From a bacterium (lineage in GTDB: Bacteria; Electryoneota; RPQS01), in NCBI GenBank assembly GCA_013360195.1, contig JABWCQ010000004.1, positions 107,836 through 171,835 of the forward strand: 64,000 nt of DNA. The letters are read 5' to 3'. Below, in pieces: positions 1 to 64,000 of this stretch (its first letter is position 1; each line of letters starts with the position of its first letter). The notes beneath the pieces are model-generated. The model saw only the letters and a program-made list of their open reading frames with translations. It searched no databases and was not told the origin of the DNA. The translations under genes and the position numbers were made by a program.

Positions 1-1
1 T

Positions 2-313
2 TCGGAGTGGTCTCCCGAAGCAGTGCTTTTAAGTTTGAACCGCGATCTGATTCCGGTTGATTTGAGGGCTGGTTCAAATGGTGACACGATACTTACTCTT
101 GATGCAGTTTCCGCAGAAGTGTCCGGACAGGTCGAAATGGTTTTTGAACGGGGCAGGCGTTCTCCCAAGCAAATTACCTTTATCGACGATGAGGGACTGA
201 CTGTTAGCAGTTACGATATTTTGATGTGGCATGAATCTGTCCAGCTTGACAGCAATCTGTTCGTTCCGCCGTCAGTGCCAGAAGAAAACTCAATTGATTT
301 TAGAACACCCTAA
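2..313 (+). CDS. C-terminal part of a LolA-like lipoprotein-sorting protein (partial)
   Basis: The reading frame is open from base 2 without a preceding stop, so this is the last 103 codons of a gene that begins outside the window; the GTG at 23 is only an internal codon. The fragment alternates short beta strands and ends with a pattern like the C-terminus of LolA: a strand rich in hydrophobic residues, then 'ITFIDDEG', then 'LDSNLFVPPSVP', which resembles the family's 'lD..lF.f.pP' ending. LolA-type proteins carry lipoproteins across the periplasm. The match rests on pattern only; a DUF4292-like or other LolA-fold protein is equally possible. The stop is directly followed by the next gene. 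Confidence 0.5.
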   Translation, partial: SEWSPEAVLLSLNRDLIPVDLRAGSNGDTILTLDAVSAEVSGQVEMVFERGRRSPKQITFIDDEGLTVSSYDILMWHESVQLDSNLFVPPSVPEENSIDFRTP

Positions 314-325
314 TTGCATTCATTG

Positions 326-1447
326 ATGAAGAATCGGTTCTCGAAAATTCTGCTTAGCCTCGCAATTAGTCTGTTCTTTCTGTATCTGACTGCGTTTAAG
401 CCGCACTTTATCTCGCTGATTAGTGGCGAGATGACTCCGTTCATAGCGCTTTTTGGATCGCCAAGGTTTAACTTGGGCGAGCTCGGAGCCGTAATTAGGA
501 ATGCAGAGTGGATTTACATACTGGTTGCAGGGGTGGTTTTTTATGCGACGCAGTTGCTAAGAGCTTGGCGTTGGCGACTAACTCTGCTGACATTGACGCA
601 GATAAAGCTTCTCCCAACTTTTGGTGCGATGACAATCGGTTATATGGCAAACAACTTATTGCCGATGAGACTGGGAGAAGTTTACAGGGCGCAAGTGATT
701 CACCAGTTGACCGGACTATCCCGCCCCGCAGCATTTGGCACCATCGTCGCAGAACGTCTGATAGACCTTGTGTACATGGTGCCGTATATTGCGGCAGCAT
801 TGATTATTTATCCGTTGCCTGAACGATTGCAGACAGGTGCTTACTTATTGTCTGCGGCAGCCTTCCTTCTTGGCGGATTCTGTGTCTGGCTTGGACTTGA
901 TAGGGAACGTGCCCTGAAATATGCGAATCTGGCCTTGCGCATCCTTCCTGCAAGCGCTGCAAATAGGATTCTCGAGGTGCTGTCAACTTTTAGCGCAGGA
1001 CTCGGGGTAATGGGAAGTCGTGATTTGTTCTGGCGGTTAGCTTTGTCTTCCCTGGCGCTTTGGGCAATGTACACTTACATGGTTTATCTTGTTATGGCCG
1101 CGGTGGGACTAACGGGTCCGAGCTATCCGCTGATTCATGACGATCTAATTGGTTCGGTTCTGGTAATGCTTGTTGTCACAACCATCGGATTTGTGATCCC
1201 GGGCGCTCCCGGTGCTGTAGGCACCTATCACGGCATTGCGGTGTTAGGACTTAGCTTGTTTAATGTTCCGGGCGACAGAGCCGCCGGATTCGCTGTGCTT
1301 CTGCATGCTCTGAATTACATTCCGCTAACAGTTGTTGGTCTGATTTTCTTCTGGAAGTATGGACTATCTTTTCATACACCAAGAGTTGAAGGGCTGGACG
1401 AGCCGAATCTTGGCAATCCAAGGCCGGTATCGAGTAGAATTTCGTAA
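326..1447 (+). CDS. Lysylphosphatidylglycerol synthase-type TM (flippase-like) membrane protein
   Basis: About 373 residues with eight or so hydrophobic segments, typical of the LPG_synthase_TM / UPF0104 (YbhN, AglD2) family of inner-membrane proteins. Family hallmarks are visible: 'NLLPMRLGEVYRA' near residue 110, where the conserved R-x-GE-x2-R follows a hydrophobic helix, and 'PGAPGAVGTYHG' in the C-terminal third. These domains are linked to lipid flipping or to modification of lipid-linked glycans; the substrate cannot be read from the sequence. A TTG at 314 touching the previous stop is an alternative start, but ATG 326 gives a cleaner MKNRFSK...hydrophobic N-terminus. Its place just before a polysaccharide tyrosine autokinase suggests a cell-envelope glycan role (inference). 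Confidence 0.8.
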   Translation: MKNRFSKILLSLAISLFFLYLTAFKPHFISLISGEMTPFIALFGSPRFNLGELGAVIRNAEWIYILVAGVVFYATQLLRAWRWRLTLLTLTQIKLLPTFGAMTIGYMANNLLPMRLGEVYRAQVIHQLTGLSRPAAFGTIVAERLIDLVYMVPYIAAALIIYPLPERLQTGAYLLSAAAFLLGGFCVWLGLDRERALKYANLALRILPASAANRILEVLSTFSAGLGVMGSRDLFWRLALSSLALWAMYTYMVYLVMAAVGLTGPSYPLIHDDLIGSVLVMLVVTTIGFVIPGAPGAVGTYHGIAVLGLSLFNVPGDRAAGFAVLLHALNYIPLTVVGLIFFWKYGLSFHTPRVEGLDEPNLGNPRPVSSRIS

Positions 1448-1455
1448 GCCGAGAG

Positions 1456-3756
1456 GTGAATTTGGAGTTCAGAGACAATACAAGTCGATTTTCTGAGTAC
1501 TTCCGCGTGCTGTTCCGCGGCCGCTGGATTATCATTGGCTGCTTCTTTGCGGTTGTCGCTGCGACGACATACCTAACCTACCGCATGGAGCCGGTCTACG
1601 TTGCCTCGGCAAGCGTGATGATACTCGATGTTGATCCGGTGGACGTTACGTTGAGGAATGCCGATCCGGCTCCGTTTAGAAAATCGAGAAATTTGAACGA
1701 AACGGAGTTACTCCGCAGCCGGAGAATTGCCGAAGACGTCTTGAGGTCACTCGCCGAATCGCCGTATCGAACTGAGCTTGCGATTATGCGGGATACGGAT
1801 GTGCAAGGGAACACGATTACGTTTGATGACAGGGTTAGGTTGCTGCGCGAGAATACAAGCGTTGAGAATCTGAAGGATACAGACGTGTTGCGCGTCTCTG
1901 TACGGGCGCCTTCAGCATTTGAAGCGTCGTTTCTTGCAAACGCGCTTGCCGAAGAGTATTACCGCTACAAGCTGCGGAGCGCACGGGGCGAGATATCTGA
2001 AATCCGACAGTTTCTTGAACAACAGCTTGAAGTCGTTCGCGATCAACTATCGCAGTCGGAAGAACTCGAACGTGCCTATAAGGAGAGCCGTGGAGTATCG
2101 TCTCTTGATGACGAAGCCCGCACAATGGTAGAGCAGTCAACGAATTTGCATGCTATCTATAATCAGACCGAAAGCGATTTGAACGCCGAGCTTCGTAGAA
2201 TGGACTATCTGAAGCGGCAGCTGGAGGATGTCAGGGGATCTCTTGTCGAGGATATGAGCAATATCACGAGTCCGATTATTGAGACGCTCCAATCGGAAAT
2301 AGCGGACAAACAGTCGCGACTTGCAGCATTAGTATCTAATCCTGGCCCCGGCACAGAAGTAACCATAAACGCTCTTGAAAACGAAATCGAAACGATCAAG
2401 GGCAAGCTTGTTGAGGAAGTAAGAAAGATTGCAGGCGGCGCAGGTTCACTTGAACCGCTGAAGACTTCGCAGGAATTGTTTGAGAGTATTCTCAAGAGCG
2501 AGGTTGAGATCAAGGCTCTTACCGCACGTGCAGAGGCGCTTCGCGAAGCAATAGCCAATGTAGATTACGACCTTGAGCAGCTCCCGGAGAAAACATTGGT
2601 GTTAGCCCGGCTCACCCGCGACAGGAAACTGAACGAAGAGCTCTACCTCATGCTGAACGAGAAGTATGAGGAGGCCCGAATCAGTGAAGCCGCGAAGTCG
2701 GCCGGAGTCGAAATTGTTGATACCGCAAAGCCGCCTGAGTTTCCAATCAAGCCGCGGAAGAAGCTGAATATTCTTTTTGGGATGTTGTTTGGCCTCGCAC
2801 TTGGGGTTGGAATAACTTTACTTATTGATTTGCTTGATGACACAATAAAAACCCCGGAAGAACTTGAGCGCATGGCATTAACTGCGCTCGGAACAATTCC
2901 AATTGTAAACATCGAAGATATTCGGCGTCGACTGAAGCGGCAAGGCAAGGAGCTGACAGCACAGGACGAGGTTCGGCTGGAATCCAAGATGATCACACGC
3001 TTCTCGCCGAAATCGCCGATTTCTGAGGCATACCGGAGCTTGCGAACGAATATTCAGTTTTCGGACATTGACAATCCGAAACGTGTTATTCTGATGACGT
3101 CAGCTGCGACGAAGGAAGGAAAGTCAACAACATGTGTCAATCTCGCGATCACTTTTGCGCAGACTGGTTCGCGTGTCCTGCTTGTTGACAGCGATTTGCG
3201 ACGCCCGACCCTTCATAGCTTCTTCAACGTCGATAAGATGTATGGGCTTAGTAATGTCTTGATTGGTTCCTTGAGCTTCAACGATGTCATAAAACGTACA
3301 GAGGTTGAGAATCTTGATTTGATTACGGCAGGCGATATTCCACCCAATCCCGCCGAAATGGTTGCTTCGGAGAGAATGCGCATGTTTCTCGAGGAGGCGC
3401 GTAATCGTTATGATGTTGTGCTCCTGGACAGCCCGCCGGTTGTGGCAGTGACGGACGCAGCGATACTTACAACGCGCGCAGATGCGACCATATTGGTCGT
3501 GAGTTCAGGAATGACCGGACGATCTGAACTGAAGCGTGCAATCGGACTGATCCGCAGCGTGGGTTCAAACGTCTTGGGAATCATTCTGAACGGACTTGAC
3601 ATCAAGAAGATGTACGGTACCTACTACTACTACTTCCATTACTACCAGTACTATTACTACTACGGCTCCGAGTCCGGTGAGAGAAGGAAGAGGAAGAACG
3701 CGTTGAAACGCGTACGACCTCATACTGCGGCACCAGATGTAACTGACGCAACTTAG
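1456..3756 (+). CDS. Polysaccharide biosynthesis tyrosine autokinase (Wzz + BY-kinase)
   Basis: A 766-residue fused chain-length regulator and bacterial tyrosine kinase. An N-terminal Wzz domain has a TM helix near residues 22-40, a long periplasmic coiled-coil region (about 190-400) and a second TM helix near 437-457. The cytoplasmic kinase has Walker A 'AATKEGKST' (550-558), Walker A' 'LLVDSDLRRP' (Asp578, Asp580) and Walker B 'VVLLDSPP' (Asp658). The C-terminus carries 12 tyrosines between residues 720 and 736, the usual autophosphorylation cluster, followed by a basic tail. Such kinases control export and length of capsule or exopolysaccharide. The start is GTG 1456 or TTG 1462; GAGAGG at 1451-1456 fits TTG 1462 as a ribosome-binding site at least as well. 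A CpsB-type phosphatase that could oppose it lies far away at 59713. Confidence 0.9.
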   Translation: MNLEFRDNTSRFSEYFRVLFRGRWIIIGCFFAVVAATTYLTYRMEPVYVASASVMILDVDPVDVTLRNADPAPFRKSRNLNETELLRSRRIAEDVLRSLAESPYRTELAIMRDTDVQGNTITFDDRVRLLRENTSVENLKDTDVLRVSVRAPSAFEASFLANALAEEYYRYKLRSARGEISEIRQFLEQQLEVVRDQLSQSEELERAYKESRGVSSLDDEARTMVEQSTNLHAIYNQTESDLNAELRRMDYLKRQLEDVRGSLVEDMSNITSPIIETLQSEIADKQSRLAALVSNPGPGTEVTINALENEIETIKGKLVEEVRKIAGGAGSLEPLKTSQELFESILKSEVEIKALTARAEALREAIANVDYDLEQLPEKTLVLARLTRDRKLNEELYLMLNEKYEEARISEAAKSAGVEIVDTAKPPEFPIKPRKKLNILFGMLFGLALGVGITLLIDLLDDTIKTPEELERMALTALGTIPIVNIEDIRRRLKRQGKELTAQDEVRLESKMITRFSPKSPISEAYRSLRTNIQFSDIDNPKRVILMTSAATKEGKSTTCVNLAITFAQTGSRVLLVDSDLRRPTLHSFFNVDKMYGLSNVLIGSLSFNDVIKRTEVENLDLITAGDIPPNPAEMVASERMRMFLEEARNRYDVVLLDSPPVVAVTDAAILTTRADATILVVSSGMTGRSELKRAIGLIRSVGSNVLGIILNGLDIKKMYGTYYYYFHYYQYYYYYGSESGERRKRKNALKRVRPHTAAPDVTDAT

Positions 3757-3779
3757 TCTACTTCATACCCCTCCAAAAT

Positions 3780-3816
3780 GCTCCGTTCACATTGGTGAAC
3801 GGAGCGGCTATTTTCG
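3780..3816 (+). terminator. Intrinsic terminator after the tyrosine autokinase
   Basis: A perfect inverted repeat: GCTCCGTTCAC (3780-3790) pairs with GTGAACGGAGC (3795-3805) around an ATTG loop, followed by the T-rich stretch CTATTTTCGTTC. It ends the upstream envelope cluster and separates it from ispE. Confidence 0.75.
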
Positions 3817-3885
3817 TTCACTCGTCAAACTTTTGTGACACCGCCACGAGTTTCTGATTTCATACCATCTGACCATGGTATCTCG

Positions 3886-4734
3886 ATGCATTCCCCAGCG
3901 AAGGTAAATTTGAGTCTTCGGGTCGTCGGGAAGCGAGATGATGGATACCATGAGCTGGATACGGTTTTTCAGGAAATAGACTGGTCAGATTATATGGAGT
4001 TTGAGGAGTCCGGGAGTTTCTCCTTGGAAGTAGTCGGTGCTGACCTGCCCACGGACAACAGGAATCTGGTCGCTCGCGCGGCCTCAGAACTGTCCCGAGT
4101 TTCGGGTCGGCCACTTCGAGGCCGAATCCGGCTTTTAAAGTCGCTTCCGATCCAAGGAGGTGTCGGTGGCGGATCTTCTAATGCAGCCACGACACTGATT
4201 GGATTGAACCATTTGTGGGGGCTTGATTGGACGCTTGAGAAACTCATCCCGATTGCGGCATCATTGGGCGCAGACTGCCCTTTCTTCCTCTTTGGCGGAC
4301 TTGCCCGAGGAAGATCCCGTGGCGACTTGATTTCGCCGATGCCAGGCTCGCTTCGCGGTACTCTTCTCGTGCTGGTGCCCGATTTTGGCGTGGAGACCGC
4401 CAGTGTCTTTGCGGATTTTGACTTACGCTTGACAGAAGTGGAGAAGAATGTTATATTTAAGCCTCTGGTCTGGACGGAGGAGGGTGCGGATTACCCCCAA
4501 GTTTTTCCGCGTAACGATTTGGAAAATATAGTCTTCCAGAGATTTCCGGTACTCAGGGAGTACAGGGATCTGCTTCTTCAGACGGGTGCACCTGTCTCCT
4601 TATTATCCGGGAGTGGGTCCACATTGTTCGGTATATATAACTCGGAGTCAGAAGCCCTGGATGCAGCAAGACTCTTGAGCCAGAGAATGGATTTTCGGGT
4701 TAAGGTGTGCCGACCAGTTGCCCGTGATCGATAA
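3886..4734 (+). CDS. ispE: 4-diphosphocytidyl-2-C-methyl-D-erythritol kinase
   Basis: GHMP-family kinase of the MEP isoprenoid pathway; it phosphorylates the 2-hydroxyl of CDP-methylerythritol. With ATG 3886 the protein is 282 residues, the normal length, and opens with 'SPAKVNLSLRVVGKRDDGYH', carrying the family's N-terminal Lys6. The glycine-rich ATP loop 'PIQGGVGGGSSNAA' is at 88-101 and 'GADCPFF' holds the catalytic Asp130. The frame stays open upstream to GTG 3835, but those 17 residues are not conserved-looking and lie close to the terminator, so 3886 is preferred. It heads the conserved run ispE-spoVG-tRNA-Gln-prs-rplY-pth. Confidence 0.93.
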   Translation: MHSPAKVNLSLRVVGKRDDGYHELDTVFQEIDWSDYMEFEESGSFSLEVVGADLPTDNRNLVARAASELSRVSGRPLRGRIRLLKSLPIQGGVGGGSSNAATTLIGLNHLWGLDWTLEKLIPIAASLGADCPFFLFGGLARGRSRGDLISPMPGSLRGTLLVLVPDFGVETASVFADFDLRLTEVEKNVIFKPLVWTEEGADYPQVFPRNDLENIVFQRFPVLREYRDLLLQTGAPVSLLSGSGSTLFGIYNSESEALDAARLLSQRMDFRVKVCRPVARDR

Positions 4735-4793
4735 AAAGTCATCCCCCTCTGAGGGGCCAGGTCATTCTTGCATGGGAAGCAAGGGGTCGAATC

Positions 4794-5099
4794 GTGACCA
4801 TTACAGAAATTCACGTAAATCTCCGCGACGAAGAAAAATTGAAAGCATTCGTGAACATCACGTTCGACGATGTTTTTGTGATTCGCGGGCTCAAGATTAT
4901 CGAGGGTAAGGAAGGGCTGTTCGTCTGTATGCCAAGCCGAAAGTTAGAAGACGGAACATACAAGGACATAGCTCATCCGATTACAAACGAGTTCCGTCGG
5001 CAGATGGAAAACCAGATCCTCGAAGAGTTCAGAAGACTTTCAGACGAAGCAGCCTCAAGTCCGGTCGCACCCGGCCATGGCAGTGGCTTTGACAGATAA
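4794..5099 (+). CDS. spoVG: SpoVG family RNA/DNA-binding regulator
   Basis: 101 residues covering the whole SpoVG domain: 'MTITEIHVNL' opening, 'GLKIIEGKEGLFVCMPS' core and 'DIAHPITNEFR', then a short unstructured tail. SpoVG is a small site-specific nucleic-acid-binding regulator known from Bacillus (sporulation, septation) and widespread in non-sporulating bacteria. The GTG start at 4794 is preceded by an AG-rich stretch (AAGCAAGGGG). It sits between ispE and a tRNA-Gln gene. SpoVG next to prs is also the arrangement in Bacillus, which supports the call. Its targets here are unknown. Confidence 0.92.
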   Translation: MTITEIHVNLRDEEKLKAFVNITFDDVFVIRGLKIIEGKEGLFVCMPSRKLEDGTYKDIAHPITNEFRRQMENQILEEFRRLSDEAASSPVAPGHGSGFDR

Positions 5100-5113
5100 T
5101 ACAGTGCGTATAC

Positions 5114-5186
5114 TGGGGCGTCGCCAAGTTGGTAAGGCAGCAGGTTTTGGTCCTGCCATTCGGAGGTTCGAGTCCTTCCGCCCCAG
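5114..5186 (+). tRNA. tRNA-Gln (anticodon TTG)
   Basis: 73 nt fold into a full cloverleaf. The acceptor TGGGGCG (5114-5120) pairs with CGCCCCA (5179-5185), with discriminator G at 5186. The anticodon stem GCAGG/CCTGC encloses loop TTTTGGT, giving anticodon TTG at 5147-5149. The T arm contains GGTTCGAGTCC. CCA is not encoded, so a CCA-adding enzyme is needed. No separate promoter was seen; it is probably processed from the ispE-spoVG-prs transcript, and tRNA-Gln beside prs is a recurrent bacterial arrangement. Confidence 0.96.
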
Positions 5187-5256
5187 CGAGAATGGGCTCA
5201 GGCAATGCAAAAATTCCGAGAAATCGCGTTGCTGACGGTGTAACGGAGCATCTCTA

Positions 5257-6276
5257 TTGTATCGCAGCTACGAAATGAAAATTTTCAGCGGCACTGCCCA
5301 TCGACCATTGGGAGAGCGGATTGCCGCATGTCTCGGTCTTCCACTAGGGGAAGTGAAGATTAGCCGCTTTTCGGACGGCGAAATCGGTGTGCAATTCGAA
5401 GAAAACATACGTGGTCGCGATGTTTTTCTAGTACAACCGACTTGCCCTCCCGCGGAGAATTTGCTTGAGTTGCTGATCATGGTTGATGCAGCCAAACGCG
5501 CATCAGCCGGCCGGATAACAGCAGTCATCCCGTATTACGGTTACGCGCGTCAAGACCGCAAGGATGGGCCGCGAGTAGCAATAACCTCACGACTTGTTGC
5601 AGATCTGTTGCAGGCTGCAGGAATCCATCGAATCCTTACGATGGACTTGCACGCACCTCAGATTCAGGGGTTCTTTAACATACCGTTTGACCACTTGATG
5701 GCCTCCCGGCTGTTTATCGACTTGTTTACAATGCACTCCATCGAGAATCTCACGATTGTAGCGCCGGACGTGGGATCAACGAAGCTTGCCCGTTTTTATG
5801 CCAATTACATGAAAACCGACTTCGTCATTGTCGATAAGTATCGGACTGGACCTAATCAAGCGGTTGCTTTGAACCTTATTGGCGATGTCAAGGGCAAGAA
5901 CTGCTTAATTGTAGATGACATTGTGGATACTGCCGGCACACTGTCGGCGACGATTGCAATGCTGAAAGAGCGCGGCTGCAAAGATATCTATTGCGCGATA
6001 ACGCACCCGGTGCTTTCCGGACAGGCAGTCGACCGCATTGAGAGCAGTGCCATTACGGCGATGTGGGTTTGCGACACGCTTCCGACTCCTCGAGAGCACC
6101 AGTTCAATAAGATACATAAACTCTCGACTGCAAAGCTATTCGGCGGTGCCATTCGCAGGATTCACGAAGAAGAGTCGATTAGTCACCTTTTCCTTGACGA
6201 CCACGATGAGTCCCGGGAATCCATGGTTGATTCCGCACAGCTCGAAATGCTTTCCGGGATTATTTCCTCCGATTAA
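5257..6276 (+). CDS. prs: Ribose-phosphate pyrophosphokinase (PRPP synthase)
   Basis: Makes PRPP from ribose 5-phosphate and ATP for purine, pyrimidine, His and Trp synthesis. It has the family opening 'MKIFSGTAHRPL', the flexible-loop/ATP region 'PYYGYARQDRKD', the metal-binding 'TMDLHAPQIQGFF' and the PRPP-binding signature 'VDDIVDTAGT' (219-228). Two starts are possible. TTG 5257 has a well-placed GGAG (5245-5248, 8 bases upstream) and gives 339 residues. ATG 5275 matches the usual N-terminus, giving 333. The C-terminus runs about 20 residues past typical Prs proteins, with an acidic tail. It lies directly upstream of rplY. Confidence 0.95.
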   Translation: MYRSYEMKIFSGTAHRPLGERIAACLGLPLGEVKISRFSDGEIGVQFEENIRGRDVFLVQPTCPPAENLLELLIMVDAAKRASAGRITAVIPYYGYARQDRKDGPRVAITSRLVADLLQAAGIHRILTMDLHAPQIQGFFNIPFDHLMASRLFIDLFTMHSIENLTIVAPDVGSTKLARFYANYMKTDFVIVDKYRTGPNQAVALNLIGDVKGKNCLIVDDIVDTAGTLSATIAMLKERGCKDIYCAITHPVLSGQAVDRIESSAITAMWVCDTLPTPREHQFNKIHKLSTAKLFGGAIRRIHEEESISHLFLDDHDESRESMVDSAQLEMLSGIISSD

Positions 6277-6306
6277 CGTTTTCAATTAACTTTCAAAATA
6301 CCTTCA

Positions 6307-6933
6307 ATGTCTGAGCATTTAACTTTGTCCGCAGAGTCGCGGACTCCAAATCAGCCCAAAGGACACCAACTGCGAAAGAGCGGTCGAGTTCCGGGAGTGT
6401 ATTACAACGCAAATCGGGACGTCAAGTACGTTTCATTTGACAGATTCGAGCTTAATCGCCTTCTTCGCAAGGAAATGGCCGTGCTTGATCTGACGATCGG
6501 TGGACAGAAACTCCCTTGCGTAATTCGCGAAGTACAACGTCATCCGGTTTTTGGTGATATTATTCATGTGGATCTGTTCGGGGTAGATTTGACGAAGAGT
6601 GTCCGCGTCCATGTTCCAGTCCATGCCGTCGGCGTTCCTTACGGCGTGAAACTGCAGGGCGGCGTTCTGGATATCGTGATCTATGAAGTAGAAATTGAGT
6701 GCCTGCCGGACGCCATGCCCGCGCATATCGATCTGGATGTCAACGAGCTGAAGGTTGGCGATGCATTGCGCATCGAAGACATCAAACTTGACGGTATTAC
6801 TGTGCTTGGGGATCCTCATGCAGTTGTGTTACATGTCAGCGGAAAGAAGGCTGAAGAAGGCGTACCTGCGGCAGCTGAAGCCGCTTCTGCCGAGCCTGAA
6901 GTGATTCGAGAGAAGAAACCGGCTGCCGAATAA
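6307..6933 (+). CDS. rplY: Large ribosomal subunit protein bL25 (long Ctc/TL5 form)
   Basis: 208 residues: an N-terminal 5S rRNA-binding L25 domain (opening 'LTLSAESRT.NQPKGHQLRKSGRVPGVYY', residues about 5-95), then the TL5/Ctc beta-domain with the signature 'VPVHAVGVPYGVKLQGGVLD' (about 100-185), and an Ala/Glu/Lys-rich tail. It binds 5S rRNA in the central protuberance and is associated with general stress in organisms carrying the long form. It lies 30 bases after prs and 12 bases before pth, the standard prs-rplY-pth order. Confidence 0.94.
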   Translation: MSEHLTLSAESRTPNQPKGHQLRKSGRVPGVYYNANRDVKYVSFDRFELNRLLRKEMAVLDLTIGGQKLPCVIREVQRHPVFGDIIHVDLFGVDLTKSVRVHVPVHAVGVPYGVKLQGGVLDIVIYEVEIECLPDAMPAHIDLDVNELKVGDALRIEDIKLDGITVLGDPHAVVLHVSGKKAEEGVPAAAEAASAEPEVIREKKPAAE

Positions 6934-6945
6934 TCAATAGTTAAG

Positions 6946-7530
6946 ATGCGGCTAGTTGTGGGCTTGGGTAATCCCGGTGCCGAATATGACGATACACCAC
7001 ACAACGTAGGCTTTGCGACCTTAGATGAATTGGCCAGGCGGGCTCTGGTCAGTTTTAGAAGGGGTCCAGTGGCAGAGAGCATGACCGCACAAATGCCAGC
7101 CGGATTTGAGACAGTTCTTTTCAAGCCGCTCTCATTTATGAATTTGTCTGGCCGACCTGTATCCGCCGCGATAAGGTGGTACAAGATACGGCCTCAAGAC
7201 GTGTTTGTAATATGTGATGACGTCAACATTCCGTTTGGCAGGCTTCGCATTCGTCAGGGTGGAGGACCGGGCGGGCAAAAGGGCTTAAATTCGATTATTC
7301 AAAGTATTGGCACCGAATCAATTCCGCGAATGAGAATGGGCGTCGGCGGTGGCTATCCCGGAGCGGATATCGGAAATTACGTGTTGAAGCGGCTTCGCGG
7401 CAAAGAGCTAGCCGATTATCATGAGTTGGTTGGGCGTGGAGCCGATGCCATTGAGCACTGGTTGGAAAGTGGAATCGAGTCGATGATGAATAAGTTTAAT
7501 ATCATCGTTGACGACAAGGATAAAGAATAA
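6946..7530 (+). CDS. pth: Peptidyl-tRNA hydrolase
   Basis: 194 residues, the usual size. It frees tRNA from peptidyl-tRNAs dropped by stalled ribosomes. Visible signatures are 'VGLGNPGAEYDDTPHNVGF' with Asn9 and the catalytic His19, 'FMNLSGRPV', 'ICDDVNIPFGRLRIRQGG' with the conserved Asp, and 'GGQKGLNSI'. It follows rplY closely and precedes rpsF by 54 bases that include a possible leader hairpin. Confidence 0.95.
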   Translation: MRLVVGLGNPGAEYDDTPHNVGFATLDELARRALVSFRRGPVAESMTAQMPAGFETVLFKPLSFMNLSGRPVSAAIRWYKIRPQDVFVICDDVNIPFGRLRIRQGGGPGGQKGLNSIIQSIGTESIPRMRMGVGGGYPGADIGNYVLKRLRGKELADYHELVGRGADAIEHWLESGIESMMNKFNIIVDDKDKE

Positions 7531-7535
7531 GTAAC

Positions 7536-7558
7536 CCTGCCTGTTCTTGTGCAGGCCG
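7536..7558 (+). promoter_or_regulatory. Candidate S6:S18-type leader hairpin upstream of rpsF
   Basis: In the 54-base gap before rpsF, CCTGC (7536-7540) pairs with GCAGG (7551-7555) around a 10-base loop, immediately followed by CCG (7556-7558). A hairpin next to an unpaired CCG is the core of the known autoregulatory S6:S18 leader in many rpsF operons. I see no clear outer closing stem, so this is only a candidate. A covariance-model search with the Rfam S6:S18 family would decide it. Confidence 0.3.
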
Positions 7559-7584
7559 TCAAGTCCAAAGGGAAAAATTAGCAA

Positions 7585-8034
7585 ATGAAAACGTACGAGT
7601 TAGTTCTGATTTTTGATCCGAATATCGAGCCCGATCAGGTTGAAGCCGATATCCGTAGAATCCATGACACGGTAGTCGGTCAAGGCGGAAAGTTCAGACG
7701 GTGGGAACGGTGGGGAAAGCGCCGATTGGCCTATGAGATTCGCCATCGCCAGTATGGGCTCTATATTCTAACTGTGTATGATATAGCCCCGGAAGCAACG
7801 CACGAACTGGATCGTGTTCTGCACCTGACAACGTCGTTGATGAGATCACTTGTGACAGTTGTGGAGCCCGAGCGAGTTCCGGACTTTGATGCGGAGTCAG
7901 TTGCTTCTCTTGGTGTATCCAAGGAAGTTGCAGCGCCAGCTGAGATAACAGAAGTCGTGCCTGTCGAAGAGATTGACGCGATTGAAGAGGTTATCGAGTT
8001 GGAGGACGAAACTGGTGAGGATCAGACCGCGTAG
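7585..8034 (+). CDS. rpsF: Small ribosomal subunit protein bS6
   Basis: 149 residues. The S6 fold occupies the first ~95 ('MKTYELVLIFDPN', 'WGKRRLAYEIRHRQYGLYIL', 'SLMRSLVTVVEP'). An unusually long acidic, Glu-rich C-terminal tail of about 50 residues follows, as in some S6 proteins that become glutamylated (known in E. coli; inference here). It binds 16S rRNA as a heterodimer with S18, whose gene rpsR is missing from this cluster. Confidence 0.94.
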   Translation: MKTYELVLIFDPNIEPDQVEADIRRIHDTVVGQGGKFRRWERWGKRRLAYEIRHRQYGLYILTVYDIAPEATHELDRVLHLTTSLMRSLVTVVEPERVPDFDAESVASLGVSKEVAAPAEITEVVPVEEIDAIEEVIELEDETGEDQTA

Positions 8035-8109
8035 GACCAATTTCAACGACCGTCTTCAGGGAGGACGGTTCGTATAATTCGCGCTTGGTGGGATAACGAG
8101 GGAGAACGT

Positions 8110-8589
8110 ATGGCGGACTATAAGATGCCGGATATCAATTGTGTCATCATCGCGGGCAACCTGATAAAGGACCCAAGCTTTCGGAAGACTACTTCCGACG
8201 TGCCAGTAGCGAATTTCACTATCGCGTCAAATCGGAAGTTCAAGGATTCGAGTGGTCGGATTAAGGAAGATGTCTGCTTCATTGGAATAGTGGCTTGGTA
8301 CAAGCTTGCTGAAAGCTGCAAGGAAAACCTGCACCGTGGAAGCGCAGTGCTGGTCGAGGGTGAATTGCAGAGCCGCAGCTTTGCCAATGAAGACGGAACG
8401 ACACGGACTTGGGTGGAAATAAAAGCTCGCCGTATTCAATTCCTGAATCGGCGCGAACATGGCGCTGAAAGTGACGTGCATTCACATGCGGACTCCGTTG
8501 AGGACGACGAACAGCATCATCCTGCCCCAGAGGACGATCAGGAACACGCTCACTTCACCTACCGTAGTTTCATTTTGAACAAACCATAA
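8110..8589 (+). CDS. ssb: Single-stranded DNA-binding protein
   Basis: 159 residues with an N-terminal OB-fold (about 5-112). Typical features are 'NCVIIAGNLIKDPSFR', 'VANFTIASNRKF', 'DVCFIGIVAWYKLAESCKENLHRGSAVLVEGEL' and 'WVEIKARRIQFL'. The tail is rich in Asp, Glu and His but ends '...SFILNKP' instead of the acidic D-D-x-x-P-F tip that recruits partner proteins in canonical SSBs. The start ATG 8110 follows GAGGGAGAA. It occupies the position between rpsF and rplI where rpsF-ssb-rpsR-rplI is usual. Confidence 0.93.
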   Translation: MADYKMPDINCVIIAGNLIKDPSFRKTTSDVPVANFTIASNRKFKDSSGRIKEDVCFIGIVAWYKLAESCKENLHRGSAVLVEGELQSRSFANEDGTTRTWVEIKARRIQFLNRREHGAESDVHSHADSVEDDEQHHPAPEDDQEHAHFTYRSFILNKP

Positions 8590-8598
8590 CCAACAGAG

Positions 8599-9045
8599 AT
8601 GCAGATCATACTTCGCACAGACTTTGAATCACTCGGTAAGGTTGGAGACTTGGTGACCGTCAAGCCCGGTTACGCACGTAATTTTCTGATACCGCGTGGC
8701 ATAGCCTTCGCTGCAAATAAGTCCAATCTCGCTCGACTGGATCAAGAGCGGAAAACGTTACAGATGCGCGACCTCAAGGAACGCCGTAAGGCTGGCGACG
8801 TTTATGCTCAGATCAACGGCTTGCGGCTGCTCAAGGCTGTACAAGTGGGAGAAGAGGATAGGATGTTTGGAGCCGTCACCTCGTCAGACATTGCCGAACT
8901 TATCAAAGAGCGAGGCTTCGAAATAGACCGTCGCAAGATTCAGTTGAATGAGCCAATTAAACATCTGGGTGAATTCAACATACCCGTCAAACTGCATCGC
9001 GAAGTTGTCGCTACAGTAACCGTCGACGTGGTACCAAACGTTTAG
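8599..9045 (+). CDS. rplI: Large ribosomal subunit protein bL9
   Basis: 148 residues, the standard length. The N-terminal domain opens 'MQIILRTDFESLGKVGDLV' and contains the signature 'VKPGYARNFLIPRGIA', followed by the connecting helix and the C-terminal 23S-binding domain ('MFGAVTSSDIAELI', 'VKLHREVVATVTVDV'). It starts 9 bases after ssb stops, so no rpsR can lie between them. A strong terminator follows. Confidence 0.95.
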   Translation: MQIILRTDFESLGKVGDLVTVKPGYARNFLIPRGIAFAANKSNLARLDQERKTLQMRDLKERRKAGDVYAQINGLRLLKAVQVGEEDRMFGAVTSSDIAELIKERGFEIDRRKIQLNEPIKHLGEFNIPVKLHREVVATVTVDVVPNV

Positions 9046-9065
9046 TGAACTTGTTGAATGATACG

Positions 9066-9095
9066 AAAAACCCGGCTTAAGCCGGGTTTTTGTTT
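9066..9095 (+). terminator. Intrinsic terminator after rplI (probably bidirectional)
   Basis: CCCGGC (9071-9076) and GCCGGG (9081-9086) pair around TTAA, flanked by AAAAA on the left and TTTTTGTTT on the right. This ends the ispE-rplI operon. The left-hand A run means it can also serve the convergent gene at 9113-9871. Confidence 0.9.
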
Positions 9096-9112
9096 AGGTA
9101 AGGCCGGGACAG

Positions 9113-9871
9113 CTATGCCGTCTCAATTCTCTCATGCTTGGCATCGAGAATCGACGTATGCTTGCGAAGGTATCTAAACACAATGAAAGAAGCAACTGCA
9201 AAAACGAGCAAGATATTCCACTCTTTATCGGCTCTAATTCTGCCTTCGACGAAATAGTGCTCAACTGAATCCATAACATACAGTACTGCAATAATGGCGA
9301 CAATGGAATAGAATTCACTTCGAACTCCAGCCCGGAAAGAGAATCTAAGTGTTGGCCTGACCCAACCACGCAGTCTTGGAATAAGGCACGGCGTCTTCCG
9401 TGACCATTCCTCCAAAGCTACTCCGAATTTGGAACGAAGGTACTGTTCTTCAGTGGCGATAATTCGCTCATAATAAAGTACCAGTGCCAAGCTGCCAGCG
9501 AGTGCGAACCATAAGGACTTCGTGAATAGAAGCGCAGCCGCATACATAATGATGTTTCCCACATAAAGGGGATGGCGAACAAGTGAATACATGCCCTTAG
9601 TATTCAGTGCATCGGCCACTTGACCGTCTGCCGTGTTTCTGCCGGAGGTCCCGGATTGCGCATATCCAATTGTGATAAATCGTACGGCAGATCCTATGAA
9701 CGCAAGTCCTAAACATGCAAAATCCCAAATCTGATCATAGTCATGCATGCCACCTACATAAGCTTTGTACGTGGATAGCTGAAGTATCCCAAGTGGAACC
9801 AGAATTAAAGGGATATAACTTCGATAACGAAACAAGAATTTGCCGTGACGGCACATTTCGTCATTCAACAT
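9113..9871 (-). CDS. Isoprenylcysteine carboxyl methyltransferase (ICMT)-like membrane methyltransferase
   Basis: 252 residues with six or so hydrophobic segments. The core 'RHPLYVGN' (99-106), followed by a hydrophobic helix and 'ERIIATEEQYLRSKFG', is the S-adenosylmethionine-binding signature of the ICMT/PEMT family of integral-membrane methyltransferases. In bacteria these methylate varied small or lipid substrates; this one cannot be assigned. Beyond the family core, the C-terminus adds two further hydrophobic segments (about 180-235). It lies downstream of glyQS on the same strand and ends at the shared terminator. Confidence 0.8.
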   Translation of the reverse strand: MLNDEMCRHGKFLFRYRSYIPLILVPLGILQLSTYKAYVGGMHDYDQIWDFACLGLAFIGSAVRFITIGYAQSGTSGRNTADGQVADALNTKGMYSLVRHPLYVGNIIMYAAALLFTKSLWFALAGSLALVLYYERIIATEEQYLRSKFGVALEEWSRKTPCLIPRLRGWVRPTLRFSFRAGVRSEFYSIVAIIAVLYVMDSVEHYFVEGRIRADKEWNILLVFAVASFIVFRYLRKHTSILDAKHERIETA

Positions 9872-9938
9872 TGTGGCACTCCAGAATCATTTTCGTTTTG
9901 CAGCACACATGAGTGCTCATGAAGATAACGCCGACCTC

Positions 9939-11351
9939 TTACACGGCAGCCAATTTTGATGCAAGCCACGTTGGCAATTCATTCATCTTGATTCGAAATT
10001 GCACAAGTGTGTCCCTGTCTCTCAAGGTGACGGTTTCATCTTCCTTGGTTTGATAGTCGACTGTCACACCCCAGGGTGTGCCAACCTCATCCATACGACG
10101 GTACCGACGCCCTATGGAGCCTGAGTGATCAACAAATACGGCGCCGGTTTTGCGCAAGTCAGAGGCAAGTTGATCGGCGATTTCTGTCAGCCCGTCCTTT
10201 TTGACAAGCGAGAAAATCCCAAGCTTGAAAGGTGCAATTGCAGGAGACAATCGCAATACTGTTCTCGGTTCACCATCCTGCGTGTCTTCATAATAGCCGT
10301 CAACGAGACAGGTGAGGAGAGTACGATTCAAACCAGAAGACGTTTCAATAATGTAAGGAACAAAACGCTCTTTCGTATCTTCGTTCAAGTAACTAAGATC
10401 TTTCCCTGAATACTCCGAGTGCCGTTTCAAGTCGAAATCCGTTCTGTTGTGGATTCCCTCGAGCTCTTGCCAACCGAACGGGAATTCATATTCGATGTCA
10501 TATGCATCTGCTGCATAGTGTGCAAGTTCGCGGGGGGTATGCTGATGCAATCTGAGTTTTTCCGGCCTTACACCGAGTTTTCGATAATACTCAAATCGCT
10601 TGTCACGCCATAAAAGAAGCCACTCATTTGCCTCTTCAGGCCGGACGAAATACTGCATCTCCATTTGCTCAAACTCACGGGTCCGGAAAATGAAATTACC
10701 AGGCGTGATTTCGTTTCGAAAGGCCTTGCCAATCTGCGCAATTCCAAAAGGGAGTTTTACCCTTGCAGTATTCAGGACATTTTGATAGTTGACATAAATT
10801 CCCTGAGCAGTTTCCGGTCTCAAGTATACCACAGCTGCGCTCTCCTCAACTGGACCAAGAAAAGTCTTCAGCATGAGGTTGAATTGTCGCGGCGAAGTAA
10901 GACTTCCAGATGTTCCGCATGACGGACACGTGGCTTCTCCCCACCGGACCTTTGCCAATTGATCAAGGTTTCCCTCGCCGCCCTCCTCAATCTCACCATC
11001 CGCAATTGCGGCAAGTTTGTTCTTCGCACGCCATTGCTTAATAAGGTCTTGAGCCTTGAATCGCGCCTTGCATTGCTTGCAGTCAACGAGCGGATCAACG
11101 AAACCGTCTACATGGCCAGATGCTTTCCAGACCTGAGGATGCATCAGTATAGCAGCGTCCACTCCGACAATATTGTCGTGCAACTGCGTCATTTCGCGCC
11201 ACCAGTAGTTGGCGATGTTATTCTTAAGAGCAATGCCTAAAGGACCGTAGTCCCAAATTGAACCTAGGCCGCCGTAGATTTCTGATGATTGAAATACAAA
11301 GCCGCGCCTCTTACAGAGGCTTACGACTTTATCCATTACATTCGATGACAT
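9939..11351 (-). CDS. glyQS: Glycine--tRNA ligase (homodimeric type)
   Basis: 470 residues, the eukaryote/archaea/Thermus-like alpha2 class II enzyme rather than the GlyQ/GlyS alpha2beta2 type. Features are 'RGFVFQSSEIYGGLGSIWDY' at the N-terminus, a zinc-ribbon insertion with CxxC pairs at 91/94 and 142/145, motif 2 'FRNEITPGNF' (from 211) leading into 'RTREFEQ', and the C-terminal anticodon-binding domain with 'DHSGSIGRRYRRMDEVGTPW'. It charges tRNA-Gly. The start ATG 11351 lies 24 bases after recO, so it probably belongs to the same transcript. Confidence 0.95.
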   Translation of the reverse strand: MSSNVMDKVVSLCKRRGFVFQSSEIYGGLGSIWDYGPLGIALKNNIANYWWREMTQLHDNIVGVDAAILMHPQVWKASGHVDGFVDPLVDCKQCKARFKAQDLIKQWRAKNKLAAIADGEIEEGGEGNLDQLAKVRWGEATCPSCGTSGSLTSPRQFNLMLKTFLGPVEESAAVVYLRPETAQGIYVNYQNVLNTARVKLPFGIAQIGKAFRNEITPGNFIFRTREFEQMEMQYFVRPEEANEWLLLWRDKRFEYYRKLGVRPEKLRLHQHTPRELAHYAADAYDIEYEFPFGWQELEGIHNRTDFDLKRHSEYSGKDLSYLNEDTKERFVPYIIETSSGLNRTLLTCLVDGYYEDTQDGEPRTVLRLSPAIAPFKLGIFSLVKKDGLTEIADQLASDLRKTGAVFVDHSGSIGRRYRRMDEVGTPWGVTVDYQTKEDETVTLRDRDTLVQFRIKMNELPTWLASKLAAV

Positions 11352-11375
11352 CTCTTATTCTTATATTTGTTCTAG

Positions 11376-12068
11376 TTATGACGGGCGGACCCATTTGAGA
11401 GCGCTGATGGATCGTGAATGAACGACAACCGGGAGGTGTTCTGACGCATACTTGGTCAGCCAATGAAAAATTTCTGATTCAGCGCGAATCGATGTTCTAA
11501 TCCGGGATGCAACATCGAACCCCGAGCTACTAACCTTCTTTAGGACAGCTGTGGACTCCACTGAAAGCGAAAAAGGAACACCTGACTCGATGACGCGATC
11601 ATTGACTGCAAAGCCAAGCTGATTAAGCAGCACGAGATAGAACTTCCAAAAAGTAGTCCAATTTGGGGACCGCGATGCCTCGAACTGTTGCAGGCAAATC
11701 TCGGCCGCTTTGTACAATTCAGGATGAGGATCGTCTTCACTCGTGGTTTGGAGGAGCAATTCAATGACGGCACTGCAGAGAACCATGGACTCAAGTGACT
11801 TGCGCATTCCCCAATGGGAGTTCACTAGGGCCAATTCCCGGGCGAGTTGCACTTCCCTTGAGCTCTTGGCTGACCAGACGACTTCAAGTTCATAACCTGG
11901 TTCAATAGCAAGTGCCGATCCGTTCTTGTGTCGTCTGCGAGCGCCTTTTGCTATTAAAGAAACTCGGCCATGCCTTGCCGAAAAAAGCGTCAAAATGAGG
12001 GAAGTCTCGCTATAGGGAACAGTCCGCAAAACGATTGCTGTATCCTTTCGAATGTCGGTCACAATCAC
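11376..12068 (-). CDS. recO: DNA repair protein RecO
   Basis: 230 residues with the RecO N-terminal OB-fold ('DTAIVLRTVPYSETSLILTL', 'GRVSLIAKGARR') and a helical C-terminal domain. RecO anneals SSB-coated single strands and, with RecR (present at 36832) and RecF, loads RecA. The C-terminal half lacks the CxxC zinc-finger cysteines seen in some RecO proteins. It starts at GTG 12068 in a GTGA overlap with the rsmA stop, so its translation is coupled to rsmA. Confidence 0.9.
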   Translation of the reverse strand: MIVTDIRKDTAIVLRTVPYSETSLILTLFSARHGRVSLIAKGARRRHKNGSALAIEPGYELEVVWSAKSSREVQLARELALVNSHWGMRKSLESMVLCSAVIELLLQTTSEDDPHPELYKAAEICLQQFEASRSPNWTTFWKFYLVLLNQLGFAVNDRVIESGVPFSLSVESTAVLKKVSSSGFDVASRIRTSIRAESEIFHWLTKYASEHLPVVVHSRSISALKWVRPS

Positions 12069-12892
12069 TTCCTCATGAGTTGATAATTGATGTCATTACA
12101 AAGATCACACCACTCTTCAACTGTGAGAGTCTCAGGTCTGCGGGTGAAGTCAAATTCAATACTCTGCCAGGCAGGATGAATGCCTGATAGCTGCGACAAT
12201 GTTGACTTCATCATTTTGCGACGTTGTGAAAACGTAAACCGAACGACCCGTTCAAACAGCGGATAGTCTTTCGGATACTTATGTGGAGAACGAAAAAACT
12301 GCATCTGCACCACTCCGCCATCGACTTGCGGAGTTGGTCTGAAGGCAACAGCAGGAACAATTGAATAAAGCGAAGCCTCGGCTTCCACTTGCACAAAAAC
12401 AGAGAGCTTTCCGTAAGTACGGCTTCCGGCAGGTGCGACCACTCGCTCAGCAACCTCTCGCTGCATCATCAGCACACCTGCAGAAAACCATGGAAGATCA
12501 GGATTTGATCGTGCTATGCGATTATGTTCGAGAAGCCTGTATACAATTCCGCTTGACAAGTGATAAGGTAAGTTTCCCACAACCTTTAGACTTCCTGCGT
12601 CGGACAGTCTTCGGATGTCGAAATCCAAGAAGTCCGAATGTATCAGCGTGAAATTCGGGAACTGCTGAAACTTCTCACGCAATACGGATTGGAGTCTGTT
12701 GTCAATCTCAACTGCGACAACTCGGGCAGGGGTTTCTACAAGAAATTCGGTCAGTACGCCCCGACCTGGTCCAATCTCAACGACTGTATCACCGGCTTCA
12801 ATTTGTAGCGCAGCAACTATCTCCCGCGCGTACGACTTATCCGTCAGAAAGCACTGGCCAAGGCTTTTCTTTGGTAGCGGCAACGAACTCAA
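12065..12892 (-). CDS. rsmA: 16S rRNA dimethyladenosine transferase RsmA (KsgA)
   Basis: Dimethylates A1518 and A1519 of 16S rRNA (E. coli numbering) late in 30S assembly. It has the family opening 'LPKKSLGQCFL', SAM motif I 'VVEIGPGRG' and catalytic motif IV 'VVGNLPYHLSS'. The frame is open up to ATG 12925, but that start overlaps the upstream gene by 37 bases. TTG 12892 forms a TTGA overlap with the upstream stop, repeating the GTGA/ATGA pattern of this operon, and gives 275 residues starting just before the conserved motif, so I prefer it. The choice of start remains open; the identity does not. Confidence 0.92.
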   Translation of the reverse strand: MSSLPLPKKSLGQCFLTDKSYAREIVAALQIEAGDTVVEIGPGRGVLTEFLVETPARVVAVEIDNRLQSVLREKFQQFPNFTLIHSDFLDFDIRRLSDAGSLKVVGNLPYHLSSGIVYRLLEHNRIARSNPDLPWFSAGVLMMQREVAERVVAPAGSRTYGKLSVFVQVEAEASLYSIVPAVAFRPTPQVDGGVVQMQFFRSPHKYPKDYPLFERVVRFTFSQRRKMMKSTLSQLSGIHPAWQSIEFDFTRRPETLTVEEWCDLCNDINYQLMRK

Positions 12893-15450
12893 AACAAGTA
12901 GTCCAACTGCACACGAAATGACCATGATCGGCGCACAACGTTGTCGCCGGCAAAGGTTCGACCTTCAACAGGGTCCGGATAAGAGTTGCCATCACGCGCC
13001 TGCACAAAAGTCCGGGTGACCGGGCTGTCACCTGTAAACTTCACGCGTGCCGTTAATGCGTTCGAGAACCTGTTAGTCAACGAAACCCACCATCTGGTAG
13101 ACTTGCCATCAACCACCACAAACTCTGTGTCTTCAAAATTCCATAGAAAACCATCATACATTAGCCAGGCGGTCTTGAACTTCAGTGACGGTGAAAAATT
13201 GTGGGTTAGCTCAACACCAACAGCCTCTTGCGGTGAGGCACCCTGAGCATCCAAGGGGCTCTCACCTGTCGGGTCTGGTTCCCCTACCAATCGAGGCCTT
13301 GGAGTAAATTTCGTGTAGCCACTGGAATACATTACTTCAAGTTCGTCAAACCGCGAGAGCCGATATTCAAGATGAATCCGATTCTCATACGTCTGAAATC
13401 CAGCCGGTTGAGTTGGATTGCTGTTCCACCTGCCTTGCAGCTTTTGCCTGATCCTGAGCTGAATCGGCCAAACCGGACGATAAGTGAACTTCCCAACCCA
13501 ACGATAGTAATCCGCTTGATCGGCGACACGCGTCCAATTGTCTATCTCGCCCACAAAAAGCAACGGTCGTGAGACTTGGTATCTGCCTTCAAAATACACG
13601 CCCTGTTCGGCTTGAGGTGCGGCGGAGTTTCGTTCCAACTGAGCAAAAGTCTCCGTTGCCAGATAGAATTCATCCTCATATGTCGTGCCATTATAGCGGG
13701 CATAATTTGCGAATCCGCGTGCATAAGGATTGTCATAACGTATTGAGTAATCGCGATAAACACCAAGTAGTGTCAGGGAATTCCACTGTGCATGCGCCGA
13801 GGCGACAAGCCCATGGGGATCATCCCCGAGTTTTAGCACTCCGCCGCTTGTTTCAAGCTCGGCATACTCTATTTGAAAAGTATAGTTATTGACGACTTGC
13901 ATCAAGTCGATTCCAAAAGTCCTGCGAATACCTCTCGCTTGGGACCAAAGTCCGCCATTAACATCCGAATGATATCCATTCCTAATCTCGGCATTCATCA
14001 CATTGTCGGCAATTTCGTCTCTCTCCTGCGGGTCAATTACCGAATAGACATTGACAACCGTATCTGTTCCGGCTCTCGTAACGGCATCAAACTGATAAGC
14101 TTTGCCAATATACGGATGAATTGGGCGATCGTAAGCGAATTCGGTGGCAATAATACCAAGGGATGAACCGACGAACGGCCGGTAGGCTACTTCACCACCG
14201 AACGCAACCTCTCTAACGGCATCCAACATGGATTGTTTTCCATCGAAGGCGGGAACATATACAGAGTCTCCGTTTGCGAGTTTTTGCATTGACGGATAGA
14301 TATCCCGATCATCTCTTGGCACCAGCGTGATAAGCCTGTTCATGGAGCCGTCGGGGTTTACAATTGCATCCTTCATTTGGGAAGATCCGAATGCAATAGT
14401 CTTCCATTTGCCCCAGGATGCTTCAACGGCAAAGCCTTTAAGGGTGAATTCTCTTGAACGAGACAAATCCGGTGCGATTCCGGTCAAACGCTTGTCAAAG
14501 CCAAAGCCGGAATAACGCGGATTAAAGTAATCTCCGCTTTCCATTGCAACGCCTTGGCCCAAGGAGACTTGGTAGTTACCCAAGTAGATACGATCGAATC
14601 TGACAGGTCCTGTATTCCGTTTCTCTAAGCCGGCAAACCATTTGAACTGCGGAAGATTCGCGCCTGCAAAGTCCCAGTAATGTGTCTGCTCACCGAGACT
14701 CCGATGCCACAGCAATCCAGCCTTGTAATCCTGAGAGTAATTGACTCGCAATTTATGACTGACGTCAGGTGTCGGGTCAACTAGCAGGGTGGGGTCAATC
14801 GCCAATTCCTCATCAGCAAAAAACGGCGTATCGTAGGCCCTGAATGTATAGGCGCCATGAAACTCGTTGCGCGTTATTCTTGGGTCATAGGACAAGTAAT
14901 TTCGTGCGTTTCGGTATCCCCAGGAGGAAAGTCCGGGAACGGCTCGCAGATCGCGGGTCCCTCTTATTCCCCCTTGTAGTTTCACCTGGTTGTAAATCGC
15001 GACAGCATCTGCCGGAGACACATTCTGCAAATCCATCAGCTCGTCCAAAGTTGCTTTGTTCACATCCATTGGTTCAAGCATGCGATCGATCCATTCGTCG
15101 ACTAGACCGACGTTTGTGCCTTCTTCAGTACCGAGATTCTCAATTCTGTAATAGGCATCTTCAATCTTATCCAATCGGTCATCACCCGGACGTGGTGGAT
15201 TCACTCGAACCAATGTGCGAAGAGATCGCAGTGTCTCGGCGTCAATCTCAGGTAACTCGTCAAGTTCATAAACATGTTTGAAGGGTCCTTCATAGACAAG
15301 CCGTTCCCATATTGCGTCCGCCTGTTCTGGGGAAATCGGCAAGGCATCGACCTCGGCGCGAGTCGCGGAATTGAGATCAAGCAAACTTTGGCCCCAGGAC
15401 AATGAGCCGAATAGCAGGACGGTTGCGGCCAGGCGAAAAATCGGAATCAT
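12889..15450 (-). CDS. Secreted helix-hairpin-helix protein with outer-membrane barrel
   Basis: 853 residues. A signal peptide (about 1-20, 'LAATVLLFGSLSWGQS') is followed by two ComEA-like helix-hairpin-helix units: 'LLDLNSATRAEVDALP' up to about residue 75, and 'PMDVNKATLDELMDL' with 'VPGLSSWGYRNARNYL'. From about 200 onwards there are many amphipathic beta strands rich in Tyr, Trp and Arg, and the protein ends in the aromatic strand 'FRVQLDYLF', as outer-membrane barrels do. The hairpins lack the usual Gly-x-Gly (ISPEQA, VSPADA), so DNA binding is uncertain. ATG 15450 overlaps the previous stop (ATGA). This HhH-plus-barrel architecture occurs in uncharacterised proteins of FCB bacteria; its function is unknown. 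Confidence 0.75.
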   Translation of the reverse strand: MIPIFRLAATVLLFGSLSWGQSLLDLNSATRAEVDALPISPEQADAIWERLVYEGPFKHVYELDELPEIDAETLRSLRTLVRVNPPRPGDDRLDKIEDAYYRIENLGTEEGTNVGLVDEWIDRMLEPMDVNKATLDELMDLQNVSPADAVAIYNQVKLQGGIRGTRDLRAVPGLSSWGYRNARNYLSYDPRITRNEFHGAYTFRAYDTPFFADEELAIDPTLLVDPTPDVSHKLRVNYSQDYKAGLLWHRSLGEQTHYWDFAGANLPQFKWFAGLEKRNTGPVRFDRIYLGNYQVSLGQGVAMESGDYFNPRYSGFGFDKRLTGIAPDLSRSREFTLKGFAVEASWGKWKTIAFGSSQMKDAIVNPDGSMNRLITLVPRDDRDIYPSMQKLANGDSVYVPAFDGKQSMLDAVREVAFGGEVAYRPFVGSSLGIIATEFAYDRPIHPYIGKAYQFDAVTRAGTDTVVNVYSVIDPQERDEIADNVMNAEIRNGYHSDVNGGLWSQARGIRRTFGIDLMQVVNNYTFQIEYAELETSGGVLKLGDDPHGLVASAHAQWNSLTLLGVYRDYSIRYDNPYARGFANYARYNGTTYEDEFYLATETFAQLERNSAAPQAEQGVYFEGRYQVSRPLLFVGEIDNWTRVADQADYYRWVGKFTYRPVWPIQLRIRQKLQGRWNSNPTQPAGFQTYENRIHLEYRLSRFDELEVMYSSGYTKFTPRPRLVGEPDPTGESPLDAQGASPQEAVGVELTHNFSPSLKFKTAWLMYDGFLWNFEDTEFVVVDGKSTRWWVSLTNRFSNALTARVKFTGDSPVTRTFVQARDGNSYPDPVEGRTFAGDNVVRRSWSFRVQLDYLF

Positions 15451-16373
15451 TGGTTGCCCGCACTCCATAACTGTCCCAGACCTTGTGGAACATCGAACCC
15501 GACGCTGAAAGTATGTGACGGTGAAAGTACCGGATGGTAAAGAAACGCGTAGTCAACTGTAATGTCGCGGTAAAATAAGCCAAATCCGGCGGTGAAGACG
15601 TTCGGATTTGTCATGACGCCGACTCGCAAATGAAACGGCTTTGCCACTTGAAGATCAGAGCCGGCCTTAAAGACTGTCCCGGCTTCAAGGCGTCGTTCGA
15701 TGTCAAAGGAGGTCTTGACGCCGTAATACGGTTCGTATTGCACTCCATAAGACATTGATCGGGGCAAGTCCCGCTTCAAACCGGAACCCATTTGTGGATG
15801 ATTGATGTTGTGAAATGCGCTCGCGAGAACAAATCTGTCCCATACTTTCGCAGTAGCGCCGACATCAATTCCAACGGCCATGGCGCTGCCAAGATCGTAG
15901 GAACCTGAGGGTCCGTCCACAGACTCTCCAAGGCTCCAAGAGATGAACTTAACAGCATAACCAATACTGAAAGCAGAGTAAATATCCTCTTGCAGCAATA
16001 GGCCATGCGCCAAAGAAATTTCAGATTCTGAGGAAACTGTCTCACCGTTAAGTCGTGTGGCGAGGTTTTGAACCGCAAAACCGATTGCTCCAGCCTTCTT
16101 TGGCAGAACTGAAAATCCCGATACCGATATATGGGAAAGAAAGCTTGCTGAGTACGGTTGGTGATACGCAAATCTCCCGCCTGTGCCCTGACTTAGCCCC
16201 AGTCCTGCAGGGTTCCAAAGAACGGCATCGCTGCCGCGCGCTCCTGCTGAGTATGCACCTCCCATTCCTTGTGCTGCCGGTGTCGGAAGATGAGGATTTG
16301 ATACTAACTGAGCGAAGGCGCTGGTTGCCAACACGCTGACAACGAGCAGTAAAGTAGAAAGTGTATTTTTCAC
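15447..16373 (-). CDS. PorV/PorQ-like (FadL-fold) outer-membrane protein
   Basis: 308 residues with a clear signal peptide ('LLLVVSVLATSAFAQ'). The N-terminal pattern 'AQGMGGAYSAGARGSDAVLWNPAGLG' is the hallmark of the PorV/PorQ and UPF0164 group of FadL-like barrels. Regular beta strands continue to the C-terminus. PorV shuttles and PorQ anchors cargo in the type IX secretion system, but many family members outside Bacteroidetes are not tied to it. The GTG start at 16373 overlaps the upstream stop (GTGA), and the gene's own stop overlaps the next ATG, so three secreted or outer-membrane genes are translated as a chain. Confidence 0.8.
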   Translation of the reverse strand: MKNTLSTLLLVVSVLATSAFAQLVSNPHLPTPAAQGMGGAYSAGARGSDAVLWNPAGLGLSQGTGGRFAYHQPYSASFLSHISVSGFSVLPKKAGAIGFAVQNLATRLNGETVSSESEISLAHGLLLQEDIYSAFSIGYAVKFISWSLGESVDGPSGSYDLGSAMAVGIDVGATAKVWDRFVLASAFHNINHPQMGSGLKRDLPRSMSYGVQYEPYYGVKTSFDIERRLEAGTVFKAGSDLQVAKPFHLRVGVMTNPNVFTAGFGLFYRDITVDYAFLYHPVLSPSHTFSVGFDVPQGLGQLWSAGNQ

Positions 16374-19252
16374 AAGCGTGTCCCTACTACGACTGGTTTT
16401 GAGAGGGACTCTGTCTTGCCATTAACAATGGATTCAAGGTGAAGTATATAGGTCCCAAGAGGTAACAGTTCATTAAGATCGTTCCGACCGTCCCATTCGA
16501 GCGATTGGGGACCGCCGGCGCGCTTGTCGACAAACGTGTGAACGAGCTGACCGCGCAAATTGAAGAGCCGTAATCGGACGGCACCAGCTGGCGGTGCATC
16601 CATGTAGATTGGAAACTTCTGGCCGATATCCGGTGCAAAAGCGCGGTTCGGTACTTCCAGTACAAGGTCACCTGAAGGAGCGCCACCTATGCTGGGGTCC
16701 TCAAAATCCTCTGTGTATCCGGCGAGCATTTGAAAATCGCCGTTAAAGGTCGATGAAGGGCCGGCAATGGATACTCTCTTGCCGACTAATTCGCCAAGCG
16801 GAATCCAACCATCGTTTAGCTCAATGCTGTCCAAGTTCATAGAGTCCCACACACGAATTGTCAAATTCCCGGAACCATCGTCAATGAAAATGTTTGTTCC
16901 TCCTCCGACATTTTCATCCACTTGATAGACTGTTCCGATTGTGCGGCACCAGGTCCCGGAGCCGCTCAGAGTTGGATCTGAAACCCGGACAATTTCTGCT
17001 TGCGTGCGCAAGTCGCCTGTCCTGATTTCGATTGGAGGGTATAGCGGTTGGTTTTCGGCAAGAACACGAATATCTGCAGAATTCGGTCCTGCGGCGAACT
17101 CACCCATTTGAATTGAGCCGGAAAATTCATTCACAACACCGGTTATCTCGATCAAATTGCCGCGCTGAATACCCGGAAAAGTGGAAGCCGCTCCTGTTTG
17201 TGACAGATTGAATCCGCGCCCGCTGCCGTCCTGTATATAAGCCGAAATTCTGCGCGAACCGGATGACGTCGTAACGTCCTGCACAAAGTTGACAACTCCG
17301 CGTAAAGTCGTAGGTAACCCTTCATAGGCCCTAAAGTCATTGTAGATATCGGCAATCTCGGTAACTTCAGTAGCACTATACCCACCGAATCCAAGAGTTG
17401 CGTGGCTGAGAACATTGCCCGCCAAGTCTGAAATGTCCGTTACCTCAACCTGATAGGCCGCTGTTGACGGTAGCGATTCAAGTGTCTCAATTTGAACCGT
17501 TCGACCGTCATTGAACAGTTGCGCTGATTCAATGTGCAATTCAGGAAAGTCGGGATTAGTTACTTCAATGATTTCGAATCTATCAAGATTTTCGGCAACA
17601 GAAGGGCTGAGCCGCTCATTGAATCTCAAATTAACCCGGTGCTCCGTTACAGCCTCTGCGGTCAGTAGCTGCGGTGCACGCCGGTCGATTATTCCCATAT
17701 CTTCATTCCGGCGTGGAGCAATCATGTGGCCGGGATTGCTGTTAAACGAAACACAACCTTGTATGAATTGGAAACTATCTCCTTCAGCGGGAGTATAATC
17801 TAAACCGAAATCACCCAGAATGATACCTTCGCCGGTCGCGTCACGCACTGTCCACTGCGCGAAATCACCGAAGTCCTCAGTATTCGTCACGACACATGGC
17901 CCGATATATACAAACCCGCCTTCGTAGGCCTCTGATGAATCGGGCAGCATGCTGGCATGTATCGTGTCCGGCGGTGCAACCACACCTTGACCAAGCACGA
18001 CCACAGAGGATACACTTGATAACTCTGTTAGTTCAAAGTACTCTTGAACACGTGCCGTGACCCGAACGCAATCACCTTCGGCAGGAGTGGAAGGTGGGTT
18101 GAAAACAAGAACACCTGACCACGGGCCACCACCCGGGTCATTCATAAAGAAGCTGCCACCGTCAAAATTTGTCCCTGTGACTATGCCGGTTACCGTTACA
18201 ATCTGACCGTTCAAGGGCGAATCACCACCGGTAGGACTTCCTACATACTGTATGTCGAAAATTGTCAAATTAATCGAGCGAATAAGATAGCTGTAGGTCG
18301 TGGCAGGAGCGCCGTCAGGGGAGAGGGCCTGTGCTCCATCACCGTCTCGAGCCGAGATGTAGAAATGGCACTCTATTCGTTCAGGCCCGGCAGGCAATAT
18401 TCCACCCCACCGGCCATCACCGGCTGCGTCGTCGCCATGCTCGCCATCATCGTGCATCGTAACTGCGGCGAAGTCGCCTGAGTCACCAAATCGGTAGAAA
18501 ACGAGCGCTTCGGTAACGTTATTTTGATCATCACTTATCAGCGCTGTTACAGTTACAGGATCCACACCCGTAGGACGCTCAGGCGAAAAACCAACATCAC
18601 TTATCAGGGGCGGTCGATTTGAAGAGAAGCCAAAGTCGAAGTCACCTCGCGGGTTTAGCGCAAATTCGTTTGAGGTGAATGATACAATGCCGCGCAGGAA
18701 CTCGAGCGTATCGCCGATAAAAGGCTCATAGAGGAATTCAAAGCCGTCTCGAACACGGAGCGGGCCACTCCCATCATTGACAATGAATCCTCCCGTAACG
18801 ATTTCAGTGACCACGGGCAGGGAAAGCTCAGTGAAAACTCCTTCCAGCGGCTCGGAAACGCTGCCGGAAACTGTTGCGTAGGGAGAAATCCCCGTGGAAC
18901 TTTGATGAGCACCAAGTAGTTCGGGGCTGTTTAGGCGTGTTTGGCCTCCAGATTCTGCCACTGTGGCTCGGACAACTACGGAATCGCCAATTTCGATGTT
19001 GCGCGGCTGTGTGTCAAATACAAGCACACCACTCCAGAGGCCACCGCCGGGATCCGAGATGAAATACTGCAGTCCGGAGCTCCCAAACCCATAGCCTGAG
19101 ACTAGACCTGCAACTTCGACTGTTTGGCCCACGAGAGGTGACGCACCGTCAGGCGATTCCGTGAACTGTATATCTCGCACGGAGATCACCTGTCCTGTTG
19201 CATAAGGTATTGACAAAAATAAACTTACAGCGAGTATCGCTAGGAAATGCAT
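16370..19252 (-). CDS. Secreted multi-domain protein: OB-fold repeats, Ig-like domain, FlgD-like C-terminal domain
   Basis: 960 residues with a signal peptide (about 1-20). At least four or five repeated units follow the pattern 'G.I.QD/ND.GG.W.GV.VF....GD.V.V.A.V.E', for example 'DPGGGLWSGVLVFD' and 'DPGGGPWSGVLVFN', resembling the OB-fold domains (DUF5689, YhcR-like) of secreted nucleases. Between them are an Ig/chitinase-like segment (about 215-315) and a SbsA/Big_5-type Ig domain starting 'DRRAPQLLTAEAV'. The C-terminus ('VRLRLFNLRGQLVHTF...GTYILHL') is a FlgD-like/T9SS-type sorting domain. No nuclease catalytic motif was recognised. It heads the chain with the PorV/PorQ-like and HhH-barrel genes. 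Confidence 0.75.
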   Translation of the reverse strand: MHFLAILAVSLFLSIPYATGQVISVRDIQFTESPDGASPLVGQTVEVAGLVSGYGFGSSGLQYFISDPGGGLWSGVLVFDTQPRNIEIGDSVVVRATVAESGGQTRLNSPELLGAHQSSTGISPYATVSGSVSEPLEGVFTELSLPVVTEIVTGGFIVNDGSGPLRVRDGFEFLYEPFIGDTLEFLRGIVSFTSNEFALNPRGDFDFGFSSNRPPLISDVGFSPERPTGVDPVTVTALISDDQNNVTEALVFYRFGDSGDFAAVTMHDDGEHGDDAAGDGRWGGILPAGPERIECHFYISARDGDGAQALSPDGAPATTYSYLIRSINLTIFDIQYVGSPTGGDSPLNGQIVTVTGIVTGTNFDGGSFFMNDPGGGPWSGVLVFNPPSTPAEGDCVRVTARVQEYFELTELSSVSSVVVLGQGVVAPPDTIHASMLPDSSEAYEGGFVYIGPCVVTNTEDFGDFAQWTVRDATGEGIILGDFGLDYTPAEGDSFQFIQGCVSFNSNPGHMIAPRRNEDMGIIDRRAPQLLTAEAVTEHRVNLRFNERLSPSVAENLDRFEIIEVTNPDFPELHIESAQLFNDGRTVQIETLESLPSTAAYQVEVTDISDLAGNVLSHATLGFGGYSATEVTEIADIYNDFRAYEGLPTTLRGVVNFVQDVTTSSGSRRISAYIQDGSGRGFNLSQTGAASTFPGIQRGNLIEITGVVNEFSGSIQMGEFAAGPNSADIRVLAENQPLYPPIEIRTGDLRTQAEIVRVSDPTLSGSGTWCRTIGTVYQVDENVGGGTNIFIDDGSGNLTIRVWDSMNLDSIELNDGWIPLGELVGKRVSIAGPSSTFNGDFQMLAGYTEDFEDPSIGGAPSGDLVLEVPNRAFAPDIGQKFPIYMDAPPAGAVRLRLFNLRGQLVHTFVDKRAGGPQSLEWDGRNDLNELLPLGTYILHLESIVNGKTESLSKPVVVGTRL

Positions 19253-19304
19253 ATGAAACCAGATGGAGAAAGGGGAAGTATGGCGGGCGTTGACTTAACT
19301 CGTC

Positions 19305-19333
19305 AAAATACGCATTGTGCACTCCAAATTCAA
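19305..19333 (-). promoter_or_regulatory. Candidate promoter of the secreted-protein/rsmA/recO operon
   Basis: On the minus strand, TTGAAT (19333-19328), a 17-base spacer and TATTTT (19310-19305) form a moderate sigma70-type promoter about 55 bases ahead of ATG 19252. An inverted repeat TTGAC-N7-GTCAA (19290-19306) overlaps the edge of the -10 box and could be an operator. The region is the 166-base divergent gap to the lytic transglycosylase gene. Confidence 0.4.
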
Positions 19334-19418
19334 GCCGAACTCCGCAAGAAATAGGTCTTCCCAACTGCCCATACAGAAAGAACGTTGTTTTTGCAGCAGC
19401 AATTGATTACTTTTCGAC

Positions 19419-21587
19419 ATGCAAAGGATTCTAACTGCAATAATATTTTTGGGAGCAGTTTTTCCCGTCAAAGGCGCGACGGACAAGCTCGGCTTTGCCT
19501 TGGATTCCGCACGAGCTTCCGCTTTCTGGTCGTTACTCAACGAATCTGAGAGGGACCGAGCTTATCGCGTGCTGGACAGCGATTCCTTGCCGCAATCTGC
19601 CCACTGGCAAGGATTGGCAAACTTGCTTCGTGCTTTCTCAACTTATGCGGATTCGTCTTTTGCAGAGGTACCATCGATACTTGATAGAGGGGTACCTTCT
19701 GAACTCGCCGATCACGCAAACTGGCTTCGAGCAAAGGCACTGCTTGAACTCGGCCAACCGCACTTGGCCGGTATCTATATACGCAACCTTCTTAATTCAC
19801 AAATAAAGTTTTATCAAGAGTTTGCAATACAGACGTTGGTTTCTGATTCAACGTTTCAGGAGTCCATCGATTCACTTCAAACTATTGATAATATAGCACT
19901 AAGAATTGGTGCTTCGGAAGAACTCCGACAGCAAATACAAGTTCAAATTGCATCCTTGTGGTCAAGGTCGGGCAAACATGGTGAGGCTTGGCAGACGCTT
20001 TGGTCTGCGTATCTACTTTCACCTGGTTCCGATCTTGGAAAGCAGGCCAGAACCAGTCTGGATAACTATGAAAAACGATATGGCTTCACAGCTCCCGAGC
20101 GTCACTGGGAGGATGTATGGAACGAAATCGAGTGCCTGGAAAGAAGTGGCCTCAAGGCAGAAGCACTGGACAAGTTAGCCGGGATTCGGCAGCGCGGCCG
20201 ATTCTCGTTCCAAGACGAACTCCTTATCGCACGCCAAGTCCGGATTTCAGTCGCGCTGCGACGACATTCTGATGCACTGCGGTTGGCAGATCAGCATCTT
20301 AAGCAGTTTCCTTCTTCCAAATACCGTGACGAAATGCTGTTCTCAATGGTGCGCTCAGCATACCTTACGGATCAAGATGATCTGGCAATTCAGACGGCGG
20401 AAGAGCTTGCTCGAACTGGCACTGATCGGAAACACATTGGAGAAAGCTGGCGACTGATCGGGTTGCTGCATATAGATCGTGATCGTCCAAATGAAGCCAC
20501 AGAGGCCTTTGACAAGTGGTTTGCTTCGACTTCAGGTGGAGAAGGATCAGATGATGCGCTTTGGAACAGAGGCTGGGCGCGCATGCTCGCTGGCCGTTTT
20601 GAAGCGGCGGCAAGAGATTTCGAGCAACTCACGCGCGACTACCCACGCTCAGGCTATTCCGTAATCGGACTTTATTGGTCAGCACAGGCATATCAGAATT
20701 CCGGTCACGTCGATCGAAGTGACAGTCTTTGCGCAGAACTCCATCGTCGCTATCCCTTTTCATACTATGCACAGCTCGGCTGTCATACTGAGCGACGGCC
20801 TGAACCATTGAAGAGAGATTTTCGTCCTTTGAGTCTGGACGAACTTGTGACCACCGGTGGTAAGCATACGAGAGCATTTGCGATGCTGGCCGCGCTTGGC
20901 CTGTGGGAAATGGCGTTGCGGGAATGGCCGAACGTTGAAGCAGAGTGCGGCAAGAGGGCAGATGTTGCTTGGTGGCGGCCGTTGTCCTACTGGAAGAACA
21001 ATGAGCGGTTTCAAGCATGGAGGTGGACGATCAAGGAGTTTCGTGACGAGGCAGCCTCAGCCGGAGAACGACCTGCAGACTTCTTCAATCTTTGGTATCC
21101 CGTTGACTATGAACCTCTGATCTTGGATTTTTGCAATAGATATCACGTTGAACCATATCTTGCGCTTGGCGTTATCTGCCAGGAAAGCCATTTTGACGAC
21201 CAGATTGTCAGTCCGGCTGGTGCAGTAGGCTTGATGCAGCTTATGCCGGCAACAGCAAGAGAACAGGCCAAACGGCTTGGACAAGACTTGAGGGAAAGTG
21301 ATCTACTTGACGGTCCAAGAAATCTTGAGATCGGGATTGCCCATCTTGCTGACTTATTGGACGACCTTAATGGCGATACTATTCTTACGCTATGCGCTTA
21401 CAATGCAGGTATCAATGCGGCGAAACGATGGAAGTCAGAGTTCGGCGATCTTCCACCGGACATGTTTGTCGAGCGAATTCCGTATCGTGAAACGCGGCTT
21501 TACGTAAAGCACATTTTACAGCATATTGCAGCCTACAAAAGGTTGTATCCGCACCTTCAATCGCCTCTCCAGGCAATCGAACCCTGA
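19419..21587 (+). CDS. Soluble lytic murein transglycosylase (Slt70-like, GH23)
   Basis: 722 residues: a signal peptide ('ILTAIIFLGAVFPVKG'), a long alpha-helical TPR-like superhelix (about 25-550) and a C-terminal SLT domain. The catalytic Glu589 lies in 'VICQESHFDDQIVSPAGAVG', followed by 'LMQLMPATA' and 'LCAYNAG', all standard GH23 motifs. It cleaves peptidoglycan glycan strands in the periplasm to 1,6-anhydromuropeptides during turnover. selD follows after only 3 bases, so the two are probably cotranscribed. Confidence 0.92.
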   Translation: MQRILTAIIFLGAVFPVKGATDKLGFALDSARASAFWSLLNESERDRAYRVLDSDSLPQSAHWQGLANLLRAFSTYADSSFAEVPSILDRGVPSELADHANWLRAKALLELGQPHLAGIYIRNLLNSQIKFYQEFAIQTLVSDSTFQESIDSLQTIDNIALRIGASEELRQQIQVQIASLWSRSGKHGEAWQTLWSAYLLSPGSDLGKQARTSLDNYEKRYGFTAPERHWEDVWNEIECLERSGLKAEALDKLAGIRQRGRFSFQDELLIARQVRISVALRRHSDALRLADQHLKQFPSSKYRDEMLFSMVRSAYLTDQDDLAIQTAEELARTGTDRKHIGESWRLIGLLHIDRDRPNEATEAFDKWFASTSGGEGSDDALWNRGWARMLAGRFEAAARDFEQLTRDYPRSGYSVIGLYWSAQAYQNSGHVDRSDSLCAELHRRYPFSYYAQLGCHTERRPEPLKRDFRPLSLDELVTTGGKHTRAFAMLAALGLWEMALREWPNVEAECGKRADVAWWRPLSYWKNNERFQAWRWTIKEFRDEAASAGERPADFFNLWYPVDYEPLILDFCNRYHVEPYLALGVICQESHFDDQIVSPAGAVGLMQLMPATAREQAKRLGQDLRESDLLDGPRNLEIGIAHLADLLDDLNGDTILTLCAYNAGINAAKRWKSEFGDLPPDMFVERIPYRETRLYVKHILQHIAAYKRLYPHLQSPLQAIEP

Positions 21588-21590
21588 ATT

Positions 21591-22634
21591 ATGTCATACA
21601 CCAAGGACGAGTTGACGAAGTTGACCCATCTGGTGCGCTGCGCCGGCTGAGCCTCTAAAATGGATCCGGCGGTGCTGGATCTAATGCTTGACGGTCTTCC
21701 CACGCGCAAGGATGATAACCTGCTTGTGGGATTTGACTATCGTGATGATGCGACTGCTTATCGTCTTCCTTCGGGTGAAGTTCTTGTGCAGACTCTGGAC
21801 TTCTTCACGCCGGTGGTGGACGACCCATATGACTATGGTGCGATTGCAGCCGCGAATGCCTTGTCCGACGTCTACGCGATGAACGGCAGACCCCTCTTTG
21901 CTCTTAACATCTGTGCTTTTCCCAAGAAGTTGCCGGCGGAAATCTGGCGGGAAGTTCTTCGAGGTGGAGCAGAGAAAGCACTTGAGGCAGGCATCATAAT
22001 TGCCGGCGGTCATACGATTGATGACATCGAACCGAAATACGGATTGGTTGTCAGCGGAATTGTTGATCCTAATCGCATCTGGAACAACAAAGGGGCAAGA
22101 GCCGGCGACATGCTAGTCTTGACCAAGCCCCTTGGTACCGGTATTGTTACTACTGCGCTCAAGAACGAAGAATTGACCGCAGAAGACGCAGCGGAAGCCG
22201 TGAAATGGATGAAACTCTTGAATCGCGACATTGCATATACATTGTCGAATCTTGAAATCAAGTCCGCGACTGACGTCACGGGGAATGGTTTTCTTGGTCA
22301 TGCTGCCGAAATGGCTCGAGGTTCCAAAGTGAAGATGAGAATAGATGCGGCATCGATTCCAGTAATTGACGCTGCGTGGCCAAACGCAAGACAGTCAAAA
22401 GTACCTGGCGGCACTAAAATGAATCGGCTATACCTCGGGGATTATGTTACGTTCAAGAACGTGTCCCAGGATTTGCAGTGGTTGCTCTTCGACGCTCAAA
22501 CCTCGGGTGGACTGTTGCTTGCAATTCCGGCTTCAGTCATTGACGAAGCGACCTCGATGCTTAAGGCAAAAGAACTTTTTTACGCTGTTGTTGGAGAGGT
22601 AGAGGCTGGAAGCGGCATAGAGGTAATCGGTTGA
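21591..22634 (+). CDS. selD: Selenide, water dikinase SelD, selenocysteine-containing (in-frame UGA at 21648)
   Basis: Makes selenophosphate from selenide and ATP, the selenium donor for selenocysteine and selenouridine. Ordinary ORF rules start this gene at ATG 21660, but that loses the catalytic loop. The same frame is open from ATG 21591 (3 bases after the previous stop) and is interrupted only by TGA 21648-21650. The translation 'LVRCAG-U-ASKM' puts that codon at residue 20, exactly where SelD has its essential Cys or Sec in a G-C/U motif. A SECIS-like hairpin follows. The full protein is 347 residues, normal for SelD, with 'DDATAYRLPSG', 'TLDFFTPVVDDPYDYG', 'NALSDVYAMNG', 'GGHTIDD' and 'DAQTSGGLL'. 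Sec in SelD is well known in selenoprotein-making bacteria. It needs selA, selB and selC elsewhere in the genome. Confidence 0.93.
21661..21683 (+). promoter_or_regulatory. SECIS-like hairpin of selD
   Basis: TGGATCCGGC (21661-21670) folds back on GCTGGATCTA (21674-21683) as a 10-base-pair stem with two G-U pairs and a GGT loop at 21671-21673. The first loop G is about 20 bases after the TGA, inside the window known for bacterial SECIS elements, and a G at the start of a small loop is the expected SelB contact. It lies inside the coding sequence, as bacterial SECIS elements do. Confidence 0.65.
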
Positions 22635-23605
22635 AACCAGTGAATCTCGCACTTATCGGCGCAACCGGAATGGTCGGACAGACGACTCTGAAAATTCTTG
22701 AAGAGTGGAATATACCGATTTTCAAGCTGTCCTTGTTTGCGTCATCTGGATCAACCGGCAGGCAGGTGCGCGTCGGCGATAAAGAATATCCAGTCCAAGC
22801 GATCTCTGATGACTTGGAGGCAGAGTTTGCCATCATGGCTTTATCATCGGAACTTTCGAGGGAACTAGCGCCCAAATTGATAGCCCGGGGAATCAGGGTA
22901 ATAGATCACTCCAGCGCTCACAGAATGGAAGAGAACGTACCACTGGTGATTCCGGAAATCAACTCTGATGCGATTCAATCGAATTGCAGGCTTGTGGCGA
23001 ATCCAAATTGCTCGGCATCAGTGGTCCTTATGTCTCTTGCGCCCTTGACAAGAAGCTACAATCTTAGGAAAGTGATAATTTCGACTTACCAAAGCGTTAG
23101 TGGTGCCGGGAGTGCGGCGTGCGATGAACTCAGGGCGCAAATGCAAGGCAGTCCGGATTCAAGGTCAGTCTTTCCGCACAGAATTTCCGGCAACCTTTTC
23201 CCGGAGATCGGTGGTTTTGAGCCAACGAATTACACTGGCGAAGAGTCAAAAATAAGTAACGAGATCCGCAAGATTCTCCGCTTGCCGGACCTGCACGTTT
23301 CCGCCACTGCGGTAAGAGTGCCCGTAGAAATCGGCCATTGTGCTGCAGTTAGTGTCGAACTAGACAGACATACTAATCTTGAGGAGGCAAATTCTGCATT
23401 CGAGAATTTCAATGGATTGAAGTCCGACGGAGCATACTATTCAACACCGGCTCAGATTGCAGGAGAACAGGATGTCCGGGTTGGTCGCATCAGAGTCGAT
23501 CCCCAGGATGGCAAATGGTTGCATTTCTGGGTCGCCGGTGATAACACGAGGAAAGGTGCTGCCTCAAATGCAATTCAAATTCTTCAATACTGGGCTGATC
23601 TGTAG
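22631..23605 (+). CDS. asd: Aspartate-semialdehyde dehydrogenase
   Basis: 324 residues. It reduces aspartyl phosphate to aspartate semialdehyde for Lys, Thr, Met and diaminopimelate synthesis. It has the NADP-binding 'LALIGATGMVGQTTL', the catalytic 'NPNCSAS' with Cys127, and 'VRVPVEIGH' with the acid/base His. The TTG start at 22631 overlaps the selD stop (TTGA), so translation is coupled. It overlaps the next gene by 38 bases. Confidence 0.93.
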   Translation: MKPVNLALIGATGMVGQTTLKILEEWNIPIFKLSLFASSGSTGRQVRVGDKEYPVQAISDDLEAEFAIMALSSELSRELAPKLIARGIRVIDHSSAHRMEENVPLVIPEINSDAIQSNCRLVANPNCSASVVLMSLAPLTRSYNLRKVIISTYQSVSGAGSAACDELRAQMQGSPDSRSVFPHRISGNLFPEIGGFEPTNYTGEESKISNEIRKILRLPDLHVSATAVRVPVEIGHCAAVSVELDRHTNLEEANSAFENFNGLKSDGAYYSTPAQIAGEQDVRVGRIRVDPQDGKWLHFWVAGDNTRKGAASNAIQILQYWADL

Positions 23606-25022
23606 TTTTTGGTTGGTATTGACCGCTGGTGACGCGCTTGCACAGCTTGACTGGAGCCAGGATGCCGTTGTCTTTGGAACGAATGCGGCAGAGTTTTCGC
23701 CGCAGATTGTCCCTATCCCAAATGGCCAATTCCGTGCATTCTGTCTAACGGACAGTCAGCGAATTCGCACTCGCCTGTCAAGTTTGCGCGGCGAGGCCTG
23801 GCAGGCTTTCGCCGATCTTCATAGTGATGAAAACCTGACTCAGTTTTGGGTTGCGGCTGATTCTCAGTATACATTTATATTTAGCTCAGACGGACACTTG
23901 CGTCGGATTAGTCATTCGGAAAGCAACTGGGAAGACAATTGGGGAATTGCCGTACTCCCGAGTCAGACAACTATTCTGAAAGCGCGGCTGTTTGTAGATT
24001 CCGATTTTGATCAGGATGAGAGCTATCTTCATGGACTTGTCCTATATCGAAACTCGCAGAATGCCACTTTGCTTGATTATTTTCTATCGGAAGATCAGGC
24101 ATTCTCATTGTCTCATTTGGGGACAATAGACTCGGCCTTCGCTATTCAAGATTCGAATGCGTCTGTGTCAGGGGCTTACACATGGACGGGTGACGCAGAA
24201 CGACTGTGGGCGGCGATGTCATTTGACAGACCCGGTTCGACTGGTCCCCAGGTGGCGCTTTATTATTCAGATGACATTGGTCAATCGTGGTCGAGTCGTA
24301 TAACGCCCGATACAAGTTCCTATTCCCAGGTAGCGCCGGACATCTCCGGTTTTGAAGAAACGCTTGTTCTGACCTATCAAAGAAGAAACAGTTCCTCCAT
24401 TGCAAACGACATCTATTCCACATATTCTCCCGACAACGGTGTTTCGTGGTCGCAACCGCTACAGTTAACAAATCACGCCTTCGATGATGTGAAGCCGTCG
24501 GTTGTTATTTCTGATGAGATCATTGGATTGTTTTACGGGCGATTACAGGTTCAATTGCAAACTGGTCAGATATACACGCGGACGGCATCGCTTGATGAAC
24601 CGTGGAACTGGCAGCCCGAAACTGAAGTGTGCGGGAATGATGACTTTATTGTAGATGACGGCTTTCATGCAACACGTGATCAAGAAGGCTTTGCAGCTGT
24701 TTGGACAGGTCGAATCGTCGGTGAAGACGGAGATGTCTTTTTCGACGCATCTTGGCGAGGTCTATCCGTAATAGGAGAGCAGCCCGAGAGCCCCTCAGAA
24801 GTTCAGCTTTCGCCAAGTTCAATGCACGGAATGATTGAATATAGATTGCCTAACACGATGCCTGTGAAACTTCAGATGTATGATATACTTGGACGACTCG
24901 TCGCCGAGGCTGCTCTCAGCGGGCCACGCGGCGTATGGGCGGTGCCTGAACAAATTGCAAGCGGGACATATCTCTTGAGCGCAGGCGACTCTTCGCCAAT
25001 TCTGATCCAAATTGCCCACTAA
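23568..25022 (+). CDS. Secreted sialidase/BNR-like protein with T9SS-type sorting domain
   Basis: 484 residues from ATG 23568, which gives a proper signal peptide ('LICSFWLVLTAGDALAQ') and has GAGGAAAGGTG just upstream; the longer frame from 23457 lies inside asd and is unlikely. Repeated 'S.D.G..WS' patterns ('SDDIGQSWSSR', 'SPDNGVSWSQP') are Asp-box/BNR-like and suggest a sialidase-type propeller of unknown ligand. The C-terminus ('MPVKLQMYDILGRLVAE...SGTYLLSAG') is a T9SS type A-like sorting domain. It is predicted to be cell-surface or extracellular; no catalytic residues could be confirmed. Confidence 0.75.
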   Translation: MQFKFFNTGLICSFWLVLTAGDALAQLDWSQDAVVFGTNAAEFSPQIVPIPNGQFRAFCLTDSQRIRTRLSSLRGEAWQAFADLHSDENLTQFWVAADSQYTFIFSSDGHLRRISHSESNWEDNWGIAVLPSQTTILKARLFVDSDFDQDESYLHGLVLYRNSQNATLLDYFLSEDQAFSLSHLGTIDSAFAIQDSNASVSGAYTWTGDAERLWAAMSFDRPGSTGPQVALYYSDDIGQSWSSRITPDTSSYSQVAPDISGFEETLVLTYQRRNSSSIANDIYSTYSPDNGVSWSQPLQLTNHAFDDVKPSVVISDEIIGLFYGRLQVQLQTGQIYTRTASLDEPWNWQPETEVCGNDDFIVDDGFHATRDQEGFAAVWTGRIVGEDGDVFFDASWRGLSVIGEQPESPSEVQLSPSSMHGMIEYRLPNTMPVKLQMYDILGRLVAEAALSGPRGVWAVPEQIASGTYLLSAGDSSPILIQIAH

Positions 25023-25035
25023 GCCAGCGACATCC

Positions 25036-25072
25036 AAAAAGAGAGGCTCTCATAACGAGAGCCTCTCTTTCT
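25036..25072. terminator. Bidirectional terminator between convergent operons
   Basis: An 11-base-pair stem, GAGAGGCTCTC (25041-25051) with GAGAGCCTCTC (25057-25067), is flanked by AAAAA on the left and TTTCTT on the right. It lies between the plus-strand slt-selD-asd operon and the minus-strand operon ending at 25093, and can stop both. Confidence 0.9.
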
Positions 25073-25092
25073 TGTAATTCTGAATATCTGTG

Positions 25093-27186
25093 TCAGGCGA
25101 GTTCGGGTGCCAAGCTGTCTTTCTTTGGTGTACGCGCAATGAGCATCTCTGTAACTAACAATCCCAGAGCAAGATAAAGAAACAGCTTCCAGAGTTCCCT
25201 TCCATATCGGCCTTCCCGAATCGTGCTTTCAATACTTTGAAGTCTTGACAACTCCGAGATTTGTCCGCCAAGCAATGCAAACATTTCCTCATTTGCTACG
25301 GCCTGAACTTCTGATTCCTCTTCAGGTATATTGACAACGATTGCCTTTACCGTCCGGCCTTCCTGCTTCAAGAGATATTCTCCGGTGCTTTCCAAGGCAG
25401 GGAACTTGACTAATTGACCGCCTGTAACAGGAACAGCAGTCAAACGAGTACTCAATGCATCCTTGACCAAATCGTATTGGAGTTGATCTGAATTTCTAAG
25501 AATGATTTCAGCCGGCTTTCCAACAGTTAGCGTGTAATCCATGCCCGCACCGCCGGTGCCAGCTAAGTATGCTGCGCTGCCTGTCATTAATGGCGAAAAG
25601 ATTCCTGTCCGATAAAGGGTAGACCAGTCAGGGTCTGGCGAGCTGTTAAGGAAGAGCGCGCGGCCGCGGCCTTGGGTTGCTTCGACGAGAAAGGCCTTAC
25701 CATCGGAGCTCTCGATTATGCTTGCAGCTCCGGATGTGCCACGGGTCAGTTCAAACCTTTGCTTGAACTCAGGGGATACATCGACCGGCTTATCTTGAAA
25801 CACCCCTTCAAAGAGTGGATGATCAAGATCCACCTTTGACCACTTTATTCCGGATTCTCCGAGCTGCTCAACTCCGCTTGCAGCAGGCAAGCCAATGCTC
25901 TGCATCCACGCCGAATGTGATCGAGCGTCAAAATTTGGTCCGCCCGCAATGAATATTCCCCTTCCGGAGTGAAGATATGCACGCGCACGTTCCGCGAACG
26001 CGCCCGAAAATTGTGGCGCGTCGACAATAAAAAGTGCGTCAAAAACATTCCAGTCTTCGGCTTCCAATTGAAGAGCTGAAAGCTCTAAAACGTGTATAAA
26101 CGATTCCCCTCGACTTGTGGGATCCAAAGCCAACGCCGTCAACCTTCGACTCGGACCGTCAGAACCGGCTACAGCCACATTCAGGCGCCCCGGTACACGC
26201 AATACGAAACGCCGAATGTCATCTCCGGCAAAAGTATCCGTATCTTCCAGCCTTACGTATCCCGACAATTCGCCGACACTTTCAGGAACAAATCTGATTC
26301 GTTCTTCTCTCGTCTCGCCGGCCCCAAGCGAAATTCTGGTCTGAGCGACCCTCTTGCCATCAAGATACACGCTTACAATTCGATCCTTTACGTCGCTGTC
26401 ACTGCTGTTTGTCAATTCAAACCCGAGTTCAACTGACCTTCCCGGAACAATAAGGCGGGATATGATTTCTGATGAAGTAACCCCGATATTTGCACCCTGT
26501 GCCGAACCGACTGGCAGCACGTACAGTCTGACATCATCCGGTAAAATTGGTACCTGAGGCAACTCATCCGGCCAGGCGCTCGCGCTGAAATCGGAAAGTA
26601 CATACACTTCTTTGAGCAGATTCTGAGACTTGCCAAGCAGCGATCTTGCCATGCCGACAGCATCAATCAGTGAGCCGCCAGCTTCTGAGGTGGTTGCAGC
26701 TTCAATCGCTTCACCGATCAAAGCACGATGCTGAGTTGGAGAATCAGGGTAGACCGTTGGTGTAGCATCAGCCCAAACAAGTTGAATTTCGTCGTTTGAG
26801 CCAAGTGACTTCACGATTTCTTGAGCTCGTACCTGAAGCTCACGGAACCTTGTCCCGCCCTCGGATTCCGTACTCATGGAAGCCGTGCGGTCAAGGACCA
26901 AGATGACGCTGGCGCGTGCCTCACCGCCGCCGATTATTCCCGCTTCGGATTTCAGAACCGGCCTGGCCATCGCAAGCACAAGTGCAACTACGGCAAGTGT
27001 GCGCAGTGCAAGTAAAATCCACTGTCGAACCTTTACCCGTCGCATTTTCTGCCGCTGCATTTCCTGCAGAAATCTGAGTGTGGGGAATTCCACCTGCTTG
27101 AATCGCTGCCGATTCAACAAATGGATCAGAATCGGAATCAATCCAAGGGAAAGTGCGGCAAGAAGTGCTGAATTAAGAAAAGTCAT
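25093..27186 (-). CDS. BatA/VWA domain-containing membrane protein
   Basis: 697 residues. The N-terminus is a BatA (aerotolerance regulator) domain with TM helices near 6-24 and 56-76 joined by 'LLNRQRFKQVEFPTLRFL'. A VWA domain (about 90-250) follows with a MIDAS-like D99-x-T-x-S. Next come an Ig-like beta region and a GATase-like domain ('VFDALFIVDAPQFSG', 'FIAGGPN'), and the C-terminus is anchored by a TM helix near 670-690. Proteins of this layout are common in Bacteroidetes, Planctomycetes and relatives, often near MoxR ATPases, which are absent here. It overlaps the gmhA stop (ATGA). The function is unknown. Confidence 0.8.
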   Translation of the reverse strand: MTFLNSALLAALSLGLIPILIHLLNRQRFKQVEFPTLRFLQEMQRQKMRRVKVRQWILLALRTLAVVALVLAMARPVLKSEAGIIGGGEARASVILVLDRTASMSTESEGGTRFRELQVRAQEIVKSLGSNDEIQLVWADATPTVYPDSPTQHRALIGEAIEAATTSEAGGSLIDAVGMARSLLGKSQNLLKEVYVLSDFSASAWPDELPQVPILPDDVRLYVLPVGSAQGANIGVTSSEIISRLIVPGRSVELGFELTNSSDSDVKDRIVSVYLDGKRVAQTRISLGAGETREERIRFVPESVGELSGYVRLEDTDTFAGDDIRRFVLRVPGRLNVAVAGSDGPSRRLTALALDPTSRGESFIHVLELSALQLEAEDWNVFDALFIVDAPQFSGAFAERARAYLHSGRGIFIAGGPNFDARSHSAWMQSIGLPAASGVEQLGESGIKWSKVDLDHPLFEGVFQDKPVDVSPEFKQRFELTRGTSGAASIIESSDGKAFLVEATQGRGRALFLNSSPDPDWSTLYRTGIFSPLMTGSAAYLAGTGGAGMDYTLTVGKPAEIILRNSDQLQYDLVKDALSTRLTAVPVTGGQLVKFPALESTGEYLLKQEGRTVKAIVVNIPEEESEVQAVANEEMFALLGGQISELSRLQSIESTIREGRYGRELWKLFLYLALGLLVTEMLIARTPKKDSLAPELA

Positions 27187-27839
27187 CTTGCCGGCCGCGT
27201 AGTTTCGTCACCGTCGTAAAGCAGGAGATCTTCAATCAACTCAACCATCATGTGTCCGCAAAGTAGATGTGCTTCCTGAACTCGCTGGCCTGAAGTAGAG
27301 GGGATTCTTAGGGCGAAATCAAGATATTTGTCGAGCGGTGTGGAAGCGCTTCCCAGAAATCCGACAACTTTAGCACCTATGCCTGCACAAACTTGCGCAG
27401 CTCCGATCAAGTTTTGGGAGCGGCCGGATGTCGAGAGTAGGAACACAACGTCTCCGGCTCTCGCGAGAGCCTCCAGCTGTCTGGCGAAAACGTTGTCAAA
27501 CCCATAGTCATTGGAACAAGCGGTAAGCAATGAAGTATCTGTGGTCAATGCGATTGCCGCGAGGGCTTGCCGTTCTCGGTGAGACGAAAGTCTTACTACG
27601 AATTCTGTAGCCAGATGCTGACACTCCGCGGCGGAACCTCCATTGCCGCAGAAAAATAGTCTGCCGCCATTCCGAAGACTCGTCGCTGAAGCTTCCGCAA
27701 TCGCGGTAAGATCAGCAAAACAATGCATCGAAAGCTGACTGTGCATCGTTGCGGCATCTTGCACCGCGCGATGCAGTTTCTCAACAGCTCCGACTATTAG
27801 CTGATCGCTTCCTTTGGACTTAAATTCTTGCCGGTTCAT
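27183..27839 (-). CDS. gmhA: Sedoheptulose 7-phosphate isomerase
   Basis: 218 residues with a SIS domain: 'FCGNGGSAAE' (64-72, including the catalytic Glu72), 'LLSTSGRSQN' (from 134) and 'QEAHLLCGHMMVELIE' with the C-terminal His. It converts sedoheptulose 7-phosphate to D-glycero-D-manno-heptose 7-phosphate, the first step towards ADP-heptose for the LPS inner core, which agrees with a diderm envelope. DiaA-type SIS proteins are similar; the residues seen fit GmhA better. It overlaps both neighbours by ATGA junctions. Confidence 0.85.
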   Translation of the reverse strand: MNRQEFKSKGSDQLIVGAVEKLHRAVQDAATMHSQLSMHCFADLTAIAEASATSLRNGGRLFFCGNGGSAAECQHLATEFVVRLSSHRERQALAAIALTTDTSLLTACSNDYGFDNVFARQLEALARAGDVVFLLSTSGRSQNLIGAAQVCAGIGAKVVGFLGSASTPLDKYLDFALRIPSTSGQRVQEAHLLCGHMMVELIEDLLLYDGDETTRPAR

Positions 27840-30502
27840 TCTGCTGCCTTTACGGGTTCAAATCGCAATACCACTTCCGCACTTTCGGCGAGAACGGCTC
27901 CAAGTGCACTCGCGTCCTTTCCGCCTGCAGTAGCCAAATGCGGCTTGCCGCCGCCACCACCCCGCAAGGGCTTTGCAAGTTCCTTTACAATTGGCACTGC
28001 GTCCCAGCCTTTCTTTACCAAGTCAGGAGTGACTACGACAACTATAGTTGGTTTGTCTTCTGAGACCATGGCTAGAATACCAATTCCGCTGCCAAGCTGT
28101 TCACGTAATGCATCGCCCATGTCTTTAAGCTGATCCAAGTTTTGAGCATTCACTTTTTCAGCGACGATGCGGAAGCCGTCGACACTCTTGGCGTTAGCGA
28201 CCAGCGACTGCATTGCAGAGCCGGCGACCTGCCCGCGTAACAGCTCAAGCTCCTTCACAAGCTTGCGTTTCTCCTCTAACGCCAGTTTAAGCTTTTCGGC
28301 AGGATCGCTGCCAGCGCTGCCTAGTATCTCCACGAACTCTTCTACTTTAGCCCTTTGTTCGGCAAGATAATGCCAAGCAGCCTCCCCTGTAAGCGCTTCG
28401 ATTCTACGGACGCCGGCGGCTGCAGACGTTTCTGCTTTGATGACAAAGGAACCGATATCACCAGTTCGCCTCACATGGCAACCACCGCAAAGTTCCCGGG
28501 ATACAACTATGTCGTCATCCGAAATTTCCACCATGCGGACTTCGTCGCCGTACTTTTCACCAAACAGTGCCATTGCCCCGAGAGATTGGGCCTTCTTCAG
28601 CGGCAGAACTTGAGGTGTCACGGCAAAGTTTCCACGAATCCAGTCATTCACTTGCCGTTCGATGTTGAAGAGTTCCTCATGCGTCGGCTTATTGAAGTGC
28701 GTATAGTCAAATCTAAGGTAATCAGGACCGACATACGAACCTGCTTGATGAACGTGATCGCCAAAGGTCGATCGTAAAGCCGCATGCAGCAAATGAGTGG
28801 AGGTATGATTGTACTCTGTCGGAAGCCTGCGTTCCCTCGAGACAGTCAAATATCCTGTTAACCAAGTCTTATTATGAACCGCCTCGCGCAGATCAGGTGA
28901 CACTCCCGACAGGACAGCTGAGTGCAGAATGGCCTTATCTCGTCGCACGACGTTCGTTATTTCGGCAATAGTAATCTCGTCACCGCAATGAATCTCTACT
29001 GTTCCCGTATCGGCAACTTGACCGCCCGACTCAACGTAAAACGGTGATTCAAGGGGAGTGAAAATCAGACGACCAGTCTCTTCGTCTAGAGAGAGCGGCA
29101 ATAACTTGGTCGCCGCGGACAGAGTTGAGTAACCGCGAAAACTCGTTTCGGGCAATTCTCCGTCAACAACGAACTCTTCCTTGCCTGCTCGAAAGGCGCC
29201 AGCTGATCGGGCGCGCGCACGTTGCTGTTCCATGGACTGTTGAAAGCCTGATTCATCCACAATCAACCCGTTTTCGCGTGCAAGCAATTGAGTCAAGTCA
29301 AGAGGGAAACCAAACGTATCATACAGTTTGAATACTTCTTCGCCCGGAATCTCCTTCTGTCCGCTCTTCAATAATCCAGAAACAACGGAATCAAACTGCT
29401 CCAAACCGCGGTCCAATGTCTTCCCGAAGTGCGATTCCTCAGCCTCAATTACACGAGCAATGTGTGCATGCCGATCTTTTATCTCAGGAAAAATCTTTCC
29501 CATGGTATCAACGAGCACAGGAACAAGCGTGAACAGGAATGGTTCATGCAATTCAAGTTTTCGGCCGAATCTGGCGCCTCGGCGAAGAATTCGACGCAGC
29601 ACGTAGCCTCTGCCTTCATTACCGGGCATGGCGCCATCGCCGATTGCAAATGTCAGACAGCGCAGGTGATCGGCGATTACTCTATGAGGAATACCGGACT
29701 CGTCATTTGAATATGGCTTGCCTGACCGATCGACGATTGCTTTGATAATCGGTTGAAAAAGATCCGTGTCGTAGTTCGATTTATAACCCCCAAGAACTGT
29801 CGCTAGCCGCTCCAATCCCGCGCCGGTATCAACATGCTTGGCAGGAAGTTGGACCAACTTTCCGTCCGGCTGTGAGTCAAACTGAATGAAGACATGGTTC
29901 CAGAGTTCAATGTACCGCCTTGAGCCCGTATTGACAAATGCAGCCGGGTCGTCATCAAAGTCCGGACCACGGTCAATGTGAATCTCCGTGCAGGGTCCGC
30001 AGGGTCCCGTGTCGCCCATCGACCACCAGTTGTCCTTCTTCCCGAATCGCAAGACATGAGATGGAACTATGTCTGTTTCAGACTTCCAGATTTCCTCAGC
30101 TTCATCATCTGTTTCATATACGGTCGCATACAATTTGTCCTTGGGCAAATTGAAGACTTCTGTCATCAATTCCCATCCCCACTTTATAGATTCGCGTTTG
30201 AAATAGTCTCCGAAACTCCAATTCCCAAGCATCTCAAAGAACGTATGGTGGTAAGGAGACACTCCGACTTCTTCGAGGTCATTATGCTTCCCTGAGACTC
30301 TTATGCACTTTTGTGTGTCGGCAATGCGTGGAGATTCCGGTTTTGCCTGCCCAAGGAAGTAAGGCTTGAATTGATTCATACCGGCATTGGTGAAGAGCAA
30401 TGTCGAATCGTCCTGCGGAACGACAGGTGCGGACGGAACGATCAAGTGATTTCGTTCACGAAAAAACTCAAGGAATTGCTGACGAATTTCTGCAGCGGTC
30501 AT
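27836..30502 (-). CDS. alaS: Alanine--tRNA ligase
   Basis: 888 residues, full length. The class II core opens 'FLEFFRERNHLIVPSAPVVP', with 'DDSTLLFTNAGMNQFKPYFLG'. The editing domain has 'THLLHAALR' and 'ELCGGCHVRRTGDIG' with its zinc residues. The C-terminal DHHA1 domain ends with 'LRGGGGGKPHLATAGGKD'. It charges tRNA-Ala, and a cognate tRNA-Ala gene lies at 40402. It follows recX and a barrel gene on the same strand; recA-recX-alaS is a common bacterial order. Confidence 0.97.
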   Translation of the reverse strand: MTAAEIRQQFLEFFRERNHLIVPSAPVVPQDDSTLLFTNAGMNQFKPYFLGQAKPESPRIADTQKCIRVSGKHNDLEEVGVSPYHHTFFEMLGNWSFGDYFKRESIKWGWELMTEVFNLPKDKLYATVYETDDEAEEIWKSETDIVPSHVLRFGKKDNWWSMGDTGPCGPCTEIHIDRGPDFDDDPAAFVNTGSRRYIELWNHVFIQFDSQPDGKLVQLPAKHVDTGAGLERLATVLGGYKSNYDTDLFQPIIKAIVDRSGKPYSNDESGIPHRVIADHLRCLTFAIGDGAMPGNEGRGYVLRRILRRGARFGRKLELHEPFLFTLVPVLVDTMGKIFPEIKDRHAHIARVIEAEESHFGKTLDRGLEQFDSVVSGLLKSGQKEIPGEEVFKLYDTFGFPLDLTQLLARENGLIVDESGFQQSMEQQRARARSAGAFRAGKEEFVVDGELPETSFRGYSTLSAATKLLPLSLDEETGRLIFTPLESPFYVESGGQVADTGTVEIHCGDEITIAEITNVVRRDKAILHSAVLSGVSPDLREAVHNKTWLTGYLTVSRERRLPTEYNHTSTHLLHAALRSTFGDHVHQAGSYVGPDYLRFDYTHFNKPTHEELFNIERQVNDWIRGNFAVTPQVLPLKKAQSLGAMALFGEKYGDEVRMVEISDDDIVVSRELCGGCHVRRTGDIGSFVIKAETSAAAGVRRIEALTGEAAWHYLAEQRAKVEEFVEILGSAGSDPAEKLKLALEEKRKLVKELELLRGQVAGSAMQSLVANAKSVDGFRIVAEKVNAQNLDQLKDMGDALREQLGSGIGILAMVSEDKPTIVVVVTPDLVKKGWDAVPIVKELAKPLRGGGGGKPHLATAGGKDASALGAVLAESAEVVLRFEPVKAAE

Positions 30503-30526
30503 GTATGTGTTGTAATGTCCAGTTGG

Positions 30527-31165
30527 CTAATTTAGGATCATAGAAAAGCCGCATTGCAGGCCTACATAGCCTGTCGCGGCGGTATTATTGAGTCGCAACA
30601 ACTCTGCGAGCGGCCAGGCTGCGACAAACTTTATGGATGCTCCTGAGACTTGGGGATTTCTCAACGCAAGGTGTAAAACGCCTCGCGCCATTAGTGACTT
30701 ACCTTCGATTGTGCGCCCACGCTCATAAACAGGATCGTCCGGATCTCCTGAAACCCGCGCATTGTCCTCAGCAGCCGTCCACCAGGCTAAAGACGCGCCC
30801 AAGCCTGCCATCAAACGACTTAAGTCGCCCGGACAGATTAGCGCATCCGCGCCGAACTCCCTTTGGTGAAATCGAATATCAAATACTGACGGATGGGAGG
30901 GATCATCACTGACTTCACCATCCGTGGACAATAATGCAAAAGTCGGACTAAGAATGAAGGAATTGTTCAACGGAAAGTATCCGCTGAACATCAGTGTTGT
31001 GCCAAGTGATCCCGGTGCGACCCGATCACTTTCGACATCTCTAAATGTCGTGTATGCCAGCGATGTGGCCAATCCCACTTGAATTTCTGCATACGACGGT
31101 CTTGCAATCTCTCCGGCAGAGGCTAAACCCGAAAACAAAACAGATAAGGCGAATATCAGTCGCAT
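30527..31165 (-). CDS. Small outer-membrane beta-barrel protein
   Basis: 212 residues: a signal peptide ('MRLIFALSVLFSGLASAG') followed by short amphipathic strands separated by turns, ending in 'GYVGLQCGFSMILN'. Strands such as 'AEIQVGLATSLAYTTF' and 'NSFILSPTFALLSTDG' suggest an 8- to 10-stranded OmpA/OmpW-like barrel. No family was recognised with certainty. It lies between recX and alaS. Confidence 0.55.
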   Translation of the reverse strand: MRLIFALSVLFSGLASAGEIARPSYAEIQVGLATSLAYTTFRDVESDRVAPGSLGTTLMFSGYFPLNNSFILSPTFALLSTDGEVSDDPSHPSVFDIRFHQREFGADALICPGDLSRLMAGLGASLAWWTAAEDNARVSGDPDDPVYERGRTIEGKSLMARGVLHLALRNPQVSGASIKFVAAWPLAELLRLNNTAATGYVGLQCGFSMILN

Positions 31166-31212
31166 TTTTGTGCAATCCCATGTTTCGGCAAGTCAAGAAA
31201 TGCGATCAATAC

Positions 31213-31716
31213 TCAATATGCTTCCTCGGTGCTTGGTTCGCTATTTGAAATTGACAACGCTTGATGAATCGTATCTGGGCGAAATCCCCGCCTGGCAAGC
31301 AGCGCGACCAGTCGACGTCGCCTTGTCTCCGGTTCGAGACTATCATATTGCCGTGACTTACGTCGAATCAAGTCCTTTGCAAGATCCAGTTCCTGTTCGG
31401 CCGACAGCTGTTCATTGACTGCTTGATTTGCGACTGAGCCTGAAACCCCTCGCGTCACAAGATCTCTGACCAGCGCAGTTCTGCCTCTCGGATGAGACTC
31501 AACACGTGTTCTGACAAATCCCTCGGCGAACCTTCGATCGTCAAGCAGCTTCCTCTCAGTCAACTTCGCAATGGCTTCGTCGATTTGCTCGGCCACATAC
31601 CCTTTTTCACGCAACTTACTTCGAAGTCTTCGAGTTGAATATGACCGAGACGCAAGCAACTTGACAGCATACGGCAGAACATCCTCTTTCGGTGTTATCT
31701 TCGTATCGCTTTTCAT
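31213..31716 (-). CDS. recX: Regulatory protein RecX
   Basis: 167 residues made of three-helix repeats: 'AVKLLASRSYSTRRLRSKLREKGY', 'AIAKLTERKLLDDRRFAEGFVRTR' and 'ARRGFRPDTIHQAL' are standard RecX motifs. RecX caps and inhibits RecA filaments. Unusually, one barrel gene separates it from recA. It overlaps that gene's stop (ATGA). Confidence 0.9.
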   Translation of the reverse strand: MKSDTKITPKEDVLPYAVKLLASRSYSTRRLRSKLREKGYVAEQIDEAIAKLTERKLLDDRRFAEGFVRTRVESHPRGRTALVRDLVTRGVSGSVANQAVNEQLSAEQELDLAKDLIRRKSRQYDSLEPETRRRRLVALLARRGFRPDTIHQALSISNSEPSTEEAY

Positions 31717-32420
31717 CGGCCCATCATGTTATCTGAATCGAAAAACACGCCAATTTGAACAAGATATGCCTTGGCTGGTCCAATGGTGTTGCGGCCATTC
31801 GGCTCATCAAGGCCCCAATGATAAGACAATTCTCCTACGACACCGATCCCGTTCTCTGATGCGTCTGACTTAAACCCAAGATGGACCGATGCAGTCGGAA
31901 AGTCACCATCAAAAGTATACTCGTACCCGTCAAAAAATCGATTTCGATACGCACCCTGTGCAAACGAATAACCAACACCCACTCCCGTATACAAATCCGG
32001 CTCAAGCGTCATTCGATATGAAGCTCGGCCGCCAATTTCGAGTTGAAAATAGTTCGTCCGCGTGTCATTCGTCGAGTTTCCGGTCAAATTATTCCAGAAG
32101 AGGAACGACGGTCCCCACGTGATGCTTCTGCGCACAGATTCAAATCTCACATGTGCAGTGTATCCGGAACCGCTTGTGAACAAACCGCCTCGTTCAACAC
32201 CTGGGCCGGTCTCAGGCGTGCCTGAATTTGCATACCCCGTTGTCAGAGCTAAGTGGTATGCTCGCGCTCCGCTTGGCCAGCTTAAAATTGTCAGAGCGAC
32301 CAGGAATAGACAAATGCTATGCCTTCTTGGATCGAGGTTTGGAATTTTCAGATTCTTGAGCTGGTTGCGGTTCAATTTCAGCAGTAACAAATCCCATTTC
32401 GCGGCGAACTTCGGACTCAA
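31713..32420 (-). CDS. Outer-membrane beta-barrel protein between recA and recX
   Basis: Up to 235 residues. A hydrophobic signal-like segment ('[19 protein letters not shown]', about 36-54) is followed by barrel-like strands with Tyr/Phe/Gly patterns ('[17 protein letters not shown]', '[13 protein letters not shown]') and a C-terminal '[12 protein letters not shown]'. No ATG, GTG or TTG lies just before the signal segment; ATG 32420 overlaps the 3' end of recA by 104 bases and in-frame TTG codons lie within that overlap, so the start is uncertain. The function is unknown; an OmpW- or porin-like small barrel is the best guess. Confidence 0.55.
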
Positions 32421-33387
32421 TTGTTTTGAGCAAGTCAGGTTGCTCCTTCAACGCGGTAATCACTCTTTCCCGGCCTTGACCGAGACGTTCGTCCTTGAAT
32501 GAGTACCACGTGCCGGATTTACTGACGATTTCCAGAGTAGCGGCCAAGTCGAGCATGTCGCCGACTTTCTCAATTCCCTGACCGTAAATAATGTCAAACT
32601 CCGCCTCTCGGAAGGGTGGAGCTACCTTATTCTTTACAACCTTTACCTTGGTTCGGTTCCCGACAATCGTCTCGCCGTCCTTGATTGACGCCATTCTTCG
32701 AATCTCCATCCGAATGGAGCTGTAGAACTTCAGCGCGTTACCTCCGGTCGTCGTCTCGGGATTTCCGAACATGACGCCTATTTTCATTCGAAGCTGATTG
32801 ATGAAAATCAGTGAAGTTCGAGAACGCGCAACTACAGCGGTTAGCTTGCGCATGGCCTGGCTCATCAGACGCGCCTGTAAACCAGGAAGTGAATCGCCCA
32901 TTTCTCCTTCAATTTCCGCCTTTGGAACCAGTGCCGCAACAGAGTCAACAACGATCACATCAAGCGCACCCGAACGAATCAGCATTTCAGCGATATCCAG
33001 TGCCTGTTCACCGGTATCCGGCTGCGAAACAAGTAAGTCGTCGATATCCACACCAAGCGCACGTGCATAGTTTGGATCCAGCGCATGCTCAGCGTCAATA
33101 ATTGCAGCTTTTCCGCCTTTCTTCTGGGCTTCTGCGATTATCGTCAGCGCAAGTGTTGTTTTGCCTGATGACTCTGGTCCATACACTTCAATAACTCTGC
33201 CGCGCGGTACGCCACCGATGCCCAGTGCCGCATCGAGCGACAGTGAACCGGTGGATATCACGTCCATGCGCTGTGTGGGACCATTGTCCCCAAGCCGCAT
33301 GATGGAGCCCTTGCCATACTGCTTGTCAATCTGCGCAAGCGTCAGATCAAGATTCTTTTGCTTTTCCGTATCAAGAGGTTTGCTCAT
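32317..33387 (-). CDS. recA: Recombinase RecA
   Basis: 356 residues. Walker A 'GPESSGKTT' (70-78), '[17 protein letters not shown]', Walker B '[19 protein letters not shown]', the L1/L2 loop regions ('QAMRKLTA', '[18 protein letters not shown]') and an acidic/Ala-rich C-terminus are all present. It performs homologous strand exchange and SOS co-protease activity. I saw no LexA-like operator in the 22-base gap upstream. It is downstream of cinA-thpR-SRPBCC on one strand, close to the common cinA-recA order. Confidence 0.98.
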
Positions 33388-33409
33388 AGTTCACCCGCTG
33401 GGATTAAAT

Positions 33410-33880
33410 TTATACCGGCCTGCCCGTTTCGGCGTAAGTCTTCAGCCTTTCAAACCAGAGTTTGTATTGGGACAGCAGCGCCCCCATTATCACCTTTTCC
33501 AGCATCTTGTTCATAAAGCCCTTCATCTCGTAATCGATCGTGAAGTTAAGAGCGCAGCGCTTCTCTGCAAGTTCAATCAAACGAAAGATTACCTTGACAT
33601 GCTCCGCTTTGTCATGGACACCGGCTGTTCCCCCTGTCACGGATTCGGCAAACATCTCATTCGGAACGTAATGAGTAATCGTTGTCTCGAGAGTGACATC
33701 TTTGCCGGCAAGATCCAAATTGAATATTCTCCGCGAATCCTTTGCAAAGGAACCGTTTGGTTCAATTCGCAAGTCACGAACGTTTGGCGCCCAGAATTCG
33801 ACTTCCTTCGGCACCGTCAGCGCTGACCACACCTGTGACATCGGCGCTTCAATTTCTGTGGTGATAATTTGCTTAGGCAC
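33410..33880 (-). CDS. SRPBCC-fold (polyketide cyclase/START-like) protein
   Basis: 156 residues with the START/SRPBCC pattern: 'TTEIEAPMSQVWSALT' opening, a central beta-sheet and the long C-terminal helix ending 'LLSQYKLWFERLKTYAE'. Such proteins bind hydrophobic ligands; this one's ligand and role are unknown. It lies between thpR and recA on the same strand. Confidence 0.75.
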   Translation of the reverse strand: MPKQIITTEIEAPMSQVWSALTVPKEVEFWAPNVRDLRIEPNGSFAKDSRRIFNLDLAGKDVTLETTITHYVPNEMFAESVTGGTAGVHDKAEHVKVIFRLIELAEKRCALNFTIDYEMKGFMNKMLEKVIMGALLSQYKLWFERLKTYAETGRPV

Positions 33881-33898
33881 GAATATTCCCAGTCTCGT

Positions 33899-34462
33899 TT
33901 ATTGCATATTATTTTTTAGTGGAAAACTTCGAAGCACATTGTACAACGGACCTTCCTGCCGCAAGACACTCTGCACAAGGCTGACTCGCTCGACGCTGTA
34001 TGGCGCGCTCCTAAGGTCAAAGTTCAAGAACGCCTGCGTCATTCGTTCCTTGCCTATTGGTTCCTTTATCCTGGCAACCGTAAGATGCGGCACGAACTTC
34101 TTGTCATCAGGTTCAAACCCAAGGCGACTCATGCAGTCTTCAAGGCCTGAATGCAGCGTTTCGAGCGACCTTGACGATGTAAGTCCCGCCCAATATGCGC
34201 GAGGCCTTTGCTTGTTCGGAAAACAGCCTGTACCCTGAATCGCAATCTGGAACGGGGTCAGCGAGTCACAGATTTGGCCGATTTCACTCTCAACCTGCGG
34301 AACTAATTCACCCGGTGTTTCACCGAGAAATTTGAGCGTTAAATGGAGATTTTCCGGTTCCACCCACTTCACTCCACGTCCCAGCCATCCGATTTTCAAT
34401 TGAGGTTCCCGCAGAATACTCTGCCATTCCTCAGGTAGCATTATGGCAATGAACAGTCTCAC
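33899..34462 (-). CDS. thpR: RNA 2',3'-cyclic phosphodiesterase (LigT/ThpR)
   Basis: 187 residues of the 2H phosphoesterase superfamily, with both catalytic motifs: His40-Leu-Thr42 ('HLTLKFLGE') and His126-Leu-Thr128 ('HLTVARIKE'). It hydrolyses 2',3'-cyclic ends of RNA to 2'-phosphate ends and can ligate tRNA halves in vitro. It lies 3 bases after cinA, and cinA-thpR-recA is a recurrent order. Confidence 0.9.
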   Translation of the reverse strand: MRLFIAIMLPEEWQSILREPQLKIGWLGRGVKWVEPENLHLTLKFLGETPGELVPQVESEIGQICDSLTPFQIAIQGTGCFPNKQRPRAYWAGLTSSRSLETLHSGLEDCMSRLGFEPDDKKFVPHLTVARIKEPIGKERMTQAFLNFDLRSAPYSVERVSLVQSVLRQEGPLYNVLRSFPLKNNMQ

Positions 34463-34465
34463 AGT

Positions 34466-35722
34466 TTAACCGGCTGACACAATTTGCCGATAGAGAAGAT
34501 AAAGCGCATGATGCGCCGCCCTGGTTTTAACCAATTCTCTGCTTCTGCTGCCAACAAGAATCTTGCGAGCAATCGTCTCCTTGTTGCCGGATATGCCAAT
34601 CCACACCGTGCCAACTGGCTTCTCCGCAGTTCCCCCGTCCGGTCCTGCAATCCCGGAAAGACTCACAGCCCAGTCGGCACCCGCATTCCGCAGCGCCCCT
34701 TCCGCCATTTCTCTGACTGTCTGCTCGGAAACTGCCCCATGCGTACTTAGTGTGTTCTCGCCAACACCAAGCAGAGCTTCCTTGGAATTGTTCGAATAAG
34801 TGACGTATCCTCGCGAGAACCACCTCGATGCACCCGGCGTGTCGGTAATCATAGAAGAGAGCAAACCGCCGGTACAGCTCTCAGCTGTGGTCAACCATTG
34901 TGCTCGATTTACAAGTATGTCCCCAATTACTTGTGCAAGGGTATCGCGACCGGTTGCGTATATATGATCTGCAACACGTTCACGGATAAAATGTTCCGCG
35001 AAGGCGATATCCGCCTCGGCTTCTAATTCATCAGTTGCTGTTGAAGTGAGTCGCAGGTCAAGTAGCCCCTGGTGCGGGAGATATGCTAATACAACGCGCC
35101 TTGACAGCAAATCGAGATTTCCAAGCTTTTCAAGCAGCTGCGATTCGCCAATTCCGGCAAGCCTAAGAGTCTTTGCAAAATACTTGGAAGTTGAGAACCG
35201 GCGCTCGATAATAGGTGCAATCTGCTCGTCAAACATTTTCTCCATTTCCGGCGGAACCCCCGGAACGGCAAAAATGAGTCGGCCTTTTCTCTCCAGAAAT
35301 ATCCCCGCTGCCGTGCCTAATGGATTGTCCAGGCGGATTGTTCCACCCAATACCAGAGTCTGGTTCATAGAATGAACTGGCACTTCGCGCCCCAGCTTGC
35401 GGAAAATTTCCTCAACATGTGATCTCTGTTCCGCAGACTCTGTCAAAGGCAACCCGAATAGCTGACCAATCGCATCGCGTGTCAGATCGTCCGGTGTTGG
35501 GCCAAGTCCGCCGGAGAGAATTATCACGTCCGCGCGATTCATGGCGAGACTGATAGCGGCTTGGATTTCAGATAAATCGTCTGCTACGCACGATGACCAC
35601 TTGACCGGAATTCCGCACTCTGCTAATCGCTGCCCCAAAAAAGCGGCATTGCTGTTGACTGTTCTGCCAAGGAGCAGCTCGTCTCCGACGGTGATGAGTT
35701 CGCTTTTTGGTTTGCTTTCCAT
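34466..35722 (-). CDS. cinA: CinA family protein (nicotinamide-nucleotide amidase/ADP-ribose pyrophosphatase)
   Basis: 418 residues with two domains: an N-terminal MoCF-like domain ('ITVGDELLLGRTVNSNAAFLG', 'SGGLGPTPDDLTRDAI') and a C-terminal PncC amidase domain ('TTAESCTGGLLSSMI', 'GAVSEQTVREMAEGA', 'SLSGIAGPDGGTAEKPVGTV'). The family recycles pyridine nucleotides and is often linked to competence and recA. It starts in a TAATG overlap with the pgpA stop. Confidence 0.92.
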   Translation of the reverse strand: MESKPKSELITVGDELLLGRTVNSNAAFLGQRLAECGIPVKWSSCVADDLSEIQAAISLAMNRADVIILSGGLGPTPDDLTRDAIGQLFGLPLTESAEQRSHVEEIFRKLGREVPVHSMNQTLVLGGTIRLDNPLGTAAGIFLERKGRLIFAVPGVPPEMEKMFDEQIAPIIERRFSTSKYFAKTLRLAGIGESQLLEKLGNLDLLSRRVVLAYLPHQGLLDLRLTSTATDELEAEADIAFAEHFIRERVADHIYATGRDTLAQVIGDILVNRAQWLTTAESCTGGLLSSMITDTPGASRWFSRGYVTYSNNSKEALLGVGENTLSTHGAVSEQTVREMAEGALRNAGADWAVSLSGIAGPDGGTAEKPVGTVWIGISGNKETIARKILVGSRSRELVKTRAAHHALYLLYRQIVSAG

Positions 35723-36237
35723 TAGAATGCAGTCAAGAGATTAGGCTGCCAATGATTCAAACCATACAGCACGAGTGCCGCATAGAGGCCGGCTAAGACA
35801 TCATCCATCATGACACCCCAGCCTCGCGGCAATCTCTGCAGTTGATTCGCGCCAAGAATTTTGAAGATGTCAAAGAACCGGAACAGGAAGAACGCCGATG
35901 AGAATCCGATTATTGTGTGCGGAGCGGCCAAGAGAGCAATCCATTGACCGACGAGTTCATCAAAAACTACGGGATCAGGATCGTCTTTCTTTGGGTTCTT
36001 TCGCCGTACTGCCGCGAACTTGCCCGGCGGTGAAACCTCATAACTTTCGATGAACCGGTTGGACAACCAGACTCCGCTCAACGCGAGAATTGCCAGTCCG
36101 ATTCCCATCCACGGTGAGAGAAGCGACGGAAAGAACCATAGCACAAAGCAGACCAGTGCGGATGCAATCGTCGCCGGTGCGATCGGCGAATATCCGGTCC
36201 ACAGCACGGTTGTAACCATAATCTCAAGTCGCGTCAT
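35722..36237 (-). CDS. pgpA: Phosphatidylglycerophosphatase A
   Basis: 171 residues, an integral membrane PgpA with 'GYSPIAPATIAS' near the N-terminus, 'VFDELVGQWIAL' and 'FRFFDIFKILGANQLQRLP' followed by 'GVMMDDVLAG', which carries the conserved acidic residues. It removes phosphate from phosphatidylglycerophosphate to make phosphatidylglycerol. It directly follows pgsA, the preceding step of the same pathway. Confidence 0.9.
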   Translation of the reverse strand: MTRLEIMVTTVLWTGYSPIAPATIASALVCFVLWFFPSLLSPWMGIGLAILALSGVWLSNRFIESYEVSPPGKFAAVRRKNPKKDDPDPVVFDELVGQWIALLAAPHTIIGFSSAFFLFRFFDIFKILGANQLQRLPRGWGVMMDDVLAGLYAALVLYGLNHWQPNLLTAF

Positions 36238-36240
36238 GTA

Positions 36241-36828
36241 TCAGATCGGGCGACCTCGGTGCCGAATCTCTTTGAGCAGTTCCCGGTTTCCATGCAGGTA
36301 TTCGACCAACGTAAAGACCGTGTAAACTGTGACACCCGCCAATATCCACCACACAATCCGTTCAAAGTAAGGCACCGGAGCGAGGCGCAGGTGAATCCAA
36401 TGCAGGGTAAGTATAGTCAAGGAAACAGCTCCCTGCAGAATTCCTTTCCACTTTCCGCTTGTCCTTCTGCCCATTGCAGTACCCGTTAAGGCAGAAAACA
36501 CCCGCAGGTAAGCCACAACCACATCACGATAAACAATTATGGCTACCATCCATGCGGCCGCAAAACCCATCACAAGAAATCCAATAAAATAGGAAATTCT
36601 CGCAATCGTATCGCTCATAGGGTCGAGAAGTTTTCCCACGTCCGATACCTGTTGCTTTGATCGGGCGGCGATGCCGTCGGCCACATCAGTTGCTTCAATG
36701 AGTACCGCAACGGCAAGTGCGAACTCGATTGAATACTTGAACTCGCCAAGATAGGCGATGAGAAAGAGCGGCCCCAACGCGAGTCGGGAGAGAGTCAGTT
36801 GATTGGCAAGATTGAATCCTGGAATCAT
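36241..36828 (-). CDS. pgsA: CDP-alcohol phosphatidyltransferase, probably PgsA
   Basis: 195 residues with several TM helices and the complete CDP-alcohol phosphotransferase signature: D48-x2-D51-G52-x2-A55-R56-x8-G65-x3-D69-x3-D73. The adjacent pgpA makes phosphatidylglycerophosphate synthase the most likely role, using CDP-diacylglycerol and glycerol 3-phosphate. Other members of the family share the motif, so the assignment leans on context. Confidence 0.87.
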   Translation of the reverse strand: MIPGFNLANQLTLSRLALGPLFLIAYLGEFKYSIEFALAVAVLIEATDVADGIAARSKQQVSDVGKLLDPMSDTIARISYFIGFLVMGFAAAWMVAIIVYRDVVVAYLRVFSALTGTAMGRRTSGKWKGILQGAVSLTILTLHWIHLRLAPVPYFERIVWWILAGVTVYTVFTLVEYLHGNRELLKEIRHRGRPI

Positions 36829-36831
36829 GAA

Positions 36832-37437
36832 TCAATTATCCAGTCTTGTCCGTTCTTCCATTGCACGGGCGAGTGTGACTTCATCAACATGCTCAAGCTC
36901 CGCGCCGATTGGCACGCCTCGCGCAAGTCTTGACGCGGCGATGTTTCTACTCTTGAACTCGCGAAGCAAATACAAAGATGTTGCATCGCCGTCCGCGGTC
37001 GGGCTCAATGCCAGCACAACTTCGCGAAACATCTCAGTCGACGTGCGCGCCCAAAGGTCTGTTATTCTAAGTGCATCCGGCCCGACTCCGTCCAATGGAC
37101 TCAGCACTCCGCCAAGCACGTGATACACCCCTCGATACCCCGTGGCTCGCTCCAACCTTAAAATGTCTTGCGGTGATTCCACAATGCAAAGCAATCCCGC
37201 ATCACGCTTGGGGTCCGAACAGATCGTGCATATCTCCAGTTCAGTCAGATTGCCGCATCGTCTGCATAAATGCAATTTCAGTTTCACTTGGATTATTGCA
37301 TCTGCTAACGCGCGAGCTTCAGGCTCTGATTGTTTCAGAATGTGCATTGCCAAACGAAGGGCTGATTTCTTGCCGAGTCCCGGAAGCTTGGCGATTTGGT
37401 CAACAAGCCGTTCTAGTGTCGGCGACATCTGCGACAT
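36832..37437 (-). CDS. recR: Recombination protein RecR
   Basis: 201 residues, the standard length: an N-terminal HhH ('IAKLPGLGKKSALRLAMHIL'), a zinc finger C58/C61/C70/C73 and a Toprim domain ('LLCIVESPQDILRLERATGY', 'GGVLSPLDGVGPD'). It acts with RecO (11376) and RecF in loading RecA at gaps. It starts one base after dnaX ends; ybaB, which usually lies between them, is absent. Confidence 0.95.
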   Translation of the reverse strand: MSQMSPTLERLVDQIAKLPGLGKKSALRLAMHILKQSEPEARALADAIIQVKLKLHLCRRCGNLTELEICTICSDPKRDAGLLCIVESPQDILRLERATGYRGVYHVLGGVLSPLDGVGPDALRITDLWARTSTEMFREVVLALSPTADGDATSLYLLREFKSRNIAASRLARGVPIGAELEHVDEVTLARAMEERTRLDN

Positions 37438-37438
37438 G

Positions 37439-39166
37439 CTATTTCCCTGGCTTATCCATCTTGGGGGTTATGTCTTCGCCGCCGAATTGCGACATCACAC
37501 TTGAAAAGAGATCTCCGGGAGCTTTTGCGCCATTTGTGTCAGACTTCTTGGAGGAACCTGTGACTTCCTTCTCCTGCTGTGGTTCCACAGCCATCGCCGG
37601 ACTGATTTTTACTGTTGCACCCGTCACCGACAAGACCGCCTTTTCGAGTGACGCGGAGTGTGTCTTCAGTGACTCCATATGAAACTTGCCTGGCAGCTTG
37701 GGTCTGACAGTCAGCGTCTGTCCTGACAGGGATACAATCTCCCAATCATTGTGTGCAAATGCCGAGGCCGCGCTGCTAATCTTTTCAAGTGCGTCACAGA
37801 CCGCTGGCCAAGTCGCTCGAAGTTCTTCAAGGTCAAGCGGAGCCGTTCGGGTCTTCATCGATGTGGTCTGTGCCTGCTCGGAACCCGGCACTGATTTTGT
37901 CGCGGCAGCAGCCTGGGAAGACTTCTGCTCCAATGGTCGCTCGGATTGAACCGTCGATGGTCGAACGACTGCGGAGGTCGCGCTTGGGTTCGTTGCTTGT
38001 GTGATGGGCCTTTGTGCAGTTTGGGTCGCAACTTGACCTGACTTGAACTGCTCAAGCAGTTCCTTGATGGAAACTGCCCGATCAAGAGTGACCCATCTGA
38101 GCATCGAGACTTCGAAGCGAGTTCGCGGCGAGACTGACCACTTTATATCGTCTTCAAGAGTTGCCGCCAGCCGAATCAGGCGGAACAGATCTTCAACAGT
38201 TAAACTTCCAATGACAGTCTTCATCGCGGCACATTCATCCTGAGACCTTCCGGGTACCGGTAAGCCCTGCAGGACGAACACTGCATCCGTCCAATAACTT
38301 TGCAGCTCTCTTAACAAAAGGCTATAATCCGTACCTTGCCGTGCTAACAAGTCAAAGTACTGCGGCAAGGCGCTTATGTCCTGATTCGCGACGAGTATCG
38401 TCGCCTGTTCCAGCACAACTGATGAGAGTGTGCCTAAGATCTTTCTCGTCTCTTCAAGAGTAACTTTGTTTGCGCAAAAAGAAACGACTTGATCAAGTAA
38501 TCCCTCTGCGTCCCGGAGCGAGCCGTCGGCAGCGTGGGCAATTTGGAACAATGCCTCTTCTTCGGCATTCCAACCTTCTGCGGCGGCAATCTTGCCTAAG
38601 TGCCGTGATATCTCTACTGGTGAAAGAGGGCGAAAATCAAACCTCTGAACTCTCGAACGCACGGTGCTTGGCACTTTATGTACGTCCGTAGTGGCGAGGA
38701 TGAAAATCACGTGTGACGGCGGTTCTTCGAGTGTCTTCAAAAACGCGTTGAACGCCGGCGTTGTCAACATATGGACTTCGTCGATTATGAAGACCTTTTT
38801 CTGACCCGCGGCAGGCGCTAATCGCGCTGCTTCATTCACGCGCCGGATATCATCTACCTTATTGTATGACGCTCCATCGATTTCGACGACGTCAAGCTCA
38901 CGATCTTCAAGCAGCGCCTTGCAGGTTTCGCACTCGTTGCAGGGCTCAACAGGGTTGAATTGATGAGCCTTTTCACAGTTTATTGCCCGCGCAAGAATCC
39001 TTGCTGTGGACGTCTTGCCCACACCACGAGGACCGGTAAACAGGAAGCCGTGCGCGAGGCGGCCTTGCGCAATGGCGTTCTGCAAAGTTCTGGTGATATG
39101 CTCTTGGCCGACGACATCAGCGAAACGCTGAGGTCTCCATCGACGGGCAAGGACTTGATAGCTCAT
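37439..39166 (-). CDS. dnaX: DNA polymerase III subunit gamma/tau
   Basis: 575 residues. The clamp-loader AAA+ module has Walker A 'GPRGVGKT' (45-52), zinc residues C64/C76/C79/C82, Walker B 'VFIIDEVHM' (Asp129, Glu130) and sensor 1 'ILATTDVHKVP'. A proline/Ser/Thr-rich linker and a short tau-like C-terminal domain follow. It is the core of the clamp loader and holds the replisome together. I did not find a convincing A-rich slippery site at the domain boundary, so a separate gamma form is not predicted. Confidence 0.95.
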   Translation of the reverse strand: MSYQVLARRWRPQRFADVVGQEHITRTLQNAIAQGRLAHGFLFTGPRGVGKTSTARILARAINCEKAHQFNPVEPCNECETCKALLEDRELDVVEIDGASYNKVDDIRRVNEAARLAPAAGQKKVFIIDEVHMLTTPAFNAFLKTLEEPPSHVIFILATTDVHKVPSTVRSRVQRFDFRPLSPVEISRHLGKIAAAEGWNAEEEALFQIAHAADGSLRDAEGLLDQVVSFCANKVTLEETRKILGTLSSVVLEQATILVANQDISALPQYFDLLARQGTDYSLLLRELQSYWTDAVFVLQGLPVPGRSQDECAAMKTVIGSLTVEDLFRLIRLAATLEDDIKWSVSPRTRFEVSMLRWVTLDRAVSIKELLEQFKSGQVATQTAQRPITQATNPSATSAVVRPSTVQSERPLEQKSSQAAAATKSVPGSEQAQTTSMKTRTAPLDLEELRATWPAVCDALEKISSAASAFAHNDWEIVSLSGQTLTVRPKLPGKFHMESLKTHSASLEKAVLSVTGATVKISPAMAVEPQQEKEVTGSSKKSDTNGAKAPGDLFSSVMSQFGGEDITPKMDKPGK

Positions 39167-39237
39167 GAAAAATCGGTGAGAAAACGGGATGCTTGATTTC
39201 GGTGGTCATCAATTGACGGGATGTGCACGCAAACAGG

Positions 39238-39266
39238 AAGTTAGCCCTTTTTTGCCGTAATGTCAA
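39238..39266 (-). promoter_or_regulatory. Sigma70-type promoter of dnaX
   Basis: On the minus strand, TTGACA (39266-39261), a 17-base spacer and TAACTT (39243-39238) lie about 70 bases ahead of the dnaX ATG. The -35 box and spacing are perfect; the -10 box keeps T1, A2 and T6. It probably drives dnaX-recR-pgsA-pgpA-cinA and possibly on to recA. Confidence 0.65.
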
Positions 39267-39343
39267 CGGTTTGGACTGAGAATTTACACAAATGTTCACG
39301 CACAGTATTTTGATAAATATAAACTTACAACTTAACTGTCGCG

Positions 39344-40009
39344 TCATTCATGAATTTGCCTCCCGCTTGGGGCGGATTCACAAACCGCTGCAGCCAAATA
39401 CGTCAACAGTCCGTAGAGTATGAATGTTGCCCCTATCATTTCGCAGGATTCCTCTACGATCACGGCAGACTCGAGAAACTCCGGCCCCAAGTCGCCTCCC
39501 CATAAAGGTGTCGTTTCGGCAGCCAGTACTACCATCCATGTGCCAAGGCCCGACATGAGCCAAACGCTTCCACGACGATACTCCCGGCGAAGCAGCAACA
39601 GCGCACGAACAAAAAACACGAGTGAAACGATGACTAACGGCGAAAGATAGATGACCCATGCGCCGCCGCCGCCGTGCGTCCATACCTCGCCGGTCCTGAT
39701 TGTATGAATAGCTGCTGCAGTCCGTTCATGGAACATGGCCGTTTCCGACATAGAGATACAAAGAAGCAATATACCCAATACTTGAATTGACCACTTTGAA
39801 CTTATTCCGGCGCGCACTATTGACCAACAAAGAAAGGCGCCACCCAACAACTTTGCGCTGCTGTACCAAGTCGTAAAATTGCTTTCAAGCGCGAGACTGA
39901 AAAAGTGATCTACTCCGATGTTTCCTGTCGGAAAGATGTTAAGTGCCGTGATGAAAAGGTCAATCCCAATCAGAACTCCGACAATTACAGAGGACTCACT
40001 CTTTGTCAT
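39344..40009 (-). CDS. Multi-pass membrane protein of unknown function
   Basis: 221 residues with about six hydrophobic segments ('VIVGVLIGIDLFITALNIF', 'LLGGAFLCWSIV', 'VLGILLLCISMSETAMF', 'YLSPLVIVSLVFFVRALLLL', 'GLGTWMVVLAAET', 'FILYGLLTYLAAAV'), so it is predicted to lie in the inner membrane. A conserved-looking His/Glu/Asp set in the loops may bind ions, but I do not recognise the family. The gene is isolated between the SRP RNA and dnaX on the same strand; ATG 40009 is preceded by a GGGAAATCA stretch. The next 240 bases upstream (40010-40250) hold no gene. Confidence 0.6.
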   Translation of the reverse strand: MTKSESSVIVGVLIGIDLFITALNIFPTGNIGVDHFFSLALESNFTTWYSSAKLLGGAFLCWSIVRAGISSKWSIQVLGILLLCISMSETAMFHERTAAAIHTIRTGEVWTHGGGGAWVIYLSPLVIVSLVFFVRALLLLRREYRRGSVWLMSGLGTWMVVLAAETTPLWGGDLGPEFLESAVIVEESCEMIGATFILYGLLTYLAAAVCESAPSGRQIHE

Positions 40010-40251
40010 TGATTTCCCAAGTTTCGTGTCAACGCAAGAATCTAATCTTAGTTACCCACATCTCCTTGTAAAGGCAGGTATAATAACTACTTTCCGAGAT
40101 ACTATACTTACCATAAGAGTCAAGCGAAACATAGCACATTTCTCACGTAATATTCAATGAATTCTGCACTGAAACTACAACTCTTTCTGTCACTTCAAGA
40201 CTAAACAACGTAAATTCTGTCAGTCAGAATGCCCGAAATATGTGCGGCGAG

Positions 40252-40380
<129 letters not shown>

Positions 40381-40401
40381 TAAGGGGAAACAAAACCAGA
40401 G

Positions 40402-40474
40402 TGGAGCAGAGCGGGATCGAACCGCCGACCCCCACGTTGCGAACGTGGTGCTCTCCCAGCTGAGCTACTGCCCC
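40402..40474 (-). tRNA. tRNA-Ala (anticodon CGC)
   Basis: 73 nt on the minus strand. The acceptor GGGGCAG (40474-40468) pairs with CTGCTCC (40409-40403), with discriminator A at 40402. The anticodon stem CCACG/CGTGG encloses TTCGCAA, giving anticodon CGC (plus-strand positions 40439-40441). The T arm contains GGTTCGATCCC. CCA is not encoded. A near-consensus promoter lies just upstream and the SRP RNA gene follows 21 bases downstream, so the two RNAs are probably one transcript. Confidence 0.95.
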
Positions 40475-40485
40475 GAAAGACGGGC

Positions 40486-40514
40486 AATATACGGAGCAAG
40501 TCTTGCATTGTCAA
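40486..40514 (-). promoter_or_regulatory. Strong sigma70-type promoter of tRNA-Ala and SRP RNA
   Basis: On the minus strand, TTGACA (40514-40509), a 17-base spacer and TATATT (40491-40486) stand 11 bases ahead of the tRNA 5' end. Both boxes are near consensus, as expected for stable-RNA genes. Confidence 0.85.
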
Positions 40515-40615
40515 GCGAAAACTCTCCGACAGGCGCACAGAATAACCGGCATTCTCACGACCAAGAAGATTCTTAGATGTATGATAACAATATGTTACAT
40601 GAGGGAAACCAGACG

Positions 40616-42271
40616 ATGACGACTTATATGAAATGTGTTTTACTTCCCGGAGTGATTGTAATTGCTGCGGCAATGTTGCTATCTGGCTCACCAGCGTGGT
40701 CAATGAACCCGGCTGAGGCCGATATCACAATGCCCAACCGCGGACCGGTCGCACTTGATGATGATTGCGGCGATTGTATGATTGACTACACAGGTTTGCG
40801 TTGGTCAGGCACCGGCGGCCAGGGGGGTAGGGGCGTGATTTACTGGCCCGGAGGCTCAACGGGAAACAACTACGGTCAAATGTGTTTCGCAAGTACTTGC
40901 GAATTTGCCGATCCTCTCTATGCTTGGTGCGTTGACCTTTACCACCCGGTTGAGACGTCAAACTACGGAATCGACATTTTTCCCGCGGTCGTTACCGATG
41001 ACTCTTGCCGGAAGACCCAGCTCACTGCAATGGCCTATCTCATGGCCTGGAATTTCCCGACTTCCACCTTCGAAGATGATGCCCTTCAGATCGCTCTTTG
41101 GAAACTTTCGAGCATTCGGGATGGCGGGGACAATGACGGCTTGCCGCACTTCTGTTTTGACACTGGTCGCGGTTATCCCGCCTTCAACGACACTCCGGTC
41201 TATCCTTTCGTAAACACGGTTTATGGATCAAATGTCCCGCGGAACGATTGGGCCAACTCAAGAGTCCTGGAGGCCATCGGAAAAAACGTCATGCTTCCTG
41301 GTGACTCGCTTACCGACACTTGCGAAGGACCGTTTATCGAAGGTGATACCGCGACCGTGACTTTGACATTCTGTGTAGATCGCGGTGAGTTAGCTGGTCT
41401 GGTCAATGACACATGTTCCGAGAACATCAAGTTGAATCTGCTGGTTCAAATCGGTGCAAATGATCCCGAACTCATGACGGTTTACACCGATGCAAACGGC
41501 TGCATAACAATCGACGTCAGGCAGCCGGTTGAGAATCCGCAGCCGGTTTATGTGCGACTTTGCACAAAGTCGTCTTGGCCAGTCGGCTTGACTGGTTGTG
41601 ACGAAGCGACATTTGACGAGAATCAGTGGCTTGTGCTTTCTCTTGATCCGGTTGAAATCTGCTTCCCGTTCGAGTTCCCCGGCGACAAGTGGCTGTCTGT
41701 CGAACTGGCGTCCTTTGACGCGTACACGACAATAGACGGCGTGGATCTTCAGTGGAGTACAGCGTCCGAGTCCAATGCCGAGCGCTGGGAAGTTGAGCGT
41801 TGTCTGACTGGTTCAGACCAGTTTGAGCTGATTGCCCAAATCCCTGCCCAGAACAGTGCCACCGGGGCAACTTACCAATTCGCAGATCGCAACGGCGTGG
41901 CCGGATCGACATATGACTACCGGCTGATTGACATCGATGTCAATGGCACGAGAACCGTTCACCAGAGTATCGCCTCTGCGAGGTTCGGATCGGTATCCGG
42001 AGCAGTCTTGGAGTACAGCCTTGCTGATGCATACCCCAATCCGTTCAATCCGACCACCTCGATTTCGTTCAGCGTTCCTGAGGCAAGTCTGGTCCAATTG
42101 CGGATCTATGATCTGTCGGGGCGCGAGGTGGCGAGCCTTGTCAATGGTATGGTTTCAGCCGGCCAGCATAGTATTGAATGGAATGCCGAAAACCTCCCGT
42201 CGGGAACCTATTTCTACAGTCTTAACGCCGGTAACTTCACTTCCACAAAGAAGCTGATGCTGCTTAAGTAG
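40616..42271 (+). CDS. Secreted thioester-domain-like protein with T9SS-type sorting domain
   Basis: 551 residues from ATG 40616 (GAGGG at 40601-40605 upstream). The signal peptide ends near residue 30. An N-terminal Cys-rich domain holds 'YAWCVDLYHP' (Cys105) and 'DALQIALW' (Gln158), the pair of motifs that in Gram-positive thioester domains form a Cys-Gln intramolecular bond. A beta-rich region with further Cys pairs follows, then a fibronectin-like domain ('LQWSTASESNAERWEVER...YQFADRNG') and a canonical T9SS type A sorting domain ('YPNPFNPTTSISFSVPE...SGTYFYSL'). It is probably a surface or extracellular adhesin-like protein (inference). The frame's first start, 40577, is less likely. Confidence 0.75.
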   Translation: MTTYMKCVLLPGVIVIAAAMLLSGSPAWSMNPAEADITMPNRGPVALDDDCGDCMIDYTGLRWSGTGGQGGRGVIYWPGGSTGNNYGQMCFASTCEFADPLYAWCVDLYHPVETSNYGIDIFPAVVTDDSCRKTQLTAMAYLMAWNFPTSTFEDDALQIALWKLSSIRDGGDNDGLPHFCFDTGRGYPAFNDTPVYPFVNTVYGSNVPRNDWANSRVLEAIGKNVMLPGDSLTDTCEGPFIEGDTATVTLTFCVDRGELAGLVNDTCSENIKLNLLVQIGANDPELMTVYTDANGCITIDVRQPVENPQPVYVRLCTKSSWPVGLTGCDEATFDENQWLVLSLDPVEICFPFEFPGDKWLSVELASFDAYTTIDGVDLQWSTASESNAERWEVERCLTGSDQFELIAQIPAQNSATGATYQFADRNGVAGSTYDYRLIDIDVNGTRTVHQSIASARFGSVSGAVLEYSLADAYPNPFNPTTSISFSVPEASLVQLRIYDLSGREVASLVNGMVSAGQHSIEWNAENLPSGTYFYSLNAGNFTSTKKLMLLK

Positions 42272-42293
42272 TCCGAAAGACAATGAGATTGCA

Positions 42294-42330
42294 GGGCCCC
42301 GTCAATCGTGATGGGGCCTTTGCCTTTTGC
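42294..42330 (+). terminator. Intrinsic terminator after the thioester-like gene
   Basis: GGCCCCGTCA (42295-42304) pairs with TGATGGGGCC (42309-42318), ten pairs with one G-T, around an ATCG loop, followed by TTTGCCTTTTG. It separates the secreted-protein gene from the DUF3857 genes. Confidence 0.88.
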
Positions 42331-42369
42331 GACCTTGCAATTATGGTGAATAAAGCATATTTTCGTGTT

Positions 42370-44286
42370 ATGCATTCCAGCAAGCCCATTATGACCATGA
42401 TACTTCTGCGCGTACTGTATCTGCTCGTGGCATCTGCCGTCATCGCCCAAGAATCACCGAAAGCACCGCCAAATTTGCTTTTTGACGGTGCAAATGCTGT
42501 CGTCAAGTACGACTGCACGAGTGTCTTCGTCAATCCAGACGGAACCGGCGAGACCTTAAGACGATACCGGGTTGCACTTCTGTCCGACCGCGCGGTCCGA
42601 CAGTATGCCCAGGACGAAACGGTGTATAATCTCGGCTATGACACAGTTGAAGTCATCGCGGCTCGAGTTCACCTCCCGGACGGTCAGATAATCAATGTAG
42701 AGACTTCTGCAATCAAGGATGTCCCGCTTCCTGCCTACGGGAAGTTCTACCTTCAGAACGTGCGAGAGAAGATCATCACTTTTCCCGCTCTGGAAAAAGG
42801 CGCGGAAATTGAGATTGTTTATAAGGAAGTTACGCGTGAACCCCCAATTGACGGCCATTTCAATCTATCTGAATATTTCGAGCATACCGACCCTCTTCAA
42901 CAGAAATTCGTCGAGATTTCCATTCCAGACTCAATGAAGCTCAATTGGAAAGTCCGCGGTGAGGGCGTCTCTCACGTGAAGGTTGATCGAAACGGCCGCT
43001 CTATTCACACCTGGACGATACAAGATGTACAGCAGGTCGTACCCGAGCCGGGAATGCCGCCTTTCCCGGAAGTTGCACGTCAGCTGTTGGTAACCACAAT
43101 ACCGGATTGGAAAACCTGGTCTCGGTGGTATCACGAGCTTGCGGAACCCGAGATGATCGCGGACTCCAGCATTCGGGCGGAAGTGAAGGCCCTTACGAAG
43201 GGAAAGAGTCGTGACGCCGCGATTAAGGCAATATTCCAGTTTGTATCGAATCATATTCGTTATGTAGATACGGCACTGAGCGGCAGAAAAGCAGGTTACA
43301 AGCCCGAATCGGCCGCCGTTACGTACAGAAACAAGTATGGAGTGTGCCGCGACAAAGCCGCGCTAATGGTTACCATGCTTCGAGAAGCTGGAATTGAGTC
43401 GAACATAGTCTTAATGAACCCGACATGGAAGATTGATGGCGATGTTCCGGCTGATCAATTCAATCACGCTATTGTATCTGTGACCGAAGGTGACAGTCTA
43501 TTCTATCTTGATCCCACGGTTGAAAAGACAACAGAGTACCTTGCAGCAAACGAGCAGGACAGGGCGGTGCTGGTGTGCACACAGTCTGGCGAAGACCTTG
43601 ACTGGACGCCCGTGGAAGATCCGTCGAAGAACTTGTATCAGGTCTCGGCGGCAACGACAATAATGGATAATGGGGGCATGTTTTCGGAGGTGACAATTGA
43701 GTCTCACGGTATTCCCGACTTGGCTCTCCGAAACTACCTTCAATCGATATCTCCTCAGGAGCGGGATATCATGTTTCAGGGCTTTGTACAGGGCTTGGCC
43801 CCGACCGCCCGGTTGGATGGACTGAAAATCTCTGAACTCACGAATCTTGATACGCCGCTGCATATTGTGCTGCAGGTTAGTGCTGAAGAGTATGCAATTA
43901 AGGCCGGACCATATTGGCTGTTGAATTCGATTGCGCAAGGACGCAAGCTTGATTTCCTGTCTGGTTGGTTGATGGGTGGCTCAGAATTGACCCAGCGCAG
44001 GTATCCACTGAGACTTGAATCCACTTTTGCCGTTCAAATGCGTGAAACGGTTGAGTTCCCGAAGGGATTCAAAGTTCGGAGTTTGCCCGAAAGCATTGAT
44101 CTTTCGGATAAGGAATTCAGGCTTTCTCGGAATTGCACAGATCAGGGTCGCAAAGTCACAATCAAGCAATCGTTGGAACTGAGGGCGCTGGATATACCGT
44201 TGTCGCGGTATCCAAACCTGTTGGAAATGGTAAACCAACTTGAGGCCCTTGAACGCGGAAAAATCGTTCTAACGGCCAAATCTTAG
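42370..44286 (+). CDS. DUF3857/transglutaminase-like protein, intact catalytic triad
   Basis: 638 residues from ATG 42370 (or 42391, seven residues shorter). The frame is open back to 42283, but that start lies within the terminator. A signal peptide ('LLRVLYLLVASAVIAQ') leads to a DUF3857 beta domain (about 30-250) and a transglutaminase-like core (about 270-400). The triad is visible: Cys326 in 'YGVCRDKA', His366 in 'FNHAIV' and Asp381 in 'YLDPT'. A third beta-rich domain follows. It is predicted to be periplasmic or exported. Such proteins are common in Bacteroidetes-like genomes, with unknown substrates. It forms a cluster with a membrane protein and a second paralogue. Confidence 0.82.
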   Translation: MHSSKPIMTMILLRVLYLLVASAVIAQESPKAPPNLLFDGANAVVKYDCTSVFVNPDGTGETLRRYRVALLSDRAVRQYAQDETVYNLGYDTVEVIAARVHLPDGQIINVETSAIKDVPLPAYGKFYLQNVREKIITFPALEKGAEIEIVYKEVTREPPIDGHFNLSEYFEHTDPLQQKFVEISIPDSMKLNWKVRGEGVSHVKVDRNGRSIHTWTIQDVQQVVPEPGMPPFPEVARQLLVTTIPDWKTWSRWYHELAEPEMIADSSIRAEVKALTKGKSRDAAIKAIFQFVSNHIRYVDTALSGRKAGYKPESAAVTYRNKYGVCRDKAALMVTMLREAGIESNIVLMNPTWKIDGDVPADQFNHAIVSVTEGDSLFYLDPTVEKTTEYLAANEQDRAVLVCTQSGEDLDWTPVEDPSKNLYQVSAATTIMDNGGMFSEVTIESHGIPDLALRNYLQSISPQERDIMFQGFVQGLAPTARLDGLKISELTNLDTPLHIVLQVSAEEYAIKAGPYWLLNSIAQGRKLDFLSGWLMGGSELTQRRYPLRLESTFAVQMRETVEFPKGFKVRSLPESIDLSDKEFRLSRNCTDQGRKVTIKQSLELRALDIPLSRYPNLLEMVNQLEALERGKIVLTAKS

Positions 44287-44326
44287 ATTGTTTTTCTGGG
44301 CGGGATTCTTGCTGTCTGTAACGGGC

Positions 44327-45091
44327 ATGGACATTCAAAACACGCAAGACAGAACGTTGCAGACCCGCGAGCAGGACGAAATCAAGAACCGCCGGATTCT
44401 ATGGTGGTTTCTTGCAATCGTTGGAACAGTCATAGGAACAATCGTACCTTTCATGCTCACAGACCAGGCTGGAACTATTGCATGGTCTCTGGGCATCGTC
44501 GCCAGCGGAGTGATACTTGGTCTTTTGGACTCCCGGCACCCTTGGATATTCCCCGCTCTCCTCGCGTCAGGCTACACGTTGGCTGGCTCTTTACTTGGCG
44601 GTATTGAGACGGTCTCAGATATTCTTCTCCGGCTCCAACTTGGCGCGACACTGGCAATTCCCGCGGCTATCGGCTCGTATGCCGGTGCGGTGGGGAGAAA
44701 GCTCCTTCGTGGCAGATTGCGAGTTAGCGGGCCGGAAACACCGCGAATTGCACGACTTCTTGCATTAACCGTCGGTTCCATTTCATCGATCATCTTCATT
44801 AAGCTGCCGGGACAAGATGGTATTCTGTATTCCTCTGCCTTGCTTCTCGTTTCGGCAATCGTACTTGGCTACTTGTACAGCGACCGGTTGTGGCGATGGG
44901 TAATCCTCTTGGGTTACGGAATTCCCCTTGCAGCTTTGCTTCGCACTATTCTTGAGCTCTACTACTACCCTGAAGCAAACGGTCTCTTCCCGATTGAGTT
45001 GTCACTCGCAATGGCCATCGCTGTGTTGCCCACACTTGTTGGTACGATGGCCGGGCGCGCACTGCATCAGTACCGCCTCCGCACTTACTAA
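44327..45091 (+). CDS. Multi-pass membrane protein between two DUF3857 genes
   Basis: About 254 residues from ATG 44327; TTG 44288, directly after the preceding stop, would add 13. It starts with a charged segment ('NTQDRTLQTREQDEIKNRR') and then has seven or so TM helices, some in Gly-rich 'LASGYTLAGSLLGGI' style. No family was recognised. The position between two DUF3857/transglutaminase genes on one strand suggests that the three act together (inference). Confidence 0.6.
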   Translation: MDIQNTQDRTLQTREQDEIKNRRILWWFLAIVGTVIGTIVPFMLTDQAGTIAWSLGIVASGVILGLLDSRHPWIFPALLASGYTLAGSLLGGIETVSDILLRLQLGATLAIPAAIGSYAGAVGRKLLRGRLRVSGPETPRIARLLALTVGSISSIIFIKLPGQDGILYSSALLLVSAIVLGYLYSDRLWRWVILLGYGIPLAALLRTILELYYYPEANGLFPIELSLAMAIAVLPTLVGTMAGRALHQYRLRTY

Positions 45092-45124
45092 CTTCTTATT
45101 CTCAAAATACGTTTGGACCTGAGT

Positions 45125-47053
45125 ATGTCAAGGCAGTTTGCTCTTGTCGTTTTTCTGTTGCTCACCGCTCACAATTCCTATTCGATATCTGTTCCCGAAT
45201 GGCTGGAGACATTGGCATCATCGTCCATCAGTTCAGAGGACTATCCGGATGCCTCGGTAGTGGTACTGCTGGATCATCGAATTCTTGAAATCGATTCGGC
45301 CGGCGCTGCGCAAGGATTTGTGGAACAGTGTATAAAGCTCGTTGACGATCGCGCGAAGGACGAACAGGGTGATCGTTCTATCCGGTTTGATGCCGACCGC
45401 GACACCGTGATTTTCGAAGCCGTCTACACTCGTCAGGCGGATGGCACGTGGATTGAACCTGAACAGGACGCCTTCACGATTACGAGCGCTCCTGAAGTAC
45501 AATGGGCAAGCGCTTACTCGCAGTTGAAGCAGCAGAATGTCAGCTTTCCCGGTCTCGCTGTCGGTGCCGTTATCTACTGGAAGTACAAAGTCGTGCCAAA
45601 GCCTGGCCGCGACCCATGGCAAGATGATTTCCACAGCGGAATCGTGACCTTTGGCGGTTTCGAACCTGTAATCAGTCAAATATTCGAGATCAACTGCGAT
45701 ACTTCACATGTCATCTCTTACGAGATGCAAAACTCCGGATATCTTCCGGTTACGACGATTGACTCAGGCCGACGCAGGATTCGCTGGGAATTCAAAGCTC
45801 TGGAGCAGCTGAAGTCAGAACCGAATATGGTTTCGTCGGCACACCTTGTACCCCGGTTAGTATATACGTCCTTCAGGGATTGGAGCGAGCTCGGATTGTA
45901 CGTTGGCGAGAAGTTCTGGAAGTCGGTGGAAAAATCGCGCTTTGCCGGTCTCGAGTTTTCGCAATTGACGAACTATGCCGGCTTGAGTCCCAAACCATTG
46001 GCACAAAATATCGCGTTCTGGGTTCAGCAAAACATCAGAACTGTCCCGCTTGCCCTGGGTGTCGTCGGGTATCAGCCAAGTGACGCGGATAAAGTCTGGG
46101 CAAATCGCTACGGAGACGTGCGCGACAAATTGACGTTGTTGTCGGCACTACTCGGCCAATACGGTATCGAGTCATATCCCGTGCTGATGCAATCGAGCAA
46201 CGCACCATTCAGTTCACTTCCGGTTCTCGATCAGTTTAATCATATGATCCTCGCTGTTCCGTTTCAGGAAGATACAGTATTCTTTGACCCGATTCCCCGT
46301 TTCTCGGCACCCTACGAAATCGGCTACAACCGGACTCAAGGTATGTCTTGTCAGTTGATTCATGGGGCTCCTATCATTGAACCGGCGAAAGAGCTGGTAC
46401 ATATCGAACGGCGGGCAAGTACAAGGATGTCAGTTACACTGGATACCACCGGTACGCTGAACGGCAGGGCGGATGCCGAAGCTGTGGCCGACTACGCCAA
46501 TATCGCCCGCAGTACGTTTAGTGACCAGAAGCAGCTTGAGAAAGAAATCTACTTTCAGCACGCCGCCTCACGCATTGGACAGGGATGTGAAGTCATCCAA
46601 ACTGACATTTCCGACCCCGGCCTACTCACGCAGCCCATCCACGTGAGCTTGGACTTCTCATGTGAAGGATTTGCTGTCAAGCAAGGTGACCTAATGCTCG
46701 TAGACTTGCCGGTAACTCCGTTTACATTCACCGTGTCAGGATTCTATCCGTCGCTGCCGGAGGTCACCTATCCAGTGGAACTTCCGATTGAAGGACTAAC
46801 TGAAACCACTGTCGTAATGACTCTACCGAAAGGTTATTCCGTTTCCTACCTGCCATCAGCAGTTCTAGTGGACAATCCGTATCTTGAACTCGGTCTGGTC
46901 CCCAAAAAGCTCGAAGACAGAATTGAATGGACTCAACGTATCCGCTACAAAAGTGACATCGTTCCCGTAGACGAGTATGCGACAATTCGCAAATCCTTTG
47001 AAGAACTTGTCTCACCCAAGAACAGACTCTTGGTGTTAGAGCGAACTAAGTAG
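45125..47053 (+). CDS. DUF3857/transglutaminase-like protein lacking the catalytic cysteine
   Basis: 642 residues from ATG 45125, with a signal peptide ('FALVVFLLLTAHNSYS'). The layout parallels the protein at 42370: DUF3857 domain, transglutaminase-like core and a C-terminal beta domain. In the core the expected Cys is replaced: 'YGDVRDK' has Val332 where the paralogue has Cys, while His373 ('FNHMIL') and Asp388 ('FDPI') remain. It is probably a non-enzymatic paralogue or one with another activity. The 3' end is followed by the nuo promoter region. Confidence 0.78.
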   Translation: MSRQFALVVFLLLTAHNSYSISVPEWLETLASSSISSEDYPDASVVVLLDHRILEIDSAGAAQGFVEQCIKLVDDRAKDEQGDRSIRFDADRDTVIFEAVYTRQADGTWIEPEQDAFTITSAPEVQWASAYSQLKQQNVSFPGLAVGAVIYWKYKVVPKPGRDPWQDDFHSGIVTFGGFEPVISQIFEINCDTSHVISYEMQNSGYLPVTTIDSGRRRIRWEFKALEQLKSEPNMVSSAHLVPRLVYTSFRDWSELGLYVGEKFWKSVEKSRFAGLEFSQLTNYAGLSPKPLAQNIAFWVQQNIRTVPLALGVVGYQPSDADKVWANRYGDVRDKLTLLSALLGQYGIESYPVLMQSSNAPFSSLPVLDQFNHMILAVPFQEDTVFFDPIPRFSAPYEIGYNRTQGMSCQLIHGAPIIEPAKELVHIERRASTRMSVTLDTTGTLNGRADAEAVADYANIARSTFSDQKQLEKEIYFQHAASRIGQGCEVIQTDISDPGLLTQPIHVSLDFSCEGFAVKQGDLMLVDLPVTPFTFTVSGFYPSLPEVTYPVELPIEGLTETTVVMTLPKGYSVSYLPSAVLVDNPYLELGLVPKKLEDRIEWTQRIRYKSDIVPVDEYATIRKSFEELVSPKNRLLVLERTK

Positions 47054-47083
47054 ACCCCGTTACTTCGGTCACAAAAAATCCGG

Positions 47084-47112
47084 TTGACAAAGCCAAAAGT
47101 TTTCCGTAGTTT
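47084..47112 (+). promoter_or_regulatory. Sigma70-type promoter of the nuo operon
   Basis: TTGACA (47084-47089), a 17-base spacer and TAGTTT (47107-47112). The -35 box and spacing are ideal. Transcription would start near 47119, leaving a 5' leader of about 150 bases before nuoA. Confidence 0.75.
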
Positions 47113-47136
47113 ACCACACGATTAGACAGGATAAAC

Positions 47137-47169
47137 GATTTCCGATACTTTTTGTAAGTATCTGAAATT
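47137..47169 (+). promoter_or_regulatory. Stable hairpin in the nuo leader
   Basis: ATTTC-C-GATACTT (47138-47150) pairs with AAGTATC-T-GAAAT (47156-47168), twelve pairs with a single C/T mismatch, around a TTTGT loop. It lies some 20 bases after the predicted transcript start. No T run follows, so it is not an intrinsic terminator; a role in mRNA stability or protein binding is possible. Confidence 0.45.
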
Positions 47170-47271
47170 AAGAGTTTTAGATTATTTTGATTGGACTAAA
47201 TGGCTGATTGACGTAATCTCGGCAAACTTCGTGAAAATCGTAGCAAGCATCGGCCACCTCCCGCACTGTCA

Positions 47272-47643
47272 ATGCCGGACGCCCTCCATAATAATAACCT
47301 TGTAGTTTTCTTAGTTTTACTTGCCGCTGTCGCGGCGGTCGTTGGGCTGTTCGTGTGGCTGACTGTGGCTTTCGGACCGAAACGTCCGAACGAAACTAAG
47401 AATGCGCCTTTTGAATCGGGCTGGCTTTCCAAGACCGATGCCACCCAACCGTTCCCCATTAAGTACTACCTCGTGGCCATCTTATTTGTCGTTTTCGACA
47501 TCGAGGTGGCCTTTTTGTATCCCTGGGCGGTCAGCTTCAGGGAGAATGGTATGGTGGCCTTTATCTCAATGAATGTATTCTTGGCCATTCTCGGTGTCGG
47601 CCTCTACTATGCAGTGAAAAAGCGCGTGCTGGAGTGGAAATAG
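47272..47643 (+). CDS. nuoA: NADH-quinone oxidoreductase subunit A
   Basis: 123 residues with three TM helices ('FLVLLAAVAAVVGLFVWLTV', 'YYLVAILFVVFDIEVAFLY', 'AFISMNVFLAILGVGLYYAV'). The signature 'KNAPFESG' and the acidic 'FDIEVAFLYPW' motif match NuoA, a membrane-arm subunit at the junction with the quinone site of complex I. It is the first gene of the nuo operon; no clear Shine-Dalgarno sequence precedes ATG 47272. Confidence 0.94.
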   Translation: MPDALHNNNLVVFLVLLAAVAAVVGLFVWLTVAFGPKRPNETKNAPFESGWLSKTDATQPFPIKYYLVAILFVVFDIEVAFLYPWAVSFRENGMVAFISMNVFLAILGVGLYYAVKKRVLEWK

Positions 47644-47644
47644 G

Positions 47645-48148
47645 ATGAGCGAACTGATTCAAAGCCCCATGATGGATATGTCGCGTTCGTTGTCTGGAAA
47701 CGTGATGACAACGAAGTTCGACAAATTGCTGGGTTGGGCGCGAAAGTATTCGCTATTCCAATATCCGTTCGTGACGGCGTGCTGCGGCATGGAATTCATG
47801 TCCACTGCCTGTTCGCATTACGACATTGACCGATTCGGCGCAGCATTTCCTCGCTTCTCGCCTCGTCAGGCGGATGTCATTTGGGTCGTCGGGACCATCA
47901 GTCACAAGATTGCGCCGATCCTTCGCACTGTGTATGATCAGACAGCTGACCCCAAGTGGGTGGTGAGTTTTGGTGCTTGCGCGAGCTGTGGCGGGCCGTA
48001 TGACAACTATGCCACTGTGCAAGGGATTGACACGATTGTGCCGGTGGACGTGTACATCGCCGGCTGCCCGCCACGTCCCGAAGCCGTGCTCGACGGCTTG
48101 CTCAAACTGCAGGACCTGATTCAGAATCAGAAGCACGAGTGGAAATGA
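47645..48148 (+). CDS. nuoB: NADH-quinone oxidoreductase subunit B
   Basis: 167 residues. It carries cluster N2, the last Fe-S centre before quinone: the tandem Cys46-Cys47 in 'TACCGMEFM', 'FGACASCGGPYDNY' and 'AGCPPRPEA' provide the ligands. It starts one base after the nuoA stop. Its own stop overlaps the nuoC start (ATGA at 48145). Confidence 0.96.
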   Translation: MSELIQSPMMDMSRSLSGNVMTTKFDKLLGWARKYSLFQYPFVTACCGMEFMSTACSHYDIDRFGAAFPRFSPRQADVIWVVGTISHKIAPILRTVYDQTADPKWVVSFGACASCGGPYDNYATVQGIDTIVPVDVYIAGCPPRPEAVLDGLLKLQDLIQNQKHEWK

Positions 48149-48621
48149 GTAAATTCCCCGAACATATTGCGATTGAAAAAACTCACCCGACCGCCGTGCT
48201 CGACTGGCACGACCGATTTGGTGACCGCACGTTGATCGTCGAGAGCAAGCAGATAGTCGAAATCATTACACTGCTGCGCGACTCCTTCGGCTACGATATG
48301 CTCGTGGACCTGACTGCCGTGGATTATCATCCGCGCCGCCCGCGCTTTGAAGTTGTCTATCACCTGTTAAACGTGGACGGCCATGCTCGCTTGCGGGTCA
48401 AGGTGCAGCTCGAAGAATCTCACCCCCATATTGCCAGCATAGTTCAGCTTTATCCCATCGCTGACTGGCTTGAACGCGAAGTCTGGGACATGTTCGGGAT
48501 CAAGTTTGAAGGTCATTCCAACATGAAGCGGCTTCTTCTCTATGAAGAGTTTCAAGGTCATCCTCTTCGCAAGGACTATCCGAAGACCAAACGCCAGCCG
48601 TTGATTGGTCCACAGAATTAA
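48145..48621 (+). CDS. nuoC: NADH-quinone oxidoreductase subunit C
   Basis: 158 residues from ATG 48145, which overlaps the nuoB stop; GTG 48139 is two codons earlier and less likely. It has the 30-kDa subunit signature 'EREVWDMFGIKFEGH' and 'RLLLYEEFQGHPLRKDYP'. It is a peripheral-arm structural subunit between NuoB and NuoD. Confidence 0.94.
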   Translation: MSKFPEHIAIEKTHPTAVLDWHDRFGDRTLIVESKQIVEIITLLRDSFGYDMLVDLTAVDYHPRRPRFEVVYHLLNVDGHARLRVKVQLEESHPHIASIVQLYPIADWLEREVWDMFGIKFEGHSNMKRLLLYEEFQGHPLRKDYPKTKRQPLIGPQN

Positions 48622-48629
48622 TCGCGTTC

Positions 48630-49889
48630 ATGCCGCATACCGAAACACTACCAACTCTTGAGACGGCCGTTCCTATAAACGAGCCTGAGTTTCAGCAGAA
48701 AGAGATGCTGCTGAATATCGGTCCTGCGCATCCGGCCATGCACGGGATTATCCGGATTCAGACAAAGCTTGAAGGCGAGTTGATTATCGAGTCTGATGTG
48801 GAAATCGGATATCTGCATCGCGCCTTTGAAAAGTCTTGCGAAGAAAGTACGTGGAATCAGGCGATTATTTACACTGACCGCTTGAATTACGTATCCGCGG
48901 CAATCAACAACATCGGCTATTGCATGGCCGTTGAAAAGTTGCTGGGAGTGGAGCTGCCGCCGCGCGGTCAATATATTCGCACCTTGCTTTCCGAAATTTC
49001 GCGCATCGGCGACCACCTGACCTGTGTTGGCGCGTCTGCAATGGAACTGGGTGGATTCACCGTGTTCCTCTATATGATCAAGGGACGTGAGTATCTGTGG
49101 GAACTTATTGAAGAGTATTGCGGTGCCCGCGTGACCACAATGGCGTCCCGTGTAGGCGGCATGCCTTACGACTTGCCAGAAGGATGGCTTGACAAATGCC
49201 TCTGGGTCGTCAAAGAGATTCGGGAAATTCTCCGCGAGTGCGATATTCTCTTGACCAACAATCGCATCTTTATCGAAAGAATGGAGAATGTCGGCGTCAT
49301 GCCAGCTGACCGTGCAATTGCTTGGGGCTGGACGGGACCATGTCTGCGCGGCAGCGGTGTTGCCTACGATGTGCGCAAGGACTTTCCGTACCTGGTTTAC
49401 GATCAGTTGGATTGGGAAGTGCCGGTCGGACGCAAGGGCGACAATCTTGATCGCTATCTTGTGCGCATGGCCGAGATGGAGCAGAGCTGTAGGATTATTG
49501 AACAGTGCGTGGCCAAGATTCCCGGTGGTCCAATAAACTGCGAAAACAAGCGCATCGTTCTTCCGGACAAGAAGGACACTTATGGCAACATCGAAGGCTT
49601 GATGAATCACTTCAAGCTGATCATGTACGGACATGGTATACGAGTCCCGGAAGGCGAGGTGTATTTCCCCGTCGAAGGCGGCAACGGTGAGTTGGGTTAC
49701 TATATAGTGAGTCACCCCGATGAGCATTCCAGGGACGGATGCAATGACCGCGCATGGCGAGTGCGTTGCCGGCCTCCATGTTTCCCGATGGTTGCGGGAC
49801 TGACTGAGATTATTAACAATTATATGATTGCCGATATTGTACCGACATTCGGTTCGGTCAATATGATAGGCGGCGAGTTGGACAGATAA
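48630..49889 (+). CDS. nuoD: NADH-quinone oxidoreductase subunit D
   Basis: 419 residues of the 49-kDa family: 'LNIGPAHPAMHGIIR' with the quinone-site His, 'EIGYLHRAFEKSCE', 'SRIGDHLTCVGASAMELG', 'GPCLRGSGVAYDVRKD', and the C-terminal 'IVPTFGSVNMIGGELDR'. It forms the quinone-binding cavity with NuoB. Confidence 0.97.
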   Translation: MPHTETLPTLETAVPINEPEFQQKEMLLNIGPAHPAMHGIIRIQTKLEGELIIESDVEIGYLHRAFEKSCEESTWNQAIIYTDRLNYVSAAINNIGYCMAVEKLLGVELPPRGQYIRTLLSEISRIGDHLTCVGASAMELGGFTVFLYMIKGREYLWELIEEYCGARVTTMASRVGGMPYDLPEGWLDKCLWVVKEIREILRECDILLTNNRIFIERMENVGVMPADRAIAWGWTGPCLRGSGVAYDVRKDFPYLVYDQLDWEVPVGRKGDNLDRYLVRMAEMEQSCRIIEQCVAKIPGGPINCENKRIVLPDKKDTYGNIEGLMNHFKLIMYGHGIRVPEGEVYFPVEGGNGELGYYIVSHPDEHSRDGCNDRAWRVRCRPPCFPMVAGLTEIINNYMIADIVPTFGSVNMIGGELDR

Positions 49890-49894
49890 AGCAC

Positions 49895-50437
49895 ATGCCG
49901 ATTTCGGAGACTTTGCAAAAGAAGGCCGAAGAGATAATCTTCCGCTATCCCGAAGACAAGCGGGCCTCCGCTCTGATTCCGCTGTTGTTTGAAGTGCAGC
50001 GCGAATTGGGATGGATTACGCCCGAATCTGAGAAATGGGTGGCGGATACACTTGGAGTCACGCAGGTTCGTGTTCGCGAGGTCATCACCTTCTATTCGAT
50101 GATGCGCGCCGAGCCCGCCGGCAAGTACATCATTCAATTCTGTCAGAATATTTCTTGTTGCTTGATGGGCGGCGAGCAACTGCAGCACCAGATTGAAAAG
50201 AAACTCGGAATTCATCCGGGTGAAACGACCTCGGACGGCATGTTCACCCTGAAGTGCGTGGAGTGTCTCGGTGGCTGCTCGTGGGGACCCATGATGCTCG
50301 TCAACGAAGACCAGTATTTCCGGTTGACTCCGGAGCGGGTGGAACAGGTGATTGAAGGCTTGCGTTCAGGCAATCCTCCGAAACCGGATCATCCCACGCC
50401 GCTGCTCGGGAACGTGGCAGGGGAGAAGTCGAAATGA
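49895..50437 (+). CDS. nuoE: NADH-quinone oxidoreductase subunit E
   Basis: 180 residues of the thioredoxin-like 24-kDa family. The [2Fe-2S] (N1a) ligands are in 'QFCQNISCCLMGG' and 'VECLGGCSWGPMMLVNED'. The N-terminal helices ('KASALIPLLFEVQRELGWI'-like) are typical. The stop overlaps the nuoF ATG (ATGA at 50434). Confidence 0.95.
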   Translation: MPISETLQKKAEEIIFRYPEDKRASALIPLLFEVQRELGWITPESEKWVADTLGVTQVRVREVITFYSMMRAEPAGKYIIQFCQNISCCLMGGEQLQHQIEKKLGIHPGETTSDGMFTLKCVECLGGCSWGPMMLVNEDQYFRLTPERVEQVIEGLRSGNPPKPDHPTPLLGNVAGEKSK

Positions 50438-51693
50438 TTGGAAACGGGTCAACTCGCCTGCTGTCGCGAAATTTCGATGTTGAGAATCTGACGAATCTTG
50501 AAGTCGCATTGAAACACGGTGCCTACGAGCAGTTGAAACGCGCCGTCAAGATGAAGCCGGAGGAAGTGACAGAAATCGTGAAGGCATCCGGTCTTCGCGG
50601 TCATGGCGGAGCTGGATTTTCTGCGGGCACGAAATGGGGCTTCATTCCTAAGGACAAATTCCCGCGTTACGTGACCGTTAACGGTGATGAATCCGAACCG
50701 GGAACCTGCAAGGATCGCCTCATTTTCGAACGCGATCCGCATCTCTTAATCGAAGGCGCGCTGATTTGCGCGTATGCGGTGCAAGCCGAACGGATTTATA
50801 TTTACATCCGGGGAGAGTATTTCTATCCAACGCGGGTCGTCGCCGAGGCTGTCCAGCAGGCTTATGCAAAGGGTTTTGCGGGAAAGAATATTCTCAATAG
50901 CGGATGGTCCTGCTCAATCCACATGCACAACGGAGCCGGTGCGTACATTTGCGGTGAGGAAACCGGCCTGATTGAATCACTTGAAGGAAAGAAAGGCTGG
51001 CCGCGACTTAAGCCGCCGTTTTATCCCGCGGCAATCGGATTATGGGGACAACCGACCATTGTGAACAATGTCGAGACTCTGGCCTTTGTGCCGCGAATTC
51101 TCGAGATTGGCGCTGAAAAATTCGCAGGACTTGGTTCGCCGAAGAATGGCGGCACCGCCTTGTATTCGTTGTCGGGAAATATTAGCAGACCTGGCGTTTA
51201 TGAATTGCCAATGGGTACTCCGCTAATGGATTTGGTCAATGAGTACGGCGGCGGTATTCCGAACGGGCGAAAACTGAAGGCAGTCATTCCCGGTGGTTCG
51301 TCGTCACACATTCTGACTGCGGAAGAATGCGAAAATCTCCCGCTCGATTTCGAGTCTGTTGCCGCCCGCGGCTCGATGCTGGGATCGGCGGCGGTCATGG
51401 TGATAGACGAAACCGTCTCCATTCCGAAATTGATGCACTGGATGGTGCGCTTCTACGCACACGAAAGCTGCGGTCAGTGCACGCCTTGTCGCGAAGGAAC
51501 AGATTGGCTGCTGAGACTCTCAAAGCGATTTTTGGATGGATCGGCTCGCAAACGCGACATCGACGATATGTGGGAATTGGCGGACAACATCGACGGAAAA
51601 ACCATCTGCGCGTTAGGCGCGGCGGTTGCCTGGCCTACCAAGAGTTATCTCGTGAAGTTCCGTCACGAATTTGAAGCGGCCTGCAAAAACTAA
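50434..51693 (+). CDS. nuoF: NADH-quinone oxidoreductase subunit F
   Basis: 419 residues. It binds NADH and FMN: 'GLRGHGGAGFSAGTKWGF', 'GDESEPGTCKDRLI' and 'GAGAYICGEETGLIESLEG'. The N3 [4Fe-4S] ligands are in 'ESCGQCTPCREGTDWLL' and 'CALGAAVAWP'. It is the electron entry site of complex I. Confidence 0.97.
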   Translation: MIGNGSTRLLSRNFDVENLTNLEVALKHGAYEQLKRAVKMKPEEVTEIVKASGLRGHGGAGFSAGTKWGFIPKDKFPRYVTVNGDESEPGTCKDRLIFERDPHLLIEGALICAYAVQAERIYIYIRGEYFYPTRVVAEAVQQAYAKGFAGKNILNSGWSCSIHMHNGAGAYICGEETGLIESLEGKKGWPRLKPPFYPAAIGLWGQPTIVNNVETLAFVPRILEIGAEKFAGLGSPKNGGTALYSLSGNISRPGVYELPMGTPLMDLVNEYGGGIPNGRKLKAVIPGGSSSHILTAEECENLPLDFESVAARGSMLGSAAVMVIDETVSIPKLMHWMVRFYAHESCGQCTPCREGTDWLLRLSKRFLDGSARKRDIDDMWELADNIDGKTICALGAAVAWPTKSYLVKFRHEFEAACKN

Positions 51694-51706
51694 TTCTTGA
51701 TTCAAA

Positions 51707-53386
51707 GTGCCTTTACTTGAAATAGACGGCAAGCCGGTAGAAACGCCGGCAGGAATGAACCTGATAGAAGCTGCACGGCTTCTCAACGTGGAGATTCCGC
51801 ACTATTGCTACCACGCCGGATTGACCGTGGTAGGCTCTTGTCGTATGTGTCAGGTAGAAGTAGAGATCAGCGGGCGCAAGAGCATTGCAATTGCCTGCAA
51901 CACCAAAGCCGCGGACGGGATGAAGATAACGACCAGGAGCGAAGTCGTGCACAAGCTGCGACAGTCCGTTCTTGAGTTCTATTTGCAGCACCATCCGCTT
52001 GATTGCCCGATATGCGACGATGCGGGTGAGTGCGATTTGCAGAATTACTACATGGAGCACGGGCTTCATGACAGCCGCATGCCCCTCGCGGAAAAGAAGC
52101 ACAAGCACAAGGTTATGGATGTCGGGCCGAACATCGTGCTTGACAGCGAACGGTGTGTGCTCTGTACGAGGTGTGTTCGCTTCTGCCGAGAAATAACTGG
52201 CACCGGCGAACTGGGCGTTTTCGGCCATGGCAGGGATGCCGAACTCTTGAATGTTCCCGGTAAAATCCTCGATAATGACTATGCCGGCAATGTAGTGGAC
52301 GTTTGCCCGGTTGGCGCCTTGACCGACAAGGACTTCAGGTTCAAACGACGCGTTTGGTACATGAAACGAACTGCCTCGATCTGCACGGGCTGCTCGCGGG
52401 GATGCAATATCTTTGTCGACTGGGAAACTGACCGCCGGTATAAGGACCCGCAGCGTCGAATTCAACGACTTAAGCCGCGTTATAACAGATTGGTGAATGA
52501 GTGGTGGATGTGCGACCAAGGGCGCTACGGTTATCATAGCGTGGATGAAGCGAACCGGTTGCTGTCGCCAAAGACAAAGTCTCAGTCGAACGGGCACGCG
52601 CTTTCTGTGGACGAAGTCATCACTAAAATCGCAGCGCGTGTTGAAAGCGCAATCGAGAAACAAGGTCCCGGCTCAGTGGCCGTTATTGCTTCGGCGTCTT
52701 CCTCAAATGAAGATCTGTTCCTCCTGAATCGTCTTTTCATCGATAAACTAAAAGTCCAGAACATCGATGTAACGTTCGGATTCGAAGCCAAAGGCAAGGA
52801 GGATGAACTCCTCAAGAAATCCGATTTGGCACCCAATCGTCGGGGCGCACTCGAACTTCAAGTTAAACCGTGGGGCGGCGAAGGACAGGGCGGTGATGAC
52901 CTGATTGCGGCGGCGATCGAAGGAGAATTTGAAGTAGTTATTGTCGTCCGTCATGACCTTTCAACGGCGATGTCCGAAAAAGACTTTGCCAAGTTGAGAA
53001 GGAATACAGGTTACATCGCTTATCTGTCGTCGCACGAAAACGGTTTGACTGAAGTTGCGGATGACGTTGTTCCCATAGCTATGTGGGCGGAACGCGAAGC
53101 GACCTACACTAACTTTCAAGGTAGAGTTCAGAAGACTGCAAGACCTTTCGATCCCGCCGGATTGGCAATTCCGGAATGGGAAGTCTGGAAAAAGTTCGGG
53201 GAAATCGCCGGTGTGGAATTGAACTTTTCCGACGTTCGCGACGTGTTTAATGCGATTGGCATGCACTTTGAGAGTTTCAAGGGAATCAATTGGGAGTCTG
53301 TCGGTTCAGGTGGAAGAATGCTTAACGGCACGCCGGAGCCGACGTACAAGCGTATTCAAACTTCAACTCCGTTAACAGCCTACTGA
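51707..53386 (+). CDS. nuoG: NADH-quinone oxidoreductase subunit G (short form)
   Basis: 559 residues. An N-terminal [2Fe-2S] domain uses C34/C45/C48/C64. The His-Cys domain has H96-x3-C100-x2-C103-x5-C109. The [4Fe-4S] domain ('SERCVLCTRCVRFCREI', later 'DVCPVGALTDKDF') and the 'ICTGCSRGCNIFVDW' region follow. The molybdopterin-like C-terminal domain is much shorter than in E. coli NuoG (about 900 residues) but includes the start of that fold. It starts at GTG 51707. It is complete to its stop, with no sign of a frameshift. Confidence 0.92.
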   Translation: MPLLEIDGKPVETPAGMNLIEAARLLNVEIPHYCYHAGLTVVGSCRMCQVEVEISGRKSIAIACNTKAADGMKITTRSEVVHKLRQSVLEFYLQHHPLDCPICDDAGECDLQNYYMEHGLHDSRMPLAEKKHKHKVMDVGPNIVLDSERCVLCTRCVRFCREITGTGELGVFGHGRDAELLNVPGKILDNDYAGNVVDVCPVGALTDKDFRFKRRVWYMKRTASICTGCSRGCNIFVDWETDRRYKDPQRRIQRLKPRYNRLVNEWWMCDQGRYGYHSVDEANRLLSPKTKSQSNGHALSVDEVITKIAARVESAIEKQGPGSVAVIASASSSNEDLFLLNRLFIDKLKVQNIDVTFGFEAKGKEDELLKKSDLAPNRRGALELQVKPWGGEGQGGDDLIAAAIEGEFEVVIVVRHDLSTAMSEKDFAKLRRNTGYIAYLSSHENGLTEVADDVVPIAMWAEREATYTNFQGRVQKTARPFDPAGLAIPEWEVWKKFGEIAGVELNFSDVRDVFNAIGMHFESFKGINWESVGSGGRMLNGTPEPTYKRIQTSTPLTAY

Positions 53387-53390
53387 CACA

Positions 53391-54497
53391 ATGCTTGTAG
53401 ACCTGGGTATTATCATCGGCAAAATTGCCTTCGTGCTGGTCAACATTCTGAACGGTGCGGGCATCTTGACGTGGGTCGAACGCAAGCAGAGTGCCCTCAT
53501 CTCCGACCGCATTGGTGCCAATCGGGCATCTATACTTGGTATTAGACTGCTCGGACTCGTAAACTCGCTTGCTGACGCTGTAAAACTGATTTTCAAAGAG
53601 GACTTTGTTCCGCCGCGAGGTCTGCGAGTTGTGCACTTTCTTGCACCGATATTCGCCATGGGACCGGTCTTTCTGACGATGGCCGTGATTCCCTTCGGTC
53701 CGCCCGTCGAAATGTTCGGCCGTGAGTTCAAGTTGCAAATCTTGGATATTGACATCGGTATCCTTTACATTCTTGCGTTTGGGTCGATCGCGGTGTATGG
53801 CGCCATGTTGGCGGGTTGGGCCTCAAACAGCAAGTATGCATTGCTCGGCGGTATGCGTGCTTCTGCTCAAATGATCTCATATGAGATTATTCTGGGATTG
53901 TCATTGATTGGTCCTATCCTTGCCTTTGGTACAATGGAGCCAGGGGCAATGGTCAATGCGCAGAATCAATATCTTTGGGGTTGGATTCCGACATGGGGAC
54001 TTGTTGTTCAGCCTGTCGCCTTTTTGCTCTTCCTTCCGGCCGCGATGGCCGAAACCAAGCGAGCGCCCTTTGACATGCCTGAAGGTGAATCCGAAATTAT
54101 CGGCTTTGCCACGGAATACTCCGGCATGCGCTGGGGGATGTTCTTCCTCGGCGAGTTTGCCGAAATCGTTGTCCTTGCGGGTGTCATGACTGCCGTGTTC
54201 TTCGGTGGTTACCATGTTCCATTTCTATTTGATGCTGTGGAAAAGGCTGGACAGGCCGGCTTCCATTTCCCATGGGGAATGTACATCCCTCTGGGGGAAT
54301 GGACGGTGGTCATCCTCAGAATGCTTGCCTTTGGTGCAAAGCTGGCCATTCTCATGTGGCTTCAGATGCAGATTCGCTGGACATTCCCGCGTTTCCGCTA
54401 TGATCAGTTGATGCGCGTATCTTGGAAAGAGATGATGCCGATCGCACTCGTTAACATTGCTGTTACCGGTCTAGTAATCTTGTGGTTGAATAAGTAA
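53391..54497 (+). CDS. nuoH: NADH-quinone oxidoreductase subunit H
   Basis: 368 residues with eight or so TM helices. Signatures are 'VERKQSALISDRIGANRA', 'GWASNSKYALLGGMRASAQMISYE', 'KRAPFDMPEGESEIIGFATEYSG' and 'LWLQMQIRWTFPRFRYDQLM'-like basic loops. It forms the membrane side of the quinone channel. It is the only large membrane subunit encoded here besides NuoA. Confidence 0.96.
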   Translation: MLVDLGIIIGKIAFVLVNILNGAGILTWVERKQSALISDRIGANRASILGIRLLGLVNSLADAVKLIFKEDFVPPRGLRVVHFLAPIFAMGPVFLTMAVIPFGPPVEMFGREFKLQILDIDIGILYILAFGSIAVYGAMLAGWASNSKYALLGGMRASAQMISYEIILGLSLIGPILAFGTMEPGAMVNAQNQYLWGWIPTWGLVVQPVAFLLFLPAAMAETKRAPFDMPEGESEIIGFATEYSGMRWGMFFLGEFAEIVVLAGVMTAVFFGGYHVPFLFDAVEKAGQAGFHFPWGMYIPLGEWTVVILRMLAFGAKLAILMWLQMQIRWTFPRFRYDQLMRVSWKEMMPIALVNIAVTGLVILWLNK

Positions 54498-54498
54498 T

Positions 54499-55098
54499 AT
54501 GATTACCGTCCGTCAAGTCCGTGAGGTCAAATTGAGTGCGTGGCAAAACACGTACTACCCGGAGTTGTGGCGCGGCATGTTCATCACGTCAAAACACTTC
54601 TTCCAGAACTTTGGGCGCTTCATAGGCCGTGCCGTCGGGCTAAAAGTGAAGCGGCCGCTTGTAACATTCCAGTATCCGGAAGAGCGCAGGCCGATTGCGC
54701 CTCGCTGGCGCGGTCGGCATCGCCTGATGTTGCGCCCGGACGGAGCGCCTCGCTGTGTTGCCTGTATGATGTGCGAAACCGCCTGCCCGGACAAATGCAT
54801 CTATATCACCGCTGGCGAGGCGCTTGATGGCAGAATCGAAAAGTACCCGGTAGCGTTCGAAATCGACTTGCTCCGTTGCTGCTTCTGCGGGCTCTGTGTT
54901 GAAGCTTGTCCGGAAGACGCAATCCGCATGGATTCCGGTTACATAGATCTCGGCGGTTATAGTCGTGCGGAGTTTTATCTGGACAGGGACTATTTGCTCA
55001 AGGATTCGGCATTGACAACACATTCACAATTCCGCGGCGAACTCGATGGGGTGGTAGTCACACGCGTAGATCTATTGGCACAGGCAAAACATCACTAA
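54499..55098 (+). CDS. nuoI: NADH-quinone oxidoreductase subunit I
   Basis: 199 residues of the 23-kDa ferredoxin-like subunit. Two [4Fe-4S] motifs (N6a, N6b) are visible: C86-x2-C89-x2-C92-x3-C96 in 'CVACMMCETACP' and C127-x2-C130-x2-C133-x3-C137 in 'CCFCGLCVEACP'. It passes electrons towards NuoB. The operon ends after it; nuoJ-N do not follow. Confidence 0.96.
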   Translation: MITVRQVREVKLSAWQNTYYPELWRGMFITSKHFFQNFGRFIGRAVGLKVKRPLVTFQYPEERRPIAPRWRGRHRLMLRPDGAPRCVACMMCETACPDKCIYITAGEALDGRIEKYPVAFEIDLLRCCFCGLCVEACPEDAIRMDSGYIDLGGYSRAEFYLDRDYLLKDSALTTHSQFRGELDGVVVTRVDLLAQAKHH

Positions 55099-55129
55099 GC
55101 GTGTCGCGCTTCATAAACTGGAACTTTGG

Positions 55130-55168
55130 CGAGCCGTACGGGAGCAGTTCCGTGCGGCTTGTGCTTAT
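55130..55168 (+). terminator. Possible terminator or attenuator after nuoI
   Basis: GCCGTACGG (55133-55141) pairs with CCGTGCGGC (55150-55158), with extra pairs on both sides, around an 8-base loop. The following TTGTGCTTATGG is only mildly T-rich, so efficient intrinsic termination is uncertain; it could instead be an attenuator before the next gene. Confidence 0.45.
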
Positions 55169-55183
55169 GGCGGGAATTGAGTA

Positions 55184-56158
55184 ATGGGTCAGGAACTACG
55201 CTGGCCGTCGACTAAATTGCAGACTCTCTTTGGAGTCAGGTATCCGATTGTTCAAGCAGGAATGGTATGGACGTCGGGCTGGAAACTTTGCGCCGCGGCT
55301 GCTAAGTCGGGATGTCTGGGAATGATTGGTTCAGGCTCCATGAAACCCGATTTGCTTCGTGAGCATATCACCGACTGCCGAAATGCACTTGAGGATAAAA
55401 CACCGTTCGCGGTGAACATCCCGTTAATGAGAGGTGATGCCCAGGCGCTTGTGCAAGTCTGCATCGAAGAGCAAGTCAAGATCGTCTTCACTTCCGCAGG
55501 GAATCCGTCTCTTTTCACGGAAACATTGAAATCTGCGGGAATCATCGTTGCACACGTCGTGCCGACTGCCCGACTTGCGAAGAAGTGCGAGGAACGAGGC
55601 GTTGACATTGTCGTCTGTGAAGGCACGGAAGCTGGAGGACACAACGGCATTGACGAGATCACCACTTTTGTCTTGATTCCGCAAGTCCGTGATGCTGTGA
55701 AAATTCCTGTTATTGCCGCTGGAGGAATAGCAGACGGACGCGGCATGCTCGCAGCGCTCGCGCTGGGAGCGGATGGCATTCAAATCGGGACTCGTTTCGC
55801 TGCCACCATGGAGTCATCATCGCATGACCGTTATAAGCAGGCGGTCGTAGACGCTGGCGAAGCCGATACTGTGCTCTCGCTTCGAAAAGTCGGACCGACA
55901 CGGATGATTAAGTCGCCTTTCTCACTCAAATGCGTGGAGTATGAACAGCGTGGAGCAACTGAGGAGGAAACTCGAACGTTGCTTGCCGCCAAACGCGAAC
56001 GCATGGGAATCTTTGAGGGCAATTGGGAGGAAGGTCAGTTCGAAGCAGGCTCATGTGCCGGATTGATCAGGGATATTCCGGCTGTATCCGAAATGGTCGG
56101 TCGGTTGCTTGAGGAGTATCGCGCAGCTTGTCTGCGTGTTTTAGGTCAACAAGGATAG
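55184..56158 (+). CDS. NMO/FabK-type FMN-dependent oxidoreductase
   Basis: 324 residues forming a flavin-binding TIM barrel: 'YPIVQAGMVWTSGWKLCAAAAKSG', 'SAGNPSLFTETLKSAGI', 'EGTEAGGHNGIDE', 'PVIAAGGIADGRGMLAALALGADGIQIGTRF'. The family includes nitronate monooxygenase and the enoyl-ACP reductase FabK; the sequence alone does not separate these. Its role here is unknown. It starts the plus-strand run after nuoI and is separated from panD by 4 bases. Confidence 0.85.
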   Translation: MGQELRWPSTKLQTLFGVRYPIVQAGMVWTSGWKLCAAAAKSGCLGMIGSGSMKPDLLREHITDCRNALEDKTPFAVNIPLMRGDAQALVQVCIEEQVKIVFTSAGNPSLFTETLKSAGIIVAHVVPTARLAKKCEERGVDIVVCEGTEAGGHNGIDEITTFVLIPQVRDAVKIPVIAAGGIADGRGMLAALALGADGIQIGTRFAATMESSSHDRYKQAVVDAGEADTVLSLRKVGPTRMIKSPFSLKCVEYEQRGATEEETRTLLAAKRERMGIFEGNWEEGQFEAGSCAGLIRDIPAVSEMVGRLLEEYRAACLRVLGQQG

Positions 56159-56162
56159 CAAA

Positions 56163-56543
56163 ATGTTGCGCGAAATGCTGGGCGGTAAGATTCACTCCGC
56201 CACTCTCACGGAAACTCGCCTCGATTACGAAGGCAGCTGCGCCGTCGATCGGGATTTGCTTGACGCGGCAGGCATCGCTGTGTATGAACGCGTGCACATC
56301 TACAATATCAACAATGGCAATCGTCTCGATACGTACGCGATACCGGCGAAACGCGGTTCCGGCAAAATTGGATTGAATGGCGCAGCCGCAAGACTTGGTC
56401 AGGCCGGAGACAAAGTGATTATTGCCTCCTACGTCCAGATTTCTGACGAAGAACTGCCGAAACATCGCTGCAAGGTTGTCTTGGTGGATGGAAGAAATCG
56501 CGTGACGAAATTGATCTCACATAAGAGTGAGCGCCCAAAATGA
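56163..56543 (+). CDS. panD: Aspartate 1-decarboxylase (pyruvoyl enzyme)
   Basis: 126 residues. It makes beta-alanine from aspartate for pantothenate and CoA. The self-cleavage site Gly24-Ser25 lies in 'YEGSCAVD'; cleavage turns Ser25 into the pyruvoyl group. Lys9 and 'NGAAARLGQAGDKVIIASY' match the family. The stop overlaps the pepA ATG (ATGA). Confidence 0.95.
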   Translation: MLREMLGGKIHSATLTETRLDYEGSCAVDRDLLDAAGIAVYERVHIYNINNGNRLDTYAIPAKRGSGKIGLNGAAARLGQAGDKVIIASYVQISDEELPKHRCKVVLVDGRNRVTKLISHKSERPK

Positions 56544-58027
56544 AATTCTCAGCTCTAACCGGCGCGCTGAAGGCATCGCCTGACGCTATTGCAGTCTGTC
56601 TCTTTGACGATGAACTGAAATCGCCCAAGCTCGCCGGACTCGACCGGCGCACTTCGAACCTGATCATCCACCTGTTGGCCTCCGCTCGATTTGAAGGCAA
56701 GCACAAGGACACCTTTGTTCACCACGGAGAAAACGGTCAGTCACCTTTCTTGATTCTTCAAGGGCTGGGTTCCCGGGCCGGATTCTCTTGGCATCGGCTG
56801 CGACTGGCGGCCGGTTCTGTGAGTCGTGCTGCAAAAGCATGTGGAGTAAAATCGCTGGCTGTATTCAGCACTGCCGCGTACGATGACGACCTTGATGCCG
56901 TCCCAACTGCGCGGGCGCTTGTTGATGGCATTATTCTTGGCAACTGGAGTTTCGACCACTACAAGCCCAGGAAGAGCAGGTCAACGGATACTCTCCTGAC
57001 CGTAAGCCTTTACTTCAATTCACAGTCCCGCAAGAATGCGGCCGAAAAGATTATTCCGGCTGCGCAAATACTGGCCGAATCTCAGTTGCTTGCACGCGAG
57101 TATGGAACGCATCCGGCAAACGTCGTGACGACGGACTACCTGAAATCGGAAGCAAAAAAACTCACTCGCTTCGGTATCAAAGTAACTGTCCTCGAGCGCG
57201 AGCAGTTGAAGCGTCTTGGCATGAATCTGATTCTTGCCGTAGGCCAGGCGAGCACAATGCCTCCTCGAGTCATCATTATGGACTATCACCCGCGCGGTGC
57301 AAAAAAATCACTCGCTCTCGTTGGCAAAGGCCTCGTCTTCGACTCCGGAGGTCTGAACATCAAAGTCACGATGATGGAGGAGATGAAATCCGACATGTGC
57401 GGTGCAGCCTCGGTGCTTGCGGCCATGCACGGTATTGCACGCCTCAAACCCAGGCAGCGCGTTCTCGGAGTCATTGGAACTTGTGAAAACGCGATAAGCG
57501 GTAACGCCTATCGTCCTTCAGACATATACACGGCCTACAACGGCAAGACCGTCGAAATCGGCAACACGGACGCCGAAGGCCGCTTGGTGCTTGCGGATAC
57601 GCTCGCGTACATCGCAGACAAATACAAACCAGATATGATGGTGGATATCGCCACTTTGACAGGTGCAGCCAAAGTTGCGCTTGGACACCACGCTGATGCC
57701 GTGTTCTCCAATGACGAGCGGGTAAAACAAAAGGTTTTGCAGGCTGCAGAGCGTTCTTTTGAGCGTTTGTGGCCGATGCCGCTCTATGATGAGTATCTTG
57801 ATGAAATGAAAGGCGACACAGCGATGCTTAAGAACAGCGCCGGACATCGCTGGGGCGGGGCCTCGCTCGCGGCCGCGTTCCTCAAGGAGTTTGTCGGCAA
57901 GACTCCCTGGGCGCACCTCGATATTGCTCCGACCTCCTTCCCTGCATACCCGACGTCGCTGTCGCCAAAAATGACTGCCAGCGGAAACTCGACGAAAACA
58001 TTGATTGAATTAGCAATGCAAATCTGA
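56540..58027 (+). CDS. pepA: Leucyl aminopeptidase (M17 family)
   Basis: 495 residues with an N-terminal regulatory domain and a C-terminal two-zinc domain. 'VGKGLVFDSGGLNIKV' (catalytic Lys and metal Asp) and the signature 'NTDAEGRLVLADTLAY' are present. It releases N-terminal residues from peptides in the cytoplasm; some family members also bind DNA. It overlaps panD by an ATGA junction. Confidence 0.94.
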   Translation: MKFSALTGALKASPDAIAVCLFDDELKSPKLAGLDRRTSNLIIHLLASARFEGKHKDTFVHHGENGQSPFLILQGLGSRAGFSWHRLRLAAGSVSRAAKACGVKSLAVFSTAAYDDDLDAVPTARALVDGIILGNWSFDHYKPRKSRSTDTLLTVSLYFNSQSRKNAAEKIIPAAQILAESQLLAREYGTHPANVVTTDYLKSEAKKLTRFGIKVTVLEREQLKRLGMNLILAVGQASTMPPRVIIMDYHPRGAKKSLALVGKGLVFDSGGLNIKVTMMEEMKSDMCGAASVLAAMHGIARLKPRQRVLGVIGTCENAISGNAYRPSDIYTAYNGKTVEIGNTDAEGRLVLADTLAYIADKYKPDMMVDIATLTGAAKVALGHHADAVFSNDERVKQKVLQAAERSFERLWPMPLYDEYLDEMKGDTAMLKNSAGHRWGGASLAAAFLKEFVGKTPWAHLDIAPTSFPAYPTSLSPKMTASGNSTKTLIELAMQI

Positions 58028-58032
58028 CCCCC

Positions 58033-59706
58033 ATGACTCGCGAAACCCTTCCAGTTGATGTCTTGATTGTCGGCGCAGGTCCCGCCGGACTGTCGTGTGC
58101 TTATCACTTGAAACAGTTGATAAAGCGCGCTAACGCCTCAGGCGGCGGTCCCGGCGACGTCGAAATCATGGTCATTGAGAAGTCTCGCGAAGTTGGCGCA
58201 CACAACTTAAGTGGCGCAGTCATGGACCCGCGAGCAATTCAGGAGTTGTTTCCCGACTGGCGGGAGCGTGGCTTTCCTGTAGAGCGTTTCGTTGAAGAAG
58301 AAGCAGTTTACTATCTGACTCAGACCGGCAAGATCAAAGCCCCGTGGACTCCGCCTCCGCTGAATAATCATGGTTTTCCGATTGTCTCAATTAATCGCGT
58401 CGTGAAATGGCTTGCTGAGCAATGCGAATCAGAAGAAATCCTGATTGCGACGGAGACCCCCGGACAGCAGATGTTGTACGACCGAACAAGAGTCGTCGGC
58501 GTACAAACCGGTGACAAGGGGCTGAACAAGCAAGGCGAACAAAAGCGTTCTTTTGAACCCGGCGCAAATATCGAAGCTAGGGTGACCGTCTTGACGGAAG
58601 GAACGCGCGGCTCTCTTACCAAGGAAGTATGCAATCGCCTGAATCTCCATGGAGAAATGCCCCAAACCTACGTGCTTGGTGTCAAGGAGATTTGGGAGCT
58701 GCCGAAGTCGTTGTCAACTCGCGGCATCGTGTATCATACGCTTGGCTATCCGCTCGGCGATCTCTTCGGCGGCAGTTGGATCTATTCGATGCGGGAAAAT
58801 CTTATCTCGATAGGATTGGTCACGGATCTCGGCTATCAGAATCCGTATACAGATCCCCATTACAATTTCCAGAAATTCAAAGAACATCCTTGGATTAAAG
58901 AGATGCTGCGCGGCGGCAAACTCTTGGGCTACGGCGCAAAGACGATTCCCGAGGGCGGTTGGTTTTCTATGCCCAAACTGTTCGCCGACGGGCTGCTTCT
59001 CGCAGGCGACAGCGCTGCGTTTCTGAATGCTCAAAGGTTGAAGGGAATTCACCTCGCCATGAAATCGGGGATGCTGGCCGCCGGGACCATCTTTCACGCT
59101 TTGAAAAATGACGACACCTCAGCCTCGGTCCTGAAGACCTACAAGGAAGCGGTTGACGCGAGTTGGATTAAAGACGAGCTCTGGAAGGTGCGCAACTTCC
59201 ATCAATCTTTTGAATCAGGGGTGCTGACTGGAATGGTGCATGCCGGCGCTCAGTTCTTCACGGGCGGTCGCGGACTTAAGGCGAAAATGCTCTCGCCTGA
59301 GACACACACCCACATGAAAAAGGTCAAGGAACTTGGCCTGAAGAACCGTGACGAGGTGTTAGCCTTGCGCGCCAAGGAGTTTGACAGAGTACTGACATTT
59401 GACAAGCTTTCGGATGTTTACCTGAGCAAGACTCTGCATGAAGAGGATCAACCTGTTCACCTTCATGTTGCGGACACGGAAATCTGCCGAACCAGGTGTC
59501 GTGAGGAGTATGGGAATCCCTGCCAATTCTTCTGCCCGGCAAACGTGTATGAAATGGTTCCGGACGAAGAGCGCGGAGGAGTAAAATTGCAGATAAACGC
59601 CTCCAACTGTGTTCATTGCAAGACCTGCGACATCATGGACCCGTACAAAATCATCACATGGGTACCGCCGGAAGGTGGCGGAGGTCCAGAATACACGGAC
59701 TTGTAA
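58033..59706 (+). CDS. Electron transfer flavoprotein-ubiquinone oxidoreductase
   Basis: 557 residues. An FAD-binding GxGxxG ('LIVGAGPAGLSCAYHL') at the N-terminus, the family motif 'SREVGAHNLSGAVMDPRAI', a membrane-associated quinone region and a C-terminal [4Fe-4S] domain ('NCVHCKTCDIMDPYK') identify ETF-QO. It passes electrons from ETF (fatty-acid and amino-acid oxidation) to the quinone pool, the same pool used by the nuo complex nearby. The etfAB genes are not in the window. Confidence 0.95.
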   Translation: MTRETLPVDVLIVGAGPAGLSCAYHLKQLIKRANASGGGPGDVEIMVIEKSREVGAHNLSGAVMDPRAIQELFPDWRERGFPVERFVEEEAVYYLTQTGKIKAPWTPPPLNNHGFPIVSINRVVKWLAEQCESEEILIATETPGQQMLYDRTRVVGVQTGDKGLNKQGEQKRSFEPGANIEARVTVLTEGTRGSLTKEVCNRLNLHGEMPQTYVLGVKEIWELPKSLSTRGIVYHTLGYPLGDLFGGSWIYSMRENLISIGLVTDLGYQNPYTDPHYNFQKFKEHPWIKEMLRGGKLLGYGAKTIPEGGWFSMPKLFADGLLLAGDSAAFLNAQRLKGIHLAMKSGMLAAGTIFHALKNDDTSASVLKTYKEAVDASWIKDELWKVRNFHQSFESGVLTGMVHAGAQFFTGGRGLKAKMLSPETHTHMKKVKELGLKNRDEVLALRAKEFDRVLTFDKLSDVYLSKTLHEEDQPVHLHVADTEICRTRCREEYGNPCQFFCPANVYEMVPDEERGGVKLQINASNCVHCKTCDIMDPYKIITWVPPEGGGGPEYTDL

Positions 59707-59712
59707 GAGCTC

Positions 59713-60447
59713 GTGTACGATATTCACAACCATGTGCTTCCGCAGGTGGACGACGGAGCAAAGGGCCTGCGGCAGTCCATTCGCATGTTGGAGACTGCGA
59801 TTCGTCAAGGTATCACCCACGTTCTTTGTACTCCGCATGCCAACGACCGATCGAATGCTCAGGCAAACGCACTTTTCCAGGCAAGAATGGACGAGCTGAC
59901 CAGCGAAGTAGCAAAGTCACACTTGCCCGTTGAGCTTGGTTTAGGATCCGAAATCATGTTTGGTGTGAATATGCTGGAGGTCCTGAAGCAGCCATTTGCG
60001 ACCCTGAACGGAAAAGGGAAGTATACTCTGATCGAATTCCCCAGACAGACTCCATACGATATCATTGCAAATGTTGCTAAGTCAGTCGTCAGATGGGGAT
60101 TCACTCCGGTCATTGCACACCACGAGCGCTATCCTCTCGCATGCCGCAGCACTGAACAGCTGACAGAGCTCAGAAAAATCGGTTGCATACTGACGATGGA
60201 TGCGGGCTCCTTGACCGGTCAGTTCGGATTACCGATGAAACGGCAGGCTCGCGAGTTGCTTGCGACTGGTCACATTGAGGTGTTGACAAGCGACGCCCAT
60301 GACGATGACAAGCAGAACTTCTGCCTCGCCGCGGCACGCCAGGAAGCGTCCGCAATCGTAGGTTCCGCAGTCGCGGAACAATTGGTCTTGGACGCGCCTC
60401 GAAGAATTTGGAATGGCGACCCTTGGCCTGAATTCAAATCATTATGA
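59713..60447 (+). CDS. CpsB/YwqE-type PHP tyrosine-protein phosphatase
   Basis: 244 residues of the PHP superfamily. The family opening 'YDIHNHVLPQVDDGA' gives metal ligands His5 and His7, and 'HVLCTPHAN', 'GSEIMFGVN', 'PVIAHHERYPL' and 'TSDAHDDD' supply the rest. Such enzymes dephosphorylate bacterial tyrosine kinases of the type encoded at 1456. It starts at GTG 59713, and its stop overlaps the next ATG (ATGA). Confidence 0.9.
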   Translation: MYDIHNHVLPQVDDGAKGLRQSIRMLETAIRQGITHVLCTPHANDRSNAQANALFQARMDELTSEVAKSHLPVELGLGSEIMFGVNMLEVLKQPFATLNGKGKYTLIEFPRQTPYDIIANVAKSVVRWGFTPVIAHHERYPLACRSTEQLTELRKIGCILTMDAGSLTGQFGLPMKRQARELLATGHIEVLTSDAHDDDKQNFCLAAARQEASAIVGSAVAEQLVLDAPRRIWNGDPWPEFKSL

Positions 60448-61313
60448 AGTTAGCAGGTTACGAAATTATTCCGCTGCGCGTCGGGGACTTTCGACTTGAC
60501 GGCGGTGCAATGTTCGGCGTTGTTCCTAAGCCGCTGTGGGAGAAGCAGTGTCCTGCGGATTCACGCAATCGGATTGAGATGACCTGCCGTGCGTTGCTTA
60601 TAAAAGCTATGGGAAGGGTTGTTCTTGTTGATGCGGGCATCGGAGATAAGGACGATGCAAAATTCAGAGACATCTTTGACATAACGTTTCCGCACGGAAG
60701 CCTGGTGGATGCGCTTTCGATTCACGGAGTGTCGCCATCCCAAGTCACTCACGTGATTTATACGCATCTGCATTTTGACCACGCTGGAGGGTCAACTTTT
60801 ATCAAGGACGGTGTTGCGCTGCCACTGTTTCCGAATGCGCGTCACTATGTTCAGAGCGTGCAGTATCAGCATGGTCTGACTCGCAATCCCCGTGATCGCG
60901 CAAGTTACATCGACGCCAACTATGAACCTGTGCGGGAAGCTGGCTTGCTTGAGTTTCTTGACAACGATATTGAGCTGTTTCCGGGGCTTTTTCTGGACAC
61001 GACTTCCGGACACACTCCGGCGCTCCAGATGATTCGCATCACTGACGGAAGGAACACTGTATTCTTTCCCTCGGACTTGATTCCGATGGCCGCACATGTT
61101 CCACAGGCGTACATCATGGGTTATGACCTATTCCCGTTGACAACGTTGAATGACAAGCAAATCTGGCTGGACAAGGCGGCCCGTGGTTCGTGGACTATCA
61201 TACTTGAACATGACCCCTATGTCGAGGCGATGACCGTCAGGTATGATGACAAGGGCAGGATTGTGATTGACAAGCGTGGCTCTCTTGCAGAATTCTCCGG
61301 TGAACCCTCTTGA
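60444..61313 (+). CDS. MBL-fold metallo-hydrolase
   Basis: 289 residues with the metallo-beta-lactamase signature 'YTHLHFDHAGG' (His108, His110, Asp112, His113) and 'TTSGHTPALQMI' for the later ligand. It is related to quorum-quenching lactonase/PhnP-like hydrolases, but the substrate is not evident. It overlaps its neighbours by ATGA and TTGA junctions. Confidence 0.82.
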   Translation: MKLAGYEIIPLRVGDFRLDGGAMFGVVPKPLWEKQCPADSRNRIEMTCRALLIKAMGRVVLVDAGIGDKDDAKFRDIFDITFPHGSLVDALSIHGVSPSQVTHVIYTHLHFDHAGGSTFIKDGVALPLFPNARHYVQSVQYQHGLTRNPRDRASYIDANYEPVREAGLLEFLDNDIELFPGLFLDTTSGHTPALQMIRITDGRNTVFFPSDLIPMAAHVPQAYIMGYDLFPLTTLNDKQIWLDKAARGSWTIILEHDPYVEAMTVRYDDKGRIVIDKRGSLAEFSGEPS

Positions 61314-62002
61314 AGTACAAAACTCTTCTCGCTGAGTTTGTTGGAACTTTCGCTGTGGTCTTTGTCGGAGTTGGCGCAATAGTCTCCGACCACCTGACGA
61401 ACGGTGCCGTCGGCCTTACAGGTATCGCGTTAGCCTTCGGGTTTGCGATTGCCGCTATGACGACAATTACACATCCAGTGAGTGGCGGACATCTAAACCC
61501 CGCTGTTAGCTTTGGGTTCTTGATATCGGGTCAGATGAAGTTGTTTGAGTTTGCCGGATATGTTGTGGCGCAATGTCTCGGTGCCGTTGCTGCTTCATCA
61601 CTAATGATGTCCGCAAATTCGCCTCTCGCGCTCGAATCTGTCAACTTCGGAATTCCTGTCGTCGGTGAAAGCTCGACTGCCGGAATGGCCGCGATAACGG
61701 AAACCGTGCTTACGTTCTTTCTCGTGCTTGTCGCATTGGCCGCTGCATCTAAATCGCGCAGTCCAGGCGGAGTCGGTTTACCACTTGGCCTGACCTACGC
61801 AATGGGCATCTTCATGGGCGCTCCGGTGAGCGGTGCTGCACAGAATCCCGCGCGGTGGTTCGGACCTGCAGTACTTGGAAGTGATTACATGAATGCCTGG
61901 GTATACTGGGTTGGTCCGTTCGCAGGAGCCGCGCTTGCGGCAGTGACGGTATCCATAATGTTTGCATCTCAAGAAAAGGAGCGCCCGGAATCAGCGGCCT
62001 GA
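61310..62002 (+). CDS. Aquaporin family channel
   Basis: 230 residues, six TM helices and both NPA half-helices: 'GGHLNPAV' (Asn63) and 'AAQNPARWF' (Asn179, with the selectivity-filter Arg182). It is a member of the MIP family; residues around the second NPA fit a water channel rather than a glycerol facilitator, but this is not certain. The TTG start at 61310 overlaps the previous stop (TTGA). Confidence 0.9.
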   Translation: MKYKTLLAEFVGTFAVVFVGVGAIVSDHLTNGAVGLTGIALAFGFAIAAMTTITHPVSGGHLNPAVSFGFLISGQMKLFEFAGYVVAQCLGAVAASSLMMSANSPLALESVNFGIPVVGESSTAGMAAITETVLTFFLVLVALAAASKSRSPGGVGLPLGLTYAMGIFMGAPVSGAAQNPARWFGPAVLGSDYMNAWVYWVGPFAGAALAAVTVSIMFASQEKERPESAA

Positions 62003-62111
62003 CGCTGCGCTGAGCTTCGAGTCAATTGTTGCGGTGGATGGTAGTCTGACACTCGTGTTCACAGAAGTTTTTTTCGATAGAGTTTTTAAGCTGGTTTAAG
62101 GGTGACAAGGA

Positions 62112-63968
62112 TTGAGTCAACGTCGAAGTCAGGAAGTGCTGGATCGTCTGCGATCGGAAGTTATGATAGTGGATGGTGCCATCGGCACCGCTCTCTATTC
62201 TCAAGGGTTTTCTCATCGCACCTGTTTCGACGAGCTGAATGAAACTCATCCCCGAATAGTCGAAGATCTGCATCGCAGCTACATTGCTGCCGGCGCCCAG
62301 ATAATCGAAACAAATACCTTTGGCGCCAATCCGTTTCGCCTGCTCGACCACGGTTTCGCCGAGAAAACCAAACTCCTGAACAGGCTGGGAGCTGAGCATG
62401 CTCGCCGCGCGGCAGGCGACTCCGTTTACGTAGCAGGATCCATCGGTCCGCTGGACAGAGTCTTGGAGCCCATCGGCCCCATAACCCTCGCTCAAGCGAG
62501 ATCTGCTTTCAAAGAGCAGGTCGAAGGATTGCTTGAAGGCGGTATTGATCTTTTCATCATCGAGACGATTTCAAACCTTCTCGAAATGCGCGAGGCCATT
62601 GCGGCCGTGAGAGAACTTTCCGATTTGCCCGTTGTCGCAACGATGACATTCACGGAAGACGGAAAAACTCTCGTTGGTGACAAGCCTGCGCAAGTGGTTC
62701 GCGCGCTGATTGAGTACGGCGCGGATGTCGTCGGGGCCAACTGTTCGGTCGGGCCGCAAGCAATGCTCGAAGTGCTCGAACGCATGTCCGGATCGACGGT
62801 TCCGCTTTGTGCGCAGCCCAACGCAGGAAACGCCCGTGTTGTCGGCGGTCGTTTCATATATCTTGCGTCTCCGCAGTACTTCGCCGAGTACGCGGTGAAG
62901 TTCGCCGATGCAGGCGTCGCACTGATTGGAGGATGCTGTGGTACTACTCCGGAGCACATCAAGGCCGTTGCGGATGCTGTGAAAGGACGTCAACCGGGAA
63001 AAACTCCGTTTGTCGTCGGGGCTGATATCGATGAAGACGGAAAGGTGGAGGGGCCGCACCGCGGACTGCCGTTTTCTGAGTTTCGAGCGAACCTCGGTAA
63101 AACGTTTCAAATTTCGGTTGAAATCGATCCTCCTCGAAGCTATGACCCCGGCCCCTTTATCAGGCATGCACAGCGGCTGAAAGCGGCGGGAGTTGACCTC
63201 ATCAATGTTGCTGATTCGCCTCTCGCACGCGCAAGAATGAGTGCCGTTTCCATGGCGCACCTGATTCGCCGTGATGCCGGTGTGGATGTGCTGCTTCATG
63301 TCTCCTGCCGCGACCGGAACGCGATAGGCCTTCAGTCCGAGTTGCTGGGAGCACACACTCTCGGTGTGTTGAACATACTCGCTGTGACCGGCGATCCGAC
63401 AAGCGTTGGTGACTACCCGTTCGCCAAAGGCGTGTTTGAATTGGATTCCATCGGCTTGTCCCGAATGGTGACACAACTAAACAAAGGTCGCGACCTGACT
63501 GGCCGCGACCTCGATGAGCCGACTCACTTTTTGTTAGGCGTTGCCGTAAATCCGACATCGCCGAATCTCGATCTCGAATACGATAGATTCAAGCAAAAAC
63601 TCGATGCGGGTGCGCAATTCGCCTTTACTCAGCCGCTCTTTGACCCGCACACTCTCGATGAGTTTCTGAACCGGATTAGTGCGTTCTCTAATATCCCGAT
63701 CTTCGTCGGCATTATGCCCCTGAGGTCGTCGAAGCACGCTGAATTCATTCATAACGAAATCCCTGACATGTTTGTCCCCCAGGGTATCCGCGACCGCATG
63801 AAGTCAGCCGGTACCGAGGGGGCCAAAGTTGGTGTAGAAATCGCCCAGAAGTTTCTTCTCGACACGAAGGAAATGGTTCAAGGATGCTATCTCATGCCGC
63901 CGTTCAACAAGTTCGACATGGCCATTGAGGTGATGAAAGTCCTTGACCGTGAATCAATCTCGAATTAG
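62112..63968 (+). CDS. Bifunctional homocysteine S-methyltransferase/methylenetetrahydrofolate reductase
   Basis: 618 residues. The N-terminal Hcy-binding domain (about 1-290) has 'MIVDGAIGTALYSQGF', 'ETNTFGANPFRL', zinc ligands Cys211 ('GANCSVGP') and Cys275-Cys276 ('GGCCGTTP'). The C-terminal MTHFR domain (from about 325, 'FQISVEIDPPRSYDPGPF') includes 'NILAVTGDPTSVGDYP'. The same fusion is known as YitJ-type in Bacillus. It couples reduction of methylene-THF to methionine formation. The TTG start at 62112 has AAGG just upstream. The last 32 bases of the window hold nothing recognisable. Confidence 0.93.
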   Translation: MSQRRSQEVLDRLRSEVMIVDGAIGTALYSQGFSHRTCFDELNETHPRIVEDLHRSYIAAGAQIIETNTFGANPFRLLDHGFAEKTKLLNRLGAEHARRAAGDSVYVAGSIGPLDRVLEPIGPITLAQARSAFKEQVEGLLEGGIDLFIIETISNLLEMREAIAAVRELSDLPVVATMTFTEDGKTLVGDKPAQVVRALIEYGADVVGANCSVGPQAMLEVLERMSGSTVPLCAQPNAGNARVVGGRFIYLASPQYFAEYAVKFADAGVALIGGCCGTTPEHIKAVADAVKGRQPGKTPFVVGADIDEDGKVEGPHRGLPFSEFRANLGKTFQISVEIDPPRSYDPGPFIRHAQRLKAAGVDLINVADSPLARARMSAVSMAHLIRRDAGVDVLLHVSCRDRNAIGLQSELLGAHTLGVLNILAVTGDPTSVGDYPFAKGVFELDSIGLSRMVTQLNKGRDLTGRDLDEPTHFLLGVAVNPTSPNLDLEYDRFKQKLDAGAQFAFTQPLFDPHTLDEFLNRISAFSNIPIFVGIMPLRSSKHAEFIHNEIPDMFVPQGIRDRMKSAGTEGAKVGVEIAQKFLLDTKEMVQGCYLMPPFNKFDMAIEVMKVLDRESISN

Positions 63969-64000
63969 GCGTACGCCGGAATTCCGGTTAAGTCCTCGCC

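Follow-up and report, generated by a model that had tools for sequence, protein, structure and literature searches.

Introduction

Selenophosphate synthetase (SelD) with selenocysteine (Sec) in its active site is a textbook selenoprotein (PMC13188914, PMC4561486). SelD ranks second among prokaryotic selenoprotein families in how widely it occurs (PMC13188914). In a reference set, Sec was encoded by about 19% of SelD genes, in every case at the position discussed here (PMC4561486), where the SelD motif is tabulated as UxxK (PMC13188914). Decoding of the corresponding UGA is described by a model of the bacterial SECIS hairpin (bSECIS), which calls for an apical loop of 3 to 9 nt, an upper stem of 4 to 16 bp, a distance of 16 to 37 nt from the UGA, a G at either of the first two loop positions, mostly with G or U next to it on the 3' side, and an energy no higher than -7.5 kcal/mol (PMC13188914). 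Sec-decoding bacteria without the formate dehydrogenase FdhA all had a Sec-SelD, and mostly the selenouridine trait too (PMC1794560).

The Sec-type SelD of Aquifex aeolicus (PDB 2yye/2zod/2zau) is of the same family and the same length as the protein analyzed here and shares its UxxK motif. In both, the redox residue lies in the same N-terminal loop and a bSECIS directly follows the UGA; we found sequence divergence only and no difference in architecture. We take the natural residue of the Aquifex enzyme to be Sec13. The Cys-type SelD of Escherichia coli (PDB 3u0o), which aligns over residues 9-325 (E 1.6e-70), conserves the Lys of the motif but has Cys at the catalytic position, where the SelD described here has a predicted Sec.

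Results

A SelD frame with a single in-frame TGA

The window, by which we mean the whole stretch of 64,000 nt that was analyzed, contains a complete selD gene with the following features:

21591..22634, + strand: selD, selenide, water dikinase, complete; 347 residues with predicted Sec20 (TIGR00476, PF00586, PF02769)
21648..21650, + strand: in-frame TGA, predicted Sec codon (residue 20), opposite E. coli Cys17 and kept in relatives
21657..21659, + strand: codon of Lys23 (conserved Lys in UxxK); falls outside a frame started at 21660

The frame opens at ATG 21591, passes through the TGA at 21648-21650 and closes with a terminal TGA at 22632-22634, exactly as the first-pass annotation had placed it. 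Its read-through product, MSYTKDELTKLTHLVRCAG-U-ASKMDPAVLD..., has no internal stop other than this TGA. Curated models recognize the protein above their cut-offs (TIGR00476, 354.6 bits versus 125; NF002098, 333.8 bits versus 299), and the AIRS N- and C-terminal domains are both matched (PF00586, 91.8 bits; PF02769, 71.1 bits). The TGA falls within CAG-U-ASK, so that U20-A-S-K23 forms the UxxK motif, and in the alignment to the E. coli enzyme U20 stands opposite Cys17 and Lys23 opposite Lys20. Alignment with both Cys- and Sec-type SelDs came out in favor of the original claim that the TGA in CAG-(TGA)-ASK occupies the catalytic position.

A standard ORF call begins at ATG 21660, an open start giving 324 aa without U20 and without Lys23, and selD might on this account be a decaying pseudogene or encode a genuinely shortened protein devoid of its catalytic residue. 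However, the residues preceding ATG 21660 align with solved SelDs; all 23 of them, UxxK motif included, are conserved at the protein level, and a shortened SelD would lack both Sec20 and Lys23. Nor does the gene show any further lesion: over its whole length, TGA included, it is 69% identical to the SelD of a same-genus relative. We regard decay or a short start as very improbable; the correct selD start is 21591. It had been pointed out earlier that calling from ATG 21660 loses the catalytic residue, which is true, and Lys23 goes with it. An annotated SelD of this kind would look inactive because gene callers drop the catalytic residue.

The two genes flanking selD are as follows:

19419..21587, + strand: lytic transglycosylase-like gene, upstream of selD; similar to NF047373, below its cut-off
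22640..23605, + strand: aspartate-semialdehyde dehydrogenase gene, downstream of selD (NF011456, 318.1 bits)

Only 3 bases lie between the end of the transglycosylase-like gene and the selD start, a spacing which suggests that the two are probably co-transcribed. The dehydrogenase frame overlaps the selD stop if its start is TTG 22631. Elsewhere in the window, positions 16370-19252 of the - strand encode a protein of 960 aa that is apparently exported and combines OB-fold-like and Ig-like parts with a FlgD-like/sorting-type domain at the C terminus; such tails are numerous in this genome.

A covarying hairpin follows the TGA

Immediately downstream of the TGA, we predict the following element:

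21661..21683, + strand: bacterial SECIS hairpin (predicted); 10-bp stem, apical loop GGU, loop starting 20 nt past the TGA

The 53 nt from the TGA onward fold with -17.5 kcal/mol (z -2.83) and the hairpin alone with -13.3 kcal/mol, and the structure agrees with all published bSECIS constraints. By itself the hairpin would be weak evidence, because 2 of the 46 ordinary TGA stops examined as a control have a hairpin of this type behind them as well. In the window, the + strand contains 1335 TGA triplets, and the selD TGA is the only one followed by a hairpin this stable. Across 24 sequences, the eight core pairs of the hairpin are 89.1% paired, with compensatory change visible in that 4 of the 8 pairs vary on both sides; such two-sided changes amount to 19 cells, compared to 4.7 in shuffles. 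When the pairing partner was slid by one to three bases, pairing fell to 17-47%. Part of this conservation is protein-driven, since the hairpin sits in coding sequence. Taken together, hairpin and covariation constitute strong evidence, at the sequence level, for a predicted SECIS element.

The TGA is kept throughout the phylum

A strong SelD match was obtained in 34 of the 39 genomes of our phylum sample. Exactly one in-frame TGA is present in 33 of the 35 strong matches, the position of its codon having been read in the fetched loci and the remaining phylum members resting on the count of one TGA. As for the two exceptions, the SelD of genome G004 starts at residue 29 and has no TGA because the contig ends there, while the second is a Cys-type fused frame of 738 aa in G016, which carries the TGA form as well. 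Wherever the DNA of a relative was read across the site, the TGA stands at the same codon, except in the Cys-type copies. Judged by these genes, a Sec-containing SelD is the rule in this phylum.

The Cys-type copies differ in form from the SelD of the window: they are long fused frames of 738-748 aa with GLGCACK at the catalytic site and a SelD domain that is 47% identical. They comprise L035 and the second SelD of G016 (contigs C475 and C206) as well as L034, with lengths of 738 and 748 aa, and may be compared with the NADH dehydrogenase-like SelD fusions described previously (PMC4561486). The nearest named SelDs are 44-51% identical to ours. Among five distant named records, the TGA occurs in two from Neomarinimicrobiota and in a Syntrophus MAG, and Cys in two from Bacteroidetes.

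The distribution bears directly on the possibility that the TGC or TGT of an ordinary Cys-type selD was turned into TGA in sequencing, a concern that the first-pass annotation itself raised, or in assembly. The window does come from a 46-contig assembly, and single-base errors occur; yet other genera, other families and unrelated phyla have the TGA at this codon too, and it is accompanied by a covarying hairpin, for which a Cys gene has no use. Since the TGA recurs in genera that were assembled independently, an error is excluded in practice, and we give it next to no chance.

The genome encodes the Sec-decoding machinery

The genome (3.23 Mb in 46 contigs, 95.8% complete) carries the following genes on contig C2:

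C2:160066-161157: SelA, 423.7 bits
C2:165772-167601: SelB, 324.4 bits (cut-off 242.25)
C2:176084-176178: tRNA-Sec, 56.9 bits (gathering score 47); called tRNA-SeC with anticodon TCA by ARAGORN

These genes span about 16 kb, with selD lying apart on contig C4. The earlier proposition that a Sec-SelD implies a selenocysteine system is thereby borne out: the same genome has all of SelA, SelB and tRNA-Sec, the last with UCA as its anticodon. As far as gene content can speak, this establishes that selenium is used in the lineage and that UGA is decoded there as Sec.

An in-frame TGA alone would also fit a reassigned code in which TGA generally means Trp or Gly. Against this, TGA terminates 46 ORFs of >=150 aa across the window and sel region, scanning the window by codon usage turned up no further convincing gene with a TGA interruption, and the UCA-anticodon tRNA that is present is of the tRNA-Sec type. 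A general reassignment is therefore a vanishingly small prospect. For the selD TGA, sequencing error, pseudogene and reassigned code are each excluded or very unlikely. The candidates produced by the codon-usage scan were mostly adjacent genes sharing a frame, with no selenoprotein-like context.

We put the probability that the selD of the window is a normal, functional Sec-containing selenophosphate synthetase at about 97%. Its sequence and conserved TGA, the covarying hairpin, and a genome that encodes SelA, SelB and tRNA-Sec(UCA) are observed and support SelD as a selenoprotein, as does a further UGA gene with a hairpin in this genome (see below); catalysis, SelB binding and Sec insertion we infer from the family. 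On that basis, a ribosome would reach the UGA at codon 20, where SelB, bound to the hairpin just downstream, would bring Sec-tRNA(Sec) so that the UGA is read as Sec and not as a stop. Sec20 and Lys23, both in the N-terminal loop, would then make up the active site of SelD, which, as in the family, would make selenophosphate from selenide and ATP. Selenophosphate would feed SelA, which would turn Ser-tRNA(Sec) into Sec-tRNA(Sec); making SelD would therefore need SelD's own product. Both the observation and the interpretation offered by the first-pass annotation stand, and each check that it suggested turned out favorably, the search for another gene with an in-frame TGA included, whereas the interest it assigned to them was overstated: with the full machinery present and nearly all relatives sharing the trait, this Sec-SelD is of a well-known kind.

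Searching for further selenoproteins

Since the lineage reads UGA as Sec, other genes in the genome that apparently end at a TGA need re-checking. We did not find a Sec formate dehydrogenase (FdhA): within the approximately 96% of the genome present in the assembly, PF00384 has three matches, and none of these molybdopterin oxidoreductase matches has a TGA or other stop inside it. SelU/YbbB likewise gave no TIGR03167 match in the 95.8% complete genome. Compared with the FdhA-less Sec decoders of PMC1794560, this genome fits the Sec-SelD half of the pattern and not the selenouridine half. The selenoprotein families searched here fall well short of a complete list; within them, no in-frame TGA was found in the PF02754, PF01521 and PF00085 genes of the genome, and the sel region (L017, L018) held no further evident Sec gene among ORFs of >=150 aa.

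The re-checking of genes with apparent TGA stops did bring up one other gene with an in-frame TGA, a redoxin on contig C23 found via a PF00578 search:

C23:17971-19185 (L066:1420-2637): candidate selenoprotein, redoxin with in-frame TGA

The predicted protein consists of an apparent signal peptide (judged by eye), the redoxin domain, a middle part and a sorting domain. Its UxxC motif reads GHT-U-STC, with Sec64 predicted, and its C terminus matches models of type A sorting by the type IX secretion system (T9SS) (TIGR04183, 32.9 bits versus a cut-off of 23; PF18962, 31.3 versus 27). The hairpin after this TGA is short (loop GGA, 17 nt past the TGA, -7.8 kcal/mol) and weak by itself. Five relatives (L075, L077, L080, L081 and L082) also have a TGA in UxxC together with a sorting domain scoring above the cut-off, and in 4 of the 5 a bSECIS-type hairpin occurs at 17 nt. 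Redoxin selenoproteins with UxxC are already known (PMC13188914), and 3 of the 5 relatives match a related model, NCBIfam NF053656, below its cut-off. Our literature search turned up no description of a selenoprotein that bears a sorting tag for type IX secretion.

A side observation concerns L071, the closest relative (same genus). Its protein is 68% identical to the C23 protein in the middle and sorting part, has its own signal-like start and no redoxin domain, and is encoded next to the same upstream gene. From these sequences, the redoxin part seems to have been gained or lost as a unit.

Discussion

Of the genes discussed here, the apparently exported redoxin on C23, whose export and use of Sec are both predicted, most deserves closer attention. 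One tentative picture, to which we give slightly less than even odds, is that this lineage keeps its Sec machinery without a Sec formate dehydrogenase or selenouridine, sustained by SelD and an extracytoplasmic UxxC redoxin with its signal peptide and type IX sorting domain, in which case its selenium would be spent on redox chemistry of the envelope or cell surface.
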